Assembly: GCA_002404055.1 (NCBI GenBank)
Contig: DHIZ01000372.1
Span: 1 to 35,780, forward strand
Direction: 5' to 3'
From: Chloroflexi bacterium UBA4733
Lineage (GTDB): Bacteria > Chloroflexota > UBA4733
Length of the DNA: 35,780 nt
Shown here piece by piece: positions 1 through 35,780 of the stretch (positions are counted from its first letter, which is position 1; every line of letters starts with the position of its first letter). The position numbers were made by a program, and so were the translations under genes. The notes under the pieces were generated by a model. That model ran no database searches, was not told the origin of the DNA, and saw only the letters and a list, made by a program, of their open reading frames with translations.

Positions 1-255
1 CAACGCGGCCCGGTACGAGGTCATCGTAAAGTGACTTTTTCCGGCCTTCAGATCCCGCACGAACCGCTCGACCGCCAGGTCGACGGCGACGTCCTCTTGC
101 CGCTCGCCGGACTCCACAGCGGCGCGCGCCTGGGCTTCGGCGTAGGCTTTCGCGCCTTCGAAGGCCATCTGACGGACCAGCGCCGCCAGGTCGGCAGGCA
201 GGTCCGCGAGCGCCACCGGCACGGTTGCCGGAATGATCGCTATCTGGTGTTCCAT
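1..255 (-). CDS. Probable tyrosine recombinase/integrase, N-terminal part (runs off the window)
   Basis: The reading frame opens at an ATG at 255 with an AAAGGGAA ribosome site just upstream, and stays open past base 1, so only about 85 residues are visible. The end of the visible part (ERFVRDLKAGKSHFTMTSYR) resembles the SAM-like core-binding domain of phage-type integrases, where a short helix, a T-x-x-Y-R and a second helix precede the catalytic domain. No catalytic residues (R-H-R-Y) can be seen because they lie outside the window. It is the last visible gene of a leftward operon of three small proteins, which fits an integrase at the end of a mobile element. The function is inferred from one short motif. 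An unrelated helical protein cannot be excluded. Confidence 0.5.
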   Translation of the reverse strand, partial: MEHQIAIIPATVPVALADLPADLAALVRQMAFEGAKAYAEAQARAAVESGERQEDVAVDLAVERFVRDLKAGKSHFTMTSYRAAL

Positions 256-279
256 CGAGTTCCCTTTCAGTCCTCTGTC

Positions 280-717
280 CTACGAATCCTGCGCACTGGG
301 CGCCGTCTTGCTGACGCGCACCGCTGGCGTTGGCCTCGGCGCGTCGGTCGCTCGTGGCTCGCCCCAGTCGTTGGGCCACGTGGCGTACCCTGTCACGATC
401 TCTCGCCACAGGTCGTCCGGGCGGAAGCGTTGCGCCACTTCCACGCTGACTTGCGCGGCCAGGTCAGAGACTTCATTGGCGAACGCGTTGACGCAGGCTT
501 CAATCTCCAGGTGCAGTTTCTTGCCGTCCGGCAAGGCAGCCACCCGAAGCAGCAGCGCATCCAGTGCATCGAATCGGGCGCCGCATTGACGCGAATTGCT
601 CCAGGCTTGCCGTGCGAAGTCTTGCGCTAACCGGTGGACGGCGGTGTCCGCGCGCTCTCGCCACATTGGTGTATCCGGCAGTTCCACGCTCTGCGGGTCG
701 CCAAGTCGAATGGTCAT
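280..717 (-). CDS. Hypothetical protein, 145 aa, in mobile-element operon
   Basis: ATG at 717 is preceded by AGGGAGAG at normal spacing. The product is a soluble, mostly helical 145-residue protein with a charged, proline-rich tail. I recognise no domain. It contains a long amphipathic stretch (about residues 25-90) and the motif LWREIVTGYATWPNDW near residue 103. It sits 24 bp upstream of the putative integrase and about 100 bp downstream of the 92-aa gene, all on one strand, so it is probably co-transcribed from the promoter at 1432-1460. A role in the element's maintenance or excision is only suggested by position. Confidence 0.6.
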   Translation of the reverse strand: MTIRLGDPQSVELPDTPMWRERADTAVHRLAQDFARQAWSNSRQCGARFDALDALLLRVAALPDGKKLHLEIEACVNAFANEVSDLAAQVSVEVAQRFRPDDLWREIVTGYATWPNDWGEPRATDAPRPTPAVRVSKTAPSAQDS

Positions 718-816
718 GGTCTCTCCCTTGCGCTACGCCTCCCCGCGCCACACGACGCGGTTTCCGGTTCTTCACCGGTGACTGCCTCGCCACTTCGGCC
801 AGGCAATCCGCACGCC

Positions 817-1095
817 TTACTCGTCACCGGGCCGGGGCGGCTCCGTGTTGCCCCAGGCATCGGCGGCCGCGTTGCTCGCCAGCGCCGCTGCCAGTGCATC
901 GATGTCCAGGCCGAACCGCTCAGCGATCAGTCGCACGTCGCCAGCCCCGCGCGGGTACCGGCACAGCCGGAGCTTGACAGCGGTCGGTTCGTCCACACTC
1001 AACGCTGCCACCAGCGCGCTGGTACTGACGTGGCCGGCGATAAAGTCGGGATCCCCGGCCAAGCGGTTGGCCAGGCGGGCTAGCTGCTCGCTCAT
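817..1095 (-). CDS. Small helical protein, 92 aa, mobile-element operon
   Basis: Starts at ATG 1095, which overlaps the TGA of the upstream gene (ATGA), so the two are probably translationally coupled. The 92-residue product has the pattern of a small all-helical protein: LARLANRLAGDPDFIAGHVS, then a middle part with KLRLCRYPRGAGD, then LIAERFGLDIDALAAALASN. From memory, similar short proteins (a leucine-rich helix, an L-x-L-C-R-x-P motif and an IAxRFGxDxxAL helix) are found in mobile and accessory regions of Chloroflexota and Actinobacteria with no assigned function. It could be a small DNA-binding regulator, but no clear helix-turn-helix is visible. Confidence 0.65.
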   Translation of the reverse strand: MSEQLARLANRLAGDPDFIAGHVSTSALVAALSVDEPTAVKLRLCRYPRGAGDVRLIAERFGLDIDALAAALASNAAADAWGNTEPPRPGDE

Positions 1096-1385
1096 TGCAG
1101 TTCGTCCGTGATTGCCTTTGCCCCCCCGTGAACCTCCAGCGCAGCCTGCGCGCCCGCCGCGGCGGCGATGCGGAGCCGGGCGGTTTCACTCACTGGCCCC
1201 GCCCGCTCTGCATCACCAATCGCCTTGCAGGCTGCCGCGACAGCACTGCGCACCGTCAGATGGTGTGCTATCGCTGCAAGGTCGCGCCCAATCGCATCAC
1301 ACCTGGCTAACGCGCTGGCCGCGCCGTCCCACGCCGGGACCATCGCCCCGTCCGCCATCGCCACCGTAGACTGGACCTGCTGCAT
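1092..1385 (-). CDS. Hypothetical protein, 97 aa, first gene of leftward mobile-element operon
   Basis: Opens with ATG at 1385, with a weak AAGGGC ribosome site, about 45 bp downstream of the -10 box of a good promoter. The 97-residue product is alanine-rich and predicted helical throughout (for example CDAIGRDLAAIAHHLTVRSA), with no signal peptide or membrane segment. I recognise no family. Its stop overlaps the start of the 92-aa gene by four bases. As the first gene after the promoter it should be expressed together with the rest of the operon that leads into the putative integrase. Confidence 0.6.
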   Translation of the reverse strand: MQQVQSTVAMADGAMVPAWDGAASALARCDAIGRDLAAIAHHLTVRSAVAAACKAIGDAERAGPVSETARLRIAAAAGAQAALEVHGGAKAITDELQ

Positions 1386-1431
1386 TGCCCTTGCCTCTCG
1401 CTATCCGGCCCCGCATCGGAACCACAGGGAT

Positions 1432-1460
1432 AGCCTACGTCTATGGTATTCCGTTGTCAA
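1432..1460 (-). promoter_or_regulatory. Sigma70-type promoter for leftward operon
   Basis: On the minus strand TTGACA (1455-1460) is followed after 17 bp by TAGGCT (1432-1437). It points into the 97-aa gene that starts at 1385. The -35 box is perfect and the -10 keeps the TAnnnT pattern. Confidence 0.65.
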
Positions 1461-1466
1461 GACGTA

Positions 1467-1495
1467 TTGCTTACAAAACATCCTGCGGGTAGAAT
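1467..1495 (+). promoter_or_regulatory. Promoter for excisionase-like/resolvase/recombinase operon, back to back with the leftward promoter
   Basis: TTGCTT (1467-1472), a 17-bp spacer, then TAGAAT (1490-1495) faces the excisionase-like gene. A second GCGGTAGAAT copy follows at 1501-1510, forming a short direct repeat that could be a second -10 or a binding site. The -35 boxes of the two opposing promoters are only 6 bp apart, so one bound protein could control both directions. Confidence 0.55.
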
Positions 1496-1529
1496 GACAT
1501 CGCGGTAGAATCCGAGCATGGGAGACATC

Positions 1530-1835
1530 ATGAGCGTCACTGAAGCGGCGGCAGTGCTTAAGATCACGCCGGAGATGGTGCGCCGCTACATCGCCTTGGG
1601 CCGACTACCAGCGCAACACGTCGGTAAGCGGGTATGGGTGCTCCAGCGCACGGACGTAGAAGTGTTCGCCGCTGATCCACCCCGCCGTGGCTGGCCCAAG
1701 GGAAAGCCGCGTCGGCAGCCCGCAGTGGCGATGCCCGACAGACAGGGAGCAGACCGAGACGCAGGCAACAGCAATGCCGGCGAACACCTGGCCCTGCCCG
1801 ATGCCGAACGGCTGGCCGAGGAGCAGCAGCAATGA
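1530..1835 (+). CDS. Excisionase-family (HTH_17/MerR-like) DNA-binding protein
   Basis: The first 45 residues form the winged-helix DNA-binding unit seen in excisionases and the HTH_17 family: SVTEAAAVLKITPEMVRRYI, then GRLPAQHVGKRVWVLQRTDV as wing and third helix. The tail is basic (RRGWPKGKPRRQP), then acidic. I chose ATG 1530 over ATG 1518 because a GGGAGA site sits at 1520-1525 and the family usually begins right at SVTEAA. The product is 101 aa. Its stop overlaps the start of the next gene (ATGA at 1832-1835), so the HTH protein and the resolvase domain are coupled. A recombination-directionality factor for the neighbouring recombinase, or a promoter switch for the divergent operons, are the likely roles. 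Both are inferred from position. Confidence 0.75.
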   Translation: MSVTEAAAVLKITPEMVRRYIALGRLPAQHVGKRVWVLQRTDVEVFAADPPRRGWPKGKPRRQPAVAMPDRQGADRDAGNSNAGEHLALPDAERLAEEQQQ

Positions 1836-2221
1836 CCGACCACGGCAACCGTACCGCCATCTATGCACGGGCAGCCACGCAAGGGCAGGATGCCCCGAAC
1901 GCCGCGCTGGACCGCCAGATCGCCACGTGCATGGACTATTGCACAGCACACGGGCACGCCGTTGTCGATCGCTACCTCGACGCCGGCTACTCCGGCAATA
2001 CCGACCGGCGGCCGGCGCTGCAACGGCTCCTGCAGGACGCTGAGGCAAGGGTGATAGACCCGGTGATTGTCGCCACACTGGACCGCCTAGCCCGGTCGCC
2101 GCGTGTGGTGGATGCCATCGTGCAGCGGTTGGAGCAGTACGGCATCAGCCTGGTCGCCGTGGATGAGGCAATCAACACCGCCACGGCGGAAGGCCGGGCA
2201 ATGGTCCGTGTGCTAGCATAG
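1832..2221 (+). CDS. Stand-alone serine-recombinase N-terminal domain lacking the catalytic serine
   Basis: The 129-residue product is a resolvase/invertase catalytic domain with nothing after it. The usual start Y-x-R-V-S-(S/T) reads YARAATQGQ here: the nucleophilic serine position is Ala15, encoded by GCC at 1874-1876. Other landmarks remain: the YSGNTDRRPALQRLL loop, IVATLDRLARSPRVV with the conserved Arg, and a final ISLVAVDEAINTATAEGRAM strand and helix. The protein ends just where helix E would begin, so no recombinase or zinc-ribbon domain follows. It is coupled to the excisionase-like gene and lies 96 bp upstream of an intact large serine recombinase whose serine is present. It may be a decayed remnant, or a partner that binds the active recombinase without cutting. 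Ser-to-Ala loss without frameshift or stop favours the second idea slightly. Confidence 0.8.
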   Translation: MTDHGNRTAIYARAATQGQDAPNAALDRQIATCMDYCTAHGHAVVDRYLDAGYSGNTDRRPALQRLLQDAEARVIDPVIVATLDRLARSPRVVDAIVQRLEQYGISLVAVDEAINTATAEGRAMVRVLA

Positions 2222-2231
2222 GCACACAGGA

Positions 2232-2297
2232 GGCCGACGCCGCAAACGTCGGCCCAGTGCGGCGCTGTAGTAGCGCCTGGACGCCCGGCAACGGGCG
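2232..2297 (+). promoter_or_regulatory. Three consecutive hairpins in the leader of the large serine recombinase
   Basis: Three perfect stems lie within 66 bases: GGCCGACG/CGTCGGCC (2232-2239 with 2247-2254, 7-nt loop), GGCGCT/AGCGCC (2261-2266 with 2272-2277, 5-nt loop) and CGCCCG/CGGGCG (2282-2287 with 2292-2297) closed by a GCAA (GNRA) tetraloop. They fill the gap between the dead resolvase domain and the ribosome site of the recombinase. No T-run follows, so they do not look like ordinary terminators. They could form a structured RNA leader or a protein-binding DNA site. Confidence 0.55.
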
Positions 2298-2317
2298 GAA
2301 CTTTGGAGGAACACCCT

Positions 2318-3916
2318 ATGCCATCCGTCCAAGTCAAAGTATCGCCTATCAACGCCACCGCGTCTAGCGGTCAACCGCTCGCCGCCGTCTACGTCCGCGT
2401 CTCAAGTGAAGCCCAGGAAGACGGTTCCTCCCTGGGGACACAGGAGGCCGCGTGCCGACAGTATGCCGAGCAGCACGGCTACGCCGTCGCCCAGGTGTAC
2501 CGGGAAGTCTTCACGGGAGTCGAACTGTGGGAGCGACCGCGCCTGACGGAGATGCGGGAGGCGATACGGGATCATCGCGTCAACACCATCATCTGCTATG
2601 CCATCGACCGCCTGGCCCGTGATCCGGTTCACCTTGGCCTATTGATTACCGAGGCCGACCATGCCGACGTAGCGGTAGAGTTTGTGACCGAGCCGCTAGA
2701 CAACACGCCGGAAGGGCAACTGATCCGGTTTGTTCGCGGCTATGCGGCCAAGGTGGAACACGAGAAAATCAAGGAGCGCACGGCGCGGGGACGCAAGGCC
2801 CGTGTCTATTCCGGCAGGCCGCTTCCCGGCCCGCGCGTGCTCTATGGGTATCAATGGGCCGACGCCGAGCACACGCACTATGAACCCAACCCGACGACGG
2901 AACGGGTAGTGCAGCGCATCTTCCGTGAGGCAGTGTCGGGCGGAACACTCCGGCACATCGCCATGGGTCTGACAGCAGCCGGCGTCCCCCCACCGGTGAG
3001 CGGCAAACGCACGGCCTGGGGGCCGGACGCGATCCGCTGGATTTTGCATCACCCGTCCTATGCCGGACGGGCAACGGGCTGGCGCGACGGCAAGGACTGC
3101 ACGACCGGGACGGCGCTTCCCCCCGGCACTATCCCTGCACTTGTGGACGAAGCCACTTTCGACGCGGTACAGGAGCGTCTGCGACAGAATCAACTGCGAT
3201 CCGCTCGGAACAACCCCAACCCCGAGGCAACCCTCTTACGCGGCGGCTACGTCCGCTGTGGCTACTGTGGCCGGACGATGATCGTGAAACCGCCGGACGG
3301 CAACCACGGTCCGCGCTATCGCTGCATCAATGCCGATCGCCTCGATAAGGGCTGTCGGAGCCACACCATTTCATCAGCCATCCTTGATCCGGCCGTGTGG
3401 AACAAGGTCGAAGCGATCCTGACACAGCCGGAGATCGTGGCGCGAGAGTTAGCGCGGAGTCAATCCAACGACCCCAGCGCCGCCGACCTGGAGGCCGTAG
3501 ACCGGGACATCACCAAGGTCGAACGACAACAGCGCGTGCTTGTTGCCACCATGGACGGGTTAGACGAGGACGTTATCCCGCTGGTTCAGGAGCGCCTGGC
3601 GACGCATGCGGAGACGCGCCGCCGGTTACACGCGGAACGGGAAACCATCCTCTCCCGTCGCGCGTCCTGGGAGTCCGCCCAGCAGCAGCTGGCAGACCTG
3701 GAGGGATGGTGCAGGACACTTGCTGAGACCCTCTCCGAACTGACCTACCAACAGAAGCGGCTCGCCCTCGACGCGCTCGGCGTGCGCGTCACCCTTTGGC
3801 ATGCGGACCATACGCCCCGCTACCAGATAGAAGCGAGCATCCCGCTAGAGGTATCTGAGCCTGATATTGTGCGTAGAAGTCAACCTTGTTCCAGGTGGTC
3901 CCGCTGGTTTCACTGA
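2318..3916 (+). CDS. Large serine recombinase (site-specific integrase)
   Basis: The 532-aa protein has the full large serine integrase layout. A resolvase catalytic domain spans about residues 22-165, with YVRVSSEAQ carrying Ser29 and IICYAIDRLARDP carrying the active-site arginine. A Recombinase domain follows at about 190-300 (YGYQWADAE, TAAGVPPPVSGKRTAWGPDA, ILHHPSYAGRA). A zinc ribbon spans about 313-350 (RCGYCGRTM ... RYRCINA ... GCRSH), then a coiled coil (about 380-470). ATG 2318 is chosen because GGAGGA at 2305-2310 sits 7 bp ahead; the in-frame TTG at 2303 overlaps that site. The enzyme should integrate and excise the element by attP x attB recombination. The last 20 or so residues (DIVRRSQPCSRWSRWFH) run across the element end into a disrupted FecR gene, so the C-terminus is probably partly host-encoded. 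Confidence 0.93.
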   Translation: MPSVQVKVSPINATASSGQPLAAVYVRVSSEAQEDGSSLGTQEAACRQYAEQHGYAVAQVYREVFTGVELWERPRLTEMREAIRDHRVNTIICYAIDRLARDPVHLGLLITEADHADVAVEFVTEPLDNTPEGQLIRFVRGYAAKVEHEKIKERTARGRKARVYSGRPLPGPRVLYGYQWADAEHTHYEPNPTTERVVQRIFREAVSGGTLRHIAMGLTAAGVPPPVSGKRTAWGPDAIRWILHHPSYAGRATGWRDGKDCTTGTALPPGTIPALVDEATFDAVQERLRQNQLRSARNNPNPEATLLRGGYVRCGYCGRTMIVKPPDGNHGPRYRCINADRLDKGCRSHTISSAILDPAVWNKVEAILTQPEIVARELARSQSNDPSAADLEAVDRDITKVERQQRVLVATMDGLDEDVIPLVQERLATHAETRRRLHAERETILSRRASWESAQQQLADLEGWCRTLAETLSELTYQQKRLALDALGVRVTLWHADHTPRYQIEASIPLEVSEPDIVRRSQPCSRWSRWFH

Positions 3917-4310
3917 TCGCCAGTAGCAAGCTGGACGAGCCGGCCTGACCGGGGGACCCCTGCAGTTGGGTGATGGTGATCTCGGTATTGGGCTCGATCT
4001 CGGTGGTGCTCCCCTCAAAATAGGTAAGGACGGCGTGACCGTCGGGGCCGCTGCGCACGCGGTCACCTACCTTCAACGGGGTCGACAGGGTGCCTACCGG
4101 CACGGTGACGTAGCCGGTACCACCTGCTGTCCAGACTTCCACCTTGCCGGCCAGCACGGTGAGCGTGGTGTCGCGTACCAGCGCGTAGGCCTGCCGGGGC
4201 CGCAACGTGATGTAGCCGGCTACTGCGACGACCAGTAACACCACCACAAGCTGGGCGATGCGGCGGGAGCGCGCGGTTTGGGGGAGCAGGGCCAGGAAAC
4301 GGGCCATCAT
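3789..4310 (-). pseudogene. FecR-type membrane protein, 3' part lost at the element junction
   Basis: Starts ATGATG at 4310, overlapping the stop of the HD-GYP gene. After a basic N-terminus comes one membrane helix (IAQLVVVLLVVAVAGYITL, about residues 18-36), then a FecR-like extracytoplasmic domain. The cues are VLAGKVEVWTAGGTGYVTVP, PLKVGDRVRSGPDGHAVLTY and FEGSTTEIEPNTEITITQLQ, ending at GTTWNKVD. Family members normally continue with an RYEVETP/VRGT segment. Here the sequence departs and stops after about 35 foreign residues, within the recombinase gene on the other strand. FecR-domain proteins of this type are cell-surface or signalling proteins of mostly unknown ligand. The gene is probably non-functional while the element is inserted; the missing half should lie beyond the left end of the element. 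Confidence 0.8.
3845..3885. other. Inferred right attachment-site junction of the mobile element
   Basis: The leftward FecR-type reading frame matches its family down to TTWNKVD (near 3880-3900). It then turns into unrelated residues and stops at 3789, inside the recombinase gene. The recombinase's own family-like sequence ends near IEASIPLEV (about 3850). The two boundaries bracket a junction of about 40 bp. The exact core dinucleotide cannot be set without the empty site or the left end, which is outside the window. Confidence 0.5.
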
Positions 4311-5467
4311 AGCTTCCCTTCTTGCGCGGTGTCCGGCGGCGGGGGGAGGACCAGGGTGCCGTTTTCCAGGATGCGAGCAAGGGCGGCGACCACCGTGGCG
4401 TCCACTCGCCCGGTCAGGCTGTCGCGCTGCAATATGGCGAGTGCGCTGGTGGCGTCGGAGCCTGCTTTGTAGTAGCGCTTGGAGGTGAGGGCGTCGAAGC
4501 CATCGGCCACGGCGAGGATGCGCGCTTCCAGGGGCAGCACGTCGCCCTGAACGCCGTTAGGGTAGCCGCCGCCGTTGGGCTGTTCGTGGTGCATCGCCGC
4601 AATCTTCGGCAGGTTGCGCCAGCGCCGCCGAAAGTGGATGCGCTCCAATAGTTCGCGCGTCCACTCGACGTGGTGGCGCATGATGTCGTGCTCTTCGGGC
4701 GTCAGCGCGCCCGGCTTGGTGAGGATCGCTTCCGGCACCCGAATCTTGCCGAAGTCGTGTAATTGCGCCGCCAGGCGGACGAACTCTACACGTTCGGCGT
4801 CCAGTCCCAACTCCCGTGCCAGCAGCACTGCACAGTTCGTCACGCGGGTGGTGTGACCCGCCGTCTCCGGGTCACGAGCGTCCAGCGTGGCGCTGAGCGT
4901 GTCGATGAAGCTGGCAAACTGCTCCTGCAGTTCGCTTTGCAGGCGGACGGTCTGGATGGCGATGGCGGCCGACACGCCGAGGGCCAGCAGAATTTCCTCG
5001 TCCTCTGCGGAAAAGATGCCCTCGTCCTTGTTCAGGAGTTGCATGACGCCGATGATGGTACTGCTGCGATCGCGCATCGGCACGGTGAGGAGGGACCGTG
5101 TGCGAAAGCCGGTCGCCCGGTCGGCGGCTGGGTTCCAGCGGGGATCAGCATAGGCATCGGGCACGTTCACTATCTCGCCGGTGCGGGCAGCGTGCGTGAC
5201 GAGACCTGGGGAGTCCAGGGAAAGCCGCAAGGTGAACGGTGCGCCGGCCACGGCGTGAGCAACTACCTCGTCCGTTTCCGGGTCCACAAGGTAGAGCGTG
5301 GCGCGCTCGGCCCGCGCCAGCCGGGCCGCCTCCACCGTGAGCAGTTGCAGCACGACATCCAGGTCCGTTTGCGCGCTCAGTGCTTGCGAGATGGCGATGA
5401 GCGTTTTGAGGCGTTCAACCTGCGCATCTCGACCCGGCAGTTCAGGGGAACCGTGTACGGCGCTCAT
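4307..5467 (-). CDS. GAF and HD-GYP domain protein (probable cyclic-di-GMP phosphodiesterase)
   Basis: The 386-aa cytoplasmic protein starts at ATG 5467, with GAGGAG five bases ahead; the longer open frame to 5554 has no such site. A short helix (about 12-35) leads to a GAF domain (about 36-175; TLYLVDPETDEVVAHAVAG, SLLTVPMRDRSSTIIGVMQL). The HD-GYP domain follows (about 185-365). It has the metal pair H237-D238 in AAQLHDFGKIRVPEAIL, the HHE at 293-295 and GYP at 301-303 in PNGGGYPNGV, and the helix ARILAVADGFDALTSKRYY. HD-GYP proteins with these residues hydrolyse cyclic-di-GMP. GAF usually senses a small ligand. The downstream fecR-like gene overlaps by four bases, so both were one operon before the element inserted. 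Confidence 0.9.
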   Translation of the reverse strand: MSAVHGSPELPGRDAQVERLKTLIAISQALSAQTDLDVVLQLLTVEAARLARAERATLYLVDPETDEVVAHAVAGAPFTLRLSLDSPGLVTHAARTGEIVNVPDAYADPRWNPAADRATGFRTRSLLTVPMRDRSSTIIGVMQLLNKDEGIFSAEDEEILLALGVSAAIAIQTVRLQSELQEQFASFIDTLSATLDARDPETAGHTTRVTNCAVLLARELGLDAERVEFVRLAAQLHDFGKIRVPEAILTKPGALTPEEHDIMRHHVEWTRELLERIHFRRRWRNLPKIAAMHHEQPNGGGYPNGVQGDVLPLEARILAVADGFDALTSKRYYKAGSDATSALAILQRDSLTGRVDATVVAALARILENGTLVLPPPPDTAQEGKL

Positions 5468-5941
5468 GGACTCCTCGGCAACATAGCGGCAGCCAGCGTC
5501 AAGCGTGTTCCAAGTGACACGTTCACTATCATGATGCGCACAACACAGCGCCAATTGTCAACTTTCCGCCAGTCGGGCTATTGGTTCGCTCAAGAGCGGA
5601 GCGTCCACAACCGGTAGCGGAGCGTTGCGCCAACTGGGGTTGCCTGCTGTGCTGCTCTTGTCGCCCTGAGATGGCATGCCAACCGCGTCGTTCTCGGGCT
5701 ACGGCGTCTCGTGTGGGACTGAAGAAAGGGAACCCCCTGTAGAGGTGACTCAGCCGGTAGCTGCCGTAGTATTGGTACTTTCGGGCCAGGGACCTTACGA
5801 TGTTGGGGTTTATTGCAAATAGTGTGACAATCGAGGTATGGCTAGCCCATTCGGGTTGTCCATTTCTTTTATCCTCTCCGTAGCACATAAGCTGTTCACA
5901 TCACTTGTATGAGCAGTCTAGTTCTGGAGAGGGTATCACCC
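5468..5941. other. Intergenic region between divergent HD-GYP and CAP genes (474 bp)
   Basis: No credible gene is seen. A minus-strand TTGACA lies at 5556-5561, facing the HD-GYP gene, but no good -10 stands at 16-18 bp. The right end is slightly AT-richer (5790-5900), as expected for the promoter region of the CAP gene, although no clear box pair stands out. Confidence 0.5.
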
Positions 5942-6847
5942 ATGCGAATGCAGCTAGTCTTGCTGAAAGGCTTCTTTGTCATCGCCGTGCTCTTGTCTTT
6001 GGGTCTTAGCGCGCCGCGACCCGCCGCGGCCGCGAGCATCAGTAATGGTGTGGAGCAGCAGATTATGACCGCCGTCAACCAGGATCGCGCGGCAGCGGGT
6101 CTGCCGGCACTCACGCTGGATCCGCGGCTGACGGCGGTGGCGGAAGCGCGGGCGGAATATCTGATCGCCAAAGGCTTCTTTTCCCACTGCACCGGCGGCG
6201 AGAGCGACGTCCGCTGCGGCCAGTCCGGCTATGACTTCGTACCTCGGGACGCCCAGGTTGGCATCAACCTCAGCGTCGGTGGTACAACACTGGCCGAGAA
6301 CCTGGCAATCAACAACTATGGGTCCGGCGATGCCGCCGCGCAAACCAATACAACCTGGATGAACAGCGCCGATCACCGAGCAAATATCCTTGATCCCAAC
6401 CAGCAGTATGCAGGCGTCGGCGTTGTCTGCTGCTTCGCCGGGAGCATCGGCGGTCAGACACTGAGTACCTCGGACAACGTGATGGTATACGTCCAGGAGT
6501 TTTCCGGTGGCGCGGGCGCCGTGCCGACGAACAGTGGTGCGGCTACCTTTGGCCTGAATTCCCCCGCGGGTTGCCGGTTCGTGCTGGGCTTCGCCACGGT
6601 AGCCAACGCCCTGCCCCAACAGGTTGGCGGGTGCAGCGACAACGAGAGTCACAACCCGCAGAACGGCGACGCCCTGCAACTCACCACGACGGGCGGTATG
6701 CTGGTGTGGCGTAAGGCTGACAACTGGACGGCCTTCACCGATGGTTACCGGAGTTGGATCAACGGTCCAAACGGCCTGCAGGAACGCCTCAACACCCAGC
6801 GCTTCTCCTGGGAGGCCAACCCGAATGGCCTGGCGGTGGTGAGCTAA
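5942..6847 (+). CDS. Secreted CAP/SCP-domain protein with C-terminal repeat-like domain
   Basis: The 301-aa product starts at ATG 5942, with GGAGAGGG eight bases upstream. Residues 1-31 form a signal peptide (MRMQLVLLKGFFVIAVLLSL ... APRPAAAA). The CAP domain (about 34-190) shows QQIMTAVNQDRAAAGLPALT, LTAVAEARAEYLIAKGFFSH, LAENLAINNY, TWMNSADHRANILDPNQQYA and VMVYVQEF, the usual CAP motifs with their histidines and glutamate. Four or more cysteines suggest disulphides outside the cell. The C-terminal part (about 205-290; CRFVLGFATVANALPQQVGG, WRKADNWTAFTDGYRSWING) looks like a small domain found on other secreted proteins of Chloroflexota. The role of bacterial CAP proteins is mostly unknown. 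A hairpin terminator follows directly. Confidence 0.88.
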   Translation: MRMQLVLLKGFFVIAVLLSLGLSAPRPAAAASISNGVEQQIMTAVNQDRAAAGLPALTLDPRLTAVAEARAEYLIAKGFFSHCTGGESDVRCGQSGYDFVPRDAQVGINLSVGGTTLAENLAINNYGSGDAAAQTNTTWMNSADHRANILDPNQQYAGVGVVCCFAGSIGGQTLSTSDNVMVYVQEFSGGAGAVPTNSGAATFGLNSPAGCRFVLGFATVANALPQQVGGCSDNESHNPQNGDALQLTTTGGMLVWRKADNWTAFTDGYRSWINGPNGLQERLNTQRFSWEANPNGLAVVS

Positions 6848-6863
6848 GCGCAATACGGCTGAG

Positions 6864-6884
6864 AAAGGGCAGTCGCTGCCCTTT
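6864..6884 (+). terminator. Hairpin after the CAP gene
   Basis: AAAGGGCAG (6864-6872), a TCG loop, then CTGCCCTTT (6876-6884) form a perfect 9-bp stem 17 bp after the CAP stop codon. Only a weak T-rich tail (TTTGTCTGT) follows, so it is either a weak intrinsic terminator or an mRNA 3'-end stabiliser. Confidence 0.65.
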
Positions 6885-6973
6885 GTCTGTCGGCATCCTG
6901 CTTGCTCTTGCAGCCCAGGGCATCCGTCGTGAGACGGTAGCATGGGAACGTGCGAGCGGCGAGGGAGGCGGCA

Positions 6974-7591
6974 ATGGGCGACCAGCCCGGTCACCTCTTC
7001 GGCGACCGCTCCTTTGATCGAGGGGAGCCGAAGGCGCGGGTTCTGGCACGCGGTCTCTGGCTGAAGACGGTACGTTGCGGCGCTGATGTCGTGCGGTCGT
7101 CGCAGCCCTGGTGCCCACGGCCCCTGGGCGCCTGGTTGCTCTGGCGGCTCCTCAGCGGCGCTGAGCGCTTTGGAGACTATCTTCCCGTGCCGCCCATCCG
7201 CGCGGTGGTCGGGAGCAGCGGACAAAAGCTCCTCCAGCCGTACCTGGCGGACGCCACCCCGTTGCGGCGGCTCAGCGCTGTCCAGCTTGCTGATCCAGTG
7301 GTGCTGCATTCCCTCGTGCAGTTCTGGCACGCCGTGGCGCAGGGCTGGACAAAGATCGGCTGGTTGCCCGATATTGGCGGGCGGGTCTACCTGCCCTGGG
7401 AGTTGTACCGGCCGTTGCGGACCGACAACGTCCTGATTGATGGGACAGGTGCGTGCTGGCTCGTGGATGTCGGCGCGAGCGCCACGTTTCATAGCGCTCG
7501 TTCTCCCGTGGGCCGCCTGCACGCTGCGCTCATGCTTCGTGCCATCAGGCGGTGCGCGCTTCGTTTTGGCGCCAGTGGCGAGGAAAGGTAG
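6974..7591 (+). CDS. Divergent protein-kinase-like (APH/kinase fold) protein
   Basis: The 205-aa product starts at ATG 6974 after GAGGGAGG. The C-terminal half has a reduced kinase pattern: a hinge-like LQPYLADATPLRRL, then a catalytic-loop-like LRTDNVLIDGTGACWLVDVG. In it Asn and Asp keep the spacing of the D-x-x-x-x-N and D-x-G motifs of aminoglycoside/lipopolysaccharide kinase-type folds. The usual H-x-D is replaced (RPLRTD), and no glycine-rich loop is obvious. The protein therefore may bind but not phosphorylate, or may be a very divergent kinase. Its stop is 2 bp before the next start, so it is tightly coupled with the isoprenoid-synthase-fold gene. The family is inferred from one motif. 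Confidence 0.6.
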   Translation: MGDQPGHLFGDRSFDRGEPKARVLARGLWLKTVRCGADVVRSSQPWCPRPLGAWLLWRLLSGAERFGDYLPVPPIRAVVGSSGQKLLQPYLADATPLRRLSAVQLADPVVLHSLVQFWHAVAQGWTKIGWLPDIGGRVYLPWELYRPLRTDNVLIDGTGACWLVDVGASATFHSARSPVGRLHAALMLRAIRRCALRFGASGEER

Positions 7592-7593
7592 GC

Positions 7594-8730
7594 ATGAGGG
7601 AGCGCGCTGCGACGATCGGCTCTGGGCGCTTGCGCCTGAGCAGCCCTGTCAGCCGGCTCGCCATGCCGCTGGTGCGGCGCCTCACTGGCGTCGCCTTGCC
7701 GGAAGCGGCGATTGCTGCCGCCTTTCGACTGCTCGGGCTCACGTCCGCCAGTACACAACTACACTTCTGCTGGCGCATCTTGCTGGAACCGTCGCCAGGT
7801 ATGCGCCGTCTCCGCCGCCGGGCCGCCCAGGCTGTGGCGGACTATCGGGCGATTCTGCACGAGGCGCCGTGGCTGCGCGGGCTGATGAAACTGGACTTCA
7901 CGATCCTGCTGGGGCTGTACAGCGAGGCCGTCGGCGTCAGCCGGCAACGGGCGATCGAGGCCGGCCTCGTCGAGGTCTATTGCCACCTGGCTGCGCTGGT
8001 TGACGCCTATGACGATCTGCTCGACACTCCCCAGGCGCGCCGCCAACCACTGCATAAGGAGGCCTTTCTCAGTGGCGAGACTGGCCGGTTGCGCGAGCAA
8101 CTCGTGGCCTGCTTGCGGGGGCTGGCGCAAGGGCGACCGCAGGTTGCAGCGCTCATTGATGATCTGGCGGCCTTTGAGGCGCAGGCGCTGCAGAGCCACC
8201 TTGCTCTGGATGTTGCTACCGGACTGCGTGCGCCACTCGACGTGGTCGTGCGCGCCCGCGCGGCGACCTCCGGCCTGCTGCTGCGTTTTGCCGCTCACCT
8301 CTGGAGCGTGTTGGTCGGTCTGCCGGCCGACCTCGCCGCCTCCAGCGAGCAGGCTGCCGAAGTCTTCGGGCTGATAGCCCAGTTTGCCGACGATGTCATT
8401 GATTGGACGCAAGATGACGGTGTCACCCAAAACCTGCTGGGGGCTGCGCTCTTGAGCCATCCGAACGAGCTAGCGGCGGTACGGCTGGCTGCTCACCGCA
8501 CGCCGGGCCGGTCCGTCCCCTATGCCACCCTGCAGCGGCTGGCTCCCCGATCCCTCGCCTGCCTCGCCTCAGCACGACGGCGTGGCGCCGTCTACCCGGA
8601 CGATCCCCGCTATGCCGGCCTCCGCCAGTTTGGTGACGACGTGTACGAGACCCTCCTGCCGACCCTGCCCGCGGTCGATTTTCGTGAGTTCGACTCAATC
8701 CGCCTGGAGGTGCAGAAGGTTCTGGGGTAG
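7594..8730 (+). CDS. Class I isoprenoid/terpene synthase-fold protein
   Basis: The 378-aa, almost entirely helical protein has two aspartate-rich motifs typical of trans-prenyltransferases and class I terpene synthases. The first is DDLLD at residues 140-144, in HLAALVDAYDDLLDTP; the second is DDVID at 266-270, in GLIAQFADDVIDWTQDDG. Those motifs bind the Mg-pyrophosphate of the substrate. No FARM-type chain-length motif or squalene-synthase signature was recognised, so the product cannot be assigned. It belongs with the loosely defined 'class 1 isoprenoid biosynthesis enzymes'. ATG 7594 has AGGAAAGG at 7581-7588 and lies two bases after the kinase-like gene. The pairing suggests a shared pathway, perhaps phosphorylation of an isoprenoid or coupling to a lipid product. 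That part is conjecture. Confidence 0.75.
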   Translation: MRERAATIGSGRLRLSSPVSRLAMPLVRRLTGVALPEAAIAAAFRLLGLTSASTQLHFCWRILLEPSPGMRRLRRRAAQAVADYRAILHEAPWLRGLMKLDFTILLGLYSEAVGVSRQRAIEAGLVEVYCHLAALVDAYDDLLDTPQARRQPLHKEAFLSGETGRLREQLVACLRGLAQGRPQVAALIDDLAAFEAQALQSHLALDVATGLRAPLDVVVRARAATSGLLLRFAAHLWSVLVGLPADLAASSEQAAEVFGLIAQFADDVIDWTQDDGVTQNLLGAALLSHPNELAAVRLAAHRTPGRSVPYATLQRLAPRSLACLASARRRGAVYPDDPRYAGLRQFGDDVYETLLPTLPAVDFREFDSIRLEVQKVLG

Positions 8731-8763
8731 TGCCCATAGGAGGCCCCCTCCCGCCCAGGGCCA

Positions 8764-9081
8764 CTACCCGCGCAGCTTGCGTTCGTCGGTGATCTGGTCG
8801 GGGATCGGCAGGGGCGTCTGGCGTTCTTCTACCTGGCGCAGCACATCGGCGTGGCCGGCAATGGCATCGGCGGCTGTTTCGTAGTCATGCACGAGGCCCT
8901 GTAGCAGCGTCGCCGTGCCCTCTTCCGTGTTGGGAGCGTGCAGGTCCACCACAGTGCGGAAGGAGGCCTTGCCGTCGTCGCTCAGGCTGGCGGGGATTGC
9001 GGCCGTGGTGATGAGTACGTCATACCAGCCTGCCCGGGTCTCAAAGGAGATCGTGTCGCTCAGTGGAAAGCCTTCGGCCAT
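8764..9081 (-). CDS. Hypothetical protein, about 105 aa
   Basis: A small soluble protein with a beta-rich first half (SFETRAGWYDVLITTAAIPA, TVVDLHAPNTEEGTATLL) and a helical second half (DVLRQVEERQTPLPIP). I know no family for it. ATG 9081 follows a weak AGGGCG. The frame extends upstream to ATG 9129, adding a very hydrophilic 16-residue stretch, so the start is uncertain. It converges on the isoprenoid-synthase-fold gene with 33 bp between the stops. Confidence 0.6.
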   Translation of the reverse strand: MAEGFPLSDTISFETRAGWYDVLITTAAIPASLSDDGKASFRTVVDLHAPNTEEGTATLLQGLVHDYETAADAIAGHADVLRQVEERQTPLPIPDQITDERKLRG

Positions 9082-9190
9082 TGTCGCCCTGTCTCTCGTG
9101 TGCGTTCGGTCATCGTGTTCGTTACCCATGGTACGACGTGGCGCGCCGCGCGTGCAGGATCGCCCGGTGCGCGCTAGACTAGGATCAGCA

Positions 9191-9670
9191 ATGAATGGAC
9201 TGTGGCTACGCGGGGCGTGGCAGCGGCGGGCTGGATGGGGAATACCCGTGAATTCTGAAAGTAGAGACGGCAGTTCCGAACGCGCTCTGGAGACGCGGCG
9301 GCGGCACGGTGACGATTTCTATGCGCGCATCGGCCGGAAGAGCTGGGAGGTACGGCGACGCGCTCTGGCCGGCGATGCCGAGGCTGTCGACCTGTTGCAG
9401 CGCCGCCGCGAGGCGCGAGCACGCCGCCGCGAAGCCTGGCAGGAACTGCTGGCGGCGCAAGAGGCTGCGACGCTCCTGCGGGAGGAGTTACACAGCCGCA
9501 TTCGCGCCAACGTTGATGCCTCGCGGGCCCTGACGGAAGAGTATTTCGACTATTCAGAGAGCCTGCGCGAGGAACTGACCCAGGCCGAGGCCCGCCTGGC
9601 ACGCCTGCGCGCCGCGCACGACGCCATCCTGCAAGATTTGCGCGTGCTGCCGGAAGCGCAAGAAGCCTGA
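9191..9670 (+). CDS. Hypothetical coiled-coil protein
   Basis: The 159-aa product is highly charged. Residues about 35-60 (ALETRRRHGDDFYARIGRKS) resemble the short 'HGxDFYxRIG' motif of small stress-type or plasmid-borne proteins. The rest is a long coiled coil rich in Ala, Arg and Glu (about 70-150; LREELTQAEARLARLRAAHD). ATG 9191 has AGGA seven bases ahead; GTG 9249, after GATGGGGA, is a second option and would remove the poorly conserved front. It is a single gene between two convergent or divergent neighbours. The function is unknown. Confidence 0.6.
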   Translation: MNGLWLRGAWQRRAGWGIPVNSESRDGSSERALETRRRHGDDFYARIGRKSWEVRRRALAGDAEAVDLLQRRREARARRREAWQELLAAQEAATLLREELHSRIRANVDASRALTEEYFDYSESLREELTQAEARLARLRAAHDAILQDLRVLPEAQEA

Positions 9671-9685
9671 TGCGGCCACCCCCGG

Positions 9686-10750
9686 CTAACCGGCGGGCTG
9701 GGCCACCGGCCCGAGCGTGATCGTCTGGTGCTCCTGGCCCGACTGGTAGGCGGCCAGGGCAATCTGCAACGCCGCCCGTCCGTCCTCGGCGTGAACCAGC
9801 GGTGGGCGACCGTTCAGCACGGCGCCGGCGAAGCCGTCGATCATCGCGGCACGGTCGCCGCCGCTGTTGTCCGCCGCCACCGGCAGATCTTGCCACTCCC
9901 CGGCTTTCAGGCCCTCGTGAGCGCTGCTGACGAAGATGCGCGCCGGTTTGCCGAAGAGGAGCTGGCCGCCGTCGCCGTAGATGCGATTCACTTCGCGCAG
10001 GGGATCCCGACCGCGAATGGCGGAGCCGGCCTCCAGCGTGCCGATGGCGCCGTTGGCGTAGCGGTAGATCGCCGCGACATAATCCTCCACCTCGACGGGC
10101 GTGGTGAAGGTCTCATACTCGGCGGAGACGCGCACCACTTCCAATCCGGTGATGAAGCGCAGCGTATTGAGGTCGTGGATGGTGTTCATGATCAGCACGC
10201 CGCCGCCGGATTTGGCTTTGGAAGTGCGCCAGTCGGTCTTGATCCGGCCGGAATAGCCGCCGTGCCAGTAGCTCTCCGGCTTGTCGCCGCGATAGACGAT
10301 GCGCGTGCCGACGACCTTGCCGATAGCCCCCGCCGTGACCAGGCGGCGCATCGCCTGGGCAACCGGATCGACTTGCGCCAGATAGGCGACCGAGATGGTG
10401 ACACGCGCCTCGCGCGCCGCAGCGATCATGGCGTCCGCCTCGGCCAGCGTGGTGGCGATCGGCTTCTCCACCAGTACGTGCTTGCCGGCCTGGGCCGCCT
10501 GAATCGCCAGCGGAGCGTGCAAGAAATGCGGCACGGCGATATAGACCGCGTCAACCTGCGGGTTCGCCAGCAAGTCCTCTACTTTCGTCGTGTGTGGCAC
10601 GCCGTAGGTTGCCCCCAGGTCGCCGGCGACGTGTGCATCGGTGTCCATCACCATCACGTGCTGTCCCAGGGTCGACGCCGCGATACCGCGCGCCGTCTGC
10701 ACGGCGATCTCGCCGCAACCGATCATGCCAATACGCAGGCGCGCTGCCAT
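9686..10750 (-). CDS. Gfo/Idh/MocA-family NAD(P)-dependent sugar dehydrogenase
   Basis: The 354-aa protein begins with a Rossmann fold (RIGMIGCGEIAVQTARGIAA, residues about 5-25). The family motif follows: VYIAVPHFLHAPLAIQAAQA, then HVLVEKPIATTLAEAD around residues 70-105, where the EKP lysine is catalytic. The second, C-terminal alpha/beta domain carries SGGGVLIMNTIHDLNTLRFI, with the H-D that helps bind substrate. Enzymes of this family oxidise or reduce sugars, inositols and their derivatives. The exact substrate cannot be read from sequence. ATG 10750 has GGGGGAG eight bases ahead. The nearby ABC sugar importers and sugar-acid dehydratases fit carbohydrate use. Confidence 0.92.
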   Translation of the reverse strand: MAARLRIGMIGCGEIAVQTARGIAASTLGQHVMVMDTDAHVAGDLGATYGVPHTTKVEDLLANPQVDAVYIAVPHFLHAPLAIQAAQAGKHVLVEKPIATTLAEADAMIAAAREARVTISVAYLAQVDPVAQAMRRLVTAGAIGKVVGTRIVYRGDKPESYWHGGYSGRIKTDWRTSKAKSGGGVLIMNTIHDLNTLRFITGLEVVRVSAEYETFTTPVEVEDYVAAIYRYANGAIGTLEAGSAIRGRDPLREVNRIYGDGGQLLFGKPARIFVSSAHEGLKAGEWQDLPVAADNSGGDRAAMIDGFAGAVLNGRPPLVHAEDGRAALQIALAAYQSGQEHQTITLGPVAQPAG

Positions 10751-10780
10751 AGTGTTGCTCCCCCCGTGTTCGCCGGCTAC

Positions 10781-11806
10781 CTACCAGACGCCAGCGCTCT
10801 CCCGGTGCAGTGTCGCCAGGAACTGGGCGGCCGCAGCCTCTTCCGCCGGCCAGCGCTCCATCAGCATTGCCAGGTCGGCGGCGACGGAGGGGTTGCGGCG
10901 ATTGCGCATGAAGTAGACGGCTGGCGCCAGCCGCCCGGCCTCCAGCGCCGCCGCCAGCGTGTCCAGTTCCCGCCCCATGCTGACCATTTCGACGTCCAGG
11001 CGGTCCAGGCGGGCCTCTGCTCGTCGCTTGCCGCTGGCCGTCGTCATCTTGGGGACGAAGTCGCGGCGCTTGCCTTCCACCCAGGCCGGCAGCTTCTCGC
11101 GGACATACGGCTCCAGATACTCCTGCAACGACGTGGCCAGAAAGTCGTCCAGCGACGCGCCGCGGGCGGCGTACTGGCGTTCCAGGTTGTGCATGCTGAT
11201 CTGGATGTTGCGATAGAAGGCCGGGTAGCCAATGTTGGCGTCGATCGTGTCGGCGTCGTAGAGGCAGCGACCCTCCAGGCTGGAATGCTCACTGATGGTC
11301 AGGTGGGTGATGATGATCTCCTGGACGTGATCGCGCAGGGCCTGGGGGTAGCCATACTCCGCCAGCAGGGCATCGGCGATCCGGGCGCCGGAGAGGTTGT
11401 GGATCTGGCCACGCAGCCCCAACTGGTCGTACAGATCGGTGACATGGTTGCGGCGAGCCGGCGGCAGGTACGCATTGTGCCAGAGGCCCTTTTCATCAAT
11501 GACGCGCTTGCCGTCCTTCATGATGATGTCGCCATCGTAGGACTTGGTGATGTCGTGCAGGGTGGCCCCCGGGTCTAGCGGGCGGGTGTCGCCGCCTTCC
11601 TCCAGGCACAGGTGCAGGGCGAGGTTGCGCACCCGCCGCACATGGTCATGGGTGTAGGCGCGCCAGGAGAAGCCGACCCAGTCTTCATCCCAGAGCAGAT
11701 AGGTCTCCCGGACGAGTTTGACGAGCTGTTCCAGGACGGCGGCGTCTTCCAGATGTGGCGCTACCGGCGCCACGCGCTCCTGTGTCAGTGTCAGTGTCTG
11801 TGCCAA
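10781..11806 (-). CDS. HD-domain metal-dependent phosphohydrolase
   Basis: The 341-aa protein starts at TTG 11806, supported by TAGGAG seven bases upstream. An HD domain spans about residues 48-200: AYTHDHVRRVRNLALHLCLE, then GATLHDITKSY with H84-D85, then EIIITHLTISEH and LYDADTIDANIG with the distal aspartate. These match the H...HD...D metal set of the HD superfamily, which includes nucleotidases and phosphodiesterases. The C-terminal ~130 residues are helical and charged, without a known domain. The gene lies 30 bp upstream of the Gfo/Idh/MocA gene on the same strand, so the two are probably co-transcribed. The substrate is unknown. Confidence 0.85.
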   Translation of the reverse strand: MAQTLTLTQERVAPVAPHLEDAAVLEQLVKLVRETYLLWDEDWVGFSWRAYTHDHVRRVRNLALHLCLEEGGDTRPLDPGATLHDITKSYDGDIIMKDGKRVIDEKGLWHNAYLPPARRNHVTDLYDQLGLRGQIHNLSGARIADALLAEYGYPQALRDHVQEIIITHLTISEHSSLEGRCLYDADTIDANIGYPAFYRNIQISMHNLERQYAARGASLDDFLATSLQEYLEPYVREKLPAWVEGKRRDFVPKMTTASGKRRAEARLDRLDVEMVSMGRELDTLAAALEAGRLAPAVYFMRNRRNPSVAADLAMLMERWPAEEAAAAQFLATLHRESAGVW

Positions 11807-11887
11807 GTGCGGCTCCTAACCATAGCGTCCGAGTGATGTCGCGCCGGCATAGTGTAGCAGGGTGGCGGAACGCCGCGCAGGCCCGCC

Positions 11888-12592
11888 TCAGGACAGGATA
11901 TTGACAGCGCGCGCCGCCACCAGGGCGACGATGAGCAGCGAGGCCAGAGACTGGACCAGCATGAGCATCTTCGCCCAGGGTGTCAGCGGCATGGTGTCGG
12001 TGGGGCTGAAGGCTGTGGCGTTGGTGAAGGCAACGTACAGGTAATCGACGAAGCCGGGCCGCCAGACGCCGGTCTTGGTAGTCGTTCCCAGCGCCGGGTT
12101 TTGCATCTGGGGGAAAAGGAAGGAAGGATCGTCGTCCCCGTCCGACCCGTCCGATGACCGCAGACGGGCGCCGGGGCCGCCCCTGTCCATTTCCCAATAC
12201 CAGAGCGCGAAGACGATGACATTGGTTAGCCACAATTCAATGGCGGCAACGAGCAGTTGCGGTCCTTCGGCCTTGGTGCCGTGCAGCAAGGCGTAGATGA
12301 GCAGGACCAGCGAGCCGACGTTGGCGGCGTTGATGAGCGCAATCAGCCCGATGGCAATGGCGCGCTGCCATGACGGCTCCTGACCGTGACGATGGGGGGC
12401 GACGAAGGACAAGGGGGCCAGGAGCAGGATCGCCAGGAGCGGGAAGACCCAGTTGGGGCCAAGCGTCAAGCGGTCCGGCAGTGTGACATACAAGCCAATC
12501 GCCACCAACACCGCCAGCGAAGCGGGCCAGCGCGGCTCGCTCACGTGATGGGTGCGATGTAAATGGTGTACCTCGGGTACGGCATCTGGCAT
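11888..12592 (-). CDS. Polytopic membrane protein (DUF1345-like)
   Basis: The 234-aa protein starts at ATG 12592 after GGGAG. Five or so membrane helices are visible: ASLAVLVAIGLYVTL, WVFPLLAILLLAPLSFV, AIAIGLIALINAANVGSLVL, LLVAAIELWLTNVIVFALWY and LMLVQSLASLLIVALVAARA. A soluble loop rich in Asp/Ser lies near residues 145-175. The closing motif VDYLYVAFTNATAFSPTDTM resembles DUF1345 and related bacterial membrane proteins of unknown role, where an F-x-x-x-T-x-F-x-x-x-D segment precedes the last helix and recalls potassium-channel pores. The longer open frame to 12877 is not supported by a ribosome site. Confidence 0.75.
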   Translation of the reverse strand: MPDAVPEVHHLHRTHHVSEPRWPASLAVLVAIGLYVTLPDRLTLGPNWVFPLLAILLLAPLSFVAPHRHGQEPSWQRAIAIGLIALINAANVGSLVLLIYALLHGTKAEGPQLLVAAIELWLTNVIVFALWYWEMDRGGPGARLRSSDGSDGDDDPSFLFPQMQNPALGTTTKTGVWRPGFVDYLYVAFTNATAFSPTDTMPLTPWAKMLMLVQSLASLLIVALVAARAVNILS

Positions 12593-12701
12593 GTAAGGCG
12601 CTCCCAGTCCTAAATGCACGCCGCGACGAAATATACATTGCGACCCTGCGGCTGAAGTGTAGCATTGGTAGAATGTCAGGGCGAAGGTGGAGGCGAAGAC
12701 G

Positions 12702-12761
12702 ATGGACTGGCGTCGGCATATCCATACTGATCCGGCCGTCCTGGTAGGGAAGCCAGTCGTC
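12702..12761 (+). pseudogene. Remnant of a DUF433-type antitoxin gene
   Basis: ATG 12702 is preceded by GTGGAGGCG and by a TAGAAT box at 12669. The 20 codons read MDWRRHIHTDPAVLVGKPVV, the usual first strand and turn of DUF433 proteins (I-x-x-x-P-x-x-x-x-GKP-V-x-x-GTR). After GKPVV the family sequence is lost. Only the 5' end survives, next to the ABC permease gene. Confidence 0.5.
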
Positions 12762-12824
12762 ACGCCCCTCAAGCCACGAATCGGGTCGCATCCCGCACTG
12801 TGCATACGCAGGCAGGCGGCGATT

Positions 12825-13724
12825 TCAGCCTTTGATGCCGGAGGCGGCGAAGCCCTGGCGCAGCCAGCGCTGGGCAAAGACGAACAGCAGCACGACCGGC
12901 GCTGTGACGAAGGTCGTGGCGGCCATCAGCAGCGTCCATTGCGTGGTGTTCTCCTGCTGGAACACCGACAGCGCGAGTTGGAGCGTTTTCATCTGATCGC
13001 TCTTTACGATCACCAGCGGCCAGAGGAAGTCGTTCCAGGTGTCTTGGAAGACAAAGACAGCCAGGACGGCCAGCGCCGGCCCGGTGAGCGGCAAGAAGAC
13101 GCGCCAGAAGATGCCGAACTCGGAAGCGCCGTCGATACGCGCAGCGTCACCCAACTCGGATGGAAGCGTGACATAGAACTGGCGCATGAGGAATATCCCG
13201 AAGGCGCTGATGAGGTGGGGGGCGATCAGGCCAGCATAGCTGTCCAGCAGCCCAAAGCCCCCGGCGCCGCTGATGCTGTTGCCACCGGTCAACGGCACAT
13301 ACTTGAGCGCGATAAAGAGCGGGACGATGGTGACCTGCGTCGGCACCATAAAGGTGCCGAGGACCAGCGCAAAGCAGGCAGAGCGCAAGGTGAACGGGAC
13401 ACGAGCAAAGGCATAGCCGGCCAGGGAGCAGAGGAACACCTGGATGATGGTCGCCAGCACCGAGACGATGGCGCTGTTCAAGAAGTAGCGGGCAAACGGC
13501 GCAGCACGCCAGGCATCCGGATAGTTCGTCAAGGCAACACGAGCCGGCCAGAGTTCATAGGGTTTCGTGAAGATCTCTGTCAGTGGCTTGATCGACGTCA
13601 GCAGCATCCAGCAGACCGGCAAGAGCATCGTGACCACGATCAGGACCAGGAAAAACCAGCGCACGACTTCCGCCACCGGAAAGGGGCGGCGCGGAGCGGC
13701 CGGCAACGCGCGTGCAGTATTCAT
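12825..13724 (-). CDS. CUT1 sugar ABC transporter permease, MalG type
   Basis: The 299-aa protein has six membrane helices (first at about 23-43, VVRWFFLVLIVVTMLLPVCW). The permease EAA signature, which contacts the ATPase, is at about residues 193-212 (LPSELGDAARIDGASEFGIF). Features of the MalG side are the short cytoplasmic N-terminus, LNSAIVSVLATIIQVFLCSL, and QDTWNDFLWPLVIV near the end. ATG 13724 overlaps the stop of the upstream permease (ATGA). It is the last gene of the operon. No ATP-binding subunit is present, as often in CUT1 loci that share a common MsmK/MalK-type ATPase elsewhere. The substrate is unknown. Confidence 0.93.
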   Translation of the reverse strand: MNTARALPAAPRRPFPVAEVVRWFFLVLIVVTMLLPVCWMLLTSIKPLTEIFTKPYELWPARVALTNYPDAWRAAPFARYFLNSAIVSVLATIIQVFLCSLAGYAFARVPFTLRSACFALVLGTFMVPTQVTIVPLFIALKYVPLTGGNSISGAGGFGLLDSYAGLIAPHLISAFGIFLMRQFYVTLPSELGDAARIDGASEFGIFWRVFLPLTGPALAVLAVFVFQDTWNDFLWPLVIVKSDQMKTLQLALSVFQQENTTQWTLLMAATTFVTAPVVLLFVFAQRWLRQGFAASGIKG

Positions 13725-14668
13725 GCGTCGTAGGACTGGTCGCGGAAGAGTCGGCGGTTGAGCAGGGTGAGCAGCACGATCCCCAGGAACAGCACGAAGG
13801 CCTGCGCGCTGGCGTAGCCCATCTTCAGCAACTGGAAGGCCGTCAGATAGATATTAAAGACCACCGTCGTGGTCGCGTCGACCGGCCCGCCGTTGGTCAG
13901 CACAAAGGCCTGCGTAAACATCTGCATGGAGCCAACCGTCCAGGTCACGATGACAAAGAATAGCGCTGGGCCCAGCAACGGCACCGTCACATAGCGAAAG
14001 GCGGCCACCGGGTTGGCGCCGTCCAAGGCCGCCGCCTCGTACAGGTCCTTGGGGATGCCTTGCAGCGCAGCGAGCAGGATGATGCCGAAATAGCCAAGGT
14101 CACGCCAGATGCTCATCACGACAATGGCGGGGAGCGCGAGGTTGAAGTCGGTCAGCCAGGCGAACGGCCCCAGATGGACGTAGCCGAGGAGATGATTGAA
14201 GAGGCCGTATATCGGGTTATAGAGCCAGGTCCAGATCAGCGCCGCCGCCACCCAGGAGATCGCTTGCGGCAAGAAGACGATGAGGCGAAAGACGCCGATC
14301 ACCCGCAGGCCGCTATTGAGCAGCACCGCCGCCAGCACCGACAGCACGGTGCCAACCGGCACGATCATGACCGCGAAGCTGAGGGTGCGCAGCACTGCAT
14401 TGCCAAAGGCGCTATCGGCGGTGAGTTGCCGATAGTTGGTGAGGCCGATGAAGCGCGGGAAGCGGATCAGATCGTAGTTCGTGAAGCTGAGCCAGAACGC
14501 CAGCAAGATGGGCAGGACGCTGAGCAGCAGGAGCAGGAGCAGGGCGGGCAGGACCATCAGGAACCCCGCCCGTCCTGCCCGCCGCACCGCCGGGGACGCC
14601 TTCGTCCGCTTGCGGGGCAGCGACTGCTGCGCGACCCTAGCTGTTGAGGGATTGGTTAAGTTGAGCAT
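13721..14668 (-). CDS. CUT1 sugar ABC transporter permease, MalF type
   Basis: The 315-aa protein has a basic N-terminus and then six helices starting with GFLMVLPALLLLLLLSVLPI. Typical family segments are FWLSFTNYDLIRFPRFIGLT-NY, a long helix VGTVLSVLAAVLLNSGLRV, and the EAA loop LQGIPKDLYEAAALDGANPV at about residues 205-225. The start at ATG 14668 overlaps the end of the binding-protein gene by 32 bp. No later in-frame start precedes the first helix, so the overlap appears real. It pairs with the MalG-type permease, whose start overlaps this gene's stop. Confidence 0.92.
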   Translation of the reverse strand: MLNLTNPSTARVAQQSLPRKRTKASPAVRRAGRAGFLMVLPALLLLLLLSVLPILLAFWLSFTNYDLIRFPRFIGLTNYRQLTADSAFGNAVLRTLSFAVMIVPVGTVLSVLAAVLLNSGLRVIGVFRLIVFLPQAISWVAAALIWTWLYNPIYGLFNHLLGYVHLGPFAWLTDFNLALPAIVVMSIWRDLGYFGIILLAALQGIPKDLYEAAALDGANPVAAFRYVTVPLLGPALFFVIVTWTVGSMQMFTQAFVLTNGGPVDATTTVVFNIYLTAFQLLKMGYASAQAFVLFLGIVLLTLLNRRLFRDQSYDA

Positions 14669-16118
14669 CGATGGTCTTCAGGGTGTCGTCCACAGTGGCG
14701 CGCAGGTACAGCGCGTTGAGCACCGCCTTGTTGAGTATCTGCACTGCATCGAACATGATGCGACTCTGGGCCTGCGGCCTGGCGTATTGGATGGTCTTCT
14801 GCAGAATCTGGGCGTTCGGATCGTCTTTCACGAACGGGGCATTCTGGGAAACGGAGGTCCGCGACGGCAGGTTGCCCACCGTCGTGAGCCAGAGCGTGAG
14901 GTTGGCAGGCTCCATCACGGTGCTCAGGAAGCCCCAGGCGGCGTCCGGCGCCTTGGTCCCCTGGTAGATGCCGAGCTTGTTGATGAAGATGAGCGTCTTC
15001 GGCGGGTGGTTGGCGTCCATGCGCAGGGGCATGCTCAAGGCGATGTTCTTGGCCTCGGCGGGGGCATACTGCTTGGCGTTAGCGATGCCGGTGATGCCAC
15101 CAAAGGCGGTTGCCGTACTGCCCAGGGTGAGGAAGCCAGGGCCGTTCGGCGGGTTCTGAAAGGCCGTGCTGGAAGAGCCATCTTTGATGAGGCCCACCAT
15201 GTACGTCAGCGCCGCACGTCCGGCGTCGGTTTCAAAGGTGGCTGTTTTGCCATCGGCGGAAAAGTAGTTGCCGCCCGCCTGGTAGAGGAGGTTGATGAAC
15301 GTTTGCTGCGCGCCGACGCTGCTGTCGATGCTCAGGTCCATCCCCTCACGGCTGACGGTACTGCCCTGCTTCTGGGCGAGTTTCGCGGCATCGGCCTTGA
15401 GCTCGTCCCAGGTGGACGGCGGCTGGAGGGATGCTGCGTCGTACTGGTCCTTGCGGTAGACGACGGTGCGCGTGTCGAGCTGCGCCGGCACCGCGTAGGT
15501 CTTCCCCTGGTACATGCTGTCTGCCCAGACGTTGTCGGGAATGTCGCTCTTCGACGACCACTTTGCCACGTAGCTGTCGAGGGCAAGCATCGCGCCTTTA
15601 GAGGCCAGGGGGCCCGTCCAGATGCCGCCCATGACGAAGACATCCGGCGCCGTCCCACCAGCGATGGCGGTGCTGATCTTCTGGAAGGAGGGTCCCCAAT
15701 CGCTGGTGAGCATCTGCACCTGAACACCCGGATAGGCCGTCGTGAAACTGGGGATGACGGTCTTGGTGAAGTCGCTATAGGTGGCGGACTGACCACCAAT
15801 GTTGAGGAACTGAATGGAGCCTTTGACGGCAGAGGGCGCGACTGGTGCGGCACTGACCGCTGTCGAGGCGCTGCTCGTCGTGCCGATGGCTGCCGCGCTC
15901 GCTGGTGTACTGCTCGTGGCAAGAGCCGTGGCGGCGCTGGTGGATGCCACGCTGGCGCTCCCGGCGCCGGTGGCGCTGCCACTGCTGGCGGTCGCGTTGC
16001 TTCCTGTGGTTGTCGCCGTGCTGCCTCCGCCACAGGCGGCAAGGAGCGCCACACCGCTGGCGGTCACCGCAGAAAGGAACGTGCGCCGGGTTATCGTGCC
16101 TGCTATCGTGCGTGTCAT
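14637..16118 (-). CDS. Sugar ABC transporter substrate-binding lipoprotein
   Basis: The 493-aa protein starts at ATG 16118, since upstream residues are unlike the family and a Tat-type signal follows: RR at 11-12 in TRRTFLSAVTASGVALLAAC, with lipobox cysteine 29. A Ser/Thr/Ala-rich linker (about 30-95) tethers the extracellular domain. The family-1 solute-binding fold follows, with IQFLNIGGQSATYSDFTKTV, APDVFVMGGIWTGPLASKGA, DNVWADSMYQGKTYAVPAQL, DEGR-type loops and a C-terminal AWGFLSTVMEPANLTLWLTT. It would deliver a sugar or oligosaccharide to the two permeases downstream. It is exported folded through Tat and kept on the outer face of the membrane by its lipid. Confidence 0.92.
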   Translation of the reverse strand: MTRTIAGTITRRTFLSAVTASGVALLAACGGGSTATTTGSNATASSGSATGAGSASVASTSAATALATSSTPASAAAIGTTSSASTAVSAAPVAPSAVKGSIQFLNIGGQSATYSDFTKTVIPSFTTAYPGVQVQMLTSDWGPSFQKISTAIAGGTAPDVFVMGGIWTGPLASKGAMLALDSYVAKWSSKSDIPDNVWADSMYQGKTYAVPAQLDTRTVVYRKDQYDAASLQPPSTWDELKADAAKLAQKQGSTVSREGMDLSIDSSVGAQQTFINLLYQAGGNYFSADGKTATFETDAGRAALTYMVGLIKDGSSSTAFQNPPNGPGFLTLGSTATAFGGITGIANAKQYAPAEAKNIALSMPLRMDANHPPKTLIFINKLGIYQGTKAPDAAWGFLSTVMEPANLTLWLTTVGNLPSRTSVSQNAPFVKDDPNAQILQKTIQYARPQAQSRIMFDAVQILNKAVLNALYLRATVDDTLKTIDAQLNQSLNS

Positions 16119-16171
16119 TGTGGTCGCTCTCCTTTTCTCGCGGCGCGACAAATGGGCGCGCCGCCGTGCTG

Positions 16172-16417
16172 TCAGATCCGCGTCAGGGCATCGTCGAACG
16201 GCTCCAGCGGCCCCCAACTCCGGTGCAGAAAGTTATAGCGCCCAGTCAGCAGGTCGCGCCGCGCCGGCATGCAGGGCATGCTGGCGATATAGGAGTTGTC
16301 AAAGGTGACGGTGCGCTCTGCCAGGCGAGCAAAGTTGGGACAGTTGGTCCAGGCACAGCCGTACGGCGGCAGATAGCGGCGGTTCAGGCTGTCGAACATG
16401 ACCATGATCGCTTTCAA
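16172..16417 (-). pseudogene. Sulfatase gene, only the first 81 codons remain
   Basis: The frame opens at TTG 16417, with GGAAAG about eight bases upstream. It reads like the start of bacterial sulfatases (alkaline-phosphatase superfamily): KAIMVMFDSLNRRYLPPYGC with the first metal Asp, then PNFARLAERTVTFDNSYIAS. The active-site signature C-x-P-x-R follows in MPCMPARRDLLTGRYNFLHR, where the Cys would become formylglycine. The frame stops after WGPLEPFDDALTRI. Family members run about 450-500 residues, so more than 80 percent is missing. The binding-protein gene begins 54 bp later. The remnant still sits behind a good promoter and now acts as a 5' leader for the ABC operon. Confidence 0.85.
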
Positions 16418-16445
16418 ACGATCATCTTTCCGGCCTCATTGCCCC

Positions 16446-16474
16446 ATCATACAACACGCTGTTTTGCCGGGCAA
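16446..16474 (-). promoter_or_regulatory. Promoter ahead of the sulfatase remnant and sugar ABC operon
   Basis: On the minus strand TTGCCC (16469-16474), a 17-bp spacer and TATGAT (16446-16451) point toward the sulfatase start 29 bp downstream. It is the only strong box pair upstream of the ABC operon, so the transporter is probably transcribed through the remnant. Confidence 0.6.
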
Positions 16475-16605
16475 GGATGCACACGTGTCATCGCCTGTTG
16501 AACACTGACCCTCAGGATGCCGTGAACCGCCAGAGCAACTGTGCCCGTGTCCACCCCCGCCATCCTGCCTCCGCCCCGCGGAGCACCGATGGCCAAGCGG
16601 CCGGC

Positions 16606-18180
16606 TCAAGGTCCATCCCCGCGGCCGTCGCGAGCCGCGCCGGAGTCTTTGGGCAGGGCCTCGGCCAGCGCCTCCTTCGGCGTCAGCTTCTGCCCCGCTT
16701 GCCAGGCCGCCGCGGCTTCCTCCAACGTCAGGGCCTGGCGGGCGGTTGCGAGCCAGCGCTCCAAGGCACGGCGCTCGGTGGGCTGCAAGGTATACCCCGA
16801 AGTGCTACTCAATTCCGCCAGCGCACCCGCCAGTCGTAGCGCGAGCACCGGCCGCCCTTCGGCAACCGCCAACTCCGCGACGTCGGCGAGGGCAGAGAGG
16901 ACCGAGTACATAGGGGCGTCGTCTGCTATCTCAACATAGCCAGCGAAGGTGGCGCGGGCGGCGGCGAGATCCCCCTGCTCTAGGGAAACGCTGCCGATAT
17001 GGTGGTAATAGCGGAGGCCCCCATGCGCTCCCACCGCCGCCGTATTTTCCCGAGCGCTCTGCTCGTAAGCGGCACGCGCCCGCTCTAGATCACCTTGCGC
17101 CTGGTATACCTCGCCCTCGCGGGTCAGTTCATCCGCGGCCATGTCCAGATATCCGAGATCCTGCCACAGCGTCCGGCACTCCGTTGACGCTGCCAGCGCC
17201 CCGGTGAAGTCGCCCAACTCGCGCAAGGTGATGCCGAGCCACGTCGCGGCCCAGGCAATCGCCGGCCGGCTGCCCAGCCGGCGCGCGATGGCGAGCAGCC
17301 CTTCCGCTAAGGCGCGTGCGGCCAGCAGATCGCCGTGGTGATAGGCCGTGTTCCAGGCAAGGTCAAAGGCGTAGGCACGGCTCATGGTCGGCTGGGCTGC
17401 GACGTCCAGGGCCAGCAGCGCAACCAGTGCAGTGGCTACCTCGGTGAGCCGCCGCTGCTGCAACCGTACAATCCCGGCAAGATAGCACAGGCGTAGCCCC
17501 TCTTCAGCTCGGTTGCTCTGGAGCAGCCAGCGAGCCGCTGCCCACAGATTCTCCGCGTCGAGCGCCAGCGTGGCGAGGGACTCGGAGAACCCAGGCGCTC
17601 GAACGTTCCAGCTGAATCGCTCCCGGATCGTCCAGCATGGCTCACTCGCGGCAAGGAAGTAGTCCGCGTGGCGGCGGCCGGTCTCCGCCGCCTCCCCGGC
17701 GGCGACGAGTTGCTCCTGGGCGAACTCCTGGATGGTCACCAGCATGCCGACGCGCCCCTCCTCCGCCGGCAGCAGCAGACTCTTGGCCAGCAGCGACTCC
17801 AGGCCGTCCAGCGCGTCCAGCCCCAGCTCCTCCGGCGCTCCCACCGCCTCGGCCGCCGCCAGGGTGCAGCCGCCGGCGAACACGCCCAGCCGGCGAAACA
17901 GGGCCTGCTCGGCCGGCTCCAGCAGGTCGTAGCTCCAGGCGATGGCGGCGTGAAGCGTGCGCTGCCGCTCCGGCAGATCGCGTGCTCCACCGGTCAACAG
18001 CGCCAGGCTGCGGTCGAGCCGGGCCAGCAGCGCATTGGGGGACAGCAGCCGGACGCGCGCTGCTGCAAGTTCCAGGGCGAGCGGCAAGCCGTCCAGCCTG
18101 CGGCAGATCGCGGCGATGGTGGGGGCAGTGGCGTCGCTCAGCCCGAAATCCGGCCGTAATTTGACACCTTCGGCTGCCAC
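16606..18180 (-). pseudogene. STAND/AfsR-type transcriptional regulator, N-terminal half missing
   Basis: The frame matches the C-terminal two thirds of the large ATPase regulators common in Chloroflexota and Actinobacteria. It has the ARC/GLPLA region (IAAICRRLDGLPLALELAAA, ARDLPERQRTLHAAIAWSYD), a winged-helix part (ALFRRLGVFAGGCTLAAAEA), then TPR-like helical repeats up to the end (AARALAEGLLAIARRLGSRP, AQGDLERARAAYEQSAREN). The normal N-terminus (DNA-binding or cyclase domain plus the P-loop and Walker B of the NB-ARC) is absent. Upstream the sequence becomes the calcium-binding protein gene. A GTG at 18180 overlaps that gene's TAG, so a 524-aa product could still be made by coupling. Without the P-loop it cannot be a normal nucleotide switch. 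Confidence 0.78.
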
Positions 18181-18551
18181 TACAGTTCGTTGCCGCGATT
18201 GACCCAATAGTGCCAGTCCTCGACGGCTTGCCGGGTCTCCTCATCGGCGTGGGTAACGTGGAGTTGGGAGAGCGGGACGGCCAGGGTGCGCCTGTGCCCC
18301 CAGGGCGTCTCGATGAACATCTCGTGGGCACACTCTTCCTGGGGGGCCATGCCAACGACTTCCACCTCATCACCCACCTGGAGCGGGGAGATGGCCCGCG
18401 CGGCGACACATTTGGTCAGGAAGGGAAAGGTCAGATGCTCCTCCAGGTAGGTATACCAACCGAGCGCTTGTTCCTCAGGGCCGTAGGCGTCAACGATGAT
18501 CTCCATCGCGATGCGCTCCTCGCGTTCGCTATTCTCCGGCACGTTCGGCAT
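18180..18551 (-). CDS. CcbP-like calcium-binding protein
   Basis: The 123-aa acidic protein starts at ATG 18551 after GAGAGGAAAG. The core matches the family of cyanobacterial calcium-binding protein CcbP: MEIIVDAYGPEEQALGWYTY, LEEHLTFPFLTKCVAARAIS, PLQVGDEVEVVGMAPQEECA and LAVPLSQLHV, with a C-terminal DWHYWVNRG. Proteins of this family bind calcium through acidic surface patches rather than EF hands. In cyanobacteria CcbP buffers calcium during heterocyst formation. Its job in a non-cyanobacterial host is unknown. It overlaps the preceding gene by 23 bp on the same strand, so the pair form an operon. The identification is by memory of the family pattern. Confidence 0.75.
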   Translation of the reverse strand: MPNVPENSEREERIAMEIIVDAYGPEEQALGWYTYLEEHLTFPFLTKCVAARAISPLQVGDEVEVVGMAPQEECAHEMFIETPWGHRRTLAVPLSQLHVTHADEETRQAVEDWHYWVNRGNEL

Positions 18552-18810
18552 CTTCTTTCCTCTCCGTCGGTGTGATCTTGAACTGCTCGCGGATGAAGGC
18601 CGCGAGCGCGGTTTCCAGTGCCGCCAGCGCGTCGTCCAGGGAGGCGTAGCGATACTCGCCTTCCCAGACCATGCCGCCCGGGTCCAGCGCCCGCACGAAC
18701 GAGCGATTGCAGTCGTCGTAGCCCACCTCGATCCAACCGTGATTGCTGACCCACCACATGATCGCGGGTTGTTCGTGGCCCACTACGGTTCCTCCCGTCA
18801 TCGTTGGCAT
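18529..18810 (-). CDS. Hypothetical protein, 93 aa, partner of the CcbP-like gene
   Basis: The 93-aa product has a beta-rich first part (AIMWWVSNHGWIEVGYDDCN, SFVRALDPGGMVWEGEYRYA) and a C-terminal helix (LDDALAALETALAAFIREQF). ATG 18810 has ACGGAGC nine bases upstream; ATG 18801 is a possible alternative. The stop lies 23 bp inside the next gene, so translation is coupled with the CcbP-like protein. I do not recognise a named family. The size and the pattern of a W-x-E-V-G-Y strand plus a helix look conserved rather than random. Confidence 0.65.
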   Translation of the reverse strand: MPTMTGGTVVGHEQPAIMWWVSNHGWIEVGYDDCNRSFVRALDPGGMVWEGEYRYASLDDALAALETALAAFIREQFKITPTERKEDAERAGE

Positions 18811-18991
18811 CGGTTGTGCTCCGTCAGACTCACTTCGCTAACATGCATCGTAATTCGCTCACAGTCGAGCTCTTCATTGACAGTGATCCAGCAGCCGCCA
18901 ACGGTGGACCGGTGCCCTAGACGTTGCTCTGGCAGCCAGCCCTAGGACACGCTGGCCTTCCCGTGGGCGCTTGGACCGCTCTCCATGGTAG

Positions 18992-19003
18992 GTTACCGGT
19001 AAC
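18992..19003. promoter_or_regulatory. 12-bp perfect palindrome upstream of toxin-antitoxin operon
   Basis: GTTACCGGTAAC reads the same on both strands and ends 17 bp before the antitoxin start, between the likely promoter and the ribosome site (GGGAGGAA). This is the usual place for an antitoxin-bound operator, so it is a candidate autoregulation site. Confidence 0.5.
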
Positions 19004-19020
19004 TGCAGAGGGAGGAACAA

Positions 19021-19245
19021 ATGGCTATGCCGGTGCGCCCCAAGCCGTCGCGAGAAAAGGTCCGGGCTTATCGAGAGCGGTTGCGCAGTCAGGGACTACG
19101 TCCGATCCAGATCTGGGTGCCCGATGTTCGGTCGCCCGCCTTCACGGCCGAAGCGCATCATCAATCCACTGTGGTCGCAAGCAGCCCGCATGCCCAGGAG
19201 GATCAAGCCTTCATTGATGCAGTGTCGATTTGGGATGACGCGTGA
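19021..19245 (+). CDS. MazE-type antitoxin (DUF3018 family)
   Basis: The 74-aa protein starts at ATG 19021 with a strong GGGAGGAA site. It has the DUF3018 antitoxin pattern: a basic N-terminus with KPSREKVRAYRERLRSQGLR, then PIQIWVPDVRSPAFTAEAH, which pairs an R-x-x-G-x-R turn with a Q-I-W-V-P-D strand, and an acidic, toxin-binding tail (EDQAFIDAVSIWDD). The antitoxin would neutralise the downstream MazF-like RNase and repress the operon, probably at the palindrome just upstream. The GTGA overlap with the toxin gene gives the usual coupled expression. Confidence 0.88.
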   Translation: MAMPVRPKPSREKVRAYRERLRSQGLRPIQIWVPDVRSPAFTAEAHHQSTVVASSPHAQEDQAFIDAVSIWDDA

Positions 19246-19586
19246 GGCGCGCCGATATTTGGACCGTTGCCGGCGGCAAGGACTATGCAGGAAAGCCCCG
19301 GCCAGTGGTGATCTTACAGGATGATCGCTTCGATGCGACGGACTCCATTACCGTTTGCGCCTTTACTACGGACCCGACTGACGCGCCGCTGTTTCGTTTG
19401 GCCATCGAACCGAACGAGCGCAACGGCTTGCGGGCGCCGAGTCGGTTGATGGTGGACAAGATCACCACTGTGCCAAAGTCAAAAGTCGGTACACGGGCCG
19501 GACGCCTTGATGATGACGACATGGTCCGCTTGAACCGCGCGATCCTGGTTTTCCTGGGACTTGCAGGGCCACCCGCCGATGGATAG
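19242..19586 (+). CDS. MazF/PemK-type endoribonuclease toxin
   Basis: The 114-aa protein starts at GTG 19242 inside the antitoxin stop (GTGA). The PemK/MazF fold is clear. RRADIWTVAGGKDYAGKPRP contains the G-x-K-x-RP loop with the catalytic arginine; PVVILQDDRFDATDSITVCA and FTTDPTDAPLFRLAIEPNE follow, then SRLMVDKITTVPKSKV with the conserved D-K-I. The last helix is DDDDMVRLNRAILVFLGL. These toxins cleave mRNA at short sites and slow growth when the antitoxin is degraded. The length is normal and nothing suggests damage, so the pair should be active. Confidence 0.9.
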   Translation: MRRADIWTVAGGKDYAGKPRPVVILQDDRFDATDSITVCAFTTDPTDAPLFRLAIEPNERNGLRAPSRLMVDKITTVPKSKVGTRAGRLDDDDMVRLNRAILVFLGLAGPPADG

Positions 19587-19743
19587 CCAGCCTGGCGGAT
19601 ATCCTCGACAGCTACGGCTTTGGGCTGGAAGATGAGTGGCTGGTCTACCGAGGCGATGAACGCGCAGGTCGAAGCGAGACCAGCTCGTCAGATCGGTTTT
19701 CGTGCCATGTGGATCCCAGCGGAGAGGAACAGGAGACGTGGCA

Positions 19744-20922
19744 ATGCTGATTGACTCCATCCGGGCGGTGACGATTGACGTCACGCCCCAGCCCCGGACG
19801 GCGCCGCGCACGCCGCGGCGGGCAAGCGACGGCTTTGTGTCGCCAATGGCACGCTACCCCGAGCTGCCACGCGCGCGCTGGACGGCGCCCTGGCGGCGCT
19901 GCGCCTGCGTCGTCACCGCCGCCGATGGCACATGGGGACTCGGCGTCACCTTGCACGCCGGGCCGGTGGAGCGGCTGATCAGCGACCACTTCGCCCCAGC
20001 GCTGGTGGGCCAGAACTGCCTGGCCACCGAGAAGCTCTGGGACATCATGCAGCGGATCAGCGCTTCCTACGGCACGGGGGGCCTGGCGAGCTACGCGATC
20101 AGCGCCGTTGACCTCGCTCTGTGGGACTTGAAAGGCAAGCTGCTGGGACGGCCCGTCTACGAACTGCTGGGCGGTCCCCAGAAGGAGCGCATCTTCTGCT
20201 ATGCCAGCAACACCGACCTCTCCTACGGCGCCGAGGAGAGCCTCGCCTGGTTTTTGGAACTGGGCTTTGGTGCGGTGAAGGTCTTCCTCCGTGAGGGGCC
20301 CGACGCGGGCCTGGCCGGGCTGCGACGTAGTGAGGCGCTCGTCGCCCGGGCTCGCGAGCAGGTCGGCGACGACGTGGAACTGATGGTGGACGGCTGGATG
20401 TCGCTCGACCTGGAATACGCGGGGCGTCTGGCGGAAGCGCTGCGCCCCTACCGCCTGAAGTGGCTGGAGGACCTTTTCCTGCCGGACGACCTCGACGGCT
20501 ATGCCCGCTTGCGCCAGCGCGCTCCCGGCGCCACCCTGGCGGCCGGTGAGCACTGGTACGGCATCGCTCCCTTCGCCACAGCCGCCAGTCGGGGTCTGGT
20601 GGACATTCACCAGCCGGATGTGGCCTGAGTGGGCGGGCTCACCGCCGCCGTGCGCATCTGCCACCTGGCCGAAGCGCACGGGCAGCACGTCATCACCCAC
20701 GCCGGGATGAACTACCCGTGGGGCCAGCATCTCGCCTACGCAATGCCCGTGATTCCCTGGGGCGAGCGCTCCGAGGGTGTGGCGCCGCCCGGCGTGCCCC
20801 TCGAGGAAATGATCACGCTGCCGGGCATTGTCCCGATTCGCGGCGGCTTCGTGCGGCCGACCGAGGCGCCCGGCTTCGGCCTGGAAGTCACCCTGGAATG
20901 GCTCGAGCAGCACGCGCTCTAG
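19744..20922 (+). pseudogene. L-rhamnonate-dehydratase-like enolase-superfamily enzyme, interrupted by one in-frame TGA
   Basis: ATG 19744 (AGGAG about nine bases ahead) opens a 392-codon frame of the mandelate racemase/enolase superfamily. The first part has YGTGGLASYAISAVDLALWD, LGRPVYELLGG, VELMVDGWMSLDLEYAGRLA with a metal Asp, LKWLEDLFLPDDLDGYARL with Glu, and AGEHWYG with Glu. At 20626-20628 the codon between QPDVA and VGGLTAAVRI is TGA; relatives have Trp (TGG). The frame then continues without error through VITHAGMNYPWGQHL, which carries the catalytic His, to a normal end at 20922. Truncation at the TGA leaves 294 residues without that His, so the product would be inactive. The closest match by memory is L-rhamnonate dehydratase. 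No selenocysteine signal was seen. Confidence 0.88.
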
Positions 20923-21333
20923 CCGCTACGGTCGCAAGGTCGGACGCCTCTGGCCCGGCCAGTCTAGGGCACTGGCGAACGCCCGCAGACGCCCCGTTTC
21001 GATCATTACCCGCAGCATGGCGCGGAATATAGCGCGATGTTCGTTGGTCCTCCAGTGCCTCGTGCGTGATGAGTGCGCCGCAACGTTTTGCGCAGCAAGC
21101 GAGCGTTCCGACGCGCCGCGAGTTACAGTGCCGCGACTGCGGTCGCCTGCTACCTCTGGCGCTCCCGTACAATGCGACCGCAGTCGCCCTCGTCGCTTGG
21201 CCGCCGATCGCAATCGCGGCCCTGTACTCTTGGGCACTCACGGCGTTCGCTTGCTGGGCAATACTTTGCGACGCACTCTCGGGTGCGCGTGCCATCTGCA
21301 GCTTCCGAATCCCCGTGCTATGATCACCCCCAG
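20923..21333. other. Intergenic region (411 bp) upstream of the HTH/hydrolase fusion gene
   Basis: No gene with family resemblance is seen; the open frames here are high-GC background. A TATGAT at 21319-21324 lies ten bases before the chosen ATG (21334), with no clear ribosome site. This would suit a leaderless transcript, but no good -35 box is visible. Confidence 0.4.
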
Positions 21334-23016
21334 ATGCCCGAGCGGAAATTGCACCTGCCTGGCACTGCACCACGGATGGTCGCCATGCTCCCCGATCCTC
21401 CTGAGACTTTCGCTGAACTGCTTCGGCGGCACCGCCAGGTGGCGGGGTTGACGCAGGAAGAGTTGGCGGCGCGGGCCCAGCTCAGCAGCCGAGCGATCAG
21501 CGACCTGGAGCGGGGTGTCAAACGCGCGCCGCAGTGGGCCACTGTCGATCTCCTGATTGGAGCATTGGCGCTCACTCCGGCGGATGCCACGCGGTTTCGG
21601 GCGGCGGCAAGACCCGGGTTGGCGCAGCCTCCAGGCGACGAACCAGGACCCACGCCGACGCAGTCACCGCTGCTTGATATCCACTACGCCAGCAACGGCC
21701 ACCTGAGCATTGCCTACCAGGTGACCGGCAACGGCCCGCACGATTTGCTCGCCGTACCCGGAGCGCTTTCACATCTGGAGTACATGTGGGAGGAGCCCGG
21801 CGCTGCCCGGTATCTGCGCGGGCTGGCAGCATTCTCCCGGCTCGTGCTGTTTGACAAGCGCGGCACCGGCATGTCGGACCGCACCGGCGACGGCATCCCG
21901 ACGCTGGAGGAGCGCATCGACGACATGCGCGCGGTCCTGGATGCCGTCGGCTCGCAGCGGGCTGCGCTGCTCGGCTGGTCCGAGGGCGGCCCGATGAGCA
22001 TCCTCTTCGCCGCCACCTATCCAGAGCGCACGTCGGCGCTGATCCTCTACGGCGCCTACGCGCGTAACCACTGGGCGCCCGATTATCCCTGGCGCAGCGC
22101 GAAGCCGACGGCCGAGGAGCTCGTGCAGAGGGAACAGGAGATCCGCAGCCGTTGGGGAACACGGGAGTACAGCCTGGCAATGTTGCAGCGCTTCGCCCCG
22201 ACCATGATCGGCAACGCAGCGTTCGAACGCTGGTGGTGCGCTATCCTCCGCCTGGGCGCTAGCCCCGGCGCCTGGCTTGCCCTCAGCCAGATGAACCGGG
22301 AGATGGACGTGCGGGACATCCTGTCTTCCATTCGCGTGCCCACGCTGGTGCTGCATCGCCGTGGGGAACGTATCGCCGCGCTCGGCAACGCCCACTACCT
22401 GGCGGAACACATCCCGGGCGCGCAGCTTGTGGAGTTGCCAGGCGACGACCATCTCCCCTGGGTGGGCGACAGCGATGCCATCCTGCGCGAGATTGAGGGG
22501 TTTCTGGCGGGTCAGGCGCCACGCGAGGAACCACCCGACCGTCTATTGGCCACCATCCTGCGGTTGGAGGTCGTTCCACACCAGCCCGCCGGCCAGGGAG
22601 ACCAGCGCCAACCCCTGGCCCAGGATGCCGGGTTGCGCCAGGCCCTGGCGCGCTATCGCGGCCGGCAACTGGCAGGAACCGGGAGCGAACTCGTCGCTGC
22701 CTTCGACGGGCCGGCGCGCGCTATTCGCTGCGCTGGCGCTATCCGCGAGGCGCTCATGGACCGCCGAGTTGCTGTCCGGGCGGGAGTGCATGCCGGCGAA
22801 TGCGATGTCACCGGCGATACGCTGACCGGTCTCCCTCTGGAAGTGACTGCCCGAATGGTCCGCCAGGCAACGGCGGGGTCGGTGCTGGTGACCAGCACGG
22901 TCCGGGATCTGGTCAACGGCTCCGGCATCCGTTTCCTGGCCTATCCCCCGCTGCCGGCAACTGGCCCAGAACCAGGACGGCAACTGTTCGCGGTGGAGCA
23001 AGCGCCCGCAAGCTAA
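21334..23016 (+). CDS. Three-part fusion: Xre-type HTH, alpha/beta hydrolase, degenerate class III cyclase homology domain
   Basis: The 560-aa protein starts with an Xre-like helix-turn-helix (about residues 25-75: FAELLRRHRQVAGLTQEELA, SSRAISDLERGVKRAP). An alpha/beta hydrolase fold follows (about 115-395), with VLFDKRGTGMSDR, nucleophile elbow ALLGWSEGGPMS (Ser216), and the His in ELPGDDHLPWVGD. The last part (about 405-540) looks like an adenylate/guanylate cyclase domain: ELVAAFDGPARAIRCAGAI, VAVRAGVHAGECDVTGDTL, ARMVRQATAGSVLVTSTV. The usual first metal-binding F-T-D-I-V-G motif is missing (ATILRLEVVPHQ), so cyclase activity is unlikely. Ribosome sites are poor; ATG 21385 (MLPDPPETF) is an alternative start. 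It may be a one-component regulator whose hydrolase domain senses a ligand. Confidence 0.82.
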   Translation: MPERKLHLPGTAPRMVAMLPDPPETFAELLRRHRQVAGLTQEELAARAQLSSRAISDLERGVKRAPQWATVDLLIGALALTPADATRFRAAARPGLAQPPGDEPGPTPTQSPLLDIHYASNGHLSIAYQVTGNGPHDLLAVPGALSHLEYMWEEPGAARYLRGLAAFSRLVLFDKRGTGMSDRTGDGIPTLEERIDDMRAVLDAVGSQRAALLGWSEGGPMSILFAATYPERTSALILYGAYARNHWAPDYPWRSAKPTAEELVQREQEIRSRWGTREYSLAMLQRFAPTMIGNAAFERWWCAILRLGASPGAWLALSQMNREMDVRDILSSIRVPTLVLHRRGERIAALGNAHYLAEHIPGAQLVELPGDDHLPWVGDSDAILREIEGFLAGQAPREEPPDRLLATILRLEVVPHQPAGQGDQRQPLAQDAGLRQALARYRGRQLAGTGSELVAAFDGPARAIRCAGAIREALMDRRVAVRAGVHAGECDVTGDTLTGLPLEVTARMVRQATAGSVLVTSTVRDLVNGSGIRFLAYPPLPATGPEPGRQLFAVEQAPAS

Positions 23017-23062
23017 CCATGGGTCCGGAAATGGTGCGGCCTCAGAGATCCGCTCCGACTCG

Positions 23063-24166
23063 TCAGGCGGCGAGTTGTTGGCGCATGTCGCGTGACCTTA
23101 TGACGGTCATGCGGTAGCCGGCGAGCCCATCCTCGTCGCGGCGCTGGTGGTAACGGCCGAGGGCATCCTGCTCGGACGCTGCTCCACCGAGCCACTCCTG
23201 GAGCGCTTGAGCCAGGAAGGTCGCATGCACCGTGGCCTTGTCGATGCCCTGGCCGCTCCACGGATCCTGGTGCATGCCGGCGTCGCCGACCAGCGCCCAG
23301 CCGGGACCGAACGGCAGGCGGACGTAGTTGGTCTCCGGCCCGCAGCCAAGGAGGCGGCCTTCCCAGATGGCTGCGCTGAAGCGGTCGGCCAGGCCGAGGT
23401 GATGGGCGATGCGCTCTCGGAAACGTGCTACCGGCTGCTGGCGCATCCAGCCGAAGTCGGCCAGGTTGAGGGAGAGCGCCATGCAGGTGACGCCATCTTC
23501 ACTGGGAAAGACGTACGCTTGCTCGTCTCCGATGCGCGAGAACTCAGGGCCATCCGGCTCGCCGCGCGGCCCGGAAAAGCCGCGAACATAGCAATAGTAG
23601 ACGCCCCGATGGCCGCACTCCGATTCCTGGATGGGCGCATCGACAGCGCGGGCGACGAAGGAACGCCGGCCGTCGGCGCCGACGACGCAACGCGTGCGCA
23701 CGGTTTGCTCGCCGTTAGGCGTCGCCAGGCGAGCCCCGACGACGCGCCCGTCGGCCCATAACAGATCGGTGGCACGACTCCCTTCCAGCAGGTCCACCCC
23801 CGCGACACTGGCGGCGCGTTGCACGAGGATGTGGTCGAGGCTCACGCGGCGCACCGAGAGGCAGTACTCGACCTCACCCGGCTGTTGTGCCGGCTGGACT
23901 GCGGCCGCGCTACCGCCATCTTGATACCCATACTGGCAGGCCAGCGGCGGGCAGCCGAGCGCCAGCACGGAATCGAGGACGCCCAGGTGCTTTAGGACGG
24001 TGACGGCGCGGCCACCACGGAAATAGTGGGTGGAGAGGGTGGGGCTGGGGAAGCTGGCCCGGTCGATGAGCAGCACGCGGAGGCCCGCCTCGCCAAGCAG
24101 CGTCGCCAGCGTCGAGCCGCCGATGCGCGCGCCGATCACGACGACGTCGTAGTCCAAATCGGCCAT
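23063..24166 (-). CDS. FAD-dependent monooxygenase/oxidoreductase (class A flavoprotein type)
   Basis: The 367-aa protein starts at ATG 24166, with GAAGGAG seven bases upstream; the open frame beyond it lacks family sequence. An N-terminal FAD Rossmann motif is present (YDVVVIGARIGGSTLATLLG, then LRVLLIDRA), although the second G of the usual GxGxxG reads as Arg-Ile. The DG motif is in RCVVGADGRRSFVA (about residue 155), and the GD motif in GWALVGDAGMHQDPWSGQGI (about residue 300) closes the FAD site. These are hallmarks of class A aromatic hydroxylases and geranylgeranyl-reductase-type enzymes. The substrate cannot be inferred. It is alone on its strand, with an inverted repeat in its leader. 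Confidence 0.9.
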   Translation of the reverse strand: MADLDYDVVVIGARIGGSTLATLLGEAGLRVLLIDRASFPSPTLSTHYFRGGRAVTVLKHLGVLDSVLALGCPPLACQYGYQDGGSAAAVQPAQQPGEVEYCLSVRRVSLDHILVQRAASVAGVDLLEGSRATDLLWADGRVVGARLATPNGEQTVRTRCVVGADGRRSFVARAVDAPIQESECGHRGVYYCYVRGFSGPRGEPDGPEFSRIGDEQAYVFPSEDGVTCMALSLNLADFGWMRQQPVARFRERIAHHLGLADRFSAAIWEGRLLGCGPETNYVRLPFGPGWALVGDAGMHQDPWSGQGIDKATVHATFLAQALQEWLGGAASEQDALGRYHQRRDEDGLAGYRMTVIRSRDMRQQLAA

Positions 24167-24714
24167 CGGACGCTCCTTCACCTGACCGTCAGCGATCCTT
24201 CGCTGATGCCTTACGCTACACTCCCTAGTCTGTACCATACGCGGCGCGGTTGCCAGGAACAACCCACACCACACCCACGCGCTCCCCACACAAGCATCGG
24301 TAGATCGCCTCGCAGCCACCGTCATAAATGGCCGGGTCTCCTTGGCCGTCGCAGTCCAGCATCTCCATCCACCCGCAGGTGGAGAGGAAGCGTTTGCAAA
24401 ATCATCCCCTGCTCCGATGCCGTCGCCGCCGCCTTTCGGCACACTATGGTCGTGAGGAAAATGGAACACCTCAGCAAGATGAGAAGGACGGCAACGTGAA
24501 CAGCGGACACATGCTTCCCATCCAGCCCTGTCTGTCCCGCCGCAGGTTCCTGAAGACATTGTTCGCATGATCATCACCGAGTTCGCTGTCACGCCACGAC
24601 GGGCGGACTGGGTTACCGTGTTGCAGCGAACACGGCAGGCAACAGACAACCTGTAGGGGACGACCTGATCTTGGATCGCACCCCGGTATTCTCGGGGAGT
24701 CCCGGCGAGACCCC
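24167..24714. other. Decayed intergenic region (548 bp) with two short gene-like scraps
   Basis: Two coupled mini-frames stand out on the plus strand. 24511-24570 reads MLPIQPCLSRRRFLKTLFA and stops; it resembles a Tat signal (RRRFLK) of a solute-binding protein. 24567-24656 (ATGA overlap) reads MIITEFAVTPRRADWVTVLQ and stops after 29 codons; it resembles the first strand of enolase-superfamily dehydratases. Both are too short to be sure of and may be chance, but each fits the sugar-acid genes around them. Confidence 0.35.
24189..24206. promoter_or_regulatory. Inverted repeat in the leader of the FAD monooxygenase gene
   Basis: TCAGCGA-TCCT-TCGCTGA forms a perfect 7-bp inverted repeat starting 23 bp ahead of the start codon on the minus strand. 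It may be a repressor operator or an mRNA hairpin. Confidence 0.4.
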
Positions 24715-25183
24715 TTACGCATCCCGGAGGTCTTTCGGGCGCTCGATCACGCAGACGGGCACCGCGTTCTGCTGCACATGCCGCACGTTGTCCGTGCTCA
24801 GCGGGCTGGTGAAGATGATGCCGTCGCTGCGCTGGCGCAGCAGCAGTTCCACATAATCGGCCTCCGCTTCGACAGAACTGTGCGTGTTGCAGGTGACTGT
24901 GGCGAAGCCGAGTTCACGGGCGCGATCTTCGACGCCGCGGGCGACACAGGCGAAGAACGGGTTGGGGTAGATGGTGTGGACGAGGTGGCCGAGCATGCCG
25001 GTGCGTTGGTTGCGCAAGCTCTGGGCGATGGCGTTCGGCCGGTAGTTGACGGCGAGAGCGGCCTCCAGTACCTTCTGCCGCGTGGCCTCACGCACGTAGC
25101 CGTTGCCGTGCAGCGCTCGATGCACAGTCGTCAGCGAGACGCCGGTGCGGGCAGCGAGGTAATCTGGGGCGAACTGCCCCCAT
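24715..25183 (-). pseudogene. LacI-family regulator, 3' truncated and probably frameshifted at the start
   Basis: The frame carries a LacI helix-turn-helix (DYLAARTGVSLTTVHRALHG, GYVREATRQKVLEAALAVNY, hinge RPNAIAQSLRNQRTGM) and the first part of the sugar-binding domain (GHLVHTIYPNPFFACVARGV, LLLRQRSDGIIFTSPLSTDN, PVCVIERPKDL). It stops at TAA 24715 after about 155 residues; full members have about 340. The only nearby ATG (25183) is one base out of frame with the HTH. Removing one base of a four-C run (minus strand, 25166-25169) would give MGAVRPDYLAARTGVS, a normal LacI start. The gene is divergent from the zinc-type dehydrogenase, which it probably once repressed. DNA-binding alone might survive only if an alternative start is used. 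Confidence 0.75.
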
Positions 25184-25216
25184 TTTGCAGTGTAGAGAAA
25201 GAGAAGGGAACCCTGT

Positions 25217-26254
25217 ATGCCGCGCGAGCTAGTGGCCATCGGGCCGCGTGAGCCAGTGTTGCGAACGTTTGCGGAGGCGGCGCTCGGCCCCGGCGATGTC
25301 CGGGTCCAGAGCGAGTTTGGCGCCGCCAAGCACGGCACGGAGATCCCCATCTATCGCGGCGACGCTCCCACCAGCCAGGCCCGTTATGATCCAGCCTGGC
25401 GCTGCTTCATGCCGCGCGACGCCTCGTCGGCGGTGTTCCCGGTCCCCCTCGGCAACATGTGTGTCGGCACGGTGACGGCCGTCGGCGCCGATGTCGATAC
25501 ACACAAGGTCGGCGACCGCGTCTTTGGGCACCTGCCGTTGCGCGACGTGCATGTCGTTCCTGCCGCGCGCGTCGATCGTATGCCCGCAGGGCTCTCCGAT
25601 GAAGCGGCCGTTTGCCTGGACCCGGCGGATGCGGCGTTCGCCATGCGTGACGCCCACGTGCGGATCGGCGACCGCACTGCGGTGTTCGGGCTGGGCGCCA
25701 TCGGGCTCTTTGCCGTCCAGTACTGCCGACTCTCCGGCGCCGACCTGGTGGTGGCGATTGATCCGGTCGAGCACCGGCGCGCGCTCGCCTTGCAGATGGG
25801 TGCCGATGTCGCGCTCGACCCGATGGCCTGTGACGCCGGACTGGAGTTGCGCAAGCTCACCGAGCGCATCGGTGTGGACGTGGCGCTGGAGGTGAGCAGC
25901 AACGCCGCCGCCCTGCACCACGCCATTCGGGGCACACGCTATGCCGGTACAATCGGCGTGATCTCGGTGGCCCACGTCGGGCCGGCCCTCAACCTTGGGC
26001 AAGAGTTTCACTTCAACCGGATCAACCTGATCTCGGCACGCACGGTGAGCCAGCCTTTTCCGGAGGTGGTCGGCTGGGATCACCGCCGCGTGGTGTCGCT
26101 GGCTCTGAAGTGGCTGACGAGTGGCAAGCTCTCCTCGCAGGGTGTCGTCTGGCCGATCGTGCCCTTTGATGTCTGTGTCGAGGTCTATCGCCGCATCGAG
26201 GATCATCCAGAAGAATCCGTCAAGATGGGCGTGCGTTTTGCCCCGCCGGCCTGA
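25217..26254 (+). CDS. Medium-chain (zinc-type) alcohol/polyol dehydrogenase family protein
   Basis: The 345-aa protein starts at ATG 25217 after GAGAAGGGAA. It has the GroES-like N-terminal domain (PGDVRVQSEFGAAKHGTEIP, GNMCVGTVTAVGADVDTHKV, then GDRVFGHLPLRDVH) and the Rossmann domain with DRTAVFGLGAIGLFAVQYCR near residue 150. The loop VVAIDPVEHRRALALQMGAD has the acidic residue that favours NAD(H). The usual Cys/His zinc ligand C-G-x-D is replaced by AKHGTE, so the catalytic zinc site is atypical and the enzyme may be zinc-independent. It faces away from the broken lacI gene. A paralogue fragment lies 77 bp beyond its stop. It probably oxidises a sugar alcohol or aldose. Confidence 0.88.
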   Translation: MPRELVAIGPREPVLRTFAEAALGPGDVRVQSEFGAAKHGTEIPIYRGDAPTSQARYDPAWRCFMPRDASSAVFPVPLGNMCVGTVTAVGADVDTHKVGDRVFGHLPLRDVHVVPAARVDRMPAGLSDEAAVCLDPADAAFAMRDAHVRIGDRTAVFGLGAIGLFAVQYCRLSGADLVVAIDPVEHRRALALQMGADVALDPMACDAGLELRKLTERIGVDVALEVSSNAAALHHAIRGTRYAGTIGVISVAHVGPALNLGQEFHFNRINLISARTVSQPFPEVVGWDHRRVVSLALKWLTSGKLSSQGVVWPIVPFDVCVEVYRRIEDHPEESVKMGVRFAPPA

Positions 26255-26330
26255 TGATCGCTGACCTACGCCTATTTGCCGGTTGCGCCGCTGGCATTCA
26301 CCGCAACGATGTTGGCGTCGTTCTCCAGAA

Positions 26331-26375
26331 TTTCACCGCAACCGGATCAACCTGATCTCGGCGCGCATCGTCGCG
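26331..26375 (+). repeat. Remnant copy of the dehydrogenase gene
   Basis: Bases 26331-26368 match 26006-26043 inside the dehydrogenase gene at 34 of 38 positions. They encode FHRNRINLISARIV against FHFNRINLISARTV. The four differences and the lack of further similarity on either side point to the leftover of a diverged paralogue, not a fresh duplication. Confidence 0.75.
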
Positions 26376-26378
26376 CAA

Positions 26379-26434
26379 TTGACGAGTTATATCCTTGGAA
26401 GATAGAATGTACGTAGTAAAGGAGCAATGGAATG
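26379..26434 (+). promoter_or_regulatory. Orphan promoter and strong ribosome site
   Basis: TTGACG (26379-26384), an 18-bp spacer and TAGAAT (26403-26408) are followed by AAAGGAG (26418-26424). Next come a two-codon frame ATG-GAA-TGA (26427-26435) and an overlapping ATG at 26432. The frame from 26432 is open for 136 codons, but its composition looks like antisense of the small gene at 26450-26593. The promoter may belong to a deleted gene. Confidence 0.45.
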
Positions 26435-26449
26435 AGCGCCGCATCGGAT

Positions 26450-26593
26450 TTACTGGCGCAAGCGCCGCAGAGTACGGCGCAAGCGGTCGCGCAGCGTTCG
26501 CACCGCCGCCTGCAACTCGCGGATGACGGCATGCGCCTCTGGCAACGTCTCCGGCAGCACCAACTCTGTGTCCATACGACACAGTCTGCACAC
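26450..26593 (-). CDS. Small basic protein with CxxC, 47 aa
   Basis: GTG 26593, with CAGGAGCGG upstream, opens a 47-codon frame. It begins with CRLCRMDTELVLPETLPEAH, with a C-x-x-C, and ends in an arginine-rich amphipathic helix (AVRTLRDRLRRTLRRLRQ). Codon choice is GC-rich at third positions, as in neighbouring genes. The LPETLPEAHAVIRELQAAV part recalls the N-terminal leucine-rich helix of IS66-type transposases, so this could be a transposase remnant or a true small gene. Another open frame crosses it on the other strand. Confidence is low. Confidence 0.4.
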   Translation of the reverse strand: MCRLCRMDTELVLPETLPEAHAVIRELQAAVRTLRDRLRRTLRRLRQ

Positions 26594-26693
26594 CTTGACC
26601 GCTCCTGTCAAGTCAGCACGCGCTCACGTACAACAGGGGCCGTGATCGGGTACCATCCACTGCATCACCACCATGGCTGGGCTCCTCTCGCGC

Positions 26694-28061
26694 CTACTGT
26701 AGCACGCTCCCGCGACGCAATGCCCAGAAGAGTACGCCGTTCTCCACGAGCAGGGCCAGTGTCATACCAAGCGCGGCCAGCGTCGTGCCAGGCGCCAGGC
26801 CAAGCACGGCGCCAACAGCCAGCACCAGGGCAACCACCGTGACATTGGCCGCCATCGCCCCCTGCACCGCCGCCGTGCGGTGACCGGCGGCCAGCGAGGC
26901 GCGCAACAGCGCCTGCGGGGCCGTCAGCAAGGGGACGGGCAGCAACAGCCAGAGGGTGCGCCGTGCTGCGGCTTCAACGGCGGCCGGTACACCGAGCAGC
27001 GCGCCAAAGTAGAGATGAATGACCGGCGTCACCAGCGTGACCAGCAGGCCGGCCGTCAAGGCCAGGCCCAGCGCTACAGCGAAACGAGCGACCGCCCGTA
27101 CTTCCATCGGGCTGCGCCGGAAGGTCAGCGCCAGCTCGGGCAGGGCGGCGGCCGGACTCGCCGCCAGCGCGCCGCCGCCGTAGGCGACCGGCCAGGCGGC
27201 CAGCGAGAGCGCCGCCAGCGGCAGCCGCGTGATCCCCGCGCTGATCAGCGGCTGCAGCAACACCCGTAGCCCGGCCGTGCCGATCAGCGGGGCGTGAAAG
27301 GCCCAGAGCGCAGCGGTCGAGAGCGGCGGCCCCTCCCGTTCCATGCCCAGCACGGTCTGGCGTGCCGGTCCGCGCGACCACCAGGCGATCAGGCCGGACT
27401 CTACGAGCACTGCGCTGATCAGCGCCACACCGGCCAGCAGCGCGCCGGGCGGGCGGAACCAGCGGACGCCGACCAGTGTCACCAGGCTGGCAGTCAGGAT
27501 GCGCATCACCGTTCCCAGGCCGATGGCGCGGGCTCGGCGCGCCGTGATGAGCACGCCCTGGTTGAACTTGCGGAAGGAGATGGCCAGCGGCCACAAAGCC
27601 ATCCAGCGCAAGGGCATGTGCGCCGCCTGCGCCACCGCCGGCGGCAAACGCAGCACCGGCACAATTATCCAGTCGTAGAGCGGTCCCCAGTACAGGAGCA
27701 GGTTGAGCAAGAAGAGCCCAAAACCCAGGGCCAGGGCAAACCGGCGGACAGCGTGATACGACTGGCGGTCGCGGACCAGGGCGACCGAGGTCGTCAGCAT
27801 CATGATCACCGGCGCTTCCACGACGATGGAGAGGTTGAGCGCGATACCGTAGCCCGCCAGCGCCACCTCCGGCTCTGCCAAACGGGCCACGCCGCTGACG
27901 ACGATCGTCTGTTCGGCGGCGATCATGAGGATGCTGCTCAACGCCAGGGGCGCGAAGACGCCGACGATGTCCCGGAAATGCGACGCACGGACGGGAGCGG
28001 GCGGCACATCGAACTGATCGTCTGTTGCCGCGGGCGGCACACTCACCGTAGACGGACGCAT
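26694..28061 (-). CDS. MATE/ANKH-like polytopic exporter (MOP flippase superfamily)
   Basis: The 455-aa integral membrane protein has about 12 helices, starting with FRDIVGVFAPLALSSILMIA after a 30-residue soluble head. ATG 28061 is taken as start because the preceding residues are low-complexity and outside any family pattern. Each half starts with a MATE-like first helix ending in a polar residue (SILMIAAEQTIVVSGVARLA), and the middle contains WPLAISFRKFNQGVLITARR. That W-x-x-x-x-x-x-x-N-x-G-x-L motif recalls ANKH-type members (pyrophosphate/citrate exporters) rather than classic multidrug MATEs. It is divergent from the Dpp-type operon, with two operator-like palindromes between them. The substrate is unknown. 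Confidence 0.75.
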   Translation of the reverse strand: MRPSTVSVPPAATDDQFDVPPAPVRASHFRDIVGVFAPLALSSILMIAAEQTIVVSGVARLAEPEVALAGYGIALNLSIVVEAPVIMMLTTSVALVRDRQSYHAVRRFALALGFGLFLLNLLLYWGPLYDWIIVPVLRLPPAVAQAAHMPLRWMALWPLAISFRKFNQGVLITARRARAIGLGTVMRILTASLVTLVGVRWFRPPGALLAGVALISAVLVESGLIAWWSRGPARQTVLGMEREGPPLSTAALWAFHAPLIGTAGLRVLLQPLISAGITRLPLAALSLAAWPVAYGGGALAASPAAALPELALTFRRSPMEVRAVARFAVALGLALTAGLLVTLVTPVIHLYFGALLGVPAAVEAAARRTLWLLLPVPLLTAPQALLRASLAAGHRTAAVQGAMAANVTVVALVLAVGAVLGLAPGTTLAALGMTLALLVENGVLFWALRRGSVLQ

Positions 28062-28169
28062 TATCGCCACTCCATGCACATACTCACCATCGGTTCCGTC
28101 ACGCCATCTGCCCGTTCCCTTGCGACCGCGCCTCAACACGGGGTAATTGATCGGTCGCAACTCGTTGAG

Positions 28170-28230
28170 ACCTGACCAGGTGAACGGCGCCGGCAAGGCA
28201 GATGCGTATACTAGCATTGCCTGATCAGGT
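28170..28230. promoter_or_regulatory. Pair of CCTGAYCAGG operators with a -10 box between MATE and Dpp genes
   Basis: ACCTGACCAGGT (28170-28181) and GCCTGATCAGGT (28219-28230) are two copies of one palindromic motif, with centres 49 bp apart. TATACT (28207-28212) ends 6 bp before the second, which would therefore cover the transcription start of the rightward operon. The -35 region is weak. The layout is typical of a dimeric repressor with two sites. Confidence 0.6.
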
Positions 28231-28254
28231 AACAGCCGGACATGGAGGGTGCTT

Positions 28255-29199
28255 GTGCAGGCCTATGCCCTGCGGCGAGTGGCACAGTTAGCGCCAGTAC
28301 TGCTGTTCACGTCGCTCATGGTCTTCTTCGTCTTTCGGCTGATCCCTGGCGACCCAGCGGAAGTACGCCTCGGTGAATCGGCTGATCCGCAATCAATCGC
28401 TGAGGTGAGAAAGGAAATGGGGCTTGACCGGCCGATCTCTGTTCAATACCTGATCTGGCTGGGTGGCGCTCTCCACGGCGACCTCGGACGGTCGAACATT
28501 GATCAGCAGCCGGTACTCACCCTCGTGCTACAGAAATTTCCGGTGACGCTGGAACTGGCTGTACTCGGCATACTCTTCGCGTTAGTCATCTCGGTCCCGA
28601 TCGGCATCCTTTCGGCGTTGCGCCAGGGCGGAGGACTCGACCAACTGGCGCGCCTGGCCGCCCTCCTTGGCTTCTGTGTACCCCGGTATTGGCTGGCGGT
28701 GTTGCTGATCCTGTTCTTCGCGGTTCGGTTGCGCTGGCTGCCACCGGCCGGCTACGTCGCCTTCACCGATAATCCCGGGCAAAACCTGCGTGACATTACC
28801 CTCCCGGTTGTCTCGCTCGCACTCACGCTCGCCGCCGTGCAGATGCGCTTTCTACGCTCCGGTCTCCTTGAGGTAATTCGGGAGGATTACGTGCGAACGG
28901 CGCACGCGAAAGGCTTGCCCTCCCACCTGGTCGTGCGACGCCATGCGCTCAAGAACGCCTTGATACCGTTTGTCACCGTGGTGGGCCTGCAGTTTGGCGG
29001 CCTACTCGGCGGATTAGTGGTCATTGAGCAGATTTTCTCCTGGCCCGGCGTCGGCTGGCTCATGGTGCAGTCGATCGGCGAACGTGACTATGCGGTCGTC
29101 GAAGGCGTCGTCCTGCTGGTCGCCACAGGCTTCGTCGTCGTCAACCTCCTGGTGGACCTGCTCTATGCGCTGCTGGATCCGCGGATTCACTATCGATAG
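28255..29199 (+). CDS. Dpp/Opp-type ABC transporter permease, DppB family
   Basis: The 314-aa protein starts at GTG 28255, placed 5 bp after GGAGGG; the GTG at 28249 overlaps that site. Six helices and the family signatures are present: an N-terminal RRVAQLAPVLLFTSLMVFFV with FRLIPGDPAEVRLG, then VTLELAVLGILFALVISVPI. The EAA loop EVIREDYVRTAHAKGLPSHL lies near residue 210, and PFVTVVGLQFGGLLGGLVVI, IFSWPGVGWLMVQSI and a C-terminal DLLYALLDPRIHYR follow. It forms the channel with the DppC-type gene 18 bp downstream. Substrates of this family are di/oligopeptides, but related systems import oligosaccharides, which would suit this gene neighbourhood. Confidence 0.94.
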   Translation: MQAYALRRVAQLAPVLLFTSLMVFFVFRLIPGDPAEVRLGESADPQSIAEVRKEMGLDRPISVQYLIWLGGALHGDLGRSNIDQQPVLTLVLQKFPVTLELAVLGILFALVISVPIGILSALRQGGGLDQLARLAALLGFCVPRYWLAVLLILFFAVRLRWLPPAGYVAFTDNPGQNLRDITLPVVSLALTLAAVQMRFLRSGLLEVIREDYVRTAHAKGLPSHLVVRRHALKNALIPFVTVVGLQFGGLLGGLVVIEQIFSWPGVGWLMVQSIGERDYAVVEGVVLLVATGFVVVNLLVDLLYALLDPRIHYR

Positions 29200-29217
29200 C
29201 AAGGGGAGCACCACCAG

Positions 29218-30123
29218 TTGGACCTGCCAACGGCCTTCGCCCGACCCGACGAGGCCACGTCAGCGAAGCTCAGGACGCGGTCGCCGCTGGTCAGCGCCCT
29301 TCTGGCGCTGCGCCAGGATCGCGGTGCGCTATTTGGCATTGCCCTCTTTCTGGTGCTGCTCTGCCTGGCAGTCTTCGCGCACTGGATCGTCCCCTATTCG
29401 CCTACCGCCGTCCATATTCCAGATCGCTTGCAGTCACCGTCGGCCCGTCATCTACTCGGCACCGACGAACTTGGACGCGACCTGCTCAGCCGCTTGATCT
29501 ACGGCGCACGCGTCTCGCTCTCTGTGGGCGCCATCGCCACCCTCATCGCCTCGGTGGCGGGTATCCCTTTGGGGCTGCTTGCCGGCTACGTGGGGGGGGC
29601 GATCGATGCCCTGATCATGCGCGTCCTGGACGGCCTGCTGGCCTTCCCGAGCATCATCCTGGCGCTCGCCATCGTCACGGCGCTCGGTCCGAGCGTCAAG
29701 GATGCGATGCTGGCCATCGGCATTGTCTCCATTCCGGCCTTTGGTCGGATTACCCGAGCCACGGTCATGACGCTCAGGGAGAGGGAATTCGTCGACGCCG
29801 CGCGCGTCTCCGGCGCCAGCACCTTCTACATCGCTCGCCGCGTCCTGCTGCCGAACTCGCTCTCCCCCATATTCGTCCAGGTCACCGTCAGCTTCGCCGA
29901 CGCCATCTTGACGGAGGCTGCACTTTCCTTCCTCGGCCTCGGCGTGCCGCCACCGACGCCCTCCTGGGGATCCATGCTCAACGACGGGCGTCAGTACCTC
30001 GATCAGACAGGTTGGTACTCGTTCACCTCGGGAGCAGCCATCTTCCTGGCGGTGCTGAGCCTCAACCTCATCGGCGATGGCTTGCGGGACGCTCTGGACC
30101 CGCGGCATTTCGCCCGGCGATAG
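29218..30123 (+). CDS. Dpp/Opp-type ABC transporter permease, DppC family
   Basis: The 301-aa protein starts at TTG 29218 with AGGGGAG about nine bases upstream. The DppC pattern is clear: a cytoplasmic head, a first helix ALFGIALFLVLLCLAVFAHW, and the periplasmic motif HLLGTDELGRDLLSRLIYGA. SLSVGAIATLIASVAGIPLG and the EAA loop EFVDAARVSGASTFYIARRV follow, then ILTEAALSFLGLGVPPPTPS and a C-terminal GDGLRDALDPR. It is the second permease of the operon. No ATP-binding genes follow, so the ATPases must be encoded elsewhere or have been lost. Confidence 0.94.
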   Translation: MDLPTAFARPDEATSAKLRTRSPLVSALLALRQDRGALFGIALFLVLLCLAVFAHWIVPYSPTAVHIPDRLQSPSARHLLGTDELGRDLLSRLIYGARVSLSVGAIATLIASVAGIPLGLLAGYVGGAIDALIMRVLDGLLAFPSIILALAIVTALGPSVKDAMLAIGIVSIPAFGRITRATVMTLREREFVDAARVSGASTFYIARRVLLPNSLSPIFVQVTVSFADAILTEAALSFLGLGVPPPTPSWGSMLNDGRQYLDQTGWYSFTSGAAIFLAVLSLNLIGDGLRDALDPRHFARR

Positions 30124-30134
30124 CAGACGAGCGT

Positions 30135-30146
30135 ATCAATATTGAT
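30135..30146. promoter_or_regulatory. AT-rich 12-bp palindrome between permease and binding-protein genes
   Basis: ATCAATATTGAT is a perfect palindrome in an otherwise GC-rich gap of 130 bp, 108 bp ahead of the binding-protein start. It could be an operator for a separate promoter of the binding-protein gene. No convincing box pair was found beside it. Confidence 0.35.
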
Positions 30147-30253
30147 GTTATCGTAGACGATCAGGACGCTGCCGTGGGGTCGCCTATCCGGTACCGGCGT
30201 TTCCACGACATCACTTGAGCGTACTGAACACGCTGCAAACGAAAGGTACAGCC

Positions 30254-31966
30254 ATGGCAATCTTCTCGCTCCCTCCGCCGCTCTCGCGGCGCTCCTTTGT
30301 AGTGCGCCTGGGTATCCTTGTCGGTTCCTCGGCGCTCGTACCCCTCCTGGCCGCCTGCGGCTCCAGCACCAACGGTTCGGTCACCACCGCGTCAACGACA
30401 TCGAGCGTGGCCACGTCCGCCGCGACCAGCTCCGCCTCCTCGACGCCGACTGGCGCCACTACCCGCACGGCCGCCGCCAGCACGGTACGTCCAACCTCGA
30501 TAACCCTGTCCAGCACCACGGCGAGCGCAGCGAGCAACGCAACCCGGCTCAGCGCTTCCAGTTCCACCGCCGCGCTGGTCGCTTCGGGCCAGGGCACGCC
30601 CGGGGGCACGCTACGAGCGACACTCGGCTCCGATCCCTCATCGCTCGATCCGCACCAGGCCAGCACCATCTTCGACGCGGACGTGCGGAACAACCTGTTC
30701 GACGGACTGGTGCAGGACGGCGACCCGCAAAACCTGCCGGGTGCGCTCGCAGAGACGTGGGACTCCGCCGATGCCAAGTCCTGGACGTTTCACCTCCGCC
30801 AGGGTGTGCATTTCCACGATGGCGTGGAAGTCACTTCCGATATCGTGAAGAGCAGTGTCGAACGCATCCAGAACCCGGCCACCAAGACGGCCGGTGCTCT
30901 GCGAACGGTGGCAGCGGAAATAGCAGCGGTTACCGCAGTAGACAAGTACACAGTACGGATCGACCTGAAGGCGGCGAACGGCGCCTTCCCTCTGGAGATG
31001 GTCGACATCAAGATTGTGCCGCCCGATTTCAACGTCACGAAGCCAGTCGGCACCGGACCTTTCCAGTTTGTCGAGTGGGTGCGGAACCAGCGCATCACTC
31101 TCAAGAAGAACCCCAACTACTTCTTGAAAGGCCTGCCATATCTGGAGCAAGTCATCTTCCAGCCGGTGCCCGACGAGAACCAGAAGGTGGTACTCCTGCA
31201 GGCCGGCCAGGTCGACTTCAGCGATACCATTCCGCTGCCGCGCGTGAAAGATATCCAGGCCGGTGGCAAGATCGTCGTACAGGGGATTGCTCCGGGGATG
31301 TCCCCATCTTCCTACTTTATGGAGCTGAAGACGGACACGCCGCCCCTCAACGATGTGCGTGTGCGCCAGGCTATCAACTACGCCATCGATCGCCGCTCGC
31401 AACTCGACGTGACGTTTGGCGTCGGTACTATCAAATCCAACCCCGTCCCACCCAAGCACTGGGCCTTTGATCCGCAAGCTACCTCCTACGACCAGCGCGA
31501 CGTGAATAAGGCCAAGCAGTTGCTCGCCCAGGCCGGCCACAGCAGTGGCCTCAACCTACAACTCAAGTACATCACGAGTCGCGCTGAGTTCGCGACGATT
31601 GCGCAACTCTTCCAGACCAGCATGGCCGATGTCGGCATCAAGGTTGATCTGGTGCCACAGGAGATCAATGTCTGGGTGAACGACGTGCTCAATAAGCACA
31701 ACTTCCAACTCGGACTGACCGGGATCATCCCGAACTACGATCCCGACCAAATTATGCGTCGGTACGATCCCACTGACCAGGATGGCGCAGCGATGGCTTG
31801 GAAGGACAGCCAGTATCTGAGCCTGCTTGACCAGGGGAAGGCGCTGGTGATGCAGGATCAACGCAAGCCGATCTACGCCCAGGCACAGGTCATCGAGCAG
31901 AATGGCAGCGCCGGCCTCGTACTCAACGAGCGCCCAATCCTGTACGGCTCTTTGCCGTCTGTGTAA
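30254..31966 (+). CDS. Family-5 solute-binding lipoprotein, last 20 residues cut off by an in-frame TAA
   Basis: The 570-aa protein starts at ATG 30254 (GAAAGG upstream). A Tat-type signal (SRRSFVVRLGILVGSSALVP) leads to lipobox LLAAC with Cys35, then a Ser/Thr/Ala-rich linker (about 36-115). The SBP_bac_5 fold follows: GGTLRATLGSDPSSLDPHQA, NNLFDGLVQDG, SWTFHLRQGVHFHDGVEVTS, GTGPFQFVEWVRNQRITLKK, DVRVRQAINYAIDRRSQLDV. The frame stops at TAA 31964-31966, but the same frame continues for 19 codons, GFRPDLRQHTDFYAVWLKK, to TAG 32026. That is the normal C-terminus of these proteins. The tail may be dispensable, so activity is uncertain. It is the third gene of the Dpp-type operon. Confidence 0.9.
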   Translation: MAIFSLPPPLSRRSFVVRLGILVGSSALVPLLAACGSSTNGSVTTASTTSSVATSAATSSASSTPTGATTRTAAASTVRPTSITLSSTTASAASNATRLSASSSTAALVASGQGTPGGTLRATLGSDPSSLDPHQASTIFDADVRNNLFDGLVQDGDPQNLPGALAETWDSADAKSWTFHLRQGVHFHDGVEVTSDIVKSSVERIQNPATKTAGALRTVAAEIAAVTAVDKYTVRIDLKAANGAFPLEMVDIKIVPPDFNVTKPVGTGPFQFVEWVRNQRITLKKNPNYFLKGLPYLEQVIFQPVPDENQKVVLLQAGQVDFSDTIPLPRVKDIQAGGKIVVQGIAPGMSPSSYFMELKTDTPPLNDVRVRQAINYAIDRRSQLDVTFGVGTIKSNPVPPKHWAFDPQATSYDQRDVNKAKQLLAQAGHSSGLNLQLKYITSRAEFATIAQLFQTSMADVGIKVDLVPQEINVWVNDVLNKHNFQLGLTGIIPNYDPDQIMRRYDPTDQDGAAMAWKDSQYLSLLDQGKALVMQDQRKPIYAQAQVIEQNGSAGLVLNERPILYGSLPSV

Positions 31967-32048
31967 GGGTTTCGGCCCGACCTTCGCCAGCACACCGACT
32001 TCTACGCCGTCTGGCTCAAGAAGTAGGAGTACCGTCTAACGCGCTCCC

Positions 32049-32867
32049 CTATGGGCAGTGGCTGCCAAACTCCCGGTAGTGGCGCACCGGTAGTTCGTGC
32101 ATCTCGGTCGCCAGCAGGATAAGGCGGCGCACCGCCGCTTCGAAGACCTGCTGGCCCTTCGCCGCGCTCGCCACCAGCGGGTTGCCCATGGTTCCGGTGA
32201 TTTTTGCCGTGTCGCGGCGTCGCTCGGCGTACTGGGCGAACTGACGAAGCTCGGCACTGAAGGGATTCGGGAACACATCGTCCGTCATCTTGCTGCTGTC
32301 GATCAGGTGCGGGCGCAGATGCAACTGGAGCGATGTCTCCCACTCGCCACCGTGGCCCACTCGCCCCTCGTCGGCCTCGGAGAGCGCCAGCATTTCCGGC
32401 GCTGCTGCCTGCCACCAGTTGAAGGTGATGGGGAAGATGTCGTGCTCCCCGACCTGGGTGGTCACCGCCGCATTCGGCGCCGAGTTGCCGCCGTGGCCAT
32501 TCACGACGATGATGCGAGGGAAACCGTTGGCGTGGATGCTGCGCAGCACGTCGGCCAGCAGGCACTGATACGTCTCCAGGCGCAGGCTGATGGTCCCGAC
32601 GAACCCCATGTTGTAGTGGGTGAAGCCACTCCAGATCGGCGGCGCCACGATCAAGGGGAAGTCGTCCACCCGTTGCGCCGCCGTGACGGCAAGCGAGAAG
32701 GGACCGACGATATCCACGTCCATCGGGCAATGCGGCCCGTGCTGTTCGATGGAACCCGTCGGCACGATAATGACCGGGTCATGCCGGAGCGCTTCCTCAA
32801 ACTCGTGCCGCCAGAGTTCTTGCCAGAGCACCTTCTTGTTGCTGCCGTCATACGACACCGTATACAT
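32049..32867 (-). CDS. Creatininase-family amidohydrolase
   Basis: The 272-aa protein starts at ATG 32867, with AAAGGAA six bases upstream. The metal-binding core of the creatininase/creatinine-amidohydrolase family is intact: PTGSIEQHGPHCPMDVDIVG with Glu, His and Asp ligands near residues 37-50, IIVVNGHGGNSAPNAAV near residue 120, and RVGHGGEWETSLQLHLRP with the Glu of the G-E-W-E-T-S motif near residue 175. Family members open cyclic amides such as creatinine or act on formamidopyrimidines and mycofactocin precursors. None of those partners is nearby, so the substrate is open. It converges on the binding-protein gene. Confidence 0.9.
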   Translation of the reverse strand: MYTVSYDGSNKKVLWQELWRHEFEEALRHDPVIIVPTGSIEQHGPHCPMDVDIVGPFSLAVTAAQRVDDFPLIVAPPIWSGFTHYNMGFVGTISLRLETYQCLLADVLRSIHANGFPRIIVVNGHGGNSAPNAAVTTQVGEHDIFPITFNWWQAAAPEMLALSEADEGRVGHGGEWETSLQLHLRPHLIDSSKMTDDVFPNPFSAELRQFAQYAERRRDTAKITGTMGNPLVASAAKGQQVFEAAVRRLILLATEMHELPVRHYREFGSHCP

Positions 32868-32897
32868 CGCTGTTCCTTTCTGCATGCACGTCCGCGC

Positions 32898-33362
32898 CTA
32901 ACCGTTCGCCCCGACTGCCCGGCGCAGGAGGTCAAGCAGGGTCAGTCGCTCGGCCTCGGAGAGGCCGGAGATGCCGGGAGCCTCCACCAACATGGCTTCC
33001 ACCCGCTCCCGCATGCGCAAGCCCTCGGTAGTAAGCAGCAGGTGCTTGATCCGGCGATCCGCCGCGTCGGTACGGCGCTCCAGCAAACCGCGCGCTTCTA
33101 AGCGGTCGACGATGCCGGTGACGTTGGAGGCATCGCAGCCCAGCTTGCCGGCGACCTCGCGCATGGGCAAGGGACCATCGAGGCAATGGAGGAGCTGGGC
33201 CTGGGGCGGGGTCAGATCGAGCTGCCCAACCTGGGCATCAAAGAAGGCCTGCAACTGGCGCGAGAGCGCCATGACCAGTCCGGCCAGCTCGTCGTCTAAC
33301 TGTCGCCCCGTCGCGCCGGCTCGGTCCGGCAGGCAATCATCGTCACGCATGGCGCCCATCAT
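32898..33362 (-). CDS. MarR-family transcriptional regulator
   Basis: The 154-aa protein starts near ATG 33362 (33359 and 33350 are also possible). A dimerisation helix (DELAGLVMALSRQLQAFFDA) comes first. The winged helix-turn-helix follows: LTPPQAQLLHCLDGPLPMRE, VAGKLGCDASNVTGIVDRLE, then ARGLLERRTDAADRRIKHLL with the D-x-R wing motif. These are the typical MarR hallmarks. It diverges from the doxX gene, with a strong promoter between them, so it probably represses doxX and itself and responds to a small phenolic or oxidising ligand. The ligand is not readable from sequence. Confidence 0.93.
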   Translation of the reverse strand: MMGAMRDDDCLPDRAGATGRQLDDELAGLVMALSRQLQAFFDAQVGQLDLTPPQAQLLHCLDGPLPMREVAGKLGCDASNVTGIVDRLEARGLLERRTDAADRRIKHLLLTTEGLRMRERVEAMLVEAPGISGLSEAERLTLLDLLRRAVGANG

Positions 33363-33379
33363 ACTCGCAACCCAGACAC

Positions 33380-33407
33380 TTGACAACCTCGATAGTTGAT
33401 GTATAAA
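33380..33407 (+). promoter_or_regulatory. Strong sigma70-type promoter for doxX
   Basis: TTGACA (33380-33385), 16 bp, then TATAAA (33402-33407) lies 60 bp ahead of the doxX start and just upstream of the divergent marR gene. The spacer contains GATAGTTGATG, a plausible MarR half-site. Confidence 0.75.
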
Positions 33408-33466
33408 TAATAGCAGGTTCAAGCGATGGACGCCTGGACCATTGACTTGGCTAAGGAGTGTGCCTG

Positions 33467-33835
33467 ATGTCTCTACCGGTAACGATCGTTGAGGGTGTCC
33501 TGGGTCTGGCTTTCCTGGGGGCGGGCGGCAGTAAGCTGATGGGCGTGAAGATGCACGTGGAGAACTTCCAGCGCTGGGGCTACCCGCAGTGGTTCCGCAG
33601 CGTGACGGGTGCGGTGGAGGTCGTCGGCGGCGTCGGCATGCTGGCCGGCATCGGTCTACGCTGGCTGGGGCCGCTGGCCGGCCTCTGGCTGACCGCGACC
33701 ATGCTCGGTGCCGTGCTGACGCACGTGCGTGCCCACGAAAGCGTGGGGAAGATGGCGCCAGCCGCGGTGCTGCTCGTGCTGGCCCTGGTCGTCGTCGTGC
33801 TCGGCTGGCCATCGCTCAGCCAGCAATTCGCGTAG
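33467..33835 (+). CDS. DoxX-family small membrane protein
   Basis: The 122-aa protein starts at ATG 33467, with AAGGAG eight bases ahead. It has four helices in the DoxX arrangement: VEGVLGLAFLGAGGSKLMGV, VTGAVEVVGGVGMLAGIGLR, LAGLWLTATMLGAVLTHVRA and AAVLLVLALVVVVLGW. The conserved F-x-x-x-G-x-x-K of the first helix and the W-x-x-x-x-x-G-x-x-E-x-x-G of the second are present. DoxX proteins are linked to oxidative-stress membrane complexes and quinone or thiol chemistry. Control by the divergent MarR regulator fits that role. Confidence 0.9.
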   Translation: MSLPVTIVEGVLGLAFLGAGGSKLMGVKMHVENFQRWGYPQWFRSVTGAVEVVGGVGMLAGIGLRWLGPLAGLWLTATMLGAVLTHVRAHESVGKMAPAAVLLVLALVVVVLGWPSLSQQFA

Positions 33836-33938
33836 CCTGCATTCTTCACGGTCGCGGCCCCGACGACTTCGCCCAGTGTGCTACCGTCTCTCCCCACAAC
33901 GTGCATGTGCAGGTGCGTATCAGTGGAGGGACAACGGC

Positions 33939-35075
33939 ATGAAGATCAACGAGATCAAGACCTACGTGATGGATAGTCCAGGTCGGGACTACGTCTTTAT
34001 CAAAATACAGACCGACGCCGGCATCCACGGCTGGGGTGAAGGCACCCTGGAGATGAAGCAAGGCACCGTCGTCGCGGCGGTGCGCGACCTGGAGGGTTTT
34101 CTCCTCGGGGAGGACCCGACGCGCGTCGACTTCCTCTGGCAGCGCATGTACCGCCAGGGTTTCTGGCGGGGCGGCGTCGCCATCCTCTCCGCCATCTCCG
34201 GTCTGGAGCAGGCGCTGTGGGACATCACCGGCAAAGCCTACGGCCAGCCGGTCTACAAGCTGCTGGGCGGCGCCGTGCGCGACTACATCCCCTGTTACAC
34301 GCACTGCGGTGACCCGGAGCGGGCGCAGCAGTTGATGGGCGAGGGCTGGCGCGCCTTCAAGTCCGGCCCGGCTGGGCGGCGCGGTAACACCCTGGAGGTA
34401 CACGAGCAGGCGTTGCCGCGCCAGACCGCGCAAGCCTTCAAGCGCATGCGCCAGGCTTGCGGTGACGACGTTCAATTAATGTGTGACGTCCACGGGCGGC
34501 TGCGTCCGGCGGCGGCCATCCGGCTGGGCAAGGCCCTGGAGCCGTATGACCTGCTGTTCTACGAGGAAGCGGTGCCGCCCGACAATATCCAGAGTCTGCG
34601 GCTGCTGCGCGAAGCCGGCCTGTCGATGGACATCGCCACCGGCGAGCGCGCTTTCACCAAGTGGGGCTTCCGCGAGATGATCGAACAGCAACTGGTAGAC
34701 ATCATCCAACCGGATATTTGCCACGATGGCGGCATCAAAGAGACGATCAAGATCGCCGCCATGGCCGAGACGTACCACATCCTGGTGGCGCCGCACAACC
34801 CGAACGGCCCGGTCGGCACCGCCGCCTCCGTCCATGCCGCGGCAGTGATCCCCAACTTCCTGATCCTGGAGTACGCGCAGACCACGACGCGCGACGTCTG
34901 CCAGGCAGCGAGCGCAGAGGACTGCTTTGCCGCGCGCAATGGCCGCATCGAGTTGCCGACGAAGCCCGGCCTTGGCATTGAGCTGGACGAAGCCTACCTC
35001 GCCGCTCACCCGGCCGGCGGCGTCAAGATCTGGCCGGGGCTGCGCTACGCGGACGGCGGGATCGCGGACGTGTGA
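33939..35075 (+). CDS. D-galactonate-dehydratase-like enolase-superfamily enzyme
   Basis: The 378-aa protein starts at ATG 33939 after GGAGGG. It has the capping domain (KINEIKTYVMDSPGRDYVFI, IHGWGEGTLEMK, LWQRMYRQGFWRGGVAILSA) and the barrel with every expected ligand. QLMCDVHGRL has metal Asp and the general-acid His as in GalD; LLFYEEAVPP has Glu; DIATGERAFTKWGF has Glu; VAPHNPNGPVGTAASVHAAA has the second His. The DIIQPDICHDGGIKE strand is the usual family signature. The enzyme should dehydrate an aldonic acid to a 2-keto-3-deoxy product; the exact sugar acid may differ from galactonate. It is intact, unlike the other dehydratase at 19744. Confidence 0.9.
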   Translation: MKINEIKTYVMDSPGRDYVFIKIQTDAGIHGWGEGTLEMKQGTVVAAVRDLEGFLLGEDPTRVDFLWQRMYRQGFWRGGVAILSAISGLEQALWDITGKAYGQPVYKLLGGAVRDYIPCYTHCGDPERAQQLMGEGWRAFKSGPAGRRGNTLEVHEQALPRQTAQAFKRMRQACGDDVQLMCDVHGRLRPAAAIRLGKALEPYDLLFYEEAVPPDNIQSLRLLREAGLSMDIATGERAFTKWGFREMIEQQLVDIIQPDICHDGGIKETIKIAAMAETYHILVAPHNPNGPVGTAASVHAAAVIPNFLILEYAQTTTRDVCQAASAEDCFAARNGRIELPTKPGLGIELDEAYLAAHPAGGVKIWPGLRYADGGIADV

Positions 35076-35118
35076 CTCGGGTACGCCGGCAAGATGGCGG
35101 GGGGCGTCGCACCCGAGC

Positions 35119-35202
35119 CAAGGGCGTATGCAATACCAAGGGCGTATGCAATACGCCCCTACAATCTACCGTTTCTCCCGTAGGGGCGTATTGCATACGC
35201 CC
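35119..35202. repeat. Tandem and inverted repeat element (REP-like)
   Basis: An 18-bp unit (CAAGGGCGTATGCAATAC) occurs twice in tandem at 35119-35136 and 35137-35154. Bases 35140-35162 are a perfect 23-bp reverse complement of 35180-35202, with a 17-bp loop. Each arm is itself a palindrome, GGGCGTAT-GCA-ATACGCCC. No coding sense is seen. It resembles a dispersed REP/MITE-type intergenic repeat. The position 43 bp after the dehydratase stop would also allow a role in mRNA 3'-end formation. Confidence 0.8.
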
Positions 35203-35364
35203 CGTGTCCTCGGCATGTATCATCAACCGGCCCCGGCCTTTCCCGTCGCCCGCTGGCGCTGGTAGACGCGGAGCGCACTTCATCCGGCTGGCCCGTGCCG
35301 ACGGCGGAAGGTCCGGTCAGCGCATAGTCGCCGCCTTCCTCGCCCAGGATGATCTGCTGCTCGC

Positions 35365-35780
35365 TTATTTCCCCTCCAAGTCGTCGAGGGCTTCCTCGGC
35401 TATTTGGATGGGAGATCGCGCGATTGAAAGACTGGTGGCTCCGATCTGAATAAAAATGGTGTCTTCGTCCTGGTGAAGGGAAATGGGCTGCAGCACCGAA
35501 TGGGCGCCTTCCACTTCCCGGATGGGCGTGCGCACATACTTTTCCACGAACCGGCCCATCACGTAACCAGCCTTGGCCTCTATGTGGTTCCAGGCATCAT
35601 CACCTACATATGCCCCTCCACCGTACCGCACGAATTCAGTTCGGAGGTCATTCAAACGTACCGATGGCGTGGAGTCGAGCACGAGTAGGATTGGAGCATA
35701 TCCTGAACTCTGACAATCGCGAGCGAAATCGAGTTCCTTTTGGAATCTCCCCTGACCGCTAAGCACGTAGCCAGAACAAA
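35365..35780 (-). CDS. Partial CDS, possible restriction-endonuclease-like protein (C-terminal part)
   Basis: The frame is open from the right end of the window to TGA/TAG at 35365, so the start is missing. The visible ~138 residues begin CSGYVLSGQGRFQKELDFAR, followed by PILLVLDSTPSVRLNDLRTE, GGAYVGDDAWNHIEAKAGYV and MGRFVEKYVRTPIREVEGAH. Alternating strands and charged helices give it the look of the end of a nuclease or DNA-binding enzyme, and the G-Q-G-R-F-Q-K-E run recalls type II restriction endonucleases. I cannot confirm this. No methylase is visible because the neighbouring DNA is outside the window. Confidence 0.55.
   Translation of the reverse strand, partial: CSGYVLSGQGRFQKELDFARDCQSSGYAPILLVLDSTPSVRLNDLRTEFVRYGGGAYVGDDAWNHIEAKAGYVMGRFVEKYVRTPIREVEGAHSVLQPISLHQDEDTIFIQIGATSLSIARSPIQIAEEALDDLEGK

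Follow-up and report, generated by a model that had tools for sequence, protein, structure and literature searches.

A 35,780-nucleotide stretch of DNA from Chloroflexi bacterium UBA4733 (contig DHIZ01000372.1, hereafter the window) encodes a truncated, catalytically dead serine-recombinase core of 129 aa (positions 1832–2221, + strand) directly upstream of an intact large serine recombinase (LSR). Our tentative reading, to which we give a little less than an even chance, is that this gene is a maintained pseudo-recombinase, a partner of the adjacent LSR that would act by protein contact. The same arrangement, a lone core with a residue other than Ser at the nucleophile position, immediately upstream of a co-oriented intact LSR, was found in the window and at three other loci (L094, L129, and L165).

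The 129-aa protein matches PF00239 (8.7e-28) and aligns with the N-terminal domain of the LSR encoded 96 bp downstream, with 25% identity over 114 residues (E 6e-10). Its codon GCC at 1874–1876 (+ strand) places Ala15 opposite the catalytic serine, Ser29 of the LSR (codon 2402–2404), and the Y-x-R and DRLAR motifs are retained in a clean frame. Our analysis thereby confirmed the alignment with the downstream LSR, the Ala in place of Ser29, the retained motifs, and the clean frame, all of which had been described in an earlier note on the same DNA. As the identity is only 25%, the core was ruled out as a recent duplicate of the adjacent LSR. A sequencing error at Ala15 was also rejected because homologues have Ala at the same position, and its presence in all three close homologues found goes beyond chance. 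The G+C content at the three codon positions of the small ORF (0.72/0.48/0.78) is similar to that of the LSR (0.68/0.50/0.73).

The AlphaFold2 model of the core (pLDDT 90, pTM 0.85) gave the catalytic domain of TP901-1 integrase as its top Foldseek match (3bvp; TMq 0.87, 37% identity), and both Pfam and the predicted structure assign the protein the Resolvase N-terminal domain fold of the serine recombinase superfamily. According to excerpts of two studies, serine recombinases use helix E for contacts in the dimer and in rotation (PMC4058570, PMC3783163). The PF00239 match of the core covers only positions 2–118 of 145, and the model ends with a helix of residues 119–128 (2186–2221, + strand, up to the last residue and the stop codon). 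By model and Pfam match, the C-terminus lies about ten residues into helix E; the remainder of the helix is absent, as are both LSR DNA-binding domains. This predicted stop within helix E, without a DNA-binding domain, goes beyond what the earlier note had described. The core thus has neither the Ser nucleophile nor the complete helix E, for the dimer and rotation interface, of an active serine recombinase, and the LSR domains PF07508 and PF13408 are missing from it and present in its neighbour. Against the IS607 transposase model (NCBIfam NF033518) it scored 51.3 bits, below the cut-off of 110, and among PHROG families it matched phrog_95 at 1.3e-33 versus phrog_6620 at 5.7e-9.

On its 5' side, the core gene is preceded by an ORF for a 105-aa excisionase-like HTH_17 protein (1518–1835, + strand; PF12728, 6.3e-9), a candidate directionality factor whose stop overlaps the start of the small gene by 4 nt (ATGA). 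This protein scored 28.4 bits against the TIGR01764 excisionase domain, slightly below the cut-off of 28.8, and matched the excisionase family phrog_1840 (8.4e-6) and, weakly, Gp37 (4j2n, E 0.0076). On the 3' side, the LSR (532 aa; 2318–3916, + strand; PF00239, PF07508, and PF13408) starts with the ATG at 2318; the first named relative among the matches listed is Sphaerobacter thermophilus (57%). The 5' region of the LSR message (2216–2330, + strand) is predicted to form three hairpins (−52.1 kcal/mol, z −2.8), enclosed by pairing of GCAUAGG in the stop region of the small gene with CCUAUGC at the LSR start. For this one sequence, equal stability was reached in 3 of 200 shuffles.

When 5.8 billion proteins were searched with the window core as the single query, one homologue was found. 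The family profile search matched 387 proteins, and two more close homologues were found among the best 120 of these. By BLASTP, the three homologues P0005, P0126, and P0127 are 62%, 60%, and 53% identical to the window core (about 50–62% overall). All four family members have Ala at the nucleophile position, which answers in the negative the question, raised in the earlier note, of whether homologues of the small gene usually keep Ser (0 of 3). The alignment of the four has 37 invariant columns, including Y11, Q19, S54, and the four arginines R13, R60, R85, and R88. The Asp of D-R-x-x-R is lost in three of the four and retained in the window member. Three members end soon after the motif TATAEGRA and P0126 is shorter; P0126, with its early end, and P0127, from a 679-bp contig, may each be cut. 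In a tree of 106 rows (quick method), the four members form one clade (SH-aLRT 100). In an earlier tree of 104 rows, built by the same kind of method, they were mutually nearest and stood in no starred set, the value of 78 referring only to the split of the family from four other Ala rows.

We retrieved 242 recombinase-domain proteins, 240 of which were readable at the nucleophile position (two gapped rows were set aside). Ser is present in 233 and Ala in 7, namely the four family members and the short proteins P0146, P0162, and P0228. No close relative of the window core was detected in 400 phylum-wide and 158 class-wide genomes, where scoring covered the top candidates of each genome, or in 3 genomes of the nearest order, as judged by one gene. 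A peptide-pattern scan of genome contigs and viral contigs likewise gave no close homologue. When plasmids and phages were searched by tblastn with the small protein, all matches among the best 20 listed of each were below 60% identity.

The search for other dead cores covered the 400 genomes of the phylum, the 158 of one class, the 3 of the nearest order, 61 of one order, and 47 of another class. The first phylum search matched chiefly ordinary LSRs, and 15 regions with short frames from the phylum and class searches led to L094 and L090. The 400 phylum genomes were also searched with an LSR as a query, and the loci of LSRs and short frames were read. L094 was selected by the match of its core to the query profile, and L129 and L165 through their LSRs. 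The 241 loci, mostly from Chloroflexota, contain 197 unique recombinase-domain frames, 171 long (at least 300 aa) and 26 short. Among the long frames, Ser is found in 164 of the 165 readable ones and Asn in the other (6 unreadable). The short internal frames, counted after exclusion of two Ser frames cut by the locus end, comprise 17 with Ser, 5 with Ala, 1 with Pro, and 1 unreadable (Ser in 17/23 readable). Seven of the 197 frames (6 long, 1 short) were gapped at the nucleophile position and were set aside.

Of the unique LSR frames, 162 were 400 aa or longer, and 148 of these had at least 400 bp upstream. An Ala-type lone core lies directly 5' on the same strand in 3 of the 148 (L094, L129, and L165) and is absent upstream of the other 145, so the check proposed in the earlier note, for Ala-type lone cores beside LSRs in other genomes, gave a positive result at three loci. 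At L212 (1/148), a Ser-type small recombinase is encoded directly upstream of the LSR. The remaining short frames on the 5' side belong to split LSRs (L033 and L175) or correspond to the 64-aa fragment in L129. Split LSR frames also occur in L216.

The L094 core (150 aa) has Ala and an Asp-to-Asn change, keeps helix E (PF00239 match to position 142/145), and overlaps its 540-aa LSR by 4 nt; an RNase H-like gene lies upstream of the core. In L129, a 148-aa core has Ala and changes at the Arg45 and Asp67 positions (names which, like Ser10, we take to follow gamma-delta resolvase numbering) and is separated by 57 nt from a 690-aa LSR. This locus contains the additional 64-aa fragment, which is of the Ser type and looks like part of a set of layered remnants. 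The L165 core (145 aa) has Ala, keeps Asp-Arg, and overlaps its 524-aa LSR by 8 nt. Its nearest sequence among the 16 others compared is its own LSR (41%), and neither of the two tested ORFs upstream of it has an HTH match. The PF00239 matches of the L129 and L165 cores extend only to position 104/145. All four cores read as DNA (window, L094, L129, and L165) are open frames, in which LSR codon usage fits best in frame +1.

In the 106-row tree, the Ala cores form no single group and the 12 dead rows need 9 changes; the starred branches by themselves require just 2 changes, and equally strong clustering arose in 5 of 500 label shuffles. On these sequences, separate origins of the paired Ala cores are likely. 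Scanning viral contigs with the L094 and L165 cores gave no match. Among 27 distinct related LSR loci, a small HTH-like ORF was seen by eye upstream in 12 and a dead core in none, and a Pfam run on three of these ORFs (L001, L002, and L042) confirmed the HTH. LSR relatives in one order (61 genomes) had no dead core upstream.

The small genes could instead be remnants, that is, old or tandemly duplicated recombinase genes lying beside a working LSR at various stages of decay and without function. The truncation points differ between cores, a second fragment is present in L129, the L165 core and its own LSR share 41% identity, and LSR frames are split at L033, L175, and L216. The differing truncation points and the extra L129 fragment, together with the rarity of the pairing (3/148), count against a maintained partner. 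However, drift should yield mixed residues at the nucleophile position, and the non-Ser residue is Ala in 5 of 6 short frames. Ala and the core motifs are also common to the window family at 50–62% identity, in database proteins that are open frames by construction, while each of the four cores read as DNA has an open frame whose codon pattern resembles that of coding sequence, and the position 5' of an LSR recurs, twice with a stop/start overlap. As three homologues share Ala, Ala prevails, the frames are open, and the place 5' of an LSR repeats, plain decay appears less likely, and we consider the remnant account unlikely. With Ala in 4/4 family members and lone Ala cores 5' of LSRs at three other loci, the dead domain, for which the earlier note had named a plain remnant as the alternative, was probably kept as a gene. 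Alternatively, translation of the small ORF might open the structured leader of the LSR, or couple LSR translation to its own, the product then mattering less. The predicted RNA fold joining the LSR start to the stop of the small gene (z −2.8, 3/200 shuffles) and the stop/start overlaps in L094 and L165 are consistent with such a device. Nevertheless, this fold comes from one sequence, L129 has a gap of 57 nt, a simple leader would have no need of a recombinase fold, and conservation across the four family members is seen at the protein level. We regard this possibility as improbable.

We give a similarly low probability to a role of the core in directionality, in which the core and the HTH_17 protein would jointly make the LSR excise instead of integrate. 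The 4-nt overlap between the two genes fits this proposal, as do the small factors that excerpts of one report list for two LSRs, Rv1584c/Xis of phiRv1 (73 aa) and ORF7 of TP901-1 (64 aa) (PMC4111918). Since these factors are small, the HTH_17 gene would be a likelier, more conventional candidate for a directionality factor than the dead core. Against a joint role, the gene upstream of the L094 core is RNase H-like, the two tested ORFs upstream of the L165 core are without an HTH match, and related LSR loci have an HTH gene and no dead core. Moreover, we know of no directionality factor with a recombinase fold. The earlier note had also suggested that the small protein enters the LSR tetramer as a non-cutting subunit, which could poison or re-time the LSR. 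Retention of helix E in the L094 core and of the active-site arginines in the window family would suit this role. Yet the window core has only about ten residues of helix E and no DNA-binding domain, and in the L129 and L165 cores the PF00239 match stops at 104/145. The role of an ordinary tetramer subunit fits poorly because the window core lacks the greater part of helix E and every DNA-binding domain, and we think it very improbable.

In the reading that we prefer, a maintained pseudo-recombinase acting on the adjacent LSR by contact, a TP901-1-like core would have lost its nucleophile and its DNA-binding half and persisted as a protein encoded with an active LSR. Selection would have maintained the core, and the protein would bind the LSR physically. 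As it is without its own helix E, the core may retain a free groove of the kind that normally packs against this helix, so it could dock on helix E or on the core of an LSR subunit and keep this subunit from an active dimer or tetramer. Integrase activity would be damped until the HTH protein of the element, or some other signal, shifted the balance; inhibition is our first guess for the sign of the effect. Docking on a helix does not cover every case because the L094 core keeps helix E, with which it could dimerise. It is doubtful, in our opinion, whether this can be extended to Chloroflexota mobile elements having repeatedly made dead stand-alone cores that bind helix E or the core of LSRs in trans and set the timing or direction of recombination. 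If this were true, integrases would be controlled by a protein switch derived from the enzyme itself, which would set such trans-acting dead cores apart from known directionality factors. A dead core acting as a regulator would show an enzyme giving rise to its own controller. Only in a few systems is it understood in detail how LSRs are held in one direction and how excision is triggered, and LSRs are in wide use as tools for work on genomes. A dead core that occurs naturally in genetic linkage with its LSR could provide a regulator ready for use. The recurrence in four gene pairs makes the partner idea directly testable.

Among solved structures, the best sequence match for the family profile is the catalytic domain of TP901-1 integrase (PDB 3bvp, 98 bits), which has Ser at the nucleophile position whereas the window core has Ala. 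Full-length TP901-1 integrase contains helix E and DNA-binding domains, none of which is complete in the window core. Judged from titles and abstract openings, the open-licence literature holds no description that we recognised of an LSR with a dead serine-recombinase core as its partner. The nearest printed idea is poxvirus F16, a serine recombinase predicted to be without catalytic activity, which like the window core is thought to keep the serine-recombinase fold without catalysis; F16 differs in being targeted to the nucleolus, and the excerpt mentions no recombinase partner (PMC11980589). The window core weakly matches Pfam Pox_F16 (E 0.33). Serine-integrase triplets of streptococcal ICEs resemble the window in having adjacent serine-recombinase genes in one orientation, but all 42 serine integrases counted in that report are described as having the conserved Ser and the Recombinase domain (PMC4701971). 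Xis of phiRv1 (Rv1584c), as excerpted, resembles the HTH_17 gene of the window, being small, excisionase-like, and of comparable size (PMC4111918); the dead core itself is unlike this type of factor. In TnpA of the IS607 family, a DNA-binding domain precedes the serine-recombinase core, according to an excerpt (PMC4058570), and in the window HTH_17 and core follow each other as two coupled genes, although the sequence of the window core is closer to LSRs than to IS607-family TnpA.

Several other recombinase frames were noted. At L090, L082, and L078, lone cores of the Ala or Pro type were seen, and no LSR was found immediately downstream of them. The Ala-type core of L082 (1415–1909) is on a 14.85-kb IMG/VR contig, whose examined part (6.8 kb) contains no further recombinase frame. 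The L078 core (2160–2654) has Pro at the nucleophile position and is missing helix E; it follows the C-terminal part of dprA, just 3' of an LSR that is seemingly inserted in dprA. At L160, a 714-aa recombinase frame (1028–3169, − strand) has Asn in place of the nucleophile and bears an HTH_17 domain at its C-terminus; it is possibly a dead full-length LSR. The L129 LSR (1459–3531) also has HTH_17 at its C-terminus, so that an integrase is fused to an excisionase-like domain. The 'recombinase small subunit' of phage AcaML1 was rejected as a recombinase core because it has no Pfam match at E 0.1.

As for the surroundings in the window, four small minus-strand ORFs (1–1385) diverge from the recombinase operon; they have no Pfam or PADLOC match at E ≤ 0.01 and are probably cargo of the element. 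At the other end, the LSR overlaps a reverse-strand ORF at 3789–3916. This minus-strand host gene (3789–4310) is apparently interrupted by the end of the element near the LSR stop, which places a probable attachment junction, with approximate boundaries, at 3850–3890. For the host gene, no homologue was found in 61 genomes, and 3 genomes gave one weak homologue (29%, G003) whose match leaves the junction uncovered. A palindrome scan for the attachment site scored 11/22 at 3907 and at best 13 between 3700 and 4100 (window-wide mean 6.0, sd 2.1, maximum 16).
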